58,515 nt of DNA from a candidate division KSB1 bacterium. Lineage in GTDB: Bacteria; Zhuqueibacterota; JdFR-76; DREG01. The notes beneath the pieces were generated by a model that made no database searches, had not been told where the DNA came from, and saw nothing but the letters and a program-made list of their open reading frames with translations. This document shows, piece by piece, positions 1 to 58,515 of the stretch. The stretch covers positions 1 through 58,515 of the forward strand of contig JADFJB010000011.1 in NCBI GenBank assembly GCA_022566355.1, given 5' to 3'. The position numbers and the translations under genes are program-made. Position 1 is the stretch's first letter; each line of letters begins with the position of its first letter.

Positions 1-3000
1 ACTCCGTTTCCACTTCACGCAAAAAGATATAAAAAAGTCCGCCAAAATGTTGTTCATAATTATAATCATTTATGCGCAATTTTAAGTATTGATTGAGTGC
101 AATGGCATATATATGATATTGCAGAATATATAAATTCGAAATCATCGATTCCATCATTGAAGCACGATTGTAATTTTCAATTGAGTTACCCAGGTAATTT
201 GATTTCCAGTCGATGATATAATACTTACCATTTTCGTGAAATACTAAATCGATAAAACCTTTCATAAATCCCTCGATCGGGGCGAAGTTCATTTCTTCAA
301 TTCTATCTATGAATTTTGGTGAAGTTTCCGATTCCAAGGTTTTAGTAAATATTTCTTTTAAATTATTTGGCGAGGTACTTCTGAGGGGAAAATAAAATTC
401 TAATTCATTTAAACGGTTTTTGTTTGGCAGTTGTGAAAGCGAAAATGAATTTTTGCCGGTTAATGGGTGCCCAAGCAATTTAGAAATCATGCTACTAACT
501 GCATTTAACCATTCAATCTCAAAACCATAGGCATGTAGTTTAGAAAATACCATATCCTCAATTGCAGAAAAACCCAGGGTATAATCCAGGTTCTGGAAAA
601 TATCGTGAATAAAAGTCCCGGTTTTTGCTCCTCTTGGAAAATTGAGAAAAGAAGAATACTTATCCTCCGGACCTTTTTCCTCTTGGGATGCTTCAGGAAA
701 TTGAATAACTCCTATTGAATCATGATCCGGGTACTCAGCCGTATGATGAACTTGAGAAACCAGGGAAGAATAACTGGAGATTCCTTCCGAAATTTTAATT
801 TTGGTTTTAAAATCTCGACAACTTAGTTCAATTTCTTCTGAAGTTGATTTTATGAGAGGACTCACAGCAGGATCAGGTAAACCGGTTAATTTGATCGTGC
901 CTTTCGAATTGGGGATTAAATTATTTAACAAATCTGCTCGGTAACTTTGATCATCGATATTCTTTAAATGATCCTTTAAACTGCTCAAAATGTCTTCTGA
1001 ATTCAATGTCTCAGGATTATGAAATAAGTAGGCCAGTGCGGAAGTCTTACCCTCACTAAAATTACCCCAGACAAGATAACAGCGATTTTTTGCACGAGTT
1101 AAAGAAACATAGAGCAATCGTAAATTTTCTGCCAATTCCTCTTTTCCCTTATAGATTTTATTCTGCTCAATCCGGTCAGAGCCAAGATCAAGGGTAAATA
1201 ACCATTCACGGTTTTCATCATGGAATATTAGAGTGTCCGCATTTCTTACGTAAGAACCGGACCATGTAAAGGGACAGAAAACAATTGGATATTCCAGTCC
1301 TTTGCACATATGCATCGTTACCAATTTCACGGCGTTCTCATCGCTTTCCAATCGAAGTTGATGTTCTTCGATTGGCCCTATTTTAGAAGCTATTTGCTCG
1401 GAAAGCCATTTTAGAAGTCCTGTCATGCCGAGATTTAGATCGGAAGAAGTTTGATTCAGAATCTCAGCCAGGTGAAGTAAATTGGTAATTCTCCTTTCGC
1501 CATCGGGGTAAGACATCAGGCGTTTTTGCAGGTTTTCCTGCGTAAGGAGTTCTTTGAACATGCGAATAAAGCCATGTTCCAGCCACAATTTATGGTAAAG
1601 TAAAAACTTTTCAAACCATTCTTCCAGCCGGGTCTCATCGTCCTGCCACCCCAACAATTCCTCGCCTCGAATCCCAATGATATCTGTTGCCAGGGCAGCT
1701 TTGACCAATCTTTGTCTTTTCGGCTCAACCAAAGCTGTTAAGATTCTTTCCAGTTCTAGCGCCTCATTTGATTCAAACAAGTTTGCGGAGCTGTAAAGCA
1801 CGCTATGGATATTCAGTTTTCTTAAAGTATCCTGCATGAGTTGTGCTTCGATGTTGGTTCGAACCAGCACGGCAATATCTTTTTCTTCCAAAGGATTGTT
1901 ACCTATAAATGCTGTGCCTTGCTGACTTTGAGTGAGCAGGTTTACAATTTCTGATGCAACCGCATCCGATAATATTTTTCTCGCTTGCGGTTTGCTAATT
2001 GGCTTTCCGGAGTCGCTATATTTAGCCGCATCTAAAAACCACAATCGAAAAGGCGTATCCGTCTTATTCATGAACCTAAGTTGTTCTCTGTAGCCTGCTT
2101 CCGGGGAATCACATTTATGATAAGGAATGGCTTCATAAACAAATGGATTTTGAATTCTTGAAAACACCGTGTTAATCGAAGTGACTAATTCCGGCGTTGA
2201 CCGGTAGTTTTTCGATAAGGTATAACTGTTGGGAATTTCCTTTTTTGCACGCAAATAAGCAAAAATATCTGCACCTCTGAAACCATAAATGGCCTGCTTT
2301 GGGTCACCAATAAGAAATAGGGCGGAGTCTTTGTGATCAAATATCTTTCTAAAAATTTCATACTGAACCGGGTCTGTATCCTGGAACTCATCGATCAGGG
2401 CAGCTTTAAATTTTGTTCTAATCGTAGAGGCGACTTCGTTGCCATTTTGATTTAAGGCTGCATGTAAATTCAAAAGTAAATCATCAAAAAAGAAAATGTT
2501 CTTTTCCAGTTTTCGTTTTTTCAGTTCCTTGCGCGCATAATCGAATAATTCGGTTTCAAGAGCAATCAATCGATTTTTGTAATTTGCCTCAAGCCTTTGA
2601 AAATTTTGATGGTGGTTTTCACATACATCGAAAAATGGCAGGGCAGGGGATGAATAACCTTTCTTCATCCCTTTTGCCAGGGTTGAAGTCGTAAATTTTT
2701 CAAAACCCCTGGATAGAACCGGAGCAGCATTTTCAGAGGTTGTGTAAACATCCATCGCTTTGAGCCAGAATGGAATATTGTCTTTTCGATAACGATTACG
2801 ATTTAATCGATTGTCATCATCAAAGATTTTCTTAACTATTTCTTTAGATGTTGGCCAAAGCTGTTTAACTCCTCGAAAAGATTCTTCAAAACGAATTTCT
2901 AGTTCTTTCGAGTCGGCCACAGATACTTCCGGAATAATTTGAAGAAAGTGGAGCCCGATTTTATCAATCACAAGTTCCAGAAGAGAGTTCGGGTTCATCT

Positions 3001-3526
3001 TTTCAAAAGCATATCCAACAAATAATCCGGATTCACCATACATCTGTTTTCGCCAAAAATCTTCAACAACCTGCCGAAGTATTTCTGTTTGTTCCGTGAC
3101 CAATTCGGTATCGAACAAACCCTTACTTTCAAAGGCTTGTTCTCGCAGTATTTTGTTGCAGAACCCATGAATGGTAAAAATTGCAGCCTCATCAAAATCC
3201 CGGATTGCAACGTTTATTTTTTTTATTGCATTTTCAGATGGATTGTTTTTGATCAAATTCACAAGAAGCGGATCATTGCTGCTTTTAATTGATAGTGCTT
3301 CTTTGGTCTCTCGAAGTTTGTTGCGAATCCGTTCCTTCAATTCATTTGTCGCCGCTTCGGTAAAAGTGACTACCAGGATTTGGTCGACAGTAAGTCCGGT
3401 CTCGATAAGCAGCCGGATAAAGATTCCAGTGATCGTAAACGTTTTACCCGTACCGGCGCTGGCTTCAATCAGGTTCATGCCTCCGAGAGGACTATTGAGA
3501 AGATCAAACTCTTTTGCAGTTTGCAC
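1..3526 (-). CDS. recB: Exodeoxyribonuclease V beta subunit RecB (3' end cut by window edge)
   Basis: RecB is the 3'-5' helicase and nuclease subunit of RecBCD, which processes double-strand DNA ends for recombination. The minus-strand frame is open from a GTG at 3526 to the window edge (about 1175 codons; E. coli RecB is 1180). Visible motifs: Walker A ASAGTGKT at residues 22-29, Walker B DEFQDTDP at about 379-386, GDPKQAIYGFRG from 407, and near the C-terminus the nuclease motif with D1093, D1106 and K1108 (IIDWKSNYLG), matching the RecB catalytic triad positions. I checked that the start, the helicase motifs and the nuclease motif share one frame. The GTG overlaps the recC stop by one base (TAGTG), so the two are translationally coupled. 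recD would be expected further left, outside the window. Start choice rests on this overlap and on the position of Walker A. Confidence 0.96.
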   Translation of the reverse strand, partial: MQTAKEFDLLNSPLGGMNLIEASAGTGKTFTITGIFIRLLIETGLTVDQILVVTFTEAATNELKERIRNKLRETKEALSIKSSNDPLLVNLIKNNPSENAIKKINVAIRDFDEAAIFTIHGFCNKILREQAFESKGLFDTELVTEQTEILRQVVEDFWRKQMYGESGLFVGYAFEKMNPNSLLELVIDKIGLHFLQIIPEVSVADSKELEIRFEESFRGVKQLWPTSKEIVKKIFDDDNRLNRNRYRKDNIPFWLKAMDVYTTSENAAPVLSRGFEKFTTSTLAKGMKKGYSSPALPFFDVCENHHQNFQRLEANYKNRLIALETELFDYARKELKKRKLEKNIFFFDDLLLNLHAALNQNGNEVASTIRTKFKAALIDEFQDTDPVQYEIFRKIFDHKDSALFLIGDPKQAIYGFRGADIFAYLRAKKEIPNSYTLSKNYRSTPELVTSINTVFSRIQNPFVYEAIPYHKCDSPEAGYREQLRFMNKTDTPFRLWFLDAAKYSDSGKPISKPQARKILSDAVASEIVNLLTQSQQGTAFIGNNPLEEKDIAVLVRTNIEAQLMQDTLRKLNIHSVLYSSANLFESNEALELERILTALVEPKRQRLVKAALATDIIGIRGEELLGWQDDETRLEEWFEKFLLYHKLWLEHGFIRMFKELLTQENLQKRLMSYPDGERRITNLLHLAEILNQTSSDLNLGMTGLLKWLSEQIASKIGPIEEHQLRLESDENAVKLVTMHMCKGLEYPIVFCPFTWSGSYVRNADTLIFHDENREWLFTLDLGSDRIEQNKIYKGKEELAENLRLLYVSLTRAKNRCYLVWGNFSEGKTSALAYLFHNPETLNSEDILSSLKDHLKNIDDQSYRADLLNNLIPNSKGTIKLTGLPDPAVSPLIKSTSEEIELSCRDFKTKIKISEGISSYSSLVSQVHHTAEYPDHDSIGVIQFPEASQEEKGPEDKYSSFLNFPRGAKTGTFIHDIFQNLDYTLGFSAIEDMVFSKLHAYGFEIEWLNAVSSMISKLLGHPLTGKNSFSLSQLPNKNRLNELEFYFPLRSTSPNNLKEIFTKTLESETSPKFIDRIEEMNFAPIEGFMKGFIDLVFHENGKYYIIDWKSNYLGNSIENYNRASMMESMISNLYILQYHIYAIALNQYLKLRINDYNYEQHFGGLFYIFLREVETE

Positions 3527-6500
3527 TATAACAATTCCTCACGATTGTCAATTAGCGGTTCATATACTACCTGGGAAAGCTTTTCAAAATCACCCGATAA
3601 TGGATCTTCATTATTGCGAAAACAAAGTTGAAAATAGACATCTTCAATTTCCCCTCGTTGGCGGTCAGTTCCGAACCATGTTTTTTGGGCATTTTCCAAA
3701 GCTGTTTCAACCGTTTTTTGTTCTTCTTTAATTAAGCGAAAATAGGTATAAGACGAATCCGGAAAAAACCGAATGGGGTAGGAGAGACCTTCCCAATAGA
3801 TATCTAACAGGTTGCTGAGAATATCAAAGCTGTTTTGTAGCGGTTGAAAAACCCATCCAACCCATTGTCCGTCCGTTGCATTATTAACACCGGCAAGAAA
3901 ACTATGAGCAGGATAATTACCGGAACTGTAACAGTTCAAAACCAGGTGGTTTAACCATGCATTAAGATGATCTTTGGCTTTTACACGGGCATATCGAAAA
4001 AGTACATTTCCATTTTCATGAACGTGATCTAATCTTCCTGTTACATGGAACTCATTTATATTTAGATCAACTTGAACAGGGTCCAGGGGTGCGAGTTGGA
4101 AAATTTCTTCTGTCTTACTAACAAAATGCCGAACTTTGTTATTCAATCGATCGAAATCATAATCACCTACAGCGCCTATAGGGAGCATACCGGTTGATGA
4201 TGTGACTTTTTTGATTTGCCGGGTTTCATCATATTTTGAGGAACTCTTCACAAGTGATTGCGAGACGGCATAACGATCGAGTCCGGCTAACGCAAATGTC
4301 TCCTTTTCCTCAATTGTAACCTGATTTTCTCTGAGGTACAGATTTAACCGCTTGTTTAGTAAAAAGCGGGTTGGGTTTCTAAAAAACCGGTACAGGTCTT
4401 GTAACCTTAGTTCTTTAAATTTTTTGTCAGGTTCGGGAAGCTTTTCTGAAATGAAAATTGGCTGCTCTTTTTGAGAATCGAGCAGGCTTTTAGCGATCTC
4501 TAAATTGTCACCGGAATAACTGAACAGATCATTATACCTTTTGAAGTATTCAGGACTAAACGCTTGCAGCCTGTGGTTTGTTTTGATTTGATCAATAATT
4601 CTGCAATTTTCTATTTCGAAATTTGAATGGATATAATCCAGCAACTCACTAACCAGAACCGAAGGTGGAATAGCGGAATTATCTTTTATGCTTTGGCCGA
4701 TATGACTAATGTATAATTTATCCCTGGCAGAAAGGATGGCTTCAAGAAATAAGTAGCGGTCGTCATTGCGGCGGGACCGGTCGCCCTTTTGCGGTGATTT
4801 AGCGAGTAGGTCAAAACCCAATTGTCTGTTTTGGCGGGGATATGCATCACTATTCATACCAATCAAACAAATTACCCTTGCCGGAATACTTCGCATAGGC
4901 AGCAAGGAGCAAAATGTAACACCACCGGTCATAAATCCATAACCAAATCCTTCATTGTTGAGCCTGGTTTTTAAATGATGGACTATTACCTCAAGCTCAA
5001 TTTTATCTTCAAACTTCGAAAGATCTTGATATTCTTCAAATTCTCCGATTAATCGTCGAATAATGTGAATATCCAGCACAGTCTCATCATTGGTAGCAAA
5101 AAATAATTCGAGCACCTCGTTTAACATTTGATACCAATCCGCTAAGGTTCGTTTTATTTTGAGAGAATCAACCGTCTCAAATAATTGCTCTATAAATTCC
5201 AGAAAATTTCCTAAAACAACTGCCTGGCTGCCTTCGACATCGTCAAAGGGTAAAAGTTCATTTTCGTAGAAATTGCGTTCCTGTCCGGGTAACGCGTATC
5301 CAAGTAGCAGCCTATTCAAACCCGCCTGCCAACTGTTTTGATTGAATTCCGGTAATCCAAGATCTCTACGATTTTCTGTATTCCGCCCCCATCGAATTCG
5401 TGTTTCTTTAATCCATGATTGCACCAATGACAGGTCGTTATCGGAAATATTAAATTTTTGCCGAACCGCTGGATATTCCAAAATTGCAAAAATTTGTGGA
5501 GCATTAAAACGGCTGCCAGGCAGATCCAGGATTGCGAAGAAGGTGTTAACAATGGAGTTTTCTGTGCTCAAACTCCGATCCGTAATGCTGAAAGGAAACC
5601 GTCTTGGATCGTTAAAGGGCAGTTCAAAAACGCTTTGAATGAAGGGAGTATAAGGTTCAATATCCGGAGCCATGACTAAAATATCACCCGGTTTAAGTGA
5701 TGGATTTTCCTCGAATAGCTCCAACAATTGATTCTGGAGAATTTCCATCTCGCGCCTGGGACTATGGCAGGAATGAATTTGAATCGTTTGATCCGAAAGA
5801 TCAATTTTCCTTTTACGCTCCCTGGTTAAACTGCGATCTTGTAATCGTAAAATATCGGATTGAATACTTGACAAAAGTGTATCGTTTCCCGGATCCTGGT
5901 AATTGGAAAATTCTTCAGTGTCCCATTCTTCGATGAGGTCGAAGAAATCGCGGCCCAGTTTACCCATTGACGCCAGGATAGTATTGCCTTTTTCTATATG
6001 GAACAGATCGAGTGTACCGGGTATTTTTTTTCTTTCGATGATTTTGATTTCGGCATCGGATAGGATATCACCCCAGTATTCCCGGCATGGGTTCATGAGA
6101 AATAAATTGACTTCTGAAATTTTTGCAAGAGCAGAAAATATCTGAATGTGAAATTTCGGCAAAGCAGAAATTCCGAACACCGCGATTCTTTCGGGAATGC
6201 TTTCGGATTTTACTTTTGTCTTTTCCAATGTTTTGATTAAATCCCTGCCAAGGGTTGCCCTGTGTTTGCTATTTGATCCCTTAACCATTTCGCGCCATAA
6301 TTCGGCTTGCCAATGGTTTTCTTTTCCGGCTTCCCAATCAAATATCATTTCGGGGCGGAATAGAATGTATTGATCAAAAAGATCAGCAATTCTTTCAGAT
6401 AACTGTATCTTCTTGATTTCAGATCTGGGTTCTGAAAGGTATTGCCTGAGAGCATTAAATTGGGATTGTTGGATACAGAATGGCAACAGTTTCATGATTC

Positions 6501-6780
6501 TCCAAACCATGATTTCGCGATCGAAGCTCGATCTTACCGGAAGGTCAGGAAAAATGGATTGAAAAATTTCGTAAATAAACTTGTTGGGAAAGGGAAATTG
6601 AATATTTGAGCAGATGCCCATTTTCCTGGCCAATTCCATGGAAATCCAGCGTTCCATCCCTTTGCTTTGCACGACAATGATTTCCGAATCGAATGGTGAA
6701 GATAAAGGATGAATTAATGTCTCTGCTAAAGCCTCTGACAGGTTTTCCAAACGATTACTGGTAAAGAGTTTGAGTGACAT
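3526..6780 (-). CDS. recC: Exodeoxyribonuclease V gamma subunit RecC
   Basis: The 1084-residue product is close to the usual RecC length (about 1120). RecC is the inactive-helicase subunit that holds Chi recognition and splits the DNA strands in RecBCD. The N-terminus (LFTSNRLENLSEAL, then VQSKGMERWISMELA and NIQFPFPNKF) is the family signature, and the central block ending GMNSDAYPRQ is also typical. The C-terminal third has the degenerate nuclease-like fold (VTGRLDHVHENGNVLFRYARV). ATG start at 6780; only a weak Shine-Dalgarno is visible. It is the first gene of a recC-recB operon with a one-base overlap. No frameshift or missing block was seen. Assignment is from family signatures plus recB adjacency. 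Confidence 0.95.
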   Translation of the reverse strand: MSLKLFTSNRLENLSEALAETLIHPLSSPFDSEIIVVQSKGMERWISMELARKMGICSNIQFPFPNKFIYEIFQSIFPDLPVRSSFDREIMVWRIMKLLPFCIQQSQFNALRQYLSEPRSEIKKIQLSERIADLFDQYILFRPEMIFDWEAGKENHWQAELWREMVKGSNSKHRATLGRDLIKTLEKTKVKSESIPERIAVFGISALPKFHIQIFSALAKISEVNLFLMNPCREYWGDILSDAEIKIIERKKIPGTLDLFHIEKGNTILASMGKLGRDFFDLIEEWDTEEFSNYQDPGNDTLLSSIQSDILRLQDRSLTRERKRKIDLSDQTIQIHSCHSPRREMEILQNQLLELFEENPSLKPGDILVMAPDIEPYTPFIQSVFELPFNDPRRFPFSITDRSLSTENSIVNTFFAILDLPGSRFNAPQIFAILEYPAVRQKFNISDNDLSLVQSWIKETRIRWGRNTENRRDLGLPEFNQNSWQAGLNRLLLGYALPGQERNFYENELLPFDDVEGSQAVVLGNFLEFIEQLFETVDSLKIKRTLADWYQMLNEVLELFFATNDETVLDIHIIRRLIGEFEEYQDLSKFEDKIELEVIVHHLKTRLNNEGFGYGFMTGGVTFCSLLPMRSIPARVICLIGMNSDAYPRQNRQLGFDLLAKSPQKGDRSRRNDDRYLFLEAILSARDKLYISHIGQSIKDNSAIPPSVLVSELLDYIHSNFEIENCRIIDQIKTNHRLQAFSPEYFKRYNDLFSYSGDNLEIAKSLLDSQKEQPIFISEKLPEPDKKFKELRLQDLYRFFRNPTRFLLNKRLNLYLRENQVTIEEKETFALAGLDRYAVSQSLVKSSSKYDETRQIKKVTSSTGMLPIGAVGDYDFDRLNNKVRHFVSKTEEIFQLAPLDPVQVDLNINEFHVTGRLDHVHENGNVLFRYARVKAKDHLNAWLNHLVLNCYSSGNYPAHSFLAGVNNATDGQWVGWVFQPLQNSFDILSNLLDIYWEGLSYPIRFFPDSSYTYFRLIKEEQKTVETALENAQKTWFGTDRQRGEIEDVYFQLCFRNNEDPLSGDFEKLSQVVYEPLIDNREELL

Positions 6781-7247
6781 TAGGACTTTTGAAAATTTGA
6801 TTGAATTTAATTAGAGTACTTTAGAGAACATCCTGATAAAAGATATCTTTGCTGAGGTTAACCACCACACATATAGGTTAAAAATAATATTTGAATTTTA
6901 CAACAGGTAATAGAAAAAGAACGAATCTATTAAAAACTTAGAGTGGTATGCCAACGGTATAGATCCCCAACCCTTTTTTCTCCAGGTTGCGGATACGCTG
7001 GTAGCTTAACCACATTATATTGTATTCACTAAAAGGTTGCCGACTTTTTACGAGTTCGTCTATGTTAGGCTAGTAAAAAAGCAACTGTTAATAGAACTTC
7101 TCGATTTATATTATGTTAAAGTGTTCTGTATTGGAGATGTGTTGACACATAGACACCTTAAGGTTATTCATTTTTGATTATCAAGTTGTTTCACTTGTCT
7201 TTTTAGAAAATTGTCAATACTACTCGAAAATAGTTCAGTTAAAGAAT
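6781..7247. other. Intergenic region between recC and the barrel gene; possible gene remnant
   Basis: This 467 bp gap separates two divergent genes and must hold both promoters, which I could not place with confidence. On the minus strand, about 6942-7045 can be read as a roughly 34-codon open stretch ending at a TAA, with contents like FSEYNIMWLSYQ and LGIYTVGIPL. That looks more like a real C-terminus than random sequence, but it has an upstream in-frame TAG and no recognised family. It may be the tail of a deleted gene. No tRNA or terminator was seen. Confidence 0.3.
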
Positions 7248-8804
7248 ATGAAAAAGATTATTATTTTTATAGTTACGTTTATTTGCATTCATAGTCATTC
7301 TAACTTATATGCTCAGGGGAACGGATTTGGGTTGAGCTACAAGATCATAGTCAAGCATAATATTGTTCCATCAAATTCTTTTCGAGATATTGTGGTTTCA
7401 GACTTTACTGTTTATGCTGACCAATGGCTCAGTCATGTATCAGATGGTTTTTCAATAGAAGGACAGGTTGTTTTCAGAATTCCATTTTTTTTGAAACCTT
7501 ATTTTGGATTTAATTATGATTCTTATAATGAAAAGAACGAGAATCCAGAGTTGTGGAAACATATATACTTGTTAGACTTTGATTTCCCATTCGAACAAAT
7601 GCAATCTGCAACAAATTACAAAACACAGACATTCAAATTCGGTATGATGCATGAGCTTGACTATTTAAACCTTCCCATAGTCCCCTTCGTTTTTGGCGAA
7701 TTAGGGCACCAAAAATTCAGGGCGGGTACTTACCTAAAAGGTATTTTGTCTAATCCTGAGTTAGGTGAAATAGTAAACTTTTGGGGACGTTCAAGACTTG
7801 AAACAAAAGCTTCAATCGAGAAAAGCATCGGTGTTGGATTCAATATTCCTGTTGGACAATTCGTTTTAACACCAATGTTTAAACATATTTCAGCTAAAAT
7901 GAAGGTTGCAAATCGAAATTTACAGAACACTTATGCGCAACCTCCTTATGGATCGGTTGCTACTGTTAAAGGAGATCTTACTATCCCCGAAGGACATAAG
8001 ATCAACCTTAGTCATAGTGAGATCGGAATTGGCTTGCAATATAACTTCGATAAGCGCGAGACTGAATCGCCTGTATCAAATAATAAAAGAAAAGATACAT
8101 TTGGAGTCAGGTTAGAACTCAGTTTTGGACACAGTTTCACAGCTTTTGGCGAGTTTGATGAGAATAGAGCTTTTGGAGATAAATGGCTACAAAATGTCAC
8201 AGGCGGTTTGGGGATTGAAGGTCGCATATTGCTCAATACTCGATTTAGATTGTACCCATATATCGGATATCATTTAAGTCAATTTCACGATAATATTGAA
8301 ACACCTTTTCTTTTCGTGAAACAAGTCTACTTATATTTCCCATACCCAACTTCTGATTTTACAAATGTTACTACGAATTACAAAACATCTGGTTTTTCTT
8401 TTGGTTTCATGTATGACCTAATGCGAACTGCAAGAGGTTTCAAACCCTTTTTGATTGTTGAATTGAAAAGGCAATCATTTTTAGCACAGACGAATTTCAG
8501 AGCAAGATTTATATTTCAAAATGAAGATGTTGTAGCTTCAGGATCATCTACAATGCGATCGAAATCAGGATATGGAATAGGTTTTGGTGGCGGGTTCAGT
8601 ATTCCTGTTGGTAGAATTGAATTTGCACCTTCCTTTAAATATAATTCAGTAAATGCTACATTATCAAAACAGAGTTCTAGTTATTCTTTGCAACCTCCAT
8701 TAAACTCAAGTGTGAAGCAAGATGCTCTTGGCACCGATAATAACATAATTCAAATGAGATATTTTGAGTTTAAAATAGGTTTACGGTACAATCTAATACA
8801 ATAG
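7248..8804 (+). CDS. Exported protein with two tandem beta-barrel-like halves (outer membrane type)
   Basis: The 518-residue product has a clear signal peptide (MKKIIIFIVTFICIHSHSNLYAQ, cleavage after AQ at about residue 22). The rest is rich in alternating hydrophobic/aromatic beta strands, as in outer-membrane barrels. It is internally duplicated: about residues 25-270 and 280-518 repeat the same order of landmarks. These are GFSIEG and GLGIEG; KPYFGF and YPYIGY; NYKTQTFKFGMM and NYKTSGFSFGFM; GVGFNIPVGQF and GFGGGFSIPVGRI; QPPYGS and QPPLNS; and a closing GLQYNF and GLRYNL. Each half is the size of a small 8-10-stranded barrel. No enzymatic motif is seen. The ATG at 7248 follows a 467 bp gap and the gene stands alone. 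Function unknown; the outer-membrane location is inferred. Confidence 0.75.
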   Translation: MKKIIIFIVTFICIHSHSNLYAQGNGFGLSYKIIVKHNIVPSNSFRDIVVSDFTVYADQWLSHVSDGFSIEGQVVFRIPFFLKPYFGFNYDSYNEKNENPELWKHIYLLDFDFPFEQMQSATNYKTQTFKFGMMHELDYLNLPIVPFVFGELGHQKFRAGTYLKGILSNPELGEIVNFWGRSRLETKASIEKSIGVGFNIPVGQFVLTPMFKHISAKMKVANRNLQNTYAQPPYGSVATVKGDLTIPEGHKINLSHSEIGIGLQYNFDKRETESPVSNNKRKDTFGVRLELSFGHSFTAFGEFDENRAFGDKWLQNVTGGLGIEGRILLNTRFRLYPYIGYHLSQFHDNIETPFLFVKQVYLYFPYPTSDFTNVTTNYKTSGFSFGFMYDLMRTARGFKPFLIVELKRQSFLAQTNFRARFIFQNEDVVASGSSTMRSKSGYGIGFGGGFSIPVGRIEFAPSFKYNSVNATLSKQSSSYSLQPPLNSSVKQDALGTDNNIIQMRYFEFKIGLRYNLIQ

Positions 8805-9276
8805 TATTTACAATTCGTAATGTTTTGGACAATTAAGTTGTTATTTCCTATATGCCAAATAATGCTATAAAATTTTGCAAAAGTATGATTTAGGGATTTG
8901 TAAGAATTCACCATGTTTATGGGACCAAAAATTATGGCAGTGGATAATGGCATTGCTCGATAAATTTGTTGGCTATCGAGACTGTGGAATAAAGAAAAAT
9001 GAAAAATGCCTAATAAACAAATCGAGTTGGACGCAACGGACAGGGTCGTGATTTTGAGTCAGTACCCGCGCAAAGTTATGAGAAGAATTGAAACGCAGTA
9101 ATAACGTAAATTTGCGCAAATCATTTTAACAGTTATAAAAGAACATACCCCTGAGTCAGGCTCAGGCCCAGCCTCTCAAGAGAGATTTACGGCGAAAAAA
9201 GGGTTGACTTTTTCTGTATGGGTTTGTTAAATTAGGATACAAGGAGGGCTATTGTGGAATATTTTGAGGATAGTTG
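8805..9276. other. Noncoding region upstream of the FRG pseudogene
   Basis: I see no intact gene in these 472 bases. From about 9005 the base composition becomes richer in G+C than the flanks and stays so through the FRG pseudogene, which suggests one imported segment. A short frame beginning near 9007 (MPNKQIELDATDR...) closes after about 30 codons. The sequence just before the FRG gene has a strong AAGGAGG at 9241-9247, but the nearest start it would serve (GTG 9254) closes after seven codons, at the FRG start. Confidence 0.4.
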
Positions 9277-10009
9277 ATGGCTTCTTGGAACATCATACTT
9301 GACGAGTTGCAGCAGTTCTTGAATGACCTCAATATTTCGGATCCGTTTTTTCGTGGACACACGGACGCATCATGGAAACTCAAGCCACGACTAGCGAGGA
9401 AACTAAAGTCGAACGAATCTGCCCGTGGGATTAAAACGAAGGAATCACGCTTGTTCGGCAAGTTCATGACCAGAGGAGCAGCGGATATCCCACCCAGCGC
9501 AGATTCATGGGACATTCTCGTTTTGATGCAGCATTATGGCGTCCCGACGCGCTTGTTAGATTGATCTCAGTCGTTTGGTGTTGCACTCTACTTTGCGCTT
9601 CTAGATACTGAATCCGATTGTGCTGTCTGGATCCTCGATCCTTCCTGCCATAACTTATTAGGTGGAAAATCAGATTTGCTTCGTCTCAACCGTGATTTCG
9701 TCGAAGGCTACGAGCAACTCTTCATCCAGCGAGCCGAGAAGTTTGATTACTCCTCAGCGGCATTCGCGGTGTATACACAGACGGTTCGATCGGCGTATGC
9801 AAGCGCAATAAGCAATGTTCACATTACACTTTGATATGAGCTCCCCCCTTGAGGACATCGCGCAAAATTGTGTACGAAAGTTAACCATCCCTGTCAATCT
9901 TCATGAGGAGGCACGGCGCTTTTTGCAAGACGCTGGTCTAGATTACCATGTGATTTTTCCTGATCTTCAAGGCTTGGGGCGACAGCTTATGATTGAAGAA
10001 TATGAATAA
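9277..10009 (+). pseudogene. Decayed FRG-domain protein (two nonsense codons, one frameshift)
   Basis: The first 96 codons encode an FRG domain: FFRGH near the start, WKLKPRLAR, then MQHYGVPTRLLD. The next codon, where the family has W (RLLDW), is TGA (9562-9564). Reading on, the frame continues the domain (QSFGVALYFALLD...) up to about 9780. It then has to shift by one base to reach RFDRRMQAQ, a second stop (TAA, 9809-9811, where CAA/Q fits), and MFTLHFDMSSPLEDIA to the end at 10009. FRG domains occur in phage-defence and toxin-like proteins and in uncharacterised proteins; their activity is poorly known. Start taken at ATG 9277 with GAGGA about 8 bases upstream. The G+C-rich composition differs from neighbours, consistent with transfer followed by decay. 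Confidence 0.85.
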
Positions 10010-10200
10010 TTGGTTTTCTTGTGTGGCGAAAAAATGTTGTGGATTTTCTCTCCGTATCTCCGCGAAGGCAGGGATATTCATTAACTTCAATCAAAAGGAA
10101 AACCTTGCTTTTAATCAATCAAATAAATTGATTTTTTATTTAGAGCCTTTTAATTTATTCTTATTTTAGTTGAGCCTACCATTCTAGCTGGAAGTTATCT

Positions 10201-11660
10201 ATGAGTGCAGAAAAGCCAAAAAGAAAAACCGAATCAATACAGCGTGTAGGCAGCGTTGAATATGAACACGTTGGATCGGATTATCTGGAGAAACGCTCAT
10301 TATCAAAAATAGCCGGGTGGGTTTTGTTGTGGGGATTAGGAGTCGGAGCCGTTATAACAGGCAATTATTTTGGTTGGAATTTTGGTTTATCTGCCGGTGG
10401 TTTTTGGGGGGTGGCGATCACAACAATTTTCATGGCAATCATGTACACGGCAATGATGTATTCGTTGACCGAACTCTCTACAGCGTTACCTTATGCCGGA
10501 GGCCCTTATTCATATTGCCCGGCAAGCTTTTGGTCCCTGGGGTGGATATTTAACAGGACTTGCAGTAGTCATTATGTGTAATCACACCCGCGGTTATTGT
10601 CGCCGGAATTAGTGGGTATTTGAACTTTGTTTTTCCCAATGTCCCGTTACCGGTTTGGTGGATTTTTTCATATGCGATTTTTGTAGAAATTAATATTGGG
10701 GCAATTGAGTTGACACTCAAAGTTTCGCTAGTCTTAGCTTGCATTGCATCAATTATTGGAGGTGCAATTTATTCCGGTTCCTGGTCATTCGAACGACTAT
10801 TTAATATCGAACCTACCACCGGCAATTCAGTCAATTTGCCTTTTGGCTGGGAAGGCATTTTTGCAGCTATCCCTTTTGCCATTTGGTTTTACCTGGCTAT
10901 AGAAGAATTACCGCTAGCAGCAGAAGAAACTGAAAATATTGCCAAAGATATGCCAAAAGCAATGTTTGTATGGCATATTTACTCTGTTGATCCTCTCCGT
11001 ACTTACATTAACCATCAACGCCGGAGTGGGTGAGGGAGCAGCAAAAATCAGATCCTCAAACGCTCCGCTGGCGGATGGTTTTGAATCGATATTTGGACTT
11101 TGTGCTACATCAATCACATTGTCACTCATAGGATTAACCGGATTAGTTGCTAGTTTTCATTCGATTATCTACGCTTATGGTAGACAAATATTAGTCTTTC
11201 CAGGGCTGGTTATTTTTCCAGGGTATGGTCTTTGACTTTGAAAAAAAATAAGACTCCTTTCGTTGCATTGATTGGAGGAGCCATCGTATGTTTAGCCGGA
11301 TCGATCTGGATCGGGTATTGTAGGTGCAGCTCTTTTAAATATGACTGTATTGGGTGCCGCAATATCTTATGTGCTTATGATGGCAAGTTGTATTATTATC
11401 AAAATAAGAATGCCGGAACTAGAAAGACTTTATTCGAGTCCTGGTGGGAGTTTGTTTGCGGGTTTAGCAGGTTTTTTAACACTGGTTGCAATTGTTGCTT
11501 GTTTTTTAAATGAAGAGTATCGACCTGGAGTTTATGGAATTATCGTCTGGTATTCAGTCGGCATTTATATTTTTGGATTCATGGCCGCCATTGCTTGGTT
11601 GCAGAATCTCCTGAAGAAGAATTCGCTTTACTCAAAGAATGTGAAAAAGAATTGATTTAA
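10201..11660 (+). pseudogene. Ethanolamine-permease-type APC transporter, broken by several frameshifts
   Basis: The pieces align end to end with the amino acid/polyamine/organocation permeases of the ethanolamine permease subfamily: GNYFGWNFGLSAGGFWG, TELSTALPYAGGPYSY, then ARQAFGPWGG, VITPAVIVAGISGYLNF, AIEELPLAAEETENIAKDMP, FTLLILSVLTLTINAGVGEG, FHSIIYAYGRQI, KTPFVALIGGAIV, and a tail SPEEEFALLKE. The reading frame must change near 10516, 10577, 10970, 11200, 11316 and 11605. Along that path I found no in-frame stop. The intact protein would be about 485 residues with 12 membrane segments, importing the amine used by the downstream genes. It lies 12 bases before the ligase gene, so it was the first gene of that operon. 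Either a true pseudogene or an assembly problem. Confidence 0.88.
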
Positions 11661-11672
11661 AGGTTAATTTGT

Positions 11673-13064
11673 ATGGCAAAAGAAAACATTTCCGGAATGC
11701 TTGAAATAGCCACATTAAAACATGAAGTAGAGAATGGCAATATAGACACAATTCTTACTGTATTTCCGGATATGTATGGCAGGTTGGTCGGGAAACGGAT
11801 TACGAGCCATTTCTTCCTGGATCATGTATCGGGGCAGGGTATGCATGCATGCGATTATTTACTTGCATGTGACATGGAGATGGACCCGGTTCCCGGTTAC
11901 AAATTCTCAAGCTGGGAAACCGGTTATGGTGATTTTTCTGTCGTTCCAGACATGGCTACGCTGAGGCGAGCCTCCTGGTTACCTAAAGCAGCAATGGTCA
12001 TGTGTGATCTTTATTCTGCAGATGGTGAGAAAGTTGTTGAAATAGCGCCACGTCGGATCCTACAGAAACAAATTGATCGTGCCCGTTCAATGGGCTTTGA
12101 ACCAATGGCTGGCTCTGAGCTTGAATTTTTTATTTTTAAAGAGACTCTGGATAGCGCTAAAGAAAAAAATTATCTAAAATTACAAACATTTGGCTGGTAC
12201 ATTGAGGATTATCATATCCTCCAGGGAACCAAAGAAGAAGATCTTGTTGGCCGCATTCGAAATTGCATGGATGAGAGTGGAGTGCCAGTGGAATTTAGCA
12301 AAGGAGAGTGGGGACCCGGACAACACGAAATCAATTTGAAATATAGTGATTTTATGGAAATGGCCGACAGGCATTCCATCTACAAACATGCTGCTAAAGA
12401 AATTGCATTTCAAAAAGAACTATCCATTACCTTTATGGCTAAATGGGATGAAAAACTTGCCGGTTCAAGCATGCACTTACATGTTAGTCTTTGGGATGAG
12501 TTGAAAAAGGAGAATCAGTTTAAAGGAACACATAAAATCGGACCTGTAAAAGGATCAGATGTATTTCGATGGTTTCTGGGCGGTTGGATGTACCATGCAC
12601 AGGAAATTGCAATTTTCTATGCACCCAATGTGAATTCATACAAAAGATACCAGGCCGGTTCGTTTGCTCCTACGAAGATTGCCTGGAGTTACGATAATCG
12701 AACGGCAGGATTTCGAATTGTTGGAAAAGAAAATACATTACGGATTGAGTGCCGGATTCCCGGCGCAGATGCAAATCCTTACCTGGCTTTTGCAGCTACT
12801 TTAGCAGCAGGATTAGATGGCATTGATAACAAAATTGAGCCGCCTGATGTTTTTACCGGTAATGTCTATCTGGCCAAAGATTTGCCGGAAGTACCGAACA
12901 ACTTGCGGGATGCCATTAAAATACTGGAAAAAAGCAAATTCGCACATAAAGCATTTGGTAATGAAGTCGTAGATCATTATCTGCACTTCTTTTCAATTGA
13001 GCAAAGTAAATTTGATCAAGTTGTAACAAACTGGGAGCGAGAAAGATTTTTCGAAAGAATATAG
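11673..13064 (+). CDS. Glutamine-synthetase-like gamma-glutamyl-amine ligase (PuuA/GlnA4-like)
   Basis: The 463-residue protein belongs to the glutamine synthetase superfamily. The beta-grasp N-domain includes FPDMYGRLVGKRI. Catalytic-domain motifs are GSELEFFIF (metal/glutamate), GQHEINLKYSD, GSSMHLHVSLW (the ATP/His region), NRTAGFRIVG and IECRIPGADANPYLAFAA. It is not a housekeeping GlnA: it lacks the GlnA adenylylation-loop context and sits among amine-catabolic genes. Family members PuuA and GlnA4 join the gamma-carboxyl of glutamate to putrescine or ethanolamine using ATP. Here the nearby permease type, SDR and aldehyde dehydrogenase favour an amino-alcohol such as ethanolamine; this is inference. 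ATG preceded by AAAGG at 11659-11663. Its stop (13062-13064) abuts or overlaps the next reading frame. Confidence 0.88.
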   Translation: MAKENISGMLEIATLKHEVENGNIDTILTVFPDMYGRLVGKRITSHFFLDHVSGQGMHACDYLLACDMEMDPVPGYKFSSWETGYGDFSVVPDMATLRRASWLPKAAMVMCDLYSADGEKVVEIAPRRILQKQIDRARSMGFEPMAGSELEFFIFKETLDSAKEKNYLKLQTFGWYIEDYHILQGTKEEDLVGRIRNCMDESGVPVEFSKGEWGPGQHEINLKYSDFMEMADRHSIYKHAAKEIAFQKELSITFMAKWDEKLAGSSMHLHVSLWDELKKENQFKGTHKIGPVKGSDVFRWFLGGWMYHAQEIAIFYAPNVNSYKRYQAGSFAPTKIAWSYDNRTAGFRIVGKENTLRIECRIPGADANPYLAFAATLAAGLDGIDNKIEPPDVFTGNVYLAKDLPEVPNNLRDAIKILEKSKFAHKAFGNEVVDHYLHFFSIEQSKFDQVVTNWERERFFERI

Positions 13065-13789
13065 AAAAACCAAAAGACGAAGAACCTACTAAAAAACCAA
13101 TCATTGGAATTGTTAGCTATGGGCGGGATGCCAAGGAAGAATTCCATTTGCCGAGGGAATATGTGGATGCGGTTAGAAATGCCGGGGGAGTGCCAATTAT
13201 TTTACCAGTAGGTGGGGCTGACCTTAGAGAACTTATTCATTTTATTGATGGAATAATATTTTCGGGTGGCGGTGATATAGATCCCAATTGGTACGGTGGA
13301 GATTCTCATTCCACAAATTATAATATTGATCCAGAACGAGATCGGTTTGAATTGGCACTGATGAATATTGTCCTGAAGTCTAAATTACCAACTTTATGTA
13401 TATGCCGAGGAACTCAAATCCTTAATATTGTCCTGGGTGGTAATTTAATTCCACATATACCGGACGTTTTTGGGGAAACAGTCTTCCACAGAACTCCAGA
13501 TAGAAAACCAGTTGATCATATGATAAAAATACGGCCAAAATCTTTTTTGGCAATTATAATGAATAAAAAAGTCAGGAATGTTAAATCCTGGCACCATCAA
13601 TCGCTGGATAAATTAGGTAAGGGATTGAATGCTGTTGCATGGTCGGATGATGGTGTTGTTGAAGCAGTTGAATTGAAAAAAAATGAATTATTGCTTGCTG
13701 TTCAATGGCATCCGGAACTAAATGCTGCTGAAAATCCTTTAGAAAATCATTTATTTTTAGATTTAGTAAAAAAAGCAAAAAAAAGTTAA
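13046..13789 (+). CDS. Gamma-glutamyl-amine hydrolase, peptidase C26 (PuuD-like), with unclear start
   Basis: A class-I glutamine-amidotransferase-fold hydrolase. The nucleophile Cys is in CICRGTQILN, the His in QWHPE, and IDGIIFSGGGDIDP and SWHHQSLDKLGKG are typical of gamma-glutamyl-GABA hydrolase (PuuD). It would release glutamate from the gamma-glutamylated product. The first ATG/GTG/TTG is the TTG at 13148, but the frame upstream codes for the family's first strand (KPIIGIVSYGRD, then EEFHLPREY), so translation must begin earlier. The upstream open frame starts after a TGA at 13013-13015 and has no ATG, GTG or TTG before 13148. Best candidates are ATT at 13046 (GGGAG eight bases before it) or ATA at 13061, overlapping the ligase stop. 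The interval uses 13046. The family assignment is firm; the start is not. Confidence 0.82.
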   Translation: MFRKNIEKPKDEEPTKKPIIGIVSYGRDAKEEFHLPREYVDAVRNAGGVPIILPVGGADLRELIHFIDGIIFSGGGDIDPNWYGGDSHSTNYNIDPERDRFELALMNIVLKSKLPTLCICRGTQILNIVLGGNLIPHIPDVFGETVFHRTPDRKPVDHMIKIRPKSFLAIIMNKKVRNVKSWHHQSLDKLGKGLNAVAWSDDGVVEAVELKKNELLLAVQWHPELNAAENPLENHLFLDLVKKAKKS

Positions 13790-13872
13790 CTACATTCCAT
13801 TTTAAAACTAGAAATATGTTTTGAAGCAATGTTTTTCTTTTTGATAATCAATACGGTAAGAAGGTTATTTAA

Positions 13873-14646
13873 ATGAGATTAAAAGATAAAGTAGCATTAA
13901 TTACCGGGGCTGGAAGTGGCATTGGACGGGAATCTGCGCTCCTTTTTACCAGGGAAGGAGCCAAGGTTGTCGTTGTTGATATCAACGACAGAGCGGGGAA
14001 TGAAACCGTCGAACTCATTCATAAACAAAATGGCCAGGCTATTTTTGTTCATGCTGATGTGTCAAATGAATCTGATTCTGCCAAAATGATCAAAATAGCT
14101 GAAGAAGAATTCGGCAAACTGAATGTGTTATTCAACAATGCCGGTATTATGCATATTGATGATGGAAATGCTGTTGAAACCACACCGGAGGTGTGGAACC
14201 AAACCATAGAAATAAATTTAAAAGGAGTATTTTTAGGTTGCAAAAACGGAATTCCTGCGCTGCAGAGGGCTGGCGGTGGATCGATCATCAATACCGGGTC
14301 ATTTGTCGCTTTAATGGGCGCTGCAACACCTCAAATCGCTTATACAGCAAGTAAAGGCGGCGTATTGGCAATGACTCGCGAATTAGCTATTATCCACGCT
14401 CGAGAAGGGATTCGGGTAAATTCTCTCTGTCCTGGTCCATTGCGAACAGAATTATTGATGAATTTTCTCGATACAGAAGAAAAAAAACAACGCAGGTTAG
14501 TGCATATTCCAATGGGACGATTTGGGGAAAGCAAAGAAATTGCCTATAGTGCACTTTTTCTTGCTTCCGATGAATCTTCATACATTACAGGGACAGAATT
14601 TATTGTTGACGGTGGAATTACAGCAGCATACGTAACACCCAATTAG
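13873..14646 (+). CDS. Short-chain dehydrogenase/reductase (SDR), probably NAD-dependent
   Basis: A classical SDR of 257 residues. It shows the cofactor motif TGAGSGIG (about 11-18), an acidic residue after the second strand (VVVVDIND) that usually selects NAD(H) over NADP(H), NNAG at about 88, catalytic Ser in INTGSF, Tyr/Lys in YTASKG, and a closing IVDGGITAAY. ATG at 13873, about 80 bases after the hydrolase gene, and 12 bases before the aldehyde dehydrogenase. SDRs of this type oxidise secondary or primary alcohols. In this cluster the simplest job is to oxidise the hydroxyl of a gamma-glutamylated amino-alcohol to the aldehyde; the substrate is inferred from context only. Confidence 0.9.
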   Translation: MRLKDKVALITGAGSGIGRESALLFTREGAKVVVVDINDRAGNETVELIHKQNGQAIFVHADVSNESDSAKMIKIAEEEFGKLNVLFNNAGIMHIDDGNAVETTPEVWNQTIEINLKGVFLGCKNGIPALQRAGGGSIINTGSFVALMGAATPQIAYTASKGGVLAMTRELAIIHAREGIRVNSLCPGPLRTELLMNFLDTEEKKQRRLVHIPMGRFGESKEIAYSALFLASDESSYITGTEFIVDGGITAAYVTPN

Positions 14647-14658
14647 GAGAGGATACAA

Positions 14659-16113
14659 ATGGAAAAATTGGAGTTTTACGGTTTATCGATCGATGGGAAA
14701 CGTATTCCTAGTTCAGATGAAAAAGATATAAAGTTATGTGATCCTGCAAATGGTAAAGAATATGCTCGCGTTGCACAAGCAACTGTCGGAGATGTGGAAA
14801 AAACCGTTCGCATTGCTTATTCGCGATTCGTAAAAGGTCCTTGGAAATCAATGGACTCACGAAGTCGAGGGCAATTGTTACAACGGATTGCAAATTTAAT
14901 TCGAGATAAATCAGAATACCTGGCTCAACTTGAATCGAAAAATGTAGGTAAACCAATAAACGCAGCCAGGTGGGAAATTCAAGCTGCTGCGAACACATTT
15001 GAATATTATGCCGGAGCAATCAACAAAGTCCATGGACAGACCATTCCCGTTGCGGCTGATGGAACATTATTAACGTTCCGTGAACCTTTGGGGGTTTGTG
15101 CTTTAATAACGCCCTGGAACTTTCCATTATTAATTGCAAGCTGGAAAGTTGCTCCCGCAATTGCAATGGGAAATACGGTTATTATCAAACCCGCAACAGC
15201 CACACCTCTAAGTACCTTAGCATTGGCTGATTTAGCATTGGAAGCTGGAATCCCGAGTGGTGTGATCAATGTTCTGCCCGGATCGGGGAAGGTTGTTGGC
15301 TCTGCTCTAGTTTTAAATCCATATGTAAGAAAAATATCTTTTACAGGATCTACCGAAATCGGTGGTAATATTATGAAAATGGCCGGGCATGACATAAAAC
15401 GAATATCCCTGGAGTTGGGAGGAAAATCTGCAAATATTGTATTTGCTGATACAAACCTAGATGATTGTATTGAATCCTCTATTTTTTCAGTTTATGACAA
15501 TGCAGGTCAGGACTGTTGTTCACGAAGCCGAATTTTGGTAGAAAAACCAATTTTTGATAATTTTGTTGAAAGGTTTGTACAAAGGGCTGAGAGTCTTAAG
15601 ATAGGGTTACCGCAAGATGAGAATACTGAAATGGGACCATTGATAACACCGGAACATCGTGATTCGGTATGCAAATATTTGGAAATAGGGGAGCAGGAAG
15701 GAGCTAAAAAAGCAGCCGGAGGCAAAATTCCAAAAACAGCTGAACTTTCCAATGGTAATTTCCTGACACCTGCGGTTTTTGTTGATGTAGACACCAATAT
15801 GAGAATTTTTCAGGAAGAAATCTTTGGACCAGTTGTTACGATCATGCCTTTTGAGGATGAAGAACAAGCTGTTGAATTCGCTAATGATAGCAAATATGGA
15901 TTGTCCGGGTCAGTATGGACCCGGGATATTGGCAGAGCGTTACGAGTTGTTCGAGCATTTGAAACAGGGATGATCTCGGTAAATAGCAGCAGTAGTGTTC
16001 ATATTGAAGCACCGTTTGGAGGTATGAAGCAAAGTGGAGTAGGAAGAGAGCAGGGGATGGTTGCTTTGGATCATTACAGTGAATATAAATCCGTATTTAT
16101 CGCATCGAAATAG
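14659..16113 (+). CDS. NAD(P)-dependent aldehyde dehydrogenase (betaine/gamma-glutamyl-aminoaldehyde type)
   Basis: The 484-residue length and motifs are typical of the ALDH superfamily: ITPWNFPLL, VIIKPATATPLS, FTGSTEIGG (nucleotide binding), general-base Glu in LELGGKSANIVF, and nucleophile Cys in NAGQDCCSRSR, where two adjacent Cys occur. EIFGPVV and the closing GGMKQSGVGRE are also present. It resembles PuuC and betaine-aldehyde dehydrogenases. An AGGAGAGG ribosome site sits before the ATG at 14659, and the SDR stop is 12 bases upstream, so the two are co-transcribed. Likely role: oxidation of the gamma-glutamylated aldehyde to the acid before the C26 hydrolase cuts it. Family is firm, substrate is inferred. 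Confidence 0.92.
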   Translation: MEKLEFYGLSIDGKRIPSSDEKDIKLCDPANGKEYARVAQATVGDVEKTVRIAYSRFVKGPWKSMDSRSRGQLLQRIANLIRDKSEYLAQLESKNVGKPINAARWEIQAAANTFEYYAGAINKVHGQTIPVAADGTLLTFREPLGVCALITPWNFPLLIASWKVAPAIAMGNTVIIKPATATPLSTLALADLALEAGIPSGVINVLPGSGKVVGSALVLNPYVRKISFTGSTEIGGNIMKMAGHDIKRISLELGGKSANIVFADTNLDDCIESSIFSVYDNAGQDCCSRSRILVEKPIFDNFVERFVQRAESLKIGLPQDENTEMGPLITPEHRDSVCKYLEIGEQEGAKKAAGGKIPKTAELSNGNFLTPAVFVDVDTNMRIFQEEIFGPVVTIMPFEDEEQAVEFANDSKYGLSGSVWTRDIGRALRVVRAFETGMISVNSSSSVHIEAPFGGMKQSGVGREQGMVALDHYSEYKSVFIASK

Positions 16114-16140
16114 TAGTACAATTGCCCAGGTATTTTATTT

Positions 16141-16965
16141 ATGAAAATTGAAAAAAATGAATCGAGTAAATGGCAGTCTAAGCTTTTTGTGGTTATCTTC
16201 GAATCGGATACTTTTTGGGGAAAGTTTTTTGATATTATACTTATAATTCTAATCTCTTTCAGCGTTTTGGTGGTTATGCTGGAAAGTGTAGAATCCTTTC
16301 GTTTAGAGAATGGTGTCCTTTTACGAGATTTAGAATGGTTGTTTACTATTCTCTTCACCATGGAATATTTGTTGCGGCTTATAAGTGTGAAAAAAAACCT
16401 CTCATATGTCTGGAGTTTTTTCGGGGTAATTGACTTATTAGCTATTGCCCCTACTTACCTAAGTGTTTTAATTCCAGGAGCACAGTTTTTATTGGTTATT
16501 CGTGTTTTGCGGCTCTTACGAGTTTTTCGGATTCTGAAACTCGTTAAGTTCATTTCGCAAGCAAATATGTTGATGCAAGCCTTACGGGCCAGCCGTTTCA
16601 AAATCTCGATCTTTATATTTTCTATTCTCACATTAGTAATTGTCATTGGCTCTCTTATGTATGTCATTGAAGGACCTGAGCATGGTTTCTCCAGTATTCC
16701 TCGTGGTATTTATTGGGCAATAGTTACTTTAACAACTGTAGGGTATGGTGATATATCACCTCAAACCAATATAGGGCAGGTTCTTGCCTCGATTGTGATG
16801 ATTATTGGTTTTGCTATCATTGCAGTTCCGACAGGAATTCTCACGGTGGAATTATCTCAAGTTCAAAGACAAATGAGTTCAAACAGAACCTGTGGTTCGT
16901 GTAATAATCCCGGCCATGACTTGGATTCGGCATTCTGTAAATATTGTGGGGAAAAATTGGAGTGA
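16141..16965 (+). CDS. Voltage-gated K+ channel (6TM) with C-terminal zinc ribbon
   Basis: A 274-residue six-helix channel. An S4-like helix carries regularly spaced Arg (VIRVLRLLRVFRILKLVKF), the pore helix and selectivity filter read TLTTVGYGD at about residues 195-204, and hydrophobic segments S1-S3 and S6 are clear. After S6 (IIAVPTGILTVEL) the chain ends in a short zinc-ribbon: CxxC at 251/254 and CxxC at 266/269 (CGSC and CKYC). Prokaryotic KvAP/KvLm-like channels usually end soon after S6, so the zinc ribbon is a notable tail; it may be an assembly or redox/metal sensor. ATG 16141 lies 27 bases after the ALDH stop, so it may share the transcript, but a functional link is not evident. 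Confidence 0.9.
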   Translation: MKIEKNESSKWQSKLFVVIFESDTFWGKFFDIILIILISFSVLVVMLESVESFRLENGVLLRDLEWLFTILFTMEYLLRLISVKKNLSYVWSFFGVIDLLAIAPTYLSVLIPGAQFLLVIRVLRLLRVFRILKLVKFISQANMLMQALRASRFKISIFIFSILTLVIVIGSLMYVIEGPEHGFSSIPRGIYWAIVTLTTVGYGDISPQTNIGQVLASIVMIIGFAIIAVPTGILTVELSQVQRQMSSNRTCGSCNNPGHDLDSAFCKYCGEKLE

Positions 16966-17007
16966 TTCAAAATAAATAACAATGCTGTGTTTTGACAAGT
17001 TCAGGTG

Positions 17008-17982
17008 CTATTTTTTATCTTTTTCTTCATCCTTTTGAAGTTCCTTTTCCTGTTGAACTTCCTTAATTTTAATTTCGATTGCCACCCGAATTGAGTCTGA
17101 GCTGAAAAGTGGTCTGTAACCCATTGTTTCTAATTTCTTTAAATGTTCTAATGATCTCAATACATTCTCGATTCTTAACTCTTTTATCCTTTCCCAATGC
17201 GTATTTTTAAATTCTGCTAATTCTTGTAATTGAGATTCTTTTACCTTCAAGTCTTTTCGCATCTCTTCAGCCATATTTTCACGCCAAACTAGCATTTGTC
17301 GTTTTTCTAAATTTTGAATTTTTTTATATAGTTGTCTTGACTCAATTTTGAATATTACCTGCTTAATCTCAGTATCAATAATTAGTTTGATTCCATCTTC
17401 GCTTAAAAACCGAAAATGCTTATTTAAATCATGCGGCTCTAACTTTATTCGCATTTCTCTTTGAATTTTATCATTCATTTCGAATACATCTTTTAATCTT
17501 TCCCCTAATCTTACATACCGCTCCGGATCAATAATTTTTCTAGGCAGGCGGCGGGAAACCACAATAGCTTCTATATCAATTTCTTGCATTTCTTCAGGCG
17601 AAACAACAGGAGGTGGTGCTTGGATTGAATCAGGTAGTAAATTAACTTCAAATTTCGGCTTTAAGAATGCCACAGATATTACGGATTGAGCTTGTTCCGG
17701 GGTTAACGTTGCATTTTGGTTCCTTAAATTAAGTATATTGGCTGCGATTTGTTCAACATCGTCCGGATCGATTTCTTGCGCTTCAACTTTCTTAGCAAAT
17801 TGGTCAAATAGCCTGCTTATAGCTTCACCGCCTTCCGGTACAAGCTCTTTAAATTTCTCGCCGAGCATTGACATAGATAAATTAAGAACATCGGGATTTT
17901 TCTTAATAAGGTAGTAATCTGCAGTTATTAATAATGCAAGTACGACACCGGTAATGATTACATACTTAATGGATTTTAACAT
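17008..17982 (-). CDS. Membrane-anchored coiled-coil protein, unknown function
   Basis: I do not recognise this protein. It begins with a single hydrophobic segment (YVIITGVVLALLITADYYL), so it is probably anchored with the rest on the outside of the inner membrane or in the periplasm. The middle has a proline-rich stretch (about residues 120-130, IQAPPPVVSPEE). The C-terminal 200 residues are strongly charged and look helical or coiled (YKKIQNLEKRQM, VKESQLQELAEFK), ending in a Lys/Glu/Asp-rich tail. Starts at TTG 17991, GTG 17988 and ATG 17982 are all possible; the ATG is used. It lies 96 bases downstream of the CusF-like gene on the same strand. Confidence 0.65.
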   Translation of the reverse strand: MLKSIKYVIITGVVLALLITADYYLIKKNPDVLNLSMSMLGEKFKELVPEGGEAISRLFDQFAKKVEAQEIDPDDVEQIAANILNLRNQNATLTPEQAQSVISVAFLKPKFEVNLLPDSIQAPPPVVSPEEMQEIDIEAIVVSRRLPRKIIDPERYVRLGERLKDVFEMNDKIQREMRIKLEPHDLNKHFRFLSEDGIKLIIDTEIKQVIFKIESRQLYKKIQNLEKRQMLVWRENMAEEMRKDLKVKESQLQELAEFKNTHWERIKELRIENVLRSLEHLKKLETMGYRPLFSSDSIRVAIEIKIKEVQQEKELQKDEEKDKK

Positions 17983-18087
17983 TTTCACCAAGACAATTTA
18001 GTTATAGCAGTTATCGTATTAGACGAATAGAGCCAGGGTTTGGTTGTTAACAATTATTATTCTGACTTGTTTTTTCTATTCTAAATT

Positions 18088-18411
18088 TTAATTAACCTTT
18101 TCTATCTTTGTAACAATAAATTTACTCTCCGTCACCTCAAGAGTAAAAATTATTTTATCGTCTTTTTGAAATCCCTCTAATATTGTAGTGTCTGCAATTG
18201 AGAAGGGCATTGTCATTGCTGCCATTAGCCCTGTTATTTCTTTGTGATTTATTGTGATATAGCTATTTTCCTGATCCATAGATACAATAACACCGATTGC
18301 TTCATAGGTTTTTGGATCTTCCACGACTGCTTCTTTTTTAGCGCAACTTAAATAAATCGGTCCTATGATTAATATCAAAATAAGCTTCGAACTATACGCA
18401 AAGTACTTCAT
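18088..18411 (-). CDS. CusF-like copper-binding lipoprotein
   Basis: A 107-residue protein with a hydrophobic leader ending in a lipobox-like YLSC (Cys23), so probably a lipoprotein; the -3 residue is Tyr rather than the usual Leu. The mature part is a small beta-barrel of the CusF/copper-chaperone type: HKEITGLMAAMTMPF with H56, M63, M66 and M68 as likely Cu(I)/Ag(I) ligands, then GFQKDDKIIFTLEV. Such domains carry copper in the periplasm and are also appended to efflux or Sco-type partners. None of those partners is adjacent here. Lone gene followed by an uncharacterised membrane-anchored protein. Confidence 0.8.
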   Translation of the reverse strand: MKYFAYSSKLILILIIGPIYLSCAKKEAVVEDPKTYEAIGVIVSMDQENSYITINHKEITGLMAAMTMPFSIADTTILEGFQKDDKIIFTLEVTESKFIVTKIEKVN

Positions 18412-18587
18412 TAAATGAACTCCATTAGTTAAATAATTTCATTTTTCTGAAAAAATAAGTGAATGAAACTTAAAAGTAAAGATAATGTTCATAAACAAGT
18501 TAAGCAAATTTAAACAAAACATTAACTAATTTTCAAGATATTATATGCCTTATTAATATTGATTTTAGAACGAATATGTATTAAATT

Positions 18588-19334
18588 TTGTCTTCATTTT
18601 TTAGTTTAAAAAGGATCAATCGAATTCATTCGATAGCAACCAAAATTCATAAGGAAGCTTCGTTCATTGTCATTTTGCCAGCTTATAATGTGGCTAAGTT
18701 TTTACGAAAGACACTTATCGATTTGAGGAAGGTAAGTACTGTCAATAGTAATGTTGTAGTTGTTGATGATGGATCGACTGATGGAACAATTGAGGATATA
18801 GAAGGATTTAATTTAATTCTTCTAAAACACAAAAAAAATACCGGTAAGGGTTCAGCTCTAAAAACAGGATTCCGATATGCAATTGAGCATGGGTTTTCTC
18901 ATGCGATTGTGCTTGATGCGGACTATCAACATGATCCAAATCAGATATCTTTCTTTTTAGATGCAGTAAAAAATGGAAATTATGACCTTGTTATCGGTAC
19001 AAGGGAGTTGACTTTAAGGTCTTTCCCAATTGATCGTTACTTTAGTAATAAGTTGTCAAGTTTGATTTTATCTTTAATTTGTAATTACCGAGTTAAGGAT
19101 TCCCAATGTGGCTTTAGGCTAATTAATCTAAACATGCTGAAAAAACTAAATTTATATAGTGATCATTATGAATTGGAAAGTGAGCTGCTTATAAAATTTG
19201 CGAAATCGAACGCTACGATAGTTCAAATTCCGATTTCAACAAGATTATCAAATGGTATTAGCCATATTCGACGCAGCTTAGATACTATAAGATTTTTTAT
19301 AATGCTTTGTAGGACAATAAGTTATGGCAGTTAA
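18588..19334 (+). CDS. Family 2 glycosyltransferase (polyprenyl-phosphate sugar transferase type)
   Basis: A soluble GT2 of 248 residues with VILPAYNVAKFL, the nucleotide-sugar motif VVVDDGSTDGT, a TGKGSALKTGFRYA block, the metal-binding DADYQHDP, and CGFR near the acceptor site. It resembles dolichyl/undecaprenyl-phosphate mannose or glucose synthases. No ATG is available upstream of the conserved part; TTG at 18588 is the only start that keeps the whole N-terminus, so a weak start is used. The 3' end overlaps the next gene by 11 bases, so the two are co-translated. The sugar and acceptor cannot be told from sequence. Confidence 0.85.
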   Translation: MSSFFSLKRINRIHSIATKIHKEASFIVILPAYNVAKFLRKTLIDLRKVSTVNSNVVVVDDGSTDGTIEDIEGFNLILLKHKKNTGKGSALKTGFRYAIEHGFSHAIVLDADYQHDPNQISFFLDAVKNGNYDLVIGTRELTLRSFPIDRYFSNKLSSLILSLICNYRVKDSQCGFRLINLNMLKKLNLYSDHYELESELLIKFAKSNATIVQIPISTRLSNGISHIRRSLDTIRFFIMLCRTISYGS

Positions 19335-19944
19335 TGAATTAACTTTAGAAAACAATAAAAATATTATTCGGCGGTTGTATGATTGGGTGCTTCATTGGGC
19401 AGAAACGCCTTACGGTATGTGGGCATTATTTTTAATTGCCTTTGCCGAATCATCATTTTTCCCGATACCTCCGGATGTGTTGTTAATTGCCCTGGCTATT
19501 TCAATACCAACACGGGCATTTCATTTCGCCCTGGTCGCTACAATTGGATCACTTATCGGAGGCATAGCAGGGTATGGAATCGGGATGTTCGGTTATGATT
19601 CCATTGGCCGTCCAATTGTAGAGTTTTACCATGGCCAGGAAATTATGCAGGCAATAAAAGAATGGTACGATAAATATGGTTTCTGGGCTGTTTTGGGCGC
19701 AGCAATTACACCTTTGCCCTATAAAATATTCACGATTTCTTCCGGAATGTTTTCTTTCGATTTCTTTCAATTTATGATCGCATCTATAATCGGTAGATCC
19801 GTGCGATTTTTTGCAGTGGCTGGTTTAATTTGGAAATTCGGTAAACCAATAAAAGGTTTTATCGATAAATATTTTAATCTACTTGCCACTTTATTTATAA
19901 TTCTTTTGATTGGGGGTTTTATCATTATAAAATATTTGTTGTGA
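19324..19944 (+). CDS. YqaA/DedA-like VTT-domain membrane protein
   Basis: A 206-residue protein with about five hydrophobic segments and the VTT/SNARE-associated signature: a re-entrant FAESSFFPIPPDVLL, then GSLIGGIAGYGIG, and AITPLPYKIFTISSGMF. It is closest in layout to the YqaA subgroup. DedA-type proteins take part in lipid flipping, including recycling of undecaprenyl phosphate. Coupling (11-base overlap) to a polyprenyl-phosphate-type GT2 fits a joint role in lipid-linked sugar handling; this is inference. ATG start inside the end of the GT2 gene. Confidence 0.85.
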   Translation: MAVNELTLENNKNIIRRLYDWVLHWAETPYGMWALFLIAFAESSFFPIPPDVLLIALAISIPTRAFHFALVATIGSLIGGIAGYGIGMFGYDSIGRPIVEFYHGQEIMQAIKEWYDKYGFWAVLGAAITPLPYKIFTISSGMFSFDFFQFMIASIIGRSVRFFAVAGLIWKFGKPIKGFIDKYFNLLATLFIILLIGGFIIIKYLL

Positions 19945-19949
19945 TTTTT

Positions 19950-20024
19950 CGGGGCGTAGCGCAGCTCGGATAGCGTGCATGGTTCGGGACCATGAGGTCG
20001 GCGGTTCAAATCCGCCCGCCCCGA
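19950..20024 (+). tRNA. tRNA-Pro(CGG)
   Basis: Cloverleaf with acceptor CGGGGCG/CGCCCCG, D-arm AGCTCGGATAGC, anticodon stem CATGG/CCATG with loop TTCGGGA (anticodon CGG, reads CCG), T-arm GGCGG-TTCAAAT-CCGCC, and discriminator A. CCA is not encoded. It lies six bases after the YqaA-like gene and is followed by a terminator hairpin. Confidence 0.95.
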
Positions 20025-20030
20025 CAAATT

Positions 20031-20062
20031 TGCTGAGAAATTAAAAATCTCAGCATTTTTTA
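20031..20062 (+). terminator. Rho-independent terminator after tRNA-Pro
   Basis: Perfect 8-bp stem TGCTGAGA/TCTCAGCA (20031-20038 and 20048-20055) with a 9-base loop, followed by TTTTTTAT. It would end the GT2-yqaA-tRNA transcript ahead of leuS. Confidence 0.85.
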
Positions 20063-20133
20063 TATGAAGTTATATTCTTCTTCATAGGTATTACTGTTTT
20101 TACAAATCTCTTTTAAGGAGCTGCTTCAGAACA

Positions 20134-22584
20134 ATGAAAAAAAATCCGTTTGCGGATATTGAAAAAAAATGGCAGGATTATTGGAAAAATTCTAAACAAT
20201 ATGAGGTTGATCTAGTAAACGCTGACAATAAACTTTATGTCCTTGTGATGTTTATCTATCCATCAGGTGATAAGCTGCATATTGGTCATTGGTATAATTA
20301 TGGGCCAACTGATACATGGGCGAGGTTCAAGAAAATGCAAGGCTTCACTGTGATGGAACCCATAGGATATGATGCTTTCGGTTTGCCTGCTGAAAATTAT
20401 GCAATAAAGCAAGGCGTGCACCCTGCTATTAGTACAGCTAAGAATATCAATAAGATACGAGAGCAATTAAAAGCAATTGGTGCGATGTATGATTGGAGTA
20501 AGGAAATTAATACGAGCTCTCCCCAGTACTATAAATGGACGCAATGGCTTTTTTTACAGCTATACAAGAATGGATTGGCTTATCGCAAAAAAGCTCCTGT
20601 AAATTGGTGCCCGGATTGCGACACAGTTTTAGCCAATGAACAAGTAATTAATGGGAATTGCGAGCGCTGTGATCATGAAGTCACAAAAAAAGATCTTGTA
20701 CAATGGTTTTTTAAAATTACCGCTTATGCAGATAGATTGTTGGAAGACTTCAATAAAATACAATGGCCGGCAAAGACAGTAACAATGCAAAGGAATTGGA
20801 TCGGACGCAGCGAAGGAACTTTAATAAAATTTGATATTCCGCAGCATAGTGAAACCTTGGAAGTGTTTACAACTCGTGCAGATACACTTTTTGGCGCAAC
20901 TTACATGGTATTAGCACCTGAGCATCCTCTGGTAGATAAAATCACTTCCGAGGAGAATAGGGTAGGGGTGATAAATTATAAAAAGCATGCAAAAAAAGTT
21001 ACTGAAATTGAAAGAACATCCACAGAAAGAGAAAAAACCGGTGTGTTTACAGGTGCATATGCAGTAAACCCGATAAATCAAGAAAAAGTCCCAATATGGA
21101 TAGCAGACTACGTTTTGATTGGATATGGCGCCGGCGCTGTTATGGCAGTTCCGGCGCATGATGAAAGAGATTTTGAATTTGCACAAAAGTTTAATCTAGA
21201 AATTCGCCAGGTTATTTCTGTAATTGGTAAAACTCACAAAAAACTCGAACAAGCACTTACTGAATATGGCATGATGATTAACTCGGATCAATTCAACGGT
21301 CAAGATTCTAAAACTGGAATGAATAATGTAACCAATTGGTTAAAAGAAAAAAATGCCGGTAAATCTCATATTATACTCAAACTAAGGGATTGGTTGATTT
21401 CACGGCAAAGGTATTGGGGCGCACCTATCCCCATAGTGTTTTGTGAAAATTGTGGAGAAGTACCGGTCAACGAAGAAGACCTTCCAGTTAAACTACCGGA
21501 ATTTGTCGACTTTACTGGAAAGGGGAAATCACCCTTAGCCTCTAATGAAGAATTCATAAATACTGCCTGTCCAAAATGTGCCGGCCCAGCTACCAGGGAA
21601 GTTGATACGATGGATACTTTTGTTGATTCTTCCTGGTATTTTTTGCGTTATATCAACCCTAAATTAGATTCTGAACCATGGCAAATAGAATTGGCAAATA
21701 AATGGCTTCCTGTTGACCAATATGTTGGGGGGGCAGAGCATGCTGTATTGCATTTATTGTATGCACGATTCATTACTAAAGTATTATATGATTTAAAATA
21801 CATAAATTTTGATGAGCCATTCAAGCGGTTGATACATCAAGGTATTATAACCAACAGGGGTGCGAAAATGTCAAAATCGAAACACAATGTTGTAAATCCG
21901 GATAATTTTATCAATAAATTTGGTTCTGATACATTTAGAATGTTTATGATGTTTATGGGATCATACGAAGATGGGGGAGACTGGAACGATGAAGGAATTT
22001 CCGGCGTTTTTCGATTTTTAAATCGAATTGATCGCTTAATCGATGACTTCTCTGAAAATCCTCCTAATGGTGATGAGACCTTGGTTTTTGAAGAAGTGGA
22101 AAAAAAGCGTCATTACACAATCAAAACAGTGACCCAAGACCTTGACCGATTTCAATTTAATACAGCGATAAGCCGATTAATGGAATTCTTTAATTCTATC
22201 AATAAATACAGAAATAGCGTGGATCATTCGAATCAGAATAAATCAGGATTGGCAACTGCCATTGAAACCTTAATCACTTTATTGGCGCCTTTTGCGCCAC
22301 ATTTATCTGAAGAGCTTTGGAGTAAAACTGGACGAAATCCAAGTATATTTAATCAAACATGGCCAGAATACGATGAAAATAAACTAAAAGTTAAAACTGT
22401 AAATATGGTTGTGCAAGTCAATGGAAAACTTCGGGGACAATTAACTGTTGAAACAGGTCTTGAGGAATCAAAAATTATTGAGGAAGCTCTACAGGTAGAA
22501 AAAGTTAAGAAATATACTACTGATAAGAGGATTATCAAGAGTATTGTTATTCCCCAAAAGTTGGTTAATTTTGTTACTAATTAA
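20134..22584 (+). CDS. leuS: Leucyl-tRNA synthetase
   Basis: An 816-residue class-I synthetase that charges tRNA-Leu. The HIGH motif is at 49-52, followed by the PIGYDAFGLPAENYA block, a zinc-type knuckle CPDC...CERC near 165-185, the CP1 editing domain with TRADTLFGATYMVLAPEHP, the tail of that domain GYGAGAVMAVPAHDERD, then KMSKS at 578-582 and the anticodon domain ending with VNGKLRG. Length is a little shorter than E. coli LeuRS (860). A purine-rich AAGGAGCTG site lies about 16 bases upstream of the ATG at 20134. The gene stands alone after the terminator. Confidence 0.98.
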   Translation: MKKNPFADIEKKWQDYWKNSKQYEVDLVNADNKLYVLVMFIYPSGDKLHIGHWYNYGPTDTWARFKKMQGFTVMEPIGYDAFGLPAENYAIKQGVHPAISTAKNINKIREQLKAIGAMYDWSKEINTSSPQYYKWTQWLFLQLYKNGLAYRKKAPVNWCPDCDTVLANEQVINGNCERCDHEVTKKDLVQWFFKITAYADRLLEDFNKIQWPAKTVTMQRNWIGRSEGTLIKFDIPQHSETLEVFTTRADTLFGATYMVLAPEHPLVDKITSEENRVGVINYKKHAKKVTEIERTSTEREKTGVFTGAYAVNPINQEKVPIWIADYVLIGYGAGAVMAVPAHDERDFEFAQKFNLEIRQVISVIGKTHKKLEQALTEYGMMINSDQFNGQDSKTGMNNVTNWLKEKNAGKSHIILKLRDWLISRQRYWGAPIPIVFCENCGEVPVNEEDLPVKLPEFVDFTGKGKSPLASNEEFINTACPKCAGPATREVDTMDTFVDSSWYFLRYINPKLDSEPWQIELANKWLPVDQYVGGAEHAVLHLLYARFITKVLYDLKYINFDEPFKRLIHQGIITNRGAKMSKSKHNVVNPDNFINKFGSDTFRMFMMFMGSYEDGGDWNDEGISGVFRFLNRIDRLIDDFSENPPNGDETLVFEEVEKKRHYTIKTVTQDLDRFQFNTAISRLMEFFNSINKYRNSVDHSNQNKSGLATAIETLITLLAPFAPHLSEELWSKTGRNPSIFNQTWPEYDENKLKVKTVNMVVQVNGKLRGQLTVETGLEESKIIEEALQVEKVKKYTTDKRIIKSIVIPQKLVNFVTN

Positions 22585-22720
22585 TTAGAAAACCGGATGA
22601 TTCAAAAGGGGGGGTGCAATTCAGAAAATTACAGTTAGAATCATTTTAGCCTTATTGAACTATACATAATATATCTTATATACGTTTTTAGTGAAAAATA
22701 TATTGGACCCTAACTTAATG

Positions 22721-23884
22721 TTATTTTTTAATTTTACCTAATACAATATTTTTTAATGGTGTGTCAAGCGGATGATCGATGATATTTTGAAACTCCATTT
22801 TCGAATGCTCTTTATCTTTGATTTTGTCGTAGGCAATTGCAAGCTCATACCTTGCAGCAACATTATTTCGATCTTTTTTGATAGATTTTTTTAATGCTTC
22901 AATCGCCTCATTATACCTTTCTTGGCGATTATAATTTTTTCCCTGCAAATAATACACAACAGTATCATCCTTACCCAGTTCCATTGCTTTATTTAAAATA
23001 GCCAGCACATCAGATGGATTTCCAAGTTTGTCAAGTAATATGGCTAATTCTTTGTAATACAGTGCATTTCTAGGTTTATTAATAATGGCCTTTTTAAATG
23101 AAAGAAAAGATTCATTAAGCATCCCACATCTAAGTTGACTCTCAGCAAGCATAAAATATACTAGGTCATCTTTTTTACGAAATTGTAAATAGTTTTGGAA
23201 TCGGTCGATCGCAGAATGATAATATTTTCCTAAATAAAATTTATAACCCTCTGCATATAGTTGTTCAAGATCTTGTTCACTTTTTTGTTCACCAGCCTCT
23301 AAAACAATCGCTTTTTTTGCATAACTTCCCATTGGTCCATTGGCATCGAACTCAATTACCTTCTTAAAGTTTTTATTTGCTTCATCAATCTGACCTAATA
23401 TGGCATAAATTTTACCGAGTCCGAGATATGCTCTTACCTCAGTTGGAAATAAATCAACCACCTTTTGGAACATCTCAATCGCATTATCGAATTTCTTTTG
23501 AACACTATAAATGGCGCCAAGGTTAAGAATTGACAATTTATGTTTAGGATTTATCTCTATGCTTTTCTGTATATATTCCTCAGCAAGATCAAATTTTCTT
23601 AGTTTAATATATGCCGTACCAACTATTAGCATAGCCTTAAAATGGCCAGGGGATAGATCAAGAAGCTGCTTTAAAAAGCTTATTGATTCTTCATATTTTT
23701 TTATTTCAAAATAAATAAGTCCAAGACTATACAGGACCTCATTTTCTTGCGGATTTACTTCAAGAGCCTTTTCCCAAAGAGCAATTGCATCGTCAAAGCG
23801 CTTATCTTTGTAACAAGAAATAGCTTTTTGGTGAATCGTTTTAACTGTTTGTTTCATTTCTAATAGTATGCTCAATTTTGACAA
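22721..23884 (-). CDS. Tetratricopeptide-repeat protein
   Basis: A 387-residue protein made almost entirely of TPR units. Repeats such as AIALWEKALEVNPQENEVLYSLGLIYFEIKKYEESI and AIEMFQKVVDLFPTEVRAYLGLGKIYAILGQIDEA recur about nine times at 34-residue spacing; at least the first block of six and a second block after about residue 200 are clear. No signal peptide or catalytic domain. Such proteins are scaffolds for protein complexes. The start at 23884 overlaps the proS end by 13 bases; a second Met ten codons in (23857) would remove the overlap. It is probably co-transcribed with proS; partner unknown. Confidence 0.85.
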   Translation of the reverse strand: MSKLSILLEMKQTVKTIHQKAISCYKDKRFDDAIALWEKALEVNPQENEVLYSLGLIYFEIKKYEESISFLKQLLDLSPGHFKAMLIVGTAYIKLRKFDLAEEYIQKSIEINPKHKLSILNLGAIYSVQKKFDNAIEMFQKVVDLFPTEVRAYLGLGKIYAILGQIDEANKNFKKVIEFDANGPMGSYAKKAIVLEAGEQKSEQDLEQLYAEGYKFYLGKYYHSAIDRFQNYLQFRKKDDLVYFMLAESQLRCGMLNESFLSFKKAIINKPRNALYYKELAILLDKLGNPSDVLAILNKAMELGKDDTVVYYLQGKNYNRQERYNEAIEALKKSIKKDRNNVAARYELAIAYDKIKDKEHSKMEFQNIIDHPLDTPLKNIVLGKIKK

Positions 23885-25575
23885 CTTAAAGCTTTTTTGA
23901 TTTCTGGGATAATACTACCAAAAGGAAAAATCTCTTTTTTATTGTTTTTCCTAAATTTAAACTCAACCATGTTATTCTGCAAATTTTTTTCTCCAATGAT
24001 TATATGGATAGGTATTCCTAACAAATCCGCATCCCTAAATTTGAATCCGGGACTAAAATCTCTATCATCAAGCAAACAATCAATATTTATCTCAAGTAGA
24101 TCTTCATATAACGTATTGGAGGCCTCCCCTATTTTTTCATTTTTGTAGTTTATGGGAATTATATGAACTTGATATGGGGAAATTTCAGAATCCCAACAAA
24201 TTCCATTTTCGTCAAGATTTTGTTCTATAAATGCCGCAACGATTCTTTCTATTCCAATCCCATAGCTTCCCATTATAATTGGATTTTCTTTTCCATTTCT
24301 GTCCAAAAAAGTGGCGTTCATGCTCTCTGAATATTTTGTACCTAATTTGAATATATGACCCAACTCTATAGCCCTTACAATTCGCAGCACTTTTCCACAA
24401 TTCGCACAAATGTCTCCATCATTAACCAGAGCCACATCTACAATTTGCTTAATCTTAATATCAACTTGAGGATCAATCCCGGCAATGTGATATTGATCTT
24501 TGTTGGCACCGGAAACAAATCCTTTCTGCTCCAATAATGATTTATCGACGTAAATTTCAATATCCTTTATTCCGATAGGACCTATAAAACCTGCATTTGC
24601 TCCACAAATATTCAAGATTTCATCATTTTCTGCAGGTCTGTATTTATTACCAAACGTCGATAACATTTTGCTTTCATTAAGATCATAATCGCCACGAATC
24701 AATATCATTACGGGCTTAGAATCAATAAGATAAACCAAAGATTTAATAAATGACTGTTTAGGTAAAGTTAAAAATTCTGATACTTCATCAATGGTTTTCT
24801 GAGTAGGAGTATAAATTTCTTCCAATTTTGTGTAATTACCGTTTGTGAAAGGTGTAATTTTAAATTCTGCAATCTCAGCATTAGATGCATAACCACAGTT
24901 GTCACAAAGCGCAACAGTATCCTCCCCCGCTTCTGATTCCACCATAAACTCCTGGGAACCGGAACCACCCATTAATCCACTCGAAGCACTAACAATGAAA
25001 AAATCTAGTCCACATCTCGCAAAAATGCTTTTGTATGCCTGGGAATGTTTATTGTAGCTAATATCCAACCCATCTTTATCAGCATCTAAAGAATATGAAT
25101 CTTTCATTAGAAATTGCCTGGTGCGTAGAACACCTGACCTCGGTCGTGGCTCATCTCTAAATTTATTTTGAATTTGATACCAAATTTGCGGCAGGTTTTT
25201 ATAAGAACGTATTTCGCCTCTTGCAATCGAACAAATGACTTCTTCATGTGTTGGCGCAAGGCACATGTCTCTTGATTTTCTATCTTTAAATTTGAACATT
25301 TCTGCACCAAAATCATCCGCTCTACCTGTCTCATTCCAGGTTTCTATTGGATTTATTGCAGGCAGATGAAATTCCTGACCACCAATAGCATCCATTTCTT
25401 CTCTTATGATAATTTGGATTTTTTTTAGTATTCTCCACCCAAATGGCAAGTGAGAATAGATACCGGCAGCAAGTAAGCGAATCATACCGGACCGAAGCAT
25501 AAACTGATGACTTTTAACAACCGCATCTGAAGGGTTTTCTTTTAATGTGGGAATAAAAGCTTTAGATAATTTCAT
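23872..25575 (-). CDS. proS: Prolyl-tRNA synthetase (bacterial type with editing insertion)
   Basis: A 567-residue class-II synthetase charging tRNA-Pro. The N-terminal core shows SHQFMLRSGMIRLLAAGIY and PTHEE. Motif 2 runs around FRDEPRPRSGVLRTRQFLMKD, and motif 3 is GSYGIGIERIVAAF. Between motifs 2 and 3 lies the YbaK-like INS editing domain (about residues 230-400), as in E. coli ProS. The anticodon-binding domain follows at the C-terminus. It lies about 4 kb from tRNA-Pro. The ATG at 25575 follows a GGGAGG-like site in the antisense reading (AATTACCTCCCAATG). Confidence 0.97.
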   Translation of the reverse strand: MKLSKAFIPTLKENPSDAVVKSHQFMLRSGMIRLLAAGIYSHLPFGWRILKKIQIIIREEMDAIGGQEFHLPAINPIETWNETGRADDFGAEMFKFKDRKSRDMCLAPTHEEVICSIARGEIRSYKNLPQIWYQIQNKFRDEPRPRSGVLRTRQFLMKDSYSLDADKDGLDISYNKHSQAYKSIFARCGLDFFIVSASSGLMGGSGSQEFMVESEAGEDTVALCDNCGYASNAEIAEFKITPFTNGNYTKLEEIYTPTQKTIDEVSEFLTLPKQSFIKSLVYLIDSKPVMILIRGDYDLNESKMLSTFGNKYRPAENDEILNICGANAGFIGPIGIKDIEIYVDKSLLEQKGFVSGANKDQYHIAGIDPQVDIKIKQIVDVALVNDGDICANCGKVLRIVRAIELGHIFKLGTKYSESMNATFLDRNGKENPIIMGSYGIGIERIVAAFIEQNLDENGICWDSEISPYQVHIIPINYKNEKIGEASNTLYEDLLEINIDCLLDDRDFSPGFKFRDADLLGIPIHIIIGEKNLQNNMVEFKFRKNNKKEIFPFGSIIPEIKKALSCQN

Positions 25576-25774
25576 TGGGAGGTAATTATAACTTTTCTAA
25601 TTATAAAGAAATAGAGTTCTTTTCGGTTTGTCGGTATTGAATAAATCCTTGATAATAAGATTTATTTCTATTTAAGTCAAATTTTAAAGTAAACTCCCCT
25701 ACTCTAACTTCGAGAGTATGGATATTCACAATGTTGCGATACTGAAATGAATAAATTGATAATTATATATTAAT

Positions 25775-26158
25775 TTATCCCGCAACCGACTCTAATGATT
25801 TTTCTAAATCTTGATTTTGATGTTTAAAGAAGCCACGCGATCTGTTCTTAACAGTTCGAACATGTTCTTCAAGAATGGATATGATTTCGCCATTTCTCTC
25901 GATTGCATTAACCGCTTCTTTGAGTTTGGATATTCTTCTGTTTATTTTTTTTTCATAATTTTCGAATGAATACTCATCTTGCTTTACGATCCCAAGCGTC
26001 AAAGAAAAGAGATCATTGAATACCTTCTCGGGATTGGTTGCAATCGTCAACCACTCTCTACAAAAACTTGAGATTGATTGGCCTTCGAGTTCCGCCATTA
26101 TTTTAATGCTATTATAAGTCTCACCATCAATACGAATATTTAATACTTTTTCTTTCAT
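25775..26158 (-). CDS. Ribbon-helix-helix-type small protein
   Basis: A 127-residue protein. The N-terminus (KEKVLNIRIDGETYNSIKIMAELEGQSISSFCREWL) fits a ribbon-helix-helix DNA-binding fold, a beta strand followed by two helices. The rest is charged and helical with no further motif. RHH proteins are often antitoxins or small repressors, but I see no adjacent toxin gene. Start ATG at 26158 with AGGAAG just upstream. Function as a regulator is inferred from the fold pattern only. Confidence 0.6.
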   Translation of the reverse strand: MKEKVLNIRIDGETYNSIKIMAELEGQSISSFCREWLTIATNPEKVFNDLFSLTLGIVKQDEYSFENYEKKINRRISKLKEAVNAIERNGEIISILEEHVRTVKNRSRGFFKHQNQDLEKSLESVAG

Positions 26159-26507
26159 ACTTCCTCCATGAAATATTTGTCAAGAAATCGCTCGAAATTT
26201 AGTTTTCTGCTAAAATTATTTAGAGACGGGTTTTATTAGTGTAGATTATTTAATATAACTAAAATTTAAAGAAATTGAATACTAAAAATCAAGCAATTTC
26301 TAAAAAACTTTCAAATAATGGTTGTTGATGCTTACTCGGCATATGAAGAAGTTTTTGTGAAAAAATAACGAATCAAATCTTTCCCCTAGCAAATACAGGC
26401 GACTTAAATCTATTATCTGTGAAAATCTCAAGTATCAGACTATGATCGCAACAATTATGATCAGTATACCAAATGATTCCGGCAAATAAATCACTTCTAG
26501 TAGTACG
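26159..26507. other. Noncoding spacer upstream of the tRNA-Arg region
   Basis: About 350 AT-rich bases with no ORF of convincing quality, no terminator that I can place, and no repeat matching the palindromes elsewhere in the window. Confidence 0.4.
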
Positions 26508-26580
26508 CCAGGCGGGACTCGAACCCACAACCTATAGCTCCGGAGGCTATTGCTCTATCAATGAGTCCCATCTTACTACG
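26507..26580 (-). pseudogene. Degenerate tRNA-Arg(CCG) copy
   Basis: Reads on the minus strand. The 3' half is almost identical to the intact tRNA-Arg next door: T-arm TGTGGGTTCGAGTCCC and the 3' acceptor strand CTGGCGT. The anticodon stem (ATAGC/GCTAT, loop CTCCGGA, anticodon CCG) still pairs although its bases differ from the intact copy (ACGGC/GCCGT). The D-loop is shortened, and the 5' acceptor strand (around TAAGATG) no longer pairs with the 3' strand. So it is a duplicated tRNA gene that lost its 5' end, not a working tRNA. Confidence 0.8.
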
Positions 26581-26602
26581 TAAACCACTTCCTATATTTC
26601 GT

Positions 26603-26676
26603 ACGCCAGGCGGGACTCGAACCCACAACCTACGGCTTCGGAGGCCGTCACTCTATCCAAGTTGAGCTACTGGCGC
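26603..26676 (-). tRNA. tRNA-Arg(CCG)
   Basis: Minus-strand cloverleaf. Acceptor GCGCCAG pairs with CTGGCGT (the last pair is a G-U wobble), D-arm GCTCAACTTGGATAGAG, anticodon stem ACGGC/GCCGT with loop CTCCGAA (anticodon CCG, reads CGG), and T-arm with GTGGGTTCGAGTCCC. The only complete one of three related sequences here. Confidence 0.92.
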
Positions 26677-26753
26677 TTGAATTTATCTTTTAAAAGTATT
26701 ATACTCAAAACAATTCATTGATTCAACCTTAGTAAAAGGGAGATTATAGATTT

Positions 26754-27376
26754 ATGAAAAATTACGAAATATGGTCTCTTGTACTTGGATCTACAGGAGT
26801 TTCTATAGCATTATCAGTATTAATTGTTACAATATGGGGTGAAAAGTTACGCCAATTCTGGTCCAAACCAAATCTCAAACTTTCGTTTTTAGAAGCCAGC
26901 CTTAATAATACACGTGATGGAATAAATGGTTGTATTATATATTACAAGTATCGAATGATAAAAAAATGTCTCCCGCAGATAACGTTGAAATTTTATTGAC
27001 AAACATATACGAAAAAGGTCCGGATGATAATTGGCATGAAAAACTTTTTAGTGGTCAGATACCTTTGGCTTGGCGTTATCCACCCTATTCTGGGGGGAAA
27101 ACAGTTGGACGCGAAGCTGATGCAACATTTGGTCATATAATGGAAAATGAACATAGTTTCACCATGTTACCAGTGGCAGTTGTTCCTAATAATCTTAATC
27201 AAAAAATATTACCGAACAATCCTACTAAGTTAATATTTATAGCTACATCTAATACTGTTAATTCTGAACCACTCATTGTTAAGGTAACCTGGAGTGGGAA
27301 ATGGGTTATGGGGAAAGCAGAAATTGAGAAAGAGTGCACTATAAAAACAAATCAAGAAAACCAAACCAAATTGTAA
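26754..27376 (+). pseudogene. Membrane-anchored protein of unknown function, frameshifted once
   Basis: Two reading frames read as one protein. The first, from ATG 26754 (AAAAGGGAGA upstream), encodes a short N-terminus, one membrane helix (GSTGVSIALSVLIVTIW) and KLRQFWSKPNLKLSFLEA. Near 26930-26940 the frame must slip by one base, after which the protein goes on with YYILQVSNDKKMSPADNVEILLTNIYEKGPDD and ends at 27376. The join makes a sensible extracytoplasmic beta-rich domain in which VSNDKKMSPADNVEILL is the typical 'conserved chain, associated-strand' form. If the frameshift is real the gene is broken. No family recognised. Confidence 0.7.
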
Positions 27377-27530
27377 ATTTACGTTGCAAAATAATACCAA
27401 CGATCAATAGCTTGGTATACTTTACGTTTTCCACCTCCCCTAAAGACTTGTTATTTCTTAAATAAGATTCTAAAAACTTTCCCTCTATACACGTAAATTG
27501 AGCTTAATGAAGAATTAAATGTGTAGGTTC

Positions 27531-27559
27531 GACAATCTATCCAATTGAGCCACTGGCGC
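27531..27559 (-). pseudogene. 5' fragment of a tRNA-Arg-like gene
   Basis: On the minus strand this reads GCGCCAGTGGCTCAATTGGATAGA, the acceptor and D-arm of a tRNA that matches the 5' end of the intact tRNA-Arg (GCGCCAGTAGCTCAACTTGGATAGAG) with small differences. The match ends after the D-arm; the rest of the tRNA is not present. The neighbouring 27377-27642 stretch contains no gene. Confidence 0.75.
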
Positions 27560-27642
27560 ATGTTGCAAACTTGCACAATAAATTTAGCGGAAGAGTTTTG
27601 TTTTTGCAAATAATATACTTACTTTGATAATTGCAAATTAAA

Positions 27643-27930
27643 TTATTCTAATAATGCTTTTACAATCTCTTCCCACTCTTCATCGAGGGATAATTTTGAC
27701 ACTGGCTTACCAGCTCGTGAATACCAGTACGATGCGTTCCCAATGTCCTCTTCTTTGCGGTGCAAATAAGCATGCACCCAGGATCCATCTCTGCTTGATT
27801 CTTGTTGAGCTAGATTGTGAGCTTGTTCCCAATTTCCTTTTGCGTCTTGCCATAATGCCTGAATCAATAAAGTCAACCCTTTAGGTGGATCGCTGTCTGT
27901 AAGTGATTCTCTGAATATATTGAATGTCAT
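27643..27930 (-). CDS. Small conserved hypothetical protein
   Basis: A 95-residue soluble protein. The core KGLTLLIQALWQDAKGNWEQAHNLAQQ, then WVHAYLHRKEEDIGNASYWYSRAG, is a pattern I associate with a widespread family of short uncharacterised proteins in Proteobacteria and Bacteroidetes. Function unknown. ATG start at 27930. Same strand as the next gene, about 90 bases away, but no shared function is evident. Confidence 0.7.
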   Translation of the reverse strand: MTFNIFRESLTDSDPPKGLTLLIQALWQDAKGNWEQAHNLAQQESSRDGSWVHAYLHRKEEDIGNASYWYSRAGKPVSKLSLDEEWEEIVKALLE

Positions 27931-28017
27931 ATAAGTTTCTCTATTTGTCCGGATATTGATATAAGATCCTTGAAGGAATTTTAGTCACTCACCCGGATGG
28001 GTATTCCGTATACGATT

Positions 28018-28395
28018 TTAATGGCTTTTCGAGCGGTGCGCCATGATAGCTACTTCTAATAATTCTAACAACCCAGGATTTTTTAGATCATTCTCCTTTG
28101 TTATTTTTACATGACGATGGCGCTTTCCCGTACCTTCTAATAACTTATGCGGATCGGGAAGAAAAACGCCATCAAAAAAGCCCAGATTCACATGCGACTT
28201 ATAAAGCATAAGCACACAAATTGTATCAGCCATTTTGGTTCCGTAGCCATAACCGATTAGCTTTGAACCGACATCAATTGGCTCAATTGAATTTGGAAGC
28301 CTATTCAGCAGGAATTCTCTTGTTTTCCTGGCTAACTCTTGTACTTCAGAACTAAATATGCCTAAAAGAGAATTTAAGTCATTGCTCATATTCAT
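28018..28395 (-). CDS. DUF1801-type small protein
   Basis: A 125-residue protein of the YdhG/DUF1801 type: ELARKTREFLLNRLPNSIEPID, then IGYGYG and VLMLYKSHVNLGFFDGVFLPDP, and HRHVKI near the end. Family proteins are related to iron-chaperone-like frataxin folds, but the function is unsettled. ATG at 28395. No partner gene is obvious. Confidence 0.7.
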   Translation of the reverse strand: MNMSNDLNSLLGIFSSEVQELARKTREFLLNRLPNSIEPIDVGSKLIGYGYGTKMADTICVLMLYKSHVNLGFFDGVFLPDPHKLLEGTGKRHRHVKITKENDLKNPGLLELLEVAIMAHRSKSH

Positions 28396-28451
28396 TATTG
28401 ATCATTGGAATTGTTTTTTTGAAATTGGTGGTTTGGTTATTATACGATTTA

Positions 28452-30083
28452 TTAATATTTCCAACTCTGTGTTTTTGTTCCGGGTGGCGCATTTTTTGTA
28501 ATATGATCAGCCATAAGCCTCAACAAAGTTGTAGTCGAATACGGCCGCCAGCCATGTCCACCACGCGCACCGTAGGTAAACGATCCTGCATAATATGGAT
28601 TCCGGGTGCTTTCCAAAAAATCCTCCATATGATAGACGCCAATGTTCAAATAGTAATTGTCCATATGACCGCAAATCACATTTAATTTTCCAACTAAATT
28701 GTGGCCAATTTGCTGCCAATTCTTTTCTAGATAATAGCGTAGATCATAGTTTTCTTTCCAATACTCTGCAACAGAAGAATCAATCTCTCCCGTACTTTTG
28801 TTGAACAAAGGCTTAAAATAGCCATTCTTACCAACCGGACCAAAAACAGCACTCCATATATCCAATTGTTGGCCGGATCTTCCTATAGTGCCATTGACCA
28901 ATTCCATGGTATTGCGTTGTTTGGAGGTTAATCTTACTTCGCCGTTTCGGTGATCCCGGGTATTTGCTATGGGTACTTTATACCAATCATGTTCTTTATA
29001 AAAGGCATTTTTATCTTTGTAAATATTGATTCCTTCCACGTTTCTGAAGTCCAGTGGGTCAGGTGCAAAGGCCCAGGAACCCCCGTAAAAATCAGAATAA
29101 AATACTTGCAATGCAAAAGCCTCCCACCCTCCTGTTGATCCACCGGTCAAAACCCGTCCATAGCTTTCCGAAATCATCCTGAACTTCTCCTCGAGCAACG
29201 GGATGAGCTTCTGATGTATGGCATCGCCATAGGGGCCATTGTTTACCGAATTGACTGCATAAGAATCATCAAAATAAGGGGTTGGATGTTGTATAGTCAC
29301 TGCAATAAAGCGTGGAAAATTCTCAGATTTCCAATCGGCTGTAAATGTGCTGTCTCTGTTAAACCGAAGGGGTGGTCGCAAAGAGAAATGGCCCTGATGA
29401 TATATCGTCGGATAGTTAACATTGGGATGTTCCTTGTATCCCCTGGGCAATAAAACTGTGGCGCCGATATAAATGGGCTGTCCCCAAAACTCAGTTAATT
29501 GCTCACTTTTTATTTTGACTCGCTTGATCCAATCTGTATCGGCGGCTACTTTAATGGGCGGAATTATTTTATCAACAATAAATTGAATCGTTTTCTTCTT
29601 AGAATGGTTGAGTCTTAACTTCTGCACATTGCTATAGACATTACCAGGTGAACGGCGCCAATTCTGTCCTTCCCATTGATCATTGTGCATCCAAATTGTG
29701 TGTCCATCCGATCGTTTGAATTCAGTATATTTGTTAAGAACAGCTTGCACGAAAAATTCTTCTTCTGGTAATTCAGTTAAACTGGCAGCTGGATAGCCCA
29801 AAATTTCCGCATCAAATAAAATTGCTTCACCGGGTTTTAGATTGACAAAATCGATGCCAAAGAATTGTACACCGTACCTTCTCACCTGCAGTCGAGGTTC
29901 GATTTGATCGTTGTGAGCGAAAGCCAGAAACATCCTACCGGTTAACGGCTCCGAACTGACTGATTCTGGGAACGAAACTTCAAAAGTTTGTTTTGAAGCA
30001 GAAGATTGCCTGGCGAAAAGATTAAGAAGTGGATAGAAAACTATAATGAACAAAATCAGGATATTAAAACTTCGCTTTATCAT
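28452..30083 (-). CDS. Exported esterase-like alpha/beta hydrolase
   Basis: A 543-residue protein with a signal peptide (MIKRSFNILILFIIVFYPLLNLFA). The C-terminal two thirds look like an enterochelin-esterase/feruloyl-esterase-type alpha/beta hydrolase: YIGATVLLPRGYKEHPNVNYPTIYHQGH, then nucleophile Ser in TGGSTGGWEAF (GxSxG form), and later GHMDNYYLNIGVYHMEDFL, followed by ARGGHGWRPY, where His is a candidate for the catalytic triad. The N-terminal third is beta-rich and has no motif I recognise. Substrate unknown. It heads a run of exported hydrolases on the same strand (M20 and M28 follow upstream in coordinates 30139-33245). Confidence 0.75.
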   Translation of the reverse strand: MIKRSFNILILFIIVFYPLLNLFARQSSASKQTFEVSFPESVSSEPLTGRMFLAFAHNDQIEPRLQVRRYGVQFFGIDFVNLKPGEAILFDAEILGYPAASLTELPEEEFFVQAVLNKYTEFKRSDGHTIWMHNDQWEGQNWRRSPGNVYSNVQKLRLNHSKKKTIQFIVDKIIPPIKVAADTDWIKRVKIKSEQLTEFWGQPIYIGATVLLPRGYKEHPNVNYPTIYHQGHFSLRPPLRFNRDSTFTADWKSENFPRFIAVTIQHPTPYFDDSYAVNSVNNGPYGDAIHQKLIPLLEEKFRMISESYGRVLTGGSTGGWEAFALQVFYSDFYGGSWAFAPDPLDFRNVEGINIYKDKNAFYKEHDWYKVPIANTRDHRNGEVRLTSKQRNTMELVNGTIGRSGQQLDIWSAVFGPVGKNGYFKPLFNKSTGEIDSSVAEYWKENYDLRYYLEKNWQQIGHNLVGKLNVICGHMDNYYLNIGVYHMEDFLESTRNPYYAGSFTYGARGGHGWRPYSTTTLLRLMADHITKNAPPGTKTQSWKY

Positions 30084-30138
30084 AAGAATTGACCTCTTTT
30101 AAGTTTATGGTTTAGTCAAACCGAAAAGCTTACATTTG

Positions 30139-31593
30139 TCATTGTTTCGGTGGATTTCGGTAATCCAATGGAGGCTTTTGGCCTGGTTCAAGAAGTGCAT
30201 TATATTCCTGGCCTTTTCGGCGTTCTTGCAATTCTTTCTTTGCGTCCTTCAAGGTATTTGGCTCGTTGAATAAATCCCATGCAGTAGCCGCTAACGCTTT
30301 GGCAGCCAGTAACATTCCCTTTTTACCTATACTCATTCCACCGCACGCAACTGCCTGCCATGAGTGCGCTGGTGTCCCGGGCACCCAGGTTGCTGTTCGT
30401 AATCCGCTGGTCGGGACAACCCAGGAAACATCACCCACATCTGTTGATCCTTTAGTGATTTTACCACTGTTATCATATACCTCAGAAATAATGTTAAGTG
30501 GTTTTACCTTGGGAAGGCTCTCCTGGAGCTTTTTTGCGAATATCATTTCTTCCTCGTTGTAATTCAAATTTGTCAATTCACGAAGATTGCGTAAAGTGAC
30601 TTTAGCCAGGACATCATTTGGTAAAATGTTATGGGTTCCTCCTAAATACTTTACTTTCAGATTGGTTTCTGTTGCCAACGCTCCTGCCTGGGCGCATTTC
30701 AACAACCTTTGGTATAATGTCTTAACTATTCCTGGTTCCGGATGTCTAACATAATAAAAGACCTCAGCAAAATTCGGCACTACATTTGGCGCACCACCAC
30801 CAGCTGTAATAACATGGTGGATGCGAGTAAAATCTGGCGTATGCTCACGCAATAATTGTGCAGCATGATTGGTAAGTTCAACTGCATCTAACGCCGAACG
30901 GCCTTGTTCCGGAGCGCCTGCTGCGTGGGCACTGGTTCCACGGAATTGAAATTTAACTGCAATGCGAGCTAGGCAGGTTGGATCACCAGCCGCATTTGAA
31001 TCGCCTGGATGCCAGTGAAGGACAGCATCACAATCATTAAAAAATCCGGCTCTGGTAATGAATGTTTTTGCAGAACCGCCTTCCTCGGCTGGGGTTCCAT
31101 AAAACCGAATTGTTCCTTTTAAAGTGCCAGATTTTATTTGCTCTGCGATTGTTATAGCTGCCGCTGAAGATGCCACGCCAAACATGTGATGACCACAGCC
31201 ATGACCATTGCCATTAGTCCCACCTCTGATCCTTTTTTCTGGAAGAGCTTCTTGCGCCAAACCGGGAAGCGCATCAAATTCACCAAGAATTCCAATGATC
31301 GGTTTTCCTGATCCATAAGTAGCCATAAAAGCAGTAGGAATTTCTGCAATCCCTCTTTCGATCGTGAAGCCGGCTTTCTCCAAATTCTCAGCTAAGAGTG
31401 CTGATGATTTTTTCTCCTGGTAACCGGGTTCAGCCCATTGCCAGATTTGATAGGCAATTTGCCAATGGTGATCTGCCTTTTGATCGATAGAATTGATCAT
31501 CTTAACCTTGTTGTTATTATTAGTTGCAGCAATAGTGAAGATTGCTACAAAAATGAATAAGATTAAACCAGCTAAAGATCGAATTAAAAACAT
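30139..31593 (-). CDS. Exported M20-family amidohydrolase/peptidase
   Basis: M20D-type metal hydrolase: GILGEFDALPGL, metal ligands in GNGHGCGHHM, GTPAEEGGSAKTF, HWHPGDSN, the dimerisation domain with GTSAHAAGAPEQGRSALDA, and PGTPAHSWQAVA at the end. Such enzymes split N-acyl amino acids or aminobenzoyl-glutamate and are usually cytoplasmic. Here the start at 31593 (GGGAGGG ribosome site) puts a signal peptide in front (MFLIRSLAGLILFIFVAIFTIA), so the enzyme is exported. The frame can be read 43 codons further upstream (31722), but that part is a poor N-terminus and would bury the signal. It is 55 bases upstream of the esterase gene, likely in one operon. Confidence 0.88.
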   Translation of the reverse strand: MFLIRSLAGLILFIFVAIFTIAATNNNNKVKMINSIDQKADHHWQIAYQIWQWAEPGYQEKKSSALLAENLEKAGFTIERGIAEIPTAFMATYGSGKPIIGILGEFDALPGLAQEALPEKRIRGGTNGNGHGCGHHMFGVASSAAAITIAEQIKSGTLKGTIRFYGTPAEEGGSAKTFITRAGFFNDCDAVLHWHPGDSNAAGDPTCLARIAVKFQFRGTSAHAAGAPEQGRSALDAVELTNHAAQLLREHTPDFTRIHHVITAGGGAPNVVPNFAEVFYYVRHPEPGIVKTLYQRLLKCAQAGALATETNLKVKYLGGTHNILPNDVLAKVTLRNLRELTNLNYNEEEMIFAKKLQESLPKVKPLNIISEVYDNSGKITKGSTDVGDVSWVVPTSGLRTATWVPGTPAHSWQAVACGGMSIGKKGMLLAAKALAATAWDLFNEPNTLKDAKKELQERRKGQEYNALLEPGQKPPLDYRNPPKQ

Positions 31594-31841
31594 TCTACCC
31601 TCCCGGAGTTTTTTCTCGTTGAATTTCTTAAAAATCGTTGTGTATGATAAGGACAAATGTATGTAATGATAAAGAATTTTAATATTCTTATACTTTTGAT
31701 CATTTTTATAACTACTTATCATAAATCATATTTTTGAAATAATTAAAAAGCCGGTTTTAGGTTATTACGTAAATGCAGACAGAATTCACTTATTGTAAAT
31801 TGATTGTTACAAAGCTTTCCAAATAACCATAATCAATACTA

Positions 31842-33245
31842 CTATCGTCTCCGTCTTGGTATTCGACCCGATGGAAAAACGACGACGCTTTCATTTCCAT
31901 CCACCCCTACCGAGGCGACGCCGAATATATAATTGTCAATGACGATTCCTTCTAATGTGTGCAAAGTATCTGTCCCGACATAACGGGAATGCTCCCATTG
32001 GGGTGAGGTCGTCCATCTCCAATAAACCTTATATCCTGCCAGGTTTGGATCGTCTACTGGCTGCCAGGATAAAGTCGTCGAAGGCCTTACAGCGCCGCCG
32101 ATTTTGACATTTTTTGGCTGTGGTGGAGCCCAAGCCAATCCGGCCAATGTAATTGCATTGACAGCTGTCAGTTTCGCTGCATATTCAAAATTCACACCCT
32201 CGATGACATCTCCATAATGAATACCATTCTCCGTACGAATATCTTGATGTTGGCGAGTATAGTTTTCGTGGGTCTCCATAATACGGACTCCGGCAAAACC
32301 TTCATCATTGAACGGCCTGTGATGTCCGCCGCGGCCAAACCGATCCAAACGATAGATCATGATCGCATCCAAATTTGGAATGTACATATCCGTCATTTTG
32401 TGAACGTAACGTGCTAACTGACGGGACACTCCGTCGATTTCTCCGCCAGATGTACGACGCCGGCGTCTCTGGTCTTCGGTTTCCGTCACAGGAGTTGGCT
32501 CGGAAAAAACCCGGAAAGTATTGTTTTCGATGACGCCATCTACGCCTTCGATATTGCCGATCATATCGTTGTTCAGAATGCCGACGATATTCCATCCTTC
32601 TTCTTTGGCAACTTTAGCCATATGCTTCCCGCCCCAAAGACCTTGTTCTTCACCGGAAAGTCCGGAATAAACAATACTGCTGCCAAATTTATATTGGGTC
32701 AACAACCTGGCTGCTTCAATGGTTCCGGCCATACCCGAAGCATTGTCGTTGGCTCCGGGCGCATCCGTTTCTCCGTCCGAGCCTCGAGATGCCCGGGAAT
32801 CGATATCACCGGACATGATCACATAGCGATTGGGATGGATGGTCCCTCGCTGTATGGCAATAACATTAACTACCCAGGTATCCTGGGGAATCCTTCGGCT
32901 TTTTTCAACCAGGCTTCTTTGGAAATTAACTTCCAGACACCCACCACAAGCTGCGGAAATCTTGTCAAATTCTGACTTGATCCACCGTCTTGCAGCGCCA
33001 ATACCGCGGGTTTGCGAAACAGTGTCCGAAAAGGTATTTCTCGTTCCAAAATTTGCTAGTTTTGTGATATCCTTTTCCAATCTCTCCGATGAAGAGGCTT
33101 TGATGATATCATACATTCGAAGATCAACTGACGGAGGGGGGGGTGCGGGTGCGGTTTCTTGTGCAATTACAGGAAGAGTGACGCAAAATAACACAAGAAT
33201 CAAAAATCCATTAAAACGACTAAAACCATAAAATCCATCTCTCAT
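31842..33245 (-). CDS. Exported M28-family metallopeptidase with C-terminal fibronectin-III-like domain
   Basis: A 467-residue protein with a signal peptide ending near VIAQ (about residue 29). The M28 core shows SGDIDSR (residues 145-151), GANDNASG, SGEEQGLWGG, NNDMIGNIEG and a final HHRPFNDEGFAGVRIME. The family's usual first ligand is His in GHxD; here that position is Asp147, with Asp149 next. After the peptidase domain, about residues 370-467 look like a fibronectin type III fold (LSWQPVDDPNLAGYKVYWRW). The enzyme probably removes amino acids or cuts peptides outside the cell. ATG at 33245. First gene of the exported hydrolase run. Confidence 0.9.
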   Translation of the reverse strand: MRDGFYGFSRFNGFLILVLFCVTLPVIAQETAPAPPPPSVDLRMYDIIKASSSERLEKDITKLANFGTRNTFSDTVSQTRGIGAARRWIKSEFDKISAACGGCLEVNFQRSLVEKSRRIPQDTWVVNVIAIQRGTIHPNRYVIMSGDIDSRASRGSDGETDAPGANDNASGMAGTIEAARLLTQYKFGSSIVYSGLSGEEQGLWGGKHMAKVAKEEGWNIVGILNNDMIGNIEGVDGVIENNTFRVFSEPTPVTETEDQRRRRRTSGGEIDGVSRQLARYVHKMTDMYIPNLDAIMIYRLDRFGRGGHHRPFNDEGFAGVRIMETHENYTRQHQDIRTENGIHYGDVIEGVNFEYAAKLTAVNAITLAGLAWAPPQPKNVKIGGAVRPSTTLSWQPVDDPNLAGYKVYWRWTTSPQWEHSRYVGTDTLHTLEGIVIDNYIFGVASVGVDGNESVVVFPSGRIPRRRR

Positions 33246-33495
33246 AGTAAACTCCTTTTATTAATATGATTGTTTATGGATTATCTAACACTGCATAACT
33301 CAAACATACAAATTTGTTCTTGTAAGGTCAAGGAAGAATTTTTTTTGTTCAATTATTAAAATTATTGGAATTTTGCAGTGCAACCTGTATCAAAATATTC
33401 AAGAGATTAACGTCGATCTTCCCCCGTCTCGCGTCTGACGATTCATATTTTATATCACTTTGTGCCCGTGTGATTTTGCCCCCTCTGTTAATCTG

Positions 33496-33922
33496 TCATT
33501 TAGAAATTAGTTTATTATTTCTATATAATAAAAGACTATTCTGCTGTTTAATGGTCAGTAAGTTTTTTATACGTATAGCCAAAACCAAATGAGTTTGTTT
33601 GATATTCCGCTCTAATCCTAATATTTTTTCCAGCTTTTCTAATGCTTCCTTTTCTTCTATTTTATTTTTTCCCAATAAATTCACGAAAATTTCCATTTCA
33701 TTCTGAAGATCCCATTCATAATCCGTAAATTTTGATTGCGCCAATTGAATTTCTTTTTTGATTGCTGTACGCTGTTCTTCGGTCAGTTTGATTGCTTGTT
33801 GATATTTCATCACTAGTTCCGGTGCAAACAGGTGTTCCTCAACCGGGTCTCGTTCAAATTCTTGCCCGAATGCCGAACTTGTTCATCAGCATCACAAAAC
33901 CAAACAAAATAAGTTTCCACAT
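33496..33922 (-). pseudogene. CpxP/CnrX-like periplasmic protein, frameshifted in its signal peptide
   Basis: A short periplasmic helix-rich protein of the Spy/CpxP/CnrX type. From about residue 35 the frame reads EEHLFAPELVMKYQQAIKLTEEQRTAIKKEIQLAQ, typical of the metal-sensor branch. The ATG at 33922 has a perfect AGGAGG site at 33928-33933 and begins a signal peptide (MWKLILFGFVMLM), but the frame then runs to a TGA. Removing one A would give ...MLMTSSAFGQEFERDP, with a good signal-peptidase site. The frame of the mature part is open to 33496. So there is one frameshift, near 33885. If real, the sensor is lost. It is directly downstream of the single-pass membrane protein gene. Confidence 0.75.
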
Positions 33923-33944
33923 GACTACCTCCTGAATTCTTAAA

Positions 33945-34391
33945 TTAAAGATTAAAATGATTATTATTTTTTCTTGATTTTTTATAACTGGGCAAGTTGA
34001 TGATCTCTTCAACTTTATTTATATTAGCCAGGGATGCAGTTGGCGATGACCAATTGGATATAAATACTTCTGGACGTTCCAAAGTTCGTGGCTGTAGTTC
34101 TGTCGGAGAGCGAAGTAATGCCTTGGTTGGAGAACGCCATCGTGAAAGTGCTTTCTCTTCTGATGATTTTTCGTTGTTCACAATAAACAACGAACCCAGA
34201 ATGGATAAAATAAGAATGGCTGCTAATGCAAATCGTCTATTGGAAAAAGAAGCATTCCTGGTTGTTCCATTCTGTAAAGAATCATGCAGAAAATTGTCAA
34301 AGGGGGGTGTTTGATTTATATCCTGTTGTTTCAGTCTTACAAAAAATTGTTTTAAACTACTAATTTGACAAATAAAGGTTTGTAGAGTCAT
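33945..34391 (-). CDS. Single-pass membrane protein, candidate anti-sigma factor
   Basis: A 148-residue protein with about 50 residues inside, one membrane helix (FALAAILILSILGSLFIV) and a Ser/Arg/Pro-rich tail outside. That topology fits anti-sigma proteins of the CnrY type, as does its position 10 bases from, and divergent to, an ECF sigma gene, and 22 bases ahead of the CnrX-like gene. There is no zinc-finger HxxxCxxC signature of the common anti-sigma domain, so the call rests on position and topology. ATG at 34391. Confidence 0.55.
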   Translation of the reverse strand: MTLQTFICQISSLKQFFVRLKQQDINQTPPFDNFLHDSLQNGTTRNASFSNRRFALAAILILSILGSLFIVNNEKSSEEKALSRWRSPTKALLRSPTELQPRTLERPEVFISNWSSPTASLANINKVEEIINLPSYKKSRKNNNHFNL

Positions 34392-34401
34392 TGGGCTATG
34401 A

Positions 34402-34932
34402 ATGAATGATTCAAAATTAAGGAAAGAATTGGAACAGCTTCATCAACAAAGTTATGGTTGGGCATTAACTTGCTGTTACCAAAACTCCAATGAAGCTCAA
34501 GATGTTTTGCAAACAGTTTACTTAAATATTCTAGTCGGAAAGGCAAAATTTAAAGAATTTTCAACCTTCAAAACTTGGTTGTTTGCGGTTATAAAAAAAA
34601 CAGCTGTAAACCATCATCGCAAAAGGAAAGTACGAAATTTACTAAATATTCAATTTCAGCAAAAGAAAATTGGTAGGCATGTTGAACAGGAGATAGAAGA
34701 GAAGATTGATAGATATCAATTAAAATTGTATTTGCACAACCTACTCAACCAATTACCCCTAAGGCAACAAGAGGTTTTACAGATGGTGTTTTATCACGAT
34801 TTGACAATTAAAGAAGCAGCGACAATTATGAGTGTTTCAATCGGTTCAGCCCGTATTCATTACGAGAGGGGTAAGAAGAAATTAGGTGCGTTATTAAAAA
34901 AATCACAGGTGTTTTATGAAATCAAATCATGA
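34402..34932 (+). CDS. ECF-type RNA polymerase sigma factor
   Basis: A 176-residue sigma factor of the extracytoplasmic function group. Region 2 shows NEAQDVLQTVYLNIL and FSTFKTWLFAVIKKTAVNHHRKRK. Region 4 shows LPLRQQEVLQMVFYHDLTIKEAATIMSVSIGSARIHYERGKKKL, the helix-turn-helix for the -35 element. ATG at 34402. The neighbour on the other strand, 10 bases away, is a membrane protein of anti-sigma topology, followed by a periplasmic sensor-like protein. A CnrYXH-like cell-envelope stress or metal signalling module is a reasonable inference. Confidence 0.92.
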   Translation: MNDSKLRKELEQLHQQSYGWALTCCYQNSNEAQDVLQTVYLNILVGKAKFKEFSTFKTWLFAVIKKTAVNHHRKRKVRNLLNIQFQQKKIGRHVEQEIEEKIDRYQLKLYLHNLLNQLPLRQQEVLQMVFYHDLTIKEAATIMSVSIGSARIHYERGKKKLGALLKKSQVFYEIKS

Positions 34933-35320
34933 AAGCAAACAGCTTAATGGGTAAAAATATATGACAAGTTCTCGATATCCTCCCATGATGATTGTCGATG
35001 TAATTAATGAGTGCATCAATATGGTGCCAACAAGTAGTGACACCAAATGCGATCTGATAACAACATTTCGTCGGGTATTGTGTAATGTTAGCTTCTCATC
35101 CAAGCAATCCACTTTTAAGAAAATAGTTACTATTAAAATGCAATTGAATGCAAACGAAGCAAGCTTCCTAATACTACGCAGTTTTTCATAAAATACAATT
35201 AATATGATGAATTCACGACACCATACAATGTTTATACTTGAACTATTGTACATCTCAATCAACATAAGTGAATTCACAAAAATAGAAAAAGTTTATGGAG
35301 AAGTAATTTTTGTGGTTAAT
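34933..35320. other. Noncoding or eroded region after the sigma factor gene
   Basis: No gene I can support. Open frames exist on both strands (plus strand from 34961, minus strand from 35277), but neither shows a family signature or the composition of a real protein. The minus-strand one is rich in Ile/Val/Leu with no ordered domain and may include eroded parts of the histidine kinase that starts just right of it. Confidence 0.35.
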
Positions 35321-35640
35321 TTAATCATAATTAACCACATGTGAACCTTGGTTAACATCCCCCGATCGATACTTTGGAGGGCTTAATTCAAATTCGAATA
35401 TAAAATTCCGTGTATCATTTATTGCTTTCTGAATTTGATCCTGCAGATTATCAATGGTTGAGTAATGTCTTGTACCAACGTTTGTTATGCAATTCTCCTG
35501 GTTAAATTTTAGACAAAGCAAGCGTTTGACTGATCTGGTCATGTAGATCTTTAGCAATTTTTAGGATTGGAGAAATTATTAAAGCAGCTAATGATATGAT
35601 TTGAGATCTGATAAAATTAAAAGACAGCAAATTGTCAAGT
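35321..35640 (-). pseudogene. Remnant of a NarL-system histidine kinase (HisKA_3 domain)
   Basis: Minus-strand reading from about 35575 gives IAKDLHDQISQTLALSKI, the H-box of the two-component kinases that pair with NarL/FixJ-type regulators (the phospho-acceptor His is in DLHDQ). A TAA follows within the same helix. In another frame the helix goes on as STIDNLQDQIQKAINDTRNFIFEFELSPP, the second helix of that dimerisation domain, where ELSPP is highly typical. No ATPase domain or regulator is readable. So the gene is broken by at least one frameshift and one stop. Confidence 0.7.
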
Positions 35641-35752
35641 AATACGCAGGATCAAACAACATAAATCAATTTCAAATTTATTGCTTAATTTATTTTGTTT
35701 TTTGCCGAAGAAAAACATAGAAACAGGAAGAATTTGGAGTTAGGTGAGGATT

Positions 35753-37078
35753 ATGAAACGGGAACATAAATTTTCGGCAATTTTGACTTTGACATTATGT
35801 CTTTTAGGTTTTGCGGCTCTTTTGCGTGCCCAGCCAAATGGCGAACCTCAAGTCGATTTTCAACATCCTTATTATGATTTTGATTTTGCAACTTTTTCTG
35901 TGAAAGGGCAAGAAAGCACCAGGATCGAAATTTACATCCAATTCAGTAATGTTGAATTCCAATTTATAAGGAAAAACGGTGGTTACAAATCAAATGCTGA
36001 AATCAGCATTATTGTAGAAAATAAAGAAAAGGATTTTTTTAGAGAAAAATACCACAAACAGCAACTAATTGCTCATAATTATAATGAAACAATTTCCGCA
36101 GTTGTTTCCCGGGTTATCCAGTTTGATTTTATTTTGCCTGTTGATACTTATGATTTCACCGCAAGAGTGATTGATACCGAAACCAAACGGGTATCAATTC
36201 AAAAATTCAAACTAACTTTACCGAAATACGCGGCAGATAAGTTAGCAATAAGTAATATCGAATTGTGCCAACGAATAGACTTCGCCAACTCAAATCATGA
36301 TAAAGAGCTTGGATTTTATAAGAATGGAAGATGGGTAGTACCAAAGCCAAGCCGTGAATATGGAGTAGATGAAAATAACATGGGGTTGTATTTTGAAGTT
36401 TATGGACTACAATATGGTCCTGAAAATCCTGATGGCTCTTTTTTAGTGCAGTATACAATTTCCGATAAGCAAGGAGATATTAAATCTGAAAAAACGCATA
36501 GAGTCAATAAACCTGGAAAAGTAGCTGCTATTAGTTTAAATGCATCGATAGAAAGTTTGTTAACCGGAAAATACAATTTAACAGTAACAATTTTTGATGA
36601 ACAATTAAGAAAGCAAAGTTTTCAAACGACTTCTTTTTTCCGATGGTCGAATAAAATTGATCCAAATAATGAAAAAATTGCTTATTCCATTGATGCATTA
36701 AAATTCTTGGCAGATTCTAAAGAATTGGACAAATTGAAGAAAGTATCCCCGGATAATATTTCTGCTGCATTAAAGGATTTTTGGAAATCAAAAGATCCAA
36801 CCCCATATACAGAAACGAATGAGGCACTCATTGATTTTTTTAACCGCTTTACAATTGTTAACAATACATTTGGCTCAAAATCGACTCCTGGTTGGAAAAC
36901 CGATCAAGGTGAAATTTTTATGAAATATGGCGTTCCTGGAGTGGTCTACAAAGATAAAGATGCATTGAACATGACTAAATCGGAAATGTGGGTATACCCC
37001 AATGGTGAATATTTTGTTTTTGTTGATAAATATGGTTTCGGTGACTTTCGACTTCTTCGGAATTTAAGTTCCCGTTAA
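35753..37078 (+). CDS. GWxTD-domain exported protein
   Basis: A 441-residue protein with a signal peptide (LTLTLCLLGFAALLRAQ). The body is beta-rich. The C-terminus has the GWxTD signature, here PGWKTDQGEIFMKYGVPG, followed by EMWVYPNGEYFVFVDKYGFGDFRLL. GWxTD proteins are common in Calditrichota/KSB1-like and other FCB-type genomes; function unknown. The ATG at 35753 is preceded by AGGTGAGG. An in-frame GTG three codons earlier (35744) overlaps that site, so the ATG is chosen. Lone gene, converging on miaA with 16 bases between. Confidence 0.85.
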   Translation: MKREHKFSAILTLTLCLLGFAALLRAQPNGEPQVDFQHPYYDFDFATFSVKGQESTRIEIYIQFSNVEFQFIRKNGGYKSNAEISIIVENKEKDFFREKYHKQQLIAHNYNETISAVVSRVIQFDFILPVDTYDFTARVIDTETKRVSIQKFKLTLPKYAADKLAISNIELCQRIDFANSNHDKELGFYKNGRWVVPKPSREYGVDENNMGLYFEVYGLQYGPENPDGSFLVQYTISDKQGDIKSEKTHRVNKPGKVAAISLNASIESLLTGKYNLTVTIFDEQLRKQSFQTTSFFRWSNKIDPNNEKIAYSIDALKFLADSKELDKLKKVSPDNISAALKDFWKSKDPTPYTETNEALIDFFNRFTIVNNTFGSKSTPGWKTDQGEIFMKYGVPGVVYKDKDALNMTKSEMWVYPNGEYFVFVDKYGFGDFRLLRNLSSR

Positions 37079-37094
37079 TAGTTAGCACTATAAT

Positions 37095-38033
37095 TCATTT
37101 ATGGTTTGACAGCTTTTCAATTATCAATGAACGAGCATATTCCCACTCTTTATCAGTATCAACCGATAGCCATTGAATGTACTTGTTTTTTTTAAACCAA
37201 GTCAGCTGATGTTTTGCAAACCGCCTGGTATTTTGTTTTATTAAATCAATGGCGGTTTTTTTATCAAACTTACCATCAAGGAAATCATGAATCTCTGAAT
37301 ACCCAACAGTTTTCTGAGACTGTAATTCTGAGGTATAATTTTTATTTTTTAATTCTATTACTTCATTGATTAATCCGGATGCTACCATCTTGTCCACCCT
37401 CTCTTCTATATTTTTATACAAATCCCCGCGGTTCCGAATGAGTCCTATATATTCAGGATCAATGCCTGTATCTTGTTTTGATTTTTCCCTTAGATCAGAT
37501 ATGGATTCACCTGTCGATAAGTAGACTTCAAGAGCACGCAAAATTCGTTGTCGATCGTTCCGGTGAATCTTTGCAGCTGTTTGTGGGTCAACGGAAAGTA
37601 GTTGCGCATAGAGCTTTTCCAGGCCGAATTCATGTTCCTCTGCTTCCAACTTAGTTTTAATTTCCGGATTACGGTCCCCCACTTTAAACAAACCGTCCAC
37701 CAGGGAACGAATGTATAAACCGGATCCTCCAACCACTAAAGGTAATTTCTCTTTTGAACTTAAACTTCTGCAAATTGTTCGTGCCAAATTGCCAAATTCA
37801 CCCGCGCTAAAATATTCATCAGGGTATTTTATATCAATACAATGATGTGGATATTTCTTAAGTTCATCAATACTTGGTTTTGCGGTTCCTATGTCCATAA
37901 ACCGAAATATTTGCCTGGAATCTGCCGAAACAATTTCTATATTTTCGAAGTGCTGGAATAGTTCGAATGCCATCTGGGTTTTTCCTATGGCTGTTGGACC
38001 AACCAAAACAACTAAAGGGAGTCTCTCATGCAT
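37095..38033 (-). CDS. miaA: tRNA dimethylallyltransferase
   Basis: MiaA adds an isopentenyl group to A37 of tRNAs that read codons starting with U. Motifs: P-loop LVGPTAIGKTQMAF, then IVSADSRQIFRFMDIGTAKP, GGSGLYIRSLVDGL, NDRQRILRALEVY, and TRRFAKHQLTWF. The product is 312 residues from Met at 38033. The frame is open 28 codons further upstream (38117), into mutL, but the family N-terminus starts at MHERLPLVVLVGP, 11 bases after the mutL stop, so the internal Met is used. mutL-miaA is a common neighbour pair. Confidence 0.95.
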   Translation of the reverse strand: MHERLPLVVLVGPTAIGKTQMAFELFQHFENIEIVSADSRQIFRFMDIGTAKPSIDELKKYPHHCIDIKYPDEYFSAGEFGNLARTICRSLSSKEKLPLVVGGSGLYIRSLVDGLFKVGDRNPEIKTKLEAEEHEFGLEKLYAQLLSVDPQTAAKIHRNDRQRILRALEVYLSTGESISDLREKSKQDTGIDPEYIGLIRNRGDLYKNIEERVDKMVASGLINEVIELKNKNYTSELQSQKTVGYSEIHDFLDGKFDKKTAIDLIKQNTRRFAKHQLTWFKKNKYIQWLSVDTDKEWEYARSLIIEKLSNHK

Positions 38034-38044
38034 GGAAAAACAAA

Positions 38045-39850
38045 TTAGATTCGAAGAAAGCGACGATCCAATTCCTCTATAGGTACTGTTATAATAACCG
38101 GACGGCCATGAGGACAAAAATAGGGATTCTGTGTAGCAAATAAATTGTCAATTAAATAAACGATTTCCTCTTGTTTTAGAGGATCTCCGGCTTTTATAGC
38201 ATTTTTACAGGAATAAGTCGTAGCTATTTTTTCACGTATATCCGGCTCTTTGTTTTGTTTATATTCGTCTATCATTTCTTGCAAAACTTTATCCTCATTT
38301 CGGTTTTTCATTTCAGAAGGGACTGCTTCAATAATTACCGTATTCGAGCCGAAATCCTTCACCACAAATCCAAGTTTGGATAAATAGAATTGCATTTCAA
38401 GAAGGACTTCGAAATCTTCAGGTGTCAACTCAACGGTTTTAGGAAATAATTGCTGCTGTGCCACAGGTGGAGAACTCTTAAATAATTTTAAGGCCTGTTC
38501 ATATAATATTCTTTCATGTGCGAGATGCTGGTCAATAATTATCAAGCCACTTTTAATTTGAGAAAAAAGATATTTATTATGCAATTGCCATACAGAAACC
38601 CGGTCAGTAAATTCTCTGCTTTCGAATTGAGGCTCTTTGGGTTCTCCTGGTTTTTGCGGTATATTGTGGCTAAATTCGGGATCAATTTCGCGTTTTTGTT
38701 TACGAAATTCAAATGGAAATGCAAGCTCTTGTTTTTCCTGATCGATTCGAAAATGATCTACACCAGGCGTTTTGGATGTGCCGGATTTTGGAACCAGGGG
38801 AACGGTTTCATAATCTGTTTCTACGGTTGCATATTGTTTATTTAATACAGGGATAACTTCATTTGTATGAAGCGCTTGCTTTGCAGCCCTGTGGATCAAT
38901 CCATAAACGGATCTTTCATCTTCAAACCGCACTTCAATTTTTGATGGATGTACATTTACATCGATGCTTTCAGGATCAACATCTAAAAATAATGCATAAA
39001 ATGGATAACTTCCTTTTGGCAACATCGCTTCATAAGCGCTGACAACTGCCCAATTTAAATTCTTATTTTGAATATACCTGCGCATTAAGAACAGATACTG
39101 ATCGCCCCTGGTTTGCCGAAATAAATCCATGTTTCCTATGAATCCATCCACGTTTTTATCCCCAAATTCAAAATTGACTTCTACGACATTGTCTCCGTAT
39201 TTATCTCCGTACACCTGGGTTATCCGGTTTTTAAGATCTGTTGCGGATAGATTAAAAATTTCTATGTCATTTTTAAAAAAGTGGAAAGTAATTTCTGGGA
39301 ATGCCAGGAAGTAGCGATTAATTACTTGCAGAATATGACGATATTCTGCGCGATCACTTTTCAAAAATTTTCTTCGTGCAGGCGTATTAAAAAACAGGTT
39401 TTTTACGGCAATTGAACACCCCTGGTTGCCACTGGATTTACTTAAACCTTGGACAATCCCTCCCTCTAATGTAAGCAAAGTACTGGTTGGTTCGGCTTCA
39501 ACCCGGGTTTTAACTTCTACCCTGGAAACAGAACCTATTGAAGCAAGCGCTTCACCGCGAAATCCCATTGTTTTAATTCTCTCCAAATCTTCTGCGCTAT
39601 GGATTTTACTGGTTGAATGGCGCTCAAAAGCAAGGATAGCATCTGATTCTATCATACCGATGCCGTTATCAATAACCTGGACTAGATTCTTTCCACCGTC
39701 ACGCACAGCGATGGTAATTTCACCAGCTTTTGCATCGATAGCATTCTCAATCAGTTCTTTTACAACTGAAGAAGGTCGATCGACAATCTCTCCGGCAGCA
39801 ATTTTATTACTCAGGCTTTCGGATAATATTTTGATAATTCCTTCAGACAT
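38045..39850 (-). CDS. mutL: DNA mismatch repair protein MutL
   Basis: A 601-residue GHKL-ATPase. N-terminal ATPase motifs are IAAGEIVDRPSSVVKELIENAIDA, DNGIGM, HSTSKI and TMGFRGEALASIGSV. The C-terminal dimerisation part has QLHNKYLF and LIIDQHLAHERILYE, then ATTYSCKNAIKAGD and a final FCPHGRPVIITV. The DQHxxxERxxYE-type and CPHGRP motifs belong to MutL proteins with endonuclease activity (the DQHAxxE motif reads DQHLAHE here). ATG at 39850. It overlaps the MBL-fold gene by 8 bases and is followed 11 bases later by miaA. Confidence 0.96.
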   Translation of the reverse strand: MSEGIIKILSESLSNKIAAGEIVDRPSSVVKELIENAIDAKAGEITIAVRDGGKNLVQVIDNGIGMIESDAILAFERHSTSKIHSAEDLERIKTMGFRGEALASIGSVSRVEVKTRVEAEPTSTLLTLEGGIVQGLSKSSGNQGCSIAVKNLFFNTPARRKFLKSDRAEYRHILQVINRYFLAFPEITFHFFKNDIEIFNLSATDLKNRITQVYGDKYGDNVVEVNFEFGDKNVDGFIGNMDLFRQTRGDQYLFLMRRYIQNKNLNWAVVSAYEAMLPKGSYPFYALFLDVDPESIDVNVHPSKIEVRFEDERSVYGLIHRAAKQALHTNEVIPVLNKQYATVETDYETVPLVPKSGTSKTPGVDHFRIDQEKQELAFPFEFRKQKREIDPEFSHNIPQKPGEPKEPQFESREFTDRVSVWQLHNKYLFSQIKSGLIIIDQHLAHERILYEQALKLFKSSPPVAQQQLFPKTVELTPEDFEVLLEMQFYLSKLGFVVKDFGSNTVIIEAVPSEMKNRNEDKVLQEMIDEYKQNKEPDIREKIATTYSCKNAIKAGDPLKQEEIVYLIDNLFATQNPYFCPHGRPVIITVPIEELDRRFLRI

Positions 39851-40697
39851 CCGTCACCATCAATCTCTCGCCAAGCGCATAGCCTTTCTCAGTTTTCTCA
39901 ACATTAGCCAATATTGTATTTGGGTCGTGCTCAAAGAATAACATCCAATTTTCGTCACAAATTTGGGCTAGATATTTTTTCTTTTCTTCAAGTGTCGACA
40001 ATGGTTGCAAATCATAACTCATGATATACGGCAGTGGGATATGCGCGGAAGTCGGGAATAGGTCAGCACAATACAAAATTGTATCAGAGCCATCCTGAAC
40101 CTTAATCATTTGCTGACCAAATGTGTGACCATCAATTTTTAATAATGAAATGCCCGGATAAATTTCAGTATCACCATTGACTTTTTCCAGTTGGCCGGAA
40201 TCATTCAAAGGAACAAAATTCTCTGGCATAAAACTCGCTTTATCTCTATCGCTGGGTTTTAAGGCCCATTGATATTGACTTTCCTGGATCCAATACGTTG
40301 CATTAGGAAAGGTTGGTGCTGGATTATTTTTTTCATCAAAAATTGTTGAACCACCTGTATGGTCAAAATGCAAATGCGTTAAAATGACATCGGTGATATC
40401 GGAATATTCAAACCCTAATTGGTTTAACGAGTCTTTTAATGTGTATCGGGAAAAATCAACCGCATAAATCTGGTTTAGTTTTTCAGACATTTTATGCCCG
40501 ATTCCCGTATCTACCAGAATATTTTTCTGGTCCATTCCAATTAGCATACCCCTTGTTGTCATTTGAATTCTGTTTTCCTCATCAGCTGGGTTTGTGCGAT
40601 TCCACAATGGCTTTGGAACAACACCAAACATCGCTCCCCCATCAAGCATAAATCTACCGAATTCCACCGGCACAATTTCAAACCGACCTAACTTCAT
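39843..40697 (-). CDS. MBL-fold metallo-hydrolase
   Basis: A 284-residue metallo-beta-lactamase-fold hydrolase. The metal-binding motif is THLHFDHTGGS; further ligands are probably in the ILLVDTGIGH/GHTFGQQMI regions and the terminal FFEHDP. The layout is that of the lactonase-like (AttM/AhlD) and related families, so the substrate could be a lactone or ester. Its stop overlaps the mutL ATG by 8 bases, and it lies 27 bases after the ETF:quinone oxidoreductase gene, so the transcript runs through all four genes to miaA. Start ATG at 40697 is preceded by AAAAGGAAA. Confidence 0.85.
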   Translation of the reverse strand: MKLGRFEIVPVEFGRFMLDGGAMFGVVPKPLWNRTNPADEENRIQMTTRGMLIGMDQKNILVDTGIGHKMSEKLNQIYAVDFSRYTLKDSLNQLGFEYSDITDVILTHLHFDHTGGSTIFDEKNNPAPTFPNATYWIQESQYQWALKPSDRDKASFMPENFVPLNDSGQLEKVNGDTEIYPGISLLKIDGHTFGQQMIKVQDGSDTILYCADLFPTSAHIPLPYIMSYDLQPLSTLEEKKKYLAQICDENWMLFFEHDPNTILANVEKTEKGYALGERLMVTDV

Positions 40698-40724
40698 ATA
40701 AAATATTTTCCTTTTTTTTTCGTT

Positions 40725-42425
40725 TTAAGTGTCTGTATATTCAGGGCCACTGCCCCCTTCTGGAGGTGTTAACCTACCGCCTTTCGCAGTGATTGCCCCA
40801 CATTGAACACAATTTGTTGGATTTGTTTGAATGGTTTTAGCGCCTTCATCATTGTCTTTCCACTCATAAACTTCCGCAGGACACATATGGATCCAGGTTT
40901 CGCCGATCACTTCAGGAACATTTCTGTTTACTTTTAAATGATCCGGCTGGTTATCGCGGCTGCGGTTTCCACTGGCATAGACGCTGCTTAATTTATCAAA
41001 TGTGAATTGATTATCGGTTTTCCCATATTCTTGCGTCCCCTTGACCATTGTCCTTTCGCGATCTGAATGCATTGAAAACCGCCATCCGGGAAAAAGACCG
41101 GATGTTATGGTCATTAAACCGGCGAGAAAAGAACCAGTAGTAAAGCCGTACTTAAAGGCTTGTCTCATATTTCGGACTTTATACAAATCTTTTTCAATGA
41201 CGCTGTTTTTAATTGCTAAATCAAAGTCTCCTAAATTCTCAATTTTATCATCCTCATTTTGAATTTTGTCATACAATGTTTCTGCTGCAATAATGCCAGA
41301 TAACATTGCATAGTGGATGCCTTTCAGAGCCGGCACATTTACAAAGCCCGCCGAATCACCTATCAAAAGTGCTCCCGGAACATGATATTTTTTCGGCAAC
41401 GAGTAATATCCTCCTTCAGGAATTGTCTTGGCTCCCCAGCCATTTTCGATACGGTTGCCGTCAGCAAGAATATTTCGGATTAAAGGGTGGCTTTTGAATT
41501 CTTGCAATAAATCATGAGTTGAAAGTGAAGAATCGCTATAATCAAGCCCAACGACAAACCCAATGGATATTTTATCCTTTGCCATTGGGTAGATAAAACT
41601 GCCGCCAAACTCACTATATTTTTTTGCTCCTCTGAGCGGCCAACCCATTGTGTGAATAACTTTGTTTAGTGGTTTTGCCACTTCCCAAATTTCTTTCACT
41701 CCCAAAGCGTAGACCTGCGGATTCGTTGGCGCCAGATCAAATTCTTCGATAAGTGTTTGAGATAAATGTCCTAAGGGACCTTCACCCAAAATGGTGATTT
41801 TAGCAGAAATATCCACACCCGGCTCATAATTTGGCAGTTGTTCACCAGCGGAAGAGAGTCCTTTCTCTCCAGTTCGAATTCCTTTTATACTATTATCTTC
41901 TATAATTAAGCTGATTGCAGATGTTTCGGTAAGTATCATAATCCCTAATTCTTCAGCTTTTTCACCTAACCATTTTCCAATCTCACTAAGAGATGCAATG
42001 TAGTTTCCATGGTTCTTCATAGTTGGAGGTATTATTGGAAATCGGAATGCGTGATTCTTTGTTAAGTAATAAACGGCTTCCCCTTCAACCGAATTGTAAA
42101 ATGGGAAATCATCAATTGTCATGTTTGGAAATAGTTTTTGAAAACCAATTGGGTTAACCACTGCTCCTGATAATAGATGTGCACCAGGATATTTCCCTTT
42201 TTCCACAATTGCGATAGGAACTTCACCCAGTTGTTCATTCAATTCCGGTTTTTGTCCAAGCAATTTTGCCAAATGGATAGCACCTGACAGGCTGGCTGGT
42301 CCGGCGCCAACAAACAAAACACCAACTTCAATCCTTTCTTCAGCAGGATCGGTGAAAGTTGAAATGAATTCCATGTTTTTTAGCGTTGGTGCAAAATCGG
42401 CTGGTTTATGGGACAATTTAATCAT
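40725..42425 (-). CDS. Electron transfer flavoprotein:quinone oxidoreductase-like (one cluster Cys missing)
   Basis: A 566-residue flavoprotein. The FAD motif VLFVGAGPASLSGAIHLA is at about 36-54, with GAHLLSGAV, GEGPLGHLSQ, and GDSAGFVNVPALKGIHYAM later; this is the ETF-QO layout. The C-terminal 4Fe-4S site has Cys515 (HMCPAEVYE) and Cys539/Cys542 (NCVQC), but where classical ETF-QO has the third Cys of CxxCxxC, residue 545 is Ile (CGAITAKGG). The closing TPPEGGSGP is conserved. ETF-QO feeds electrons from ETF into the quinone pool. The variant could bind a changed cluster. First gene of the ETF-QO/MBL/mutL/miaA run. Confidence 0.9.
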   Translation of the reverse strand: MIKLSHKPADFAPTLKNMEFISTFTDPAEERIEVGVLFVGAGPASLSGAIHLAKLLGQKPELNEQLGEVPIAIVEKGKYPGAHLLSGAVVNPIGFQKLFPNMTIDDFPFYNSVEGEAVYYLTKNHAFRFPIIPPTMKNHGNYIASLSEIGKWLGEKAEELGIMILTETSAISLIIEDNSIKGIRTGEKGLSSAGEQLPNYEPGVDISAKITILGEGPLGHLSQTLIEEFDLAPTNPQVYALGVKEIWEVAKPLNKVIHTMGWPLRGAKKYSEFGGSFIYPMAKDKISIGFVVGLDYSDSSLSTHDLLQEFKSHPLIRNILADGNRIENGWGAKTIPEGGYYSLPKKYHVPGALLIGDSAGFVNVPALKGIHYAMLSGIIAAETLYDKIQNEDDKIENLGDFDLAIKNSVIEKDLYKVRNMRQAFKYGFTTGSFLAGLMTITSGLFPGWRFSMHSDRERTMVKGTQEYGKTDNQFTFDKLSSVYASGNRSRDNQPDHLKVNRNVPEVIGETWIHMCPAEVYEWKDNDEGAKTIQTNPTNCVQCGAITAKGGRLTPPEGGSGPEYTDT

Positions 42426-42462
42426 TTTTTACTACTTGTTGATTAATAAATATGTAGACAGT

Positions 42463-42502
42463 AAAAAAGCGGCAAGTTGCAAAAAAACTTTCTGCCGCTT
42501 TT
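42463..42502 (-). terminator. Bidirectional hairpin terminator downstream of rny
   Basis: Stem AAAAGCGGCA/TGCCGCTTTT with a T-rich tail on the minus strand (GCCGCTTTTTTAC), placed in the 101 bp gap after rny and before the ETF-QO gene. The opposite strand also has a tail of T's, so it could work in both directions. Confidence 0.85.
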
Positions 42503-42526
42503 CCATCAGTTGAATTAGATCCTTTT

Positions 42527-44077
42527 CTAAATACTTTGAACGGATTTAGTCTCGCGGATAACGGTAACCTTAATATGGCCAGGGTACTCCATCTCAGATT
42601 GTATTTTTTTAGCAATCTCTGAAGACATAACATATGCTTCATCATCGGTCACTCTTTCAGGTTCTACGATTACGCGAATTTCCCGTCCGGCTGAAATGGC
42701 AAATGATTTTGAGACTCCTGGAAAAGAATCTGCTAATTTTTCCAGAGAATCGATTCTCCTAACATAATTTTCAAGTGTTTCTCTACGGGCTCCTGGCCTG
42801 GAACCTGAGATAGAATCTGCAGCCGAAACCAGGATTGAAATTGGATTGTCTTTAATTTCATCCTCATGATGAGATGCAATTGCATTGATTACAACCTTGT
42901 GTTCATTGTATTTTTTTGCCAATTCTACCCCAAGTTGAGTATGGGTGCTCTCTGAATTTTGGCTAATTGCTTTGCCGATGTCATGGAACAATGCGGCTCG
43001 TTTTGCCAATTTTATATCTAATCCTAACTCAGCCGCCATTGCACCGCACAGTAATGCAACTTCTTTACAGTGGTTCAACACATTCTGTCCATAACTAGTA
43101 CGAAATTTAAGCCTTCCCAGGGTTTTTATCATTTCAGGATGTACATCTCTTATTTCCAAATCTTTTAAACACTGGGTTGCGGATTTCCAAATCAACTGCT
43201 CAATTTCTTTCTCGCATTTTCGAATGGCCTCTTCTACTCTTTGCGGATTAATTTTTCCGCCCTTGATTAATTTTTCCAAAGCAATCCGGGCAATTTCTCT
43301 TTTTACCGGATCAAATCCGGATAAAACAACAGCTTCCGGGGTATCATCCACAATAATTTTTACGCCAGTCAAATTCTCGAATGCTTTTATATTGCGGCCG
43401 TCTCTCCCGATTATTCGACCTTTAATTTCATCAGAACTTAGATGAACTACCGATACGGTAGTCTCTGTGGTATGCTCGGAAGCCACTTTTTCCACAGCTC
43501 TTGTGACAATCTCTTTTGCTTCCCGAACAGCGTTTTCTTTGGCTTCGTTAAGAATTCTCTTAGAAAGTTTTGCAGCTTCCAGTTTTGTATCTGTTTCAAT
43601 ATTAGAAAACAATAATTTTTTTGCTTCTTCAACGGAGAGTCCTGAAATTGAGTCTAATCTTTCATTTTCCCGCTTAATAATTTGAGAGAGTTCTTTGTCT
43701 TTATTTTGAATGCTCTCTTTCATTTTAGCAATACCTTCTTCTTTCTTCATCAGGTCATGTTCTTTGATATCCAGGGATTCAGAGCGTTCATTAAAAAAAT
43801 TTTCTTTCCCTTGTATTTTTTGGTCTAACTGCTCAAGGGACGATTCTCGTTCCTGGTATTCTTTCTCAAGGCTTTCTCGAAGTCGAAATTGCTCTTCTCT
43901 TGCCTTTAATAATATATCATTTTTTGTTTGCTCGGCTTCTTCTTTGGCACTGCTTAATATCTCACCAGCCTTCATATTTGCTTTTTGTGAGTTTTGTTTC
44001 TGATAGTACTGATTGATGAACCAACCGGCTACAAACAGCAAAAGTCCACCCGCTATGGTCGCTCCAGTTTCTAACAC
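42527..44077 (-). CDS. rny: Ribonuclease Y
   Basis: A 516-residue membrane-bound endoribonuclease that starts mRNA decay. Features in order: N-terminal membrane helix (GATIAGGLLLFVAGWF), a long charged coiled coil (about 35-170), a KH domain with IKGRIIGRDGRNIKAFENLTGV, and an HD domain with ALFHDIGKAI and HHEDE. The end EMEYPGHIKVTVIRE is typical. Length equals that of B. subtilis Rny (520). ATG at 44077. Followed by the terminator at 42463-42502. def lies 35 bases upstream. Confidence 0.97.
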   Translation of the reverse strand: MLETGATIAGGLLLFVAGWFINQYYQKQNSQKANMKAGEILSSAKEEAEQTKNDILLKAREEQFRLRESLEKEYQERESSLEQLDQKIQGKENFFNERSESLDIKEHDLMKKEEGIAKMKESIQNKDKELSQIIKRENERLDSISGLSVEEAKKLLFSNIETDTKLEAAKLSKRILNEAKENAVREAKEIVTRAVEKVASEHTTETTVSVVHLSSDEIKGRIIGRDGRNIKAFENLTGVKIIVDDTPEAVVLSGFDPVKREIARIALEKLIKGGKINPQRVEEAIRKCEKEIEQLIWKSATQCLKDLEIRDVHPEMIKTLGRLKFRTSYGQNVLNHCKEVALLCGAMAAELGLDIKLAKRAALFHDIGKAISQNSESTHTQLGVELAKKYNEHKVVINAIASHHEDEIKDNPISILVSAADSISGSRPGARRETLENYVRRIDSLEKLADSFPGVSKSFAISAGREIRVIVEPERVTDDEAYVMSSEIAKKIQSEMEYPGHIKVTVIRETKSVQSI

Positions 44078-44112
44078 TATTTACCTCGTATTTCTTTATA
44101 AATTAATTTTAA

Positions 44113-44634
44113 TTAACGACTTAAAACCGCACTTTCTTTTTCCAGCGCTTTCAATTTTTCATTTAACATTATTTTTTTTACAGGGGAAAGATAATCGATA
44201 AAAAGTTTCCCATCCAGGTGATCTACTTCATGAAGGATTACACGGGCAAGTAAGCCATCTGCATGGAATTGAATCTTTTCTCCTTTAAGATTTAATGAAG
44301 TAAAATCAAAAGATTCGCATCTTATTACATCCGAACGAATATCCGGAATACTGAGACATCCTTCTTCTATTGTAACAAAGCCGGATTTATTTTTAATAAT
44401 TGGATTAATAAATATTTGTGGATTTAAGTCTTCATCATCTTCCCTTGGATTCACAATAAATAATCTTTTCAGGACACCCACCTGTGGAGCTGCAAGTCCT
44501 ACACCATTATTTTCGTACATGGTTTCCACCATATCGTGAGCCAACTGTTCAGTTTCTTCATCTATTGTCTCTATCGGGCTGCAAATTTTTCTTAAAGCCG
44601 GGTGTCCGTAAATTTTAATTTTTATCAATGGCAT
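44113..44634 (-). CDS. def: Peptide deformylase
   Basis: Removes the N-formyl group from new proteins. Three motifs are complete: GVGLAAPQVG, EEGCLSIP and the metal site HEVDHLDG (usual HExxH). About 173 residues from Met at 44634 (PLIKIKIYGHPALR). An earlier in-frame start at 44667 would add 11 residues with no homology. Same strand as rny, which follows after 35 bases. Confidence 0.95.
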   Translation of the reverse strand: MPLIKIKIYGHPALRKICSPIETIDEETEQLAHDMVETMYENNGVGLAAPQVGVLKRLFIVNPREDDEDLNPQIFINPIIKNKSGFVTIEEGCLSIPDIRSDVIRCESFDFTSLNLKGEKIQFHADGLLARVILHEVDHLDGKLFIDYLSPVKKIMLNEKLKALEKESAVLSR

Positions 44635-44735
44635 TTTTACAAAACTTTTTCTATTGCCTAACCTCAATATTTCTGTCTAAACTGAAAATATACAAATTAT
44701 TTTATTTATTTAATTTATAATTCCCGAACTTTATT

Positions 44736-45087
44736 AACCTGGATAATTCATGAATTATAGTTTTAAGCTTAAAATTTCCTAATTGTCATCCCGTCGCAAC
44801 GGGATCTATTTCCATAAAAAGGAAATAGTAAAATCGTAAGTATAAATTAGTTGTAAAATAGATTCCTACTGGATGACAGTGATAAGGTTTATGAATAGAT
44901 CAAGTTAATTAACCTGCACTATTCATGAATTTTTGCCACAAAGACTCTAAGCCACTAAGAATATTAAAGTTATAAAGAAAAGTACTATGAACCAATTTTA
45001 TGTCAATATAAAAAATTAATCTTTCTTAACCTTTATTTTTTAAAGCTTTGTGTCTTTGAGTCTTGGTGGCTATGAATTATCCAGGTT
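44736..45087. repeat. Nested inverted-repeat (MITE-like) region between def and the exchanger
   Basis: A perfect 16-bp inverted repeat, AACCTGGATAATTCAT at 44736-44751 and its complement at 45072-45087, bounds about 350 bp without genes. A third, imperfect arm (AACCTGCACTATTCAT) is at 44911. Inside lie an inner inverted repeat (TGTCATCC... at about 44784 with ...GGATGACA at 44871-44878) and a second imperfect pair (GCCACAAAGACTCTAAG at 44935; partner around 45046-45070). So it looks like one small palindromic element placed in another. No transposase is present. Confidence 0.75.
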
Positions 45088-45130
45088 AGTAACCTCTTTT
45101 AAAAAATTATATATGATTTTTGTAAATCTT

Positions 45131-46189
45131 TCACACGTTAAATAATAAATAGACAATAGAACCCACAAAATAAGCAATTAAGACAACACCTTCTCCCTTA
45201 TGTACCTTTTTCTCCGAATATATAAATAGAAAGGTAAGGACATAGCCGATTACAAGAATAATAATTATCGAACCTGAATCGAAAATATTTATCAGTATTT
45301 TCTTGCCTGTCATCGAAGTATAGATAAATCCCGGAACTCCCAGGCAAATGCACAAATCAAAAGTATTTGAAGCGATACCATTGACAATTCCTACAGAATC
45401 TTCTCCTTTTCTTGTGGCAGATATTGACATTAATAAATCACTTATTGATGTTCCTGGAGCAAAAACTATCGCAGCAAGCAGGCTTATTGGAAATATAAAT
45501 TCGAATAATTCTTCGCTCAATTTTATAGTTCGCAATCCAAAAGTAACCAATAGATGAGATAGAACACTTATCAATAATATCCCAAAAACTAATTTGAGAA
45601 TAATCGATTTCCAGCTTTGATTGCTAACTGCACTATATGGTTTCGATTTATCGAAAAAAAGTGAGATTACGTAAACGATATAGAGACATATTAAGATCAG
45701 GAAATCATATGAAGAATAACTTTTGTCTAATGCCAATAACAGTAACAAAATTATTGAAACGCCATAAAACGGCATATCCCGTTTGTAAATTCTCGGGTCA
45801 ACCGTTAGTGGACTTTTAATCAACGAACATATGCCTATTATGATGCATAAATTAAATAAAGCCGACCATAGAACTGTGGCAAGACCTATATCAAATATCT
45901 TGTAAACAACAATCCCGGAAAAAGAAGTAAAAAATTCAGGTGTAGAACTGGAAATAGCTAAAAACAATCCTCCGGCCACCAATGAAGAAATTTTCAGCTT
46001 ATAAGAAACTGCCCCAAATGCATCCTCTATCCAAATTGAAGGATGATAGAGTAAGACCAAAACAGCGAACAAAGAGAAAACAGAAAATACCAGAGACAAA
46101 ATCGATGCTTCAAACTTCAAAAACACCAATCCCAGTAATAAACTAACAATTGCTGAGATTATAAAGGTTCTGGATTTAAATAAATTCAT
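45131..46189 (-). CDS. Sodium/calcium exchanger family (CaCA) membrane protein, divergent
   Basis: A 352-residue protein with about 10-11 membrane segments in two halves. Each half carries a CaCA-type alpha repeat: first FLAISSSTPEFFTSFSGIV followed by ALFNLCIIIG, second FAPGTSISDLLMSISATRKG followed by GIASNTFDLCICLG. The usual glutamate in the second repeat (GTSxPE) is replaced: APGTSISD has Ser-Asp where other members have Pro-Glu. So ion selectivity may differ. It lies 41 bases right of the repeat nest. ATG at 46189. Confidence 0.8.
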   Translation of the reverse strand: MNLFKSRTFIISAIVSLLLGLVFLKFEASILSLVFSVFSLFAVLVLLYHPSIWIEDAFGAVSYKLKISSLVAGGLFLAISSSTPEFFTSFSGIVVYKIFDIGLATVLWSALFNLCIIIGICSLIKSPLTVDPRIYKRDMPFYGVSIILLLLLALDKSYSSYDFLILICLYIVYVISLFFDKSKPYSAVSNQSWKSIILKLVFGILLISVLSHLLVTFGLRTIKLSEELFEFIFPISLLAAIVFAPGTSISDLLMSISATRKGEDSVGIVNGIASNTFDLCICLGVPGFIYTSMTGKKILINIFDSGSIIIILVIGYVLTFLFIYSEKKVHKGEGVVLIAYFVGSIVYLLFNV

Positions 46190-46368
46190 TTTCGCTCAAA
46201 CATATGATTTCTGCACTAATAATAATAAACTTAGAAGAAAAATAAGTCATTTAAAAATATTATTGGTCAAAAATGAATTTCTGATATTTTTTTTTATGCC
46301 TTTATACTTTAGATTCATCCAAATATTAACTTCATTATTTTTCATCATAAATTACATTCATCGATGAA

Positions 46369-47421
46369 TTATTCATGTGAATTCTGCTTTATTTGAATTT
46401 GTCTATTCGCCCAATTCCGCGCTTCATTTACTATTTCATTGTGCTCAAGATTTATTTCCTTTAGAATTGAAAGGAATTCAGGGTTTCCGGAGTTTCCTAT
46501 CACAATAAACAAATTTCGCAAAAGACCATCCTGTTTGGCTCTTTTTAAAGGACTCTTCGAAAAAGCCTCGGGGTATTTATGTAAGATCAACTCTAACATT
46601 TTTAATATTTCCGGATAGTATTTATCCTCACTCGGTAAGAAATCTTCTCGCTCAGTTAATGGCGATTTATTGTTCCAGGGGCATACTTCCTGACAAATAT
46701 CGCAGCCAAATAAGTGATGGCCAATATCCTCACGAATTGATTCGGGGATTTCGCCCCGGTTCTCGATTGTTTGGTATGAAATACATTTCCTGCTGTCGAT
46801 TACTCCATCTGAAACGATTGCATCGGTTGGACATGCATCGATACACTTCGTACAGCTACCGCAATAATCTCGGATTGCACTGTCCGGTGCAAGTTTTAAA
46901 TCTGTTAGTATTTCCCCTATAAAAAAATATGATCCCAGCTTTGGATGGATTAGACAACTATTTTTTCCGAACCAACCCAACCCGGCGTGATATGCAAAAA
47001 CACGCTCCAGAACCGGACCTGTATCTACATATCGTTTATAAGTAAATGGAGACTGCAGCTCATTTTTCATTTTTTCAATCAACTGATCAAGCATTTTTTG
47101 GACAGTAAAGTGGTAATCCTTATTCCAGGCATAACGAGAAATCCACGTTTTATTTTTATCCTTTTTATCAATGGAGCGATTCCTTTTGGTGTCATATAAA
47201 ACCCCACAAGAAATAATAGATTTCACTTCCGGAAGAATTTCTTCTACATTTAAGCGAGGGGAGACTTTCTCGGTGATATATTCCATATCAGCTGCATACC
47301 CTGATTTTATCCATTCCAGGAATGAAAACATTTCCGGGTATTGTTTTGCTTGTGCAATTCCAACGAGATCGAATCCTACTTGGTGTGCAAAGCCTTTAAT
47401 CTGATCTGCCAGGTTAGACAT
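46369..47421 (-). CDS. queG: Epoxyqueuosine reductase
   Basis: A 350-residue cobalamin/Fe-S enzyme making queuosine in tRNA. N-terminal cobalamin-binding domain with CGVLYDT and the GWFGKNSCLIHPKLGSYFFIGEI block. Two ferredoxin-type clusters follow: CGSCTKCIDACP and, later, CDICQEVCPW. The C-terminal 80 residues look like a HEAT-type helical repeat (LLRNLFIVIGNSGNPEFLSIL). The ATG at 47421 lies 47 bases from the neighbouring methyltransferase stop. Confidence 0.95.
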   Translation of the reverse strand: MSNLADQIKGFAHQVGFDLVGIAQAKQYPEMFSFLEWIKSGYAADMEYITEKVSPRLNVEEILPEVKSIISCGVLYDTKRNRSIDKKDKNKTWISRYAWNKDYHFTVQKMLDQLIEKMKNELQSPFTYKRYVDTGPVLERVFAYHAGLGWFGKNSCLIHPKLGSYFFIGEILTDLKLAPDSAIRDYCGSCTKCIDACPTDAIVSDGVIDSRKCISYQTIENRGEIPESIREDIGHHLFGCDICQEVCPWNNKSPLTEREDFLPSEDKYYPEILKMLELILHKYPEAFSKSPLKRAKQDGLLRNLFIVIGNSGNPEFLSILKEINLEHNEIVNEARNWANRQIQIKQNSHE

Positions 47422-47468
47422 TCGTTTTCAATGATTTTTTGTTTGTGGATAATTTGAGAATTTATAGA

Positions 47469-49322
47469 CTATTTGAGGACCTCGATCACATCGGTGGCCA
47501 TCTCAAATTTATTGAATGGCGGCATCAGATATGTCCCTTGAACCATATCTTTCGCTTCAAGTAAAAATTCTTGGGCAATTTTAATACCTTCGGAAGGACC
47601 ATTTTCTCCGGCATTTATCATTCTTTTCCTGATGTTTTCAGGGATGAACATTTCCGGGACTTCATTATGTAAGAATTCCGCATGCTTGCCATTTCTTAGA
47701 GGAAGAATACCTACGAAAAAAGGAACTTTCAATTGATCTACGGTACGCATGAATTTTTCCAGGATTGAAATTTCATACAAAGGCTGTGTAAATACATATT
47801 TCGCCCCGGTTTCTACCTTTTTGTATAATCGATTGAGTTCCTGCTCCATATCAATCTCAACAGGATTGCAACCTACCCCGGGATTGAAATTTGTCGCTTT
47901 TTTTAGCGCCCTTCCGGTCATATCGGTTCCCTGGTTAAGCTTGGTGATTAAGCTAGTCAAGCCAATGGCATCAACGTCAAAAACTCCCGTAGCATTTGGA
48001 TGATCACCTAATTTTGGTGGATCCCCGGTGACTGCCAGAATGGAGCGAATTCCCAAAGCATGGGCGCCCATTAATTCCGCTTGTAAAGCAAGAATATTTT
48101 TGTCGCGACAAGATAAATGCAAAATGATCTCAACATCAGTTGCTTCCTTGATAAGATGTCCCATGACTAAAGAACTCATTCTTGCACGCGCTAATGGGCT
48201 GTCAGCAACATTGATTGCCTCTACTCCCCTACTTTTTAGAAAAATCGCACCCTCAATTAGTTTTGTAGGATCTATTCCGCGTGGAGGATCAATCTCCACA
48301 CTGATCAAAAATTCTTTCCCGAGTTTTTCAACAAAGGAGGAAGGTTTTTCATCAATTTTCTCAGTTTCAACTTCGTCAATCCATTTAACTTGAATTTTAC
48401 CTTTTACCCGGGATTGTGGCCTTGTTCCTTTTACTTTTTCAGCAATTAATTGAATATGAGCCGGAGTTGTTCCACAACATCCGCCAATGACATTAATCCC
48501 CAATCTCGTTAATCTATGGGCATAGTCAGCGAAATATTCGGGAGATGATAAATACATATATCTTCCACTTACCATTCTTGGAATACCGGCATTCGGCATC
48601 GAAGAAAGGAACATATCTTTTGTTTGAGGTAGTGAGGCAATTAATTCCATCACTTCATAAATACCTTGAGGTCCAACTGAGCAATTCGCTCCAACAAAAA
48701 TGGAGTCATAATCTTTCAATAATTGAATAACCTCTTTTGGTTTATCGCCCATCATAGTTTTTAGATCATCTGTAAACGTCATTTGTGCGGCAATGGTTAC
48801 ATTTCCCAATTCTTTTGCCGCTATTAAAGCCTGGGTGATTTCTTTTAAATCATTAAATGTCTCCAGGAGAATAAAATCGACGCCACCCTCCATGAGCCCT
48901 TCGATTTGTTCCAAAAAGTAAGATTTCGCGTCATCAAAGGTGATCTTACCCACCGGTTCCATCGGCTTGCCTAAAGGGCCAACAGAACCAAATACCCATG
49001 CCTTGTCTTTGCATGCTTCCCTTGCAAGTCTGGCTCCTTCGAAATTTATTTCCTTGACTTTATGCTCTAAATTGTGCGGGCGCAAACGTATCCTATTTGC
49101 CCCGAATGTATTGGTTTCAATAATTTCAGCACCAGCAGCCATGTATTGTTGATGAATGGAGCGAATTAGGTCTGGTCGGGTTAAATTTAATTCGTCAAAG
49201 GATGCAGTGAATGGAATTCCCTGGTTGTATAGCACGGTTCCCATTGCACCATCGGCTACAATCACACGAGATTGTAGAACTTCAAGGAAAGATTCCCTTC
49301 TGGATTGTAGTTTTGTTTTCAT
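47469..49322 (-). CDS. Bifunctional homocysteine S-methyltransferase/methylenetetrahydrofolate reductase
   Basis: A 617-residue fusion. Residues 1-about 300 are a homocysteine methyltransferase (MetH N-domain/BHMT type): VADGAMGTVLYNQG, ETNTFGANRIRL, and zinc ligands in GANCSVGP and GGCCGTTP. From about 330 to the end is a MTHFR barrel: LISVEIDPPRGIDPTKL, LHLSCRDKNILALQAEL, SILAVTGDPPKLGDHPNA, and FTQPLYEISILEKFM. It could run two steps of methionine synthesis or sulfur recycling. This is the layout of B. subtilis YitJ. Met at 49322; the small membrane protein gene is 8 bases upstream. Confidence 0.93.
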   Translation of the reverse strand: MKTKLQSRRESFLEVLQSRVIVADGAMGTVLYNQGIPFTASFDELNLTRPDLIRSIHQQYMAAGAEIIETNTFGANRIRLRPHNLEHKVKEINFEGARLAREACKDKAWVFGSVGPLGKPMEPVGKITFDDAKSYFLEQIEGLMEGGVDFILLETFNDLKEITQALIAAKELGNVTIAAQMTFTDDLKTMMGDKPKEVIQLLKDYDSIFVGANCSVGPQGIYEVMELIASLPQTKDMFLSSMPNAGIPRMVSGRYMYLSSPEYFADYAHRLTRLGINVIGGCCGTTPAHIQLIAEKVKGTRPQSRVKGKIQVKWIDEVETEKIDEKPSSFVEKLGKEFLISVEIDPPRGIDPTKLIEGAIFLKSRGVEAINVADSPLARARMSSLVMGHLIKEATDVEIILHLSCRDKNILALQAELMGAHALGIRSILAVTGDPPKLGDHPNATGVFDVDAIGLTSLITKLNQGTDMTGRALKKATNFNPGVGCNPVEIDMEQELNRLYKKVETGAKYVFTQPLYEISILEKFMRTVDQLKVPFFVGILPLRNGKHAEFLHNEVPEMFIPENIRKRMINAGENGPSEGIKIAQEFLLEAKDMVQGTYLMPPFNKFEMATDVIEVLK

Positions 49323-49330
49323 ACTCAGGC

Positions 49331-49591
49331 TTACCTTACAATTTCCATATCATCAAACTCGACATCTTTTGGAACGATGTGGGTTTTATTCAGTACTTTC
49401 ATGACAATCAGTGCCAGCACAAGAAGTAGAATGAATCCTAAATAGGATCGCTTCTTTTTTCTGGAATAGACATTTTTCCTAAACTGTATTCGATGTTGTT
49501 TTGCACCACCACCCTCCTCTTCTTCTTTGTAGAATCGAGGTCTATAACTATACTTGCGGGTTTTTGGCTGACGGTATAACATAATCATCAT
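49331..49591 (-). CDS. Small single-pass basic membrane protein, unknown
   Basis: About 86 residues. The N-terminal half is basic (QPKTRKYSYRPRFYKEEEEGGG, then RKNVYSRKKKRSYLG), followed by one membrane helix (FILLLVLALIVMKVL) and a short outside tail ending in FDDMEIVR. No family recognised. It is packed between the dipeptide epimerase stop (49601) and the methyltransferase start, so it is probably expressed. The start is one of several neighbouring ATG (49591, 49588, 49582); exact choice is open. Confidence 0.6.
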   Translation of the reverse strand: MMIMLYRQPKTRKYSYRPRFYKEEEEGGGAKQHRIQFRKNVYSRKKKRSYLGFILLLVLALIVMKVLNKTHIVPKDVEFDDMEIVR

Positions 49592-49600
49592 CCTATTCAA

Positions 49601-50632
49601 TTAATCTGAATACAATTCATTCTTTGGACTTACACCCAAACCAAGGTTATTGTTAATACTTATATAGCCATCGGTCATTGTTAAACCCGTAAAAGGATCA
49701 TTTGATATTAATTCAAAACCATCTAAATCGGCAAAATCCAGCAACGGCAAGAATTGAGCGCCGGCAGAAATTGCCAGCGAGCTTTCTGTCATACAGCCTG
49801 CCATCACTTTCATTCCGGATTGTTTTGCTGATTGAATCATCGATAATGCTTCAAGAATCCCACCACACTTCATTAATTTGATATTGATCCCATCGAAGAA
49901 ATTCACCAATGCAGGGATGTCTGAGCTATTCTTAACACTTTCATCTGCAAATAGCGGCAAATTCACTCTCGCTTTCACCCATGCCATATTCTCATTTTGT
50001 GATGCGGGTAAAGGCTGCTCGACAAACTCCACATTTTGATTTTCCAGCCAATTAATCTTTTTAACAGCTTCTTCTTTAGTCCAACCTTCATTGGCATCCA
50101 CCCGAATGGTTTTATTAGTTTGTGACCGAATTTTCTCAATGATTTGAATATCGTTATCAGCGCCGAGTTTCACTTTTAAAATTGGAAACTTTGCAGCTTC
50201 CTGCACTTTTAATTCGATTGTATTAAGATCTGCGATACCTATGGTGAATGAGGATCGAACATTTCGATCTGATGGTATTCCCAACAATTGCCGTACCGAT
50301 TGCCCCCTGCTTTTACTTACACAATCCAGGATTGCCATTTCAATCGCCGCCAAGAGTGAACGTGGTGGGTTGTCCGTTGAATTAATATTTTTGATTATGC
50401 CTTCATAATCACTTAGCTCAGGATATTTGTAGAAGTTAAGCTCACTAAATGCTGCTTTTACTGACTCAATATCTTCTCCCCAGTATTTAGAAGGAGAAGC
50501 CTCTCCATAACCAGTAAACCCTAAATGATGTATCCTCACAATAGCCACATCAACGAAATCTCGGCCGCAATCTCTCGATATGCGAAAAGTATGTTTCAAT
50601 TGAAGCCGGTATTCCATTAAATCAATTTGCAT
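49601..50632 (-). CDS. Dipeptide epimerase (L-Ala-D/L-Glu epimerase type), enolase superfamily
   Basis: A 343-residue enolase-superfamily enzyme. It has a KxK-type motif in FPILKVKLGAD, metal ligands Asp in IRVDANEGW, Glu in VEFVEQPLP and Asp in PLFADESV, and a second catalytic Lys in GINIKLMKCGG. The MKVMAGCMTESSL part is the typical barrel end for dipeptide epimerases that act on murein peptides (L-Ala-D-Glu). Substrate is not proven by sequence. ATG at 50632; the small membrane protein gene follows directly. Confidence 0.9.
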   Translation of the reverse strand: MQIDLMEYRLQLKHTFRISRDCGRDFVDVAIVRIHHLGFTGYGEASPSKYWGEDIESVKAAFSELNFYKYPELSDYEGIIKNINSTDNPPRSLLAAIEMAILDCVSKSRGQSVRQLLGIPSDRNVRSSFTIGIADLNTIELKVQEAAKFPILKVKLGADNDIQIIEKIRSQTNKTIRVDANEGWTKEEAVKKINWLENQNVEFVEQPLPASQNENMAWVKARVNLPLFADESVKNSSDIPALVNFFDGINIKLMKCGGILEALSMIQSAKQSGMKVMAGCMTESSLAISAGAQFLPLLDFADLDGFELISNDPFTGLTMTDGYISINNNLGLGVSPKNELYSD

Positions 50633-50802
50633 GTTACTAATATTTTAAGAGTAGATAATTTAGCTAATTTCAATAAGTGCTTTATAAATAATATGATAAT
50701 ATTAAACCAATTCCTTTGAAGAATCAAGTTGAAATTTAACTTAGCATTATGGATATTTATAAATTAAAATCAAATAGATTTATACTTTTAAAGGGACACT
50801 AA

Positions 50803-51573
50803 ATGGATAACAATAAATTCATTGCGCTCATTCAGATCATGGAGAAATTAAGGAGTGAAGACGGATGTCCCTGGGATAAGCAGCAGACACATGAGTCACT
50901 CCGTGAGTATTTGTTAGAAGAGACGTATGAAGTTTTAGAATCTATTGAGAAAAAGAATCAGGATGCATTGAAAGAAGAATTAGGTGATTTACTCTTACAA
51001 ATTGTTTTTCATGCGCAAATAGCAAGCGAAAACAAGCAGTTTAATGTAAATGATGTGATTGACTCAATAACTGAGAAATTAATCCGGCGTCATCCGAATG
51101 TATATGGTAATCAAAAAATTGATACACCAGAAGAGCAGGAGAAAAACTGGGAAAAAATAAAAAGGCAGGAGGGCCGGGAATCCGTTATTGACGGTGTTCC
51201 CAAAGAATTACCGGCTTTATTACGCGCCTATAGAATTCAATCAAAAGCAGCCCAAGTTGGATTCGATTGGAAAGAAATTGCAGATGTTTGGTCTAAATTT
51301 AAGGAAGAAACATCGGAATTGCAGCAAGCCATATCAGAAAAAAATGAGAATAAAATTGAAGAAGAACTGGGTGATTTACTATTTACTTTAGTCAATATAA
51401 GCAGATTCTTAAAATCGAATCCTGAAAACGCCTTGAGGAGAACCATTGAAAAATTCAATCATAGGTTTCATATAATTGAACAAGAAATCAAATCACAATC
51501 CAAAAATATTGAGGATTGTTCCCTGGAAGAATTGGACTCGATTTGGAATCGCATTAAGAATTCTGAAAAATAG
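50803..51573 (+). CDS. mazG: Nucleoside triphosphate pyrophosphohydrolase MazG
   Basis: A 256-residue two-domain MazG. The first MazG domain shows LRSEDGCPWDKQQTHESLREYLLEETYE and ELGDLLLQIVFHAQIA. The second has EELGDLLFTLVNISRFL. These ExxE/ExxD helices hold Mg2+ and split NTPs to NMP and PPi, removing damaged nucleotides or lowering ppGpp. AAGGGA sits before the ATG at 50803. A short weak hairpin (GCCCTTT/AAAGGC) lies after the stop at about 51582-51601. Confidence 0.95.
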   Translation: MDNNKFIALIQIMEKLRSEDGCPWDKQQTHESLREYLLEETYEVLESIEKKNQDALKEELGDLLLQIVFHAQIASENKQFNVNDVIDSITEKLIRRHPNVYGNQKIDTPEEQEKNWEKIKRQEGRESVIDGVPKELPALLRAYRIQSKAAQVGFDWKEIADVWSKFKEETSELQQAISEKNENKIEEELGDLLFTLVNISRFLKSNPENALRRTIEKFNHRFHIIEQEIKSQSKNIEDCSLEELDSIWNRIKNSEK

Positions 51574-51608
51574 AATGATTTGCGCCCTTTATTTAAAGGC
51601 TTCCTAAA

Positions 51609-52793
51609 ATGCAACTTCTTCTGATTGCCGCTTTTAGCACGATATTTCTATTTTATATCCTTGCCATAATTTTATTATACATTGGAATTGCAAGAATACA
51701 ACAATTTTCTCAACCCAAATCAGATGCTCTGCCTTCGGTGTCTATTATTGTTGCAGCGAAAAACGAAGCCCATAACCTACCCCGCTTGATTCAATGCTTA
51801 ACAAACCAGCAATATCCTGAAGACCGATTGGAAATTTGTATTGTCGATGATCATTCCCAAGATGAAAGCTGGGATATTTTATGTTGTGCCAAAGAAAAAT
51901 ACTCAAATTTTTATGTTATAAAAATTACAGACTCCATACCCGATTTTGCTCCAAAAAAACGCGCTTTAGACCTTGGGATCAGGGCAACGACGGGAGATAT
52001 CCTACTATTTACCGACGCAGATTGTACTCCACCCCCTACCTGGGTAAAATCAACAGTAGAATGTTACGGGGAAAACACATCAGTCGTCGTTGGGTATTCG
52101 CCTTATCGCTTCGATAAGCCCATCAATAGCATGATTCGAGGTCTACTGGCTTTAGAATTTTTCTCAGTAGCAGCTGTCGCAGCCGGTAGTATTGGCATCA
52201 AAAGACCTTTAACTGCAGCAGGGTGTAACCTAAGTTACCGGCGTTCCACTTATTTTGCAATGGGTGGATTTGAATCCATACGGAAATGGGTTTCCGGAGA
52301 CGATGATTTATTTATCTTAAAAGTAGCTCAAAAGAAACCCGGGACTATTACTTATGCACTTTCACCCCAAGCATTTGTCCCGGGGGCCGCGCCATTGACC
52401 TGGAATAAATTCCGAAACCAACGGATTCGTTATGCAAGTAAAGGCATGCATTATGAACTTCCTATGACAATCGGTCTGATCTCTGTTTATTTTTTGAATG
52501 CATTTTTATTTTTTGGGCTTTTATCTTTGTTTGTTTTCCCTGGAATTTATGGCCTAACCGCTGTAATTGCATGGGTGATTAAGGCCATTTTTGAATTTAT
52601 CTTTTTATTGAAGGCTTCGAAAGCTTTTCAAATAAAACGGTTATTGAGATATTTTATTATTACCCAAGTTCTTCATCCACCTTATTTACTTTTCTTTGGA
52701 TTTCTTGGATTATTTAATCGATTTCAATGGAAAGATCAGGCATTTCTAAAAACAACAGAAACCATTCGGGATAATATTGTTGATTCTCGCTAG
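51609..52793 (+). CDS. Membrane GT2 glycosyltransferase (first of a pair)
   Basis: A 394-residue protein. One N-terminal membrane helix is followed by a GT-A domain: VSIIVAAKNEAHNLPRLI, IVDDHSQDES, FTDADCTPPPTWVK, GCNLSYRRSTYFAMGGF and GDDDLFILKVAQ. It ends with RNQRIRYASKG (QxxRW-like position, here RY) and several membrane helices. This is the layout of processive or lipid-linked sugar transferases (hyaluronan/cellulose/ceramide-type GT2). It is followed 51 bases later by a similar gene. Substrate unknown. Start ATG at 51609. Confidence 0.87.
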   Translation: MQLLLIAAFSTIFLFYILAIILLYIGIARIQQFSQPKSDALPSVSIIVAAKNEAHNLPRLIQCLTNQQYPEDRLEICIVDDHSQDESWDILCCAKEKYSNFYVIKITDSIPDFAPKKRALDLGIRATTGDILLFTDADCTPPPTWVKSTVECYGENTSVVVGYSPYRFDKPINSMIRGLLALEFFSVAAVAAGSIGIKRPLTAAGCNLSYRRSTYFAMGGFESIRKWVSGDDDLFILKVAQKKPGTITYALSPQAFVPGAAPLTWNKFRNQRIRYASKGMHYELPMTIGLISVYFLNAFLFFGLLSLFVFPGIYGLTAVIAWVIKAIFEFIFLLKASKAFQIKRLLRYFIITQVLHPPYLLFFGFLGLFNRFQWKDQAFLKTTETIRDNIVDSR

Positions 52794-52844
52794 ATCAGGA
52801 TCTGTAGGAATATGGGAATTAAATCTATTACCGAATAGCTCACA

Positions 52845-53990
52845 ATGATTATCGATAACTGGCAATTGCCTTTTTTAGCAATCACCCTTTTATATTTTTT
52901 TCAGGCATTGTTCGTTTGCTTTGGTTTATGGATGGCGAACAAAACTCCTAAAAACAAACCAAAAGATAAGCCTTTTGTTTCTATCATCGTTGCTGCCAGG
53001 AATGAGTCTAATAACATCGCCAAAACCCTGGAAAGCATCCTGGCAATCGATTATCCAACGGAGAAATTTGAAATCTTTGTCGTTGATGATGACTCACACG
53101 ATAATACTTCAGATATAGTCTCCAAGTTTTGTGCAAAACATAACCATGTGAAATTGATTCAATCGAGAGAAAGAATCGCAAACCTGAACGGCAAGGCCAG
53201 CGCGATTCATACTGCCTTGCAGGAGACAATGGGCGAATTTATTTTTATCACAGATGCGGATTGCAGGGTTCCTGCAAATTGGGTTAAATCACATTTGTTG
53301 TATTACACAACAGAGACAGGCATGGTTGGAGGTTTCACATTATTAACCGATAAGGAGGCACCATCCAATCTATTTGCCAGAATTCAATCTTTAGAATGGC
53401 TTTTTGCTACATCTGTCGGAAGTGGCTTTTCCGGCTTAAAAAAACCGTTAGGTATATTTGGTAATAACTTGAGCTTTCGCAGAGATGCATATGACCTCAT
53501 TGGTGGTTTTCCAAACATTGGTTTTAGCCTGGTTGAGGATTACGCCTTGATGAATGCGATTAAAAAGCAGACGGATTACAAGATAATTCTCCAGCCGGAA
53601 CCTGAAATGATTGTACAAACAAATCCAGTCGATACTTTAAAAAAGTTATATTTACAGCGCAAACGCTGGGCAATTGGAAGCAGGGGATTTTCTTTTTCTG
53701 CAAGATTCTTAATGCTACTTAGTTTTATTGCGAAAATCATTCCTCTGATTTTGGTGATCTTAAATACCTTTTTGGCCGCAATCATTGCACTTCTAATAAT
53801 TTTATTTTCAGATTTTCTAATTCTAATTTTTGCTGTCTTAATATTGCAAAGAAAGGAACAATTAAGATCGTTCTTTTTATTTGAATTATTTGTAATAATT
53901 TACCCATTAATTCTTGCCCCGTTTTTTTTGTTTAGTCATTCAGTTAATTGGAAGGAAAGGAAATATACGAGCCAGAACATCAAAAAATAA
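52845..53990 (+). CDS. Membrane GT2 glycosyltransferase (second of a pair)
   Basis: A 381-residue paralogue of the gene before it, with the same order: N-terminal helix, VSIIVAARNESNNIAKTL, VVDDDSHDN, ITDADCRVPANWVK, GNNLSFRRDAYDLIGGF, then QRKRWAIGSRG, a proper QxxRW, and membrane helices. Two tandem GT2 genes of this kind could act on one lipid-linked product. Both sit after mazG, with no other sugar genes close. ATG at 52845. Confidence 0.87.
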   Translation: MIIDNWQLPFLAITLLYFFQALFVCFGLWMANKTPKNKPKDKPFVSIIVAARNESNNIAKTLESILAIDYPTEKFEIFVVDDDSHDNTSDIVSKFCAKHNHVKLIQSRERIANLNGKASAIHTALQETMGEFIFITDADCRVPANWVKSHLLYYTTETGMVGGFTLLTDKEAPSNLFARIQSLEWLFATSVGSGFSGLKKPLGIFGNNLSFRRDAYDLIGGFPNIGFSLVEDYALMNAIKKQTDYKIILQPEPEMIVQTNPVDTLKKLYLQRKRWAIGSRGFSFSARFLMLLSFIAKIIPLILVILNTFLAAIIALLIILFSDFLILIFAVLILQRKEQLRSFFLFELFVIIYPLILAPFFLFSHSVNWKERKYTSQNIKK

Positions 53991-54009
53991 TGTTTGAAGT
54001 AATCTCTAC

Positions 54010-55344
54010 TTATTTTAAATAAACCATCCTCTTATTTTCAACAAAAGCACCGGCCTGCATTTTGTAGATATAATAACCAGCGCTCACATCGATGCCAAAA
54101 TCATCTTTACCATTCCAGGTAACTGTGTACTGTCCGGCTGTCTGGTATTGATCAACCAGGGATCTAATCGGCTGACCAAGAATATTGTAAACAATAATAT
54201 TAACATCAGAACTGGTAGCAATGGAATAATCAATTTGAGTTTTCGGGTTGAATGGATTTGGATAATTTTGTCCTAAGGTGAATTCTGTGGGTATTTCGTA
54301 AGATTCAGTTGGTGAAATATCAGTAATTTGACGGTCAAATTTAAAGATAAATAAACCTGATTGATCACTTACATAGATATTCCCTGAAGGCGCAAATGGA
54401 TAAACGCCAAAGGCGCCGCCAAAGCCTTCACGCGAAATGGGTGATGTATCATATTCAGCAACTACTTTGATGTTAGTTGGGTCAGAAATATCGAAAACAC
54501 GGAATCCGGAATAATAATATGAAGTAAAAGCATAATCTCCAATTATATATAAATTGTGCACAATTCCTCTTGCATCTCCCCACTCACCAACTCTTTGAGG
54601 TTCGCTAACATTGCGAATGTCCCAAACAGTAATATCCGGGAATGGATGTCTTGAGCCCTCATCCGTTATAAATAAGTAATCGCCATCTTTAGAAGTCCAG
54701 CCACTGTGATGATAAAATATAGTTGAATTGGTAATCGAGCCTATGAGGTTCGGATTGGAGATATCAGAAATATCATAAATAAATGTTCCGGGTGAACCAT
54801 GAAAATCGTATAGCCGGTTACCAATAACGGCTGCATCGTGGCCATCTGTGCCGACTCGCCATATTTGTACAGGATTTGTAGGATCATTATTCAAATCCAT
54901 TATTCGAGTACCCGGACCTGACTGAAACATGTATCCATTCTCAGAGATAAAAATGTTATGTGAAGAATTAAAAGAGCCAACTTGAACCGGCTCAGCAGGA
55001 TTGGTTAAATCGATAATGGCTCCAAATCCCCCACCACTACCGGTAACGGTATAAGCATAGTTTTTCCATACTTTGACATCAAAACCGGGAACCGATCGCA
55101 TATGAGAAACAAGAATTGGGTTTGTAGGATCAGTAACATCGAAAATCATCAAACCATTACTCAAACGGCCCATTAAGGCATATTCTTTTCCGGTATTGGG
55201 ATCAACATATCCCCAGATATCGGCACCATCAGCTGGTGCAATACTGTAAAATCCCAAAACACTTACCAGGTTATCAGCATGGACTGTGTGTGATATAATG
55301 CAGAGGTTACAGATTACGAAATACAAGAGCAGGTTTTTTTTCAT
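54010..55344 (-). CDS. Exported choice-of-anchor-B/LVIVD repeat protein with type IX-like sorting domain
   Basis: A 444-residue protein with a signal peptide (LLLYFVICNLCIISHTVHA). The body has repeats of the LVIVD/beta-propeller type in which FDVTDPTNPILV, DLTNPAEPVQVG, DISDISNPNLIG, DIRNVSEPQRVG and DISDPTNIKVVA recur at about 45-50-residue spacing (choice-of-anchor-B family). The last about 85 residues (TLGQNYPNPFNPKTQI, then ILGQPIRSLVDQYQTAGQY, then AGYYIYKMQAG) are the C-terminal sorting domain used by type IX-like secretion in FCB-type bacteria. Likely placed outside the cell; function unknown. Convergent with the GT2 pair. Confidence 0.9.
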   Translation of the reverse strand: MKKNLLLYFVICNLCIISHTVHADNLVSVLGFYSIAPADGADIWGYVDPNTGKEYALMGRLSNGLMIFDVTDPTNPILVSHMRSVPGFDVKVWKNYAYTVTGSGGGFGAIIDLTNPAEPVQVGSFNSSHNIFISENGYMFQSGPGTRIMDLNNDPTNPVQIWRVGTDGHDAAVIGNRLYDFHGSPGTFIYDISDISNPNLIGSITNSTIFYHHSGWTSKDGDYLFITDEGSRHPFPDITVWDIRNVSEPQRVGEWGDARGIVHNLYIIGDYAFTSYYYSGFRVFDISDPTNIKVVAEYDTSPISREGFGGAFGVYPFAPSGNIYVSDQSGLFIFKFDRQITDISPTESYEIPTEFTLGQNYPNPFNPKTQIDYSIATSSDVNIIVYNILGQPIRSLVDQYQTAGQYTVTWNGKDDFGIDVSAGYYIYKMQAGAFVENKRMVYLK

Positions 55345-55468
55345 AGCTATTTTCCCAGTTCTTATTGGAATATCGTTTTAACAAAGAGTTTACTCTAACG
55401 TTCAAATTAAGAAATCGTTTCAATGATATATTGCAGAACCTTGCTTATTCGGGTAATAAAATTGATGG

Positions 55469-56157
55469 TCAAATGTTTTGTGAAAATGCTAGTTTGGCTT
55501 CATGAACCATTTTTCTAACCAAATCCCTATTTTTCCTGCCGTCTTTTCCCTCAACCCCGGTGTGAACATCAACACCAGAAGGTTTAACTCGGGTTATTGC
55601 TAACCCTACATTTTGAGGATTTAGTCCTCCAGCTAAAATTACTGGATGTTTTGATTTTTCAACTAACTGTCGACTAATATTCCAATCGTAGGTTTTTTCC
55701 TGTTGCACCATCGGCTCCGGTAATTGGATCATGTGTGTCGGTAAAAATTCCTTCTACGAAAGGCGAGAATTGTGTAATGCTCTGCATTAATTCATCGATG
55801 TTATTCCTTTAACACAAAGCTCTTAATAAGTTTATATTCCGGATTAAACGTAAACAACTTCCTGATTTCCACAATAGATATCCTGCCATGGATTTGAATC
55901 ACTTCAATTCCTGTGGCTTGACAAATTTCATGAATTTGCCGTGCTTTATTGAAATATGTGATTAAAACTGCAGGTACTTGATTGCTTAATTTCTTAACGA
56001 TTTTATGAGACTTAGAAATTGTTAAATCTTTTCTATGAACAGGTAATCCGAGTGGAAAACCGATTGCATCCACTCCTTCATCCATGAGCAGTTTTGCTTC
56101 CACCCAATCCATCACACCGGCAATTTGTACGAATCCTGAATTTTTTAAAAGTTTCAT
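55469..56157 (-). pseudogene. Phosphoribosylanthranilate isomerase-like (trpF) gene with two frameshifts
   Basis: A TrpF-like barrel (about 230 residues). N-terminal piece: FVQIAGVMDWVEAKLLMDEGVDAIGFPLG and IEVIQIHG, ending in IKSFVLKE. After a one-base slip near 55805 the frame goes on as NIDELMQSITQFSPFVEGIFTDTHDPITGADGATGK. After another slip at an A6 run (about 55696; five A's would fit) it goes on as TYDWNISRQLVEKSKHPVILAGGLNPQNV to 55469. The latter motif is the phosphate site. TrpF isomerises PRA in tryptophan synthesis; no other trp genes are in the window. Two indels and no nonsense codon: broken gene or assembly error. Confidence 0.8.
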
Positions 56158-56235
56158 AATTAACCTGGATACTTCGGTAGTATCGGCACTGTCGTCCAGG
56201 AGGGATCTATTTAGACCTTTATTCTTTTTCTTTTT

Positions 56236-56291
56236 GACAGGATTAACAAGATATACTGGATTTTTATCCTGATAATCCTGTTTATCCTGTC
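56236..56291. repeat. Short palindromic repeat (GACAGGAT...ATCCTGTC)
   Basis: An imperfect inverted repeat of about 26-bp arms around a TTTT loop. The left arm begins GACAGGATTAACAAG and the right arm ends CTGTTTATCCTGTC. It lies in the gap between the trpF-like gene and the LOG gene. The motif 'GACAGGATTAACAGGATAAACAGGAT' is known as a repeat in many unrelated bacterial genomes. Confidence 0.75.
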
Positions 56292-56306
56292 TAAAAATGA
56301 GCTTGC

Positions 56307-56897
56307 TTATTTTAATACGGCAAAATCCCGGGCATCTTTATACCATGCTTCACCATTGCTTAGTGCCGGGATAATTTCATCGACAGAATCTACTACCGTC
56401 CACATTTGCAGATGTTTTTCATGCATGAAATGCTCCCGGACACACTGGTTAAGCATTTCAATACAGGGATTAAAAAATCCCTTAAGGTTAGTGATTATTA
56501 TTGGCTTACTATGTAATCCCAATCTTTTCCAGGTGATGACTTCAAGTAATTCCTCAAGTGTTCCGCATCCTCCCGGTAGTGCAACAAAAGCATCTGATTC
56601 AGAAACAATCATACTTTTGCGCTCATGCATAGTGTTTACAATATGAAGTTTAGTAATTCCCTTGTGTCCCCATTCCAGTTGTTGCATAAAATCAGGTATA
56701 ATTCCGACCACCTCTCCACCTGCGGAAATGGCACCATCAGCAAGACTTCCCATCAATCCAACTGCACCGCCGCCATAATAAGTTACAATCCCATTTTGTG
56801 CCAACTGAATGCCCAGCTTATAAGCCGCTTCCAAATAGGATTTATTACATTTATTGCTTGAAGCACAATACACACATACTCGTTTTATTTGCGCCAT
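56307..56897 (-). CDS. LOG-family protein (TIGR00730-type lysine decarboxylase-like phosphoribohydrolase)
   Basis: A 196-residue Rossmann-fold protein: VCVYCASSNKCN, GGGAVGLMGSLADGA, VNTMHERKSMI, and the signature PGGCGTLEELLEVITW. LOG proteins cut the N-glycosidic bond of nucleoside 5'-monophosphates (such as cytokinin riboside monophosphate), and many bacterial ones are of unknown role. ATG at 56897. Lone gene; no clear operon partner. Confidence 0.93.
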   Translation of the reverse strand: MAQIKRVCVYCASSNKCNKSYLEAAYKLGIQLAQNGIVTYYGGGAVGLMGSLADGAISAGGEVVGIIPDFMQQLEWGHKGITKLHIVNTMHERKSMIVSESDAFVALPGGCGTLEELLEVITWKRLGLHSKPIIITNLKGFFNPCIEMLNQCVREHFMHEKHLQMWTVVDSVDEIIPALSNGEAWYKDARDFAVLK

Positions 56898-57175
56898 TTA
56901 TTGTTCCTCACATTTTTTGGAAATTAGGTTCCGATGACAAATTTTGAAATCTATGATATCTAATTATTTGATCGATCAAATTTCTGGACCTATGTTTAAA
57001 CACAAAGTAAGATAAAATCAGCCTGTGTCTAATTCAATAAATTATTGCAGGTTGGCACACATTCCTGTACATTGCCAATACGAAATTACCAAAAGGTGAA
57101 CCTCGTATCACTTGTTGACTAAGCGCGGTTCAAAAACCGGCAAATAACATTTATTCACTAACTAGCTGCACATAA

Positions 57176-58165
57176 ATGTCAGATCGAATACTTATTATCA
57201 CGAACGGCGATAGCGCTGTTGATACACTCAAAGAAGCAGGGATTGTTGCAGATTTTCTGCCCTGGCGTGATGTTTTGCATGATGGCCCTGTACCAGCAAA
57301 TCTCACTCTAGAAGAATTATCGATCATCCGGGCTAAATTTATTTCAGAACGAGGTTGGGGTGAGTATGAAGATGCGATCAATAATTTTAAAGAACGGGAT
57401 AAAAGGTTAGCTACGTCTGGAGATTATGAAGAAGTGATCCTATGGTTCGAACACGATTTATACGATCAGCTTCAGTTGATCCAATTATTGGATTGGTTTT
57501 CGCAGCACGAATTTAAAAAAACAAAGTTAAGCATAATCTGCAAAGATGAATTCGTTGCCAATTCATCGAAAGGTCGGTTGTTAGTAAATTATTCAGATCG
57601 GAGTGAAATAACATCAAATCAACTTGCTTCGGGGTACCAAAGCTGGCTGGCGTTTTGTTCACCAAATCCAAAAAAAATAGTAGAAATAATCACCCAGGAT
57701 ATATCCTACCTACCCTACTTGCAAAGTGCATTTTTACGCTTATTGCAAGAGTATCCTGACAAAGAAAATGGCTTATCAAGAAACCAGTCACAAATCCTGA
57801 AAATCGTACAATCGAATATGACTCAACCAGGCGAAATATTTAAAGAATCGCATAAAATGGAAGAGGCTAATTATTTGGGCGATGCCTCGTTTTGGCAGCA
57901 TATGTATGGGATGAATCATTGTGATTTTCCACTTTTGCAGGCTGAAGGCAGCAAACCATTTTTTCTGCCGAGTTCATTGAATCCCGATCAAGAATTTCTG
58001 CAGCAACGATTAATTCTCACAGAACTCGGTCAACAAGTAATTCTGAATAAGACAAACTGGGTGGAGATAAATGGCATCGACAAGTGGTTGGGTGGAGTGC
58101 ATGTTACCAGGAAAACCTTGTGGTATTGGGATAACACTAAACAAATCTTGATTAAGGAAGAATAA
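57176..58165 (+). CDS. DUF1835-domain protein
   Basis: A 329-residue protein with an N-terminal DUF1835 signature: ILIITNGDSAVDTLKEAGIVADFLPWRDVLHDGPVPANLT. The middle has ILWFEHDLYDQLQLIQLLDWF and the end HVTRKTLWYWDNTKQIL. DUF1835 proteins often occur with DUF3658 and lack a firm function. ATG at 57176 follows an AT-rich 278 bp gap with no features I can place. Confidence 0.85.
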   Translation: MSDRILIITNGDSAVDTLKEAGIVADFLPWRDVLHDGPVPANLTLEELSIIRAKFISERGWGEYEDAINNFKERDKRLATSGDYEEVILWFEHDLYDQLQLIQLLDWFSQHEFKKTKLSIICKDEFVANSSKGRLLVNYSDRSEITSNQLASGYQSWLAFCSPNPKKIVEIITQDISYLPYLQSAFLRLLQEYPDKENGLSRNQSQILKIVQSNMTQPGEIFKESHKMEEANYLGDASFWQHMYGMNHCDFPLLQAEGSKPFFLPSSLNPDQEFLQQRLILTELGQQVILNKTNWVEINGIDKWLGGVHVTRKTLWYWDNTKQILIKEE

Positions 58166-58180
58166 AATTTAGCACCGAAT

Positions 58181-58223
58181 AACACCGAAAATGAACTATT
58201 AATATTCAGTGATTTTCGGTGTT
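58181..58223. repeat. Perfect 12-bp stem-loop after the DUF1835 gene
   Basis: AACACCGAAAAT at 58181-58192 and ATTTTCGGTGTT at 58212-58223 pair perfectly around a 19-base loop. No run of T's follows on the plus strand, so its role as a terminator is doubtful. Confidence 0.7.
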
Positions 58224-58281
58224 TAAAAAAGAAATCAAATGATAACATTGAAAATAGCATTTCAACTCTGTATAATCGGGG

Positions 58282-58325
58282 ATCCAGATGCCGGATGCCA
58301 GATACCAGATACCAGATGCTGGAAG
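58282..58325. repeat. Short tandem ACCAGAT/GCCAGAT repeats
   Basis: Within the last 350 gene-free bases of the window, CCAGATG, CCGGATG, CCAGATA, CCAGATA, CCAGATG occur in a row. These 7-base units are degenerate. Similar strings are common noncoding repeats in environmental bacterial genomes. The rest of 58166-58515 shows no gene. Confidence 0.55.
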
Positions 58326-58515
58326 TATCCAGTGTCGTCTTATCTCTCATTCGAATCAATTTGAGAGATGGGTTAGCAATACTTGTCGGTTTGAAATGAA
58401 GTTACTCTATAATTTACAGCCGGTTCCGAGAATAATTCTTTGTGGAAAAATCGACTTGTAAAGTCTATCTTTTTGTGATTAATCCAAAAACTATAAATTT
58501 TAAAAGTAAAAAAAT

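Follow-up and report, generated by a model that had tools for sequence, protein, structure and literature searches.

Why does a stretch of bacterial DNA carry three tRNA-Arg-like sequences around a single small gene, and are they the trace of mobile elements or of local copying? We examined this in a window of 58,515 nucleotides (the whole stretch of DNA analysed) from a candidate division KSB1 bacterium, which is contig C11 of a draft genome in 213 contigs. The features on which the question turns are the following.

26601-26676, minus strand: copy 1, an intact tRNA-Arg(CCG) (ARAGORN; Rfam tRNA model, 64 bits), whose anticodon arm reads ACGGC-CTCCGAA-GCCGT and has A37 (arm comparison)
26503-26567, minus strand: copy 2, a tRNA-Arg(CCG) from the D-arm to the 3' end (direct repeat, Rfam, alignments), with the canonical loop CTCCGGA (G37) and the stem ATAGC/GCTAT (alignments) and without the 5' acceptor strand
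27530-27559, minus strand: the 5' fragment, the first 30 nt of a tRNA-Arg (match to the relatives G005 and G006; blastn)
26754-27376, plus strand: an orphan gene in two overlapping frames, 26754-26999 and 26930-27376 (ORF list)

All three tRNA-Arg-like sequences are real, far outside what chance would produce: ARAGORN, Rfam, the repeat alignment and blastn bear out the preliminary description of this DNA, which had named an intact tRNA-Arg(CCG), a copy with a paired but altered anticodon stem and a lost 5' acceptor strand (our copy 2), and a 5' fragment. Copies 1 and 2 form a direct repeat of 57 nt with 88% identity and a start-to-start spacing of 98. Within the repeat they differ in the anticodon arm, and their last 33 nt are identical in the alignment; the stem of copy 2 pairs fully, and its first ~20 nt have no match to copy 1. 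Only about 22-41 bp lie between the end of copy 1 and the start of similarity in copy 2. At 26512-26567 on the minus strand copy 2 scores 32.8 bits with the Rfam tRNA model, above the gathering score of 29, a pass that cautions against counting it as a tRNA gene. The 5' fragment stops in the anticodon stem, before the loop. It agrees at 28/30 positions with the first 30 nt of tRNA-Arg(CCG) of G005 and G006, which belong to the same order, and at 26/30 with, among others, tRNA-Arg(TCG) of its own genome; the blastn E value against G005 is 6.8e-6, so the match is not due to chance.

On the minus strand the order is thus the 5' fragment, the orphan gene (divergent), the intact copy 1 and copy 2, with 853 bp between copy 1 and the 5' fragment. 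The three sequences had been said to bracket the gene. The 5' fragment and copy 1 do flank it, but copy 2 lies beyond it, just downstream of copy 1.

The surroundings of tRNA-Arg(CCG) were compared across 20 mapped loci of relatives, which identified these neighbours in the window.

23872-25575, minus strand: proS, the ancestral downstream neighbour of tRNA-Arg(CCG)
22721-23884, minus strand: a TPR protein gene, an ancestral neighbour
20134-22584, plus strand: leuS, an ancestral neighbour
42527-44077, minus strand: rny, here 15.9 kb from tRNA-Arg(CCG)

The conserved order, assembled piecewise from relatives, is rny-ymdB-folD-tRNA-Arg(CCG)-proS-TPR-leuS, with a single tRNA-Arg(CCG) between folD and proS. 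Three of the 20 loci (G003, G005 and G006) are on contigs that hold both the tRNA and proS, and there the single tRNA-Arg(CCG) stands 39-49 bp before proS. On the other side, rny lies within about 2.4 kb before tRNA-Arg(CCG) in 10 of the 20 loci, and all four such loci that were read in detail have two ORFs in between, which we take from their sequences to be ymdB and folD. In our genome the proS-TPR-leuS-tRNA-Pro side is undisturbed, and the rest has changed: the gap from copy 2 to proS measures 928 bp, rny lies at a distance of 15.9 kb, and ymdB-folD is on a different contig (C67), where no tRNA-like sequence follows folD (best score 18, equal to the shuffle 95% level of 18). An old and conserved locus, tRNA-Arg(CCG)/proS, has therefore been broken on both sides in our genome, which documents the break-up of a conserved tRNA/proS junction in a little-studied phylum. 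The relatives have one tRNA and no insert; the nearest, members only of the same family or order, are too remote to serve as a clean empty site.

The draft state of the genome raises the question of an assembly error, since there are 213 contigs and some tRNA genes are absent from the genome's list. This we regard as highly improbable, because the window is a single contig of 58.5 kb whose gene order is conserved on its proS side.

The use of tRNA-Arg genes by integrating elements was followed in 39 genomes, in which we inspected 12 tRNA-Arg-like pieces outside the window; the counts are lower bounds for the genomes searched. There are at least three tRNA-Arg 3' pieces in G013, at least six in G033 (one of TCT type) and at least one in G019, beside a TCT gene, and a further tRNA-Arg-like piece in G007 is cut by a contig end. 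The last of the 12, on C104 of the genome itself, is taken up below with copy 2. Contig C34 of G013 carries an intact tRNA-Arg(CCG) at about 14.2 kb; its 3' end recurs identically as a 45-nt piece at 2.7 kb, and the ~11.5 kb between the two hold a Phage_integrase protein (a tyrosine integrase, 7259-8359). On C35 of the same genome, a tRNA-Arg 3' piece has an integrase some 400 bp away. These arrangements identify tRNA-Arg(CCG) as an integration target in this phylum.

An integrase near the copies had been proposed as a check on the locus, and none was found in the window by tblastn with eight integrases (two from G013 and six of the seven own-genome matches, L047 being left out). All seven integrase matches in the genome itself, one of them under the cut-off, are on other contigs. 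On C80 (L044), some 120 bp from a tRNA-Arg(CCT), lies the remnant of a tyrosine integrase, interrupted by an internal TGA. Elsewhere in the genome, a tRNA-Arg(TCT) is represented on C203 only by its 3' 40 nt (L081, 1500-1540), beside an apparent protein-gene end, and blastn with a relative's tRNA-Arg(TCT) found no intact gene of that type in the assembly. A predicted tRNA-Ala(AGC) on C14 (L067, 303-377) is odd and scores low (47.5 bits); it may be a pseudogene or an acquired tRNA.

The best explanation, to which we give about an even chance, is that the locus is the ancestral folD/tRNA-Arg(CCG)/proS junction and that the extra pieces are scars left by elements that inserted in the past and were deleted again. 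The junction would be the kind of spot where the tyrosine-integrase elements of the phylum land. An element with a tRNA-Arg 3' segment of its own would have entered the native gene by recombination close to the D-arm or the anticodon arm; the regenerated gene would be copy 1, with an element-type anticodon arm and A37, the displaced native 3' part would be copy 2, with the canonical arm and G37, and nearly the whole element would have been lost later. The 5' fragment would go back to a separate event, perhaps a rarer type of insertion that displaces a 5' piece, whose remainder would be 27529-26677. Copy 1 would then be the working tRNA, and the fragments would be without function.

That these particular pieces arose by insertion and deletion we infer from several signs. 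There is non-ancestral DNA on both sides of the copies, and the genome keeps the integrase remnant near tRNA-Arg(CCT). The target use in G013 and the non-ancestral flanks make the "old attachment region" of the preliminary description plausible. Against it stand the lack of an integrase in the window, the near-touching copies 1 and 2 and the likeness of their downstream flanks. The 850-bp stretch is also not exceptional in GC (0.326, against a mean of 0.377 with sd 0.036), 25576-26500 holds no convincing further tRNA piece (best score 21, shuffle 95% level 19), and the 5' fragment ends short of the loop.

Known tRNA-borne islands offer a measure of this. In the portions of the Islander report used here (PMC4383910), 3' tRNA fragments are the usual case, given for 3760 islands, with 5' fragments for 159 and anticodon-centred sites for 2083. 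Our locus shares with these tDNA islands an intact tRNA and a displaced fragment in the same orientation, but differs in that its intervals, 22-41 bp to copy 2 and 853 bp to the 5' fragment, fall short of normal island size and hold no integrase gene. As an attachment repeat, the 3' end is identical over 33 nt and the anticodon arm differs. Partial tRNA copies are described as widespread attachment remnants in the sections drawn upon of a second report (PMC9897764), which explains copies like those seen here as attR sites; its cases there span ~9-23 kb of integrated DNA, as opposed to 22-41 bp and 0.85 kb at our locus. Among the papers listed on Calditrichota with tRNA, genomic island and integrase, there was nothing specific.

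In a scan for partial copies of 136 distinct tRNA genes, eight of the 16 rows listed were flagged as partial; three flagged rows (L004 and two of L116) were left out as likely matches to neighbouring, different tRNAs. Among the remainder, on C39 of the same genome (L054, 46-223), an intact tRNA-Asn(GTT) is preceded 104 bp upstream by a decayed copy. This copy is identical to the intact gene for 37 nt, after which the palindrome TCCCGACGGGTCGGGA interrupts the anticodon arm. The genome has 30 sites with palindromes of this type, TCCCGA..TCGGGA, the reversed control has none, and no island was seen at the tRNA-Asn(GTT) locus. The scan also showed three more tRNA-Arg genes (L033, L144 and L155) with a 3' half copy less than 100 bp downstream. 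Two of these, in unrelated records (L144, 5732-5970; L155, 288-520), consist of a tRNA-Arg(CCT), a long hairpin identified by eye and then a 3' half copy that begins in the anticodon loop, which looks like a recurring arrangement.

Such cases bear on an alternative that involves no mobile element: the tRNA gene and its spacer would have been duplicated locally in tandem, copy 2 would then have decayed, and the 5' fragment would be another broken duplicate. We hold this to be possible, with somewhat less confidence than the insertion scars. It is a close rival, given that the window has no integrase, the copies nearly touch, their flanks are similar and the tRNA-Asn(GTT) pair offers a parallel. 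The unit spacing of 98 bp fits it, and the flanks that follow copies 1 and 2 are weakly alike (34 of 5000 random stretches were as good, and 75 of 5000 in a local version of the comparison), a resemblance to be expected of tandem duplication and not of an attachment scar. The broken tRNA-Asn copy shares some upstream flank with its intact neighbour 104 bp away, and the 3' half copies in L033, L144 and L155 start 46-93 bp downstream of tRNA-Arg(TCT) or tRNA-Arg(CCT). The differences between copies 1 and 2, however, lie only in the anticodon arm and are compensated, the last 33 nt being identical and the first ~20 nt unrelated, whereas simple decay would scatter its changes. Duplication also leaves the foreign-looking arm of copy 1 and the changed neighbours on both sides unexplained.

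Both origins offered in the preliminary description thus survive: target use in the phylum and non-ancestral flanks speak for the attachment region and the missing integrase and near-touching copies against it, while weak flank similarity and the decayed tRNA-Asn parallel favour tandem duplication and the confinement of changes to the anticodon arm does not. We regard the locus as real but largely ordinary, a scar locus at a tRNA integration target.

Alternatively, an insertion of ~0.97 kb that bore a complete replacement tRNA-Arg(CCG) could have split a native tRNA-Arg(CCG), whose two halves would be the 5' fragment and copy 2. Order and orientation fit such a split, and in G005 as in G006 the two halves match a single gene, where they overlap by ~12 nt. 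Within that overlap, though, they agree by eye only in GATAGA and then differ; copy 2 fits the genes of other relatives best, and the 5' fragment fits its own genome's tRNA-Arg(TCG) almost equally well (26/30). The absence of an identical overlap and the different best relatives led us to demote this model, which we consider unlikely.

The insertion reading gives a particular interest to the anticodon arm of copy 1, the sole intact tRNA-Arg(CCG) found, whose A37 arm is the only unusual element of the locus. Position 37 was compared among distinct tRNA-Arg genes of loci with a readable arm. G37 occurs in all 22 other non-viral CCG genes examined; the CCG genes with A37 are two, copy 1 and one on a viral contig (L202). 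All 15 CCT or TCT tRNA-Arg genes have A37. Exact patterns found 13 A37-form and 13 G37-form stretches in viral contigs, which shows that A37 is not rare outside the phylum; T25, which accompanies A37 in copy 1, is seen in 4 of these A37-form stretches and in no G37-form stretch. When the central 50 nt of copy 1 were compared with loci under 20 kb, its own locus's copies aside, L202 matched at 47/50, while the best relative within the phylum and one other viral contig both reached 44/50. On one flank of the L202 tRNA lie a MoxR-type ATPase and a DUF5122 protein and on the opposite flank proteins that match nothing in Pfam, a setting that would suit a provirus border, and two further viral contigs carry only the 3' end of a tRNA of this type. 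Similarity searches with copy 1 in plasmids and phages gave ordinary tRNA matches, none above 90% identity, and exact-pattern searches of viral contigs turned up neither the arm of copy 2 nor a related 3' end.

Copy 2 has its own likeness within the genome. A full-length but decayed tRNA-Arg(CCG)-like sequence on C104 (L034, 4056-4131) has the GCTAT arm of copy 2 and shares with it the 17-nt CCTCCGGAGCTATAGGT, for which reason the arm of copy 2 looks native. Together with the canonical G37 arm of copy 2 and the match of copy 1 to L202, this points weakly, on a short sequence, to copy 2 as native and to copy 1 as possibly delivered. The fuller claim, that a mobile element destroyed the native G37 tRNA-Arg(CCG) (copy 2) and that an A37-type copy 1 of another lineage, delivered by the element, took over, is in our view rather doubtful.

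If true, a tRNA that depends on m1G37 would have been replaced naturally by one that does not, like the suppressors of trmD-deficient E. coli. In the parts of that study relied on here (PMC8643618), anticodon mutations of argW and argVYZQ under selection yield an A37 tRNA-Arg(CCG). Copy 1 is likewise an A37 tRNA-Arg with the anticodon CCG in which m1G37 would be unneeded; such a tRNA arose by anticodon mutation under selection in E. coli, whereas here it is natural. The three tRNA-Pro genes of our genome retain G36G37 by eye. Were the replacement demonstrated, mobile DNA would have altered the modification needs of a host tRNA in nature. We also considered copy 1 as a tRNA-Arg(TCT) with a changed anticodon, since its arm differs from the TCT arm of G015 only in the anticodon. 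This candidate was set back by the different stem of the genome's own TCT-type 3' piece on C203 and by the A37 CCG genes on viral contigs, with which a foreign origin fits at least as well.

The remaining features lie around the copies.

25775-26158, minus strand: a small protein with a weak NikA-like match, between copy 2 and proS in DNA that is not ancestral there
27378-27440, strand not assigned: a palindromic stretch

The two frames of the orphan gene encode 81 and 148 aa, and its N-terminus resembles a membrane anchor by eye. A frameshift, as stated in the preliminary description, is plausible from the overlap of the frames, and the gene has no detectable relative. For the 148-aa part none was found in the other 81 genomes of the phylum, among plasmids, or in genome contigs and viral contigs by pattern-based scans, which detect only close relatives, and neither frame has a family in Pfam, PHROGs or NCBIfam except for one match under the cut-off. 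The NikA-like match of the small protein (21.3 bits, cut-off 27) is too weak for naming it a mobilization protein. Of the palindromic stretch, 31 nt recur at 90% on contig C36 of the same genome.
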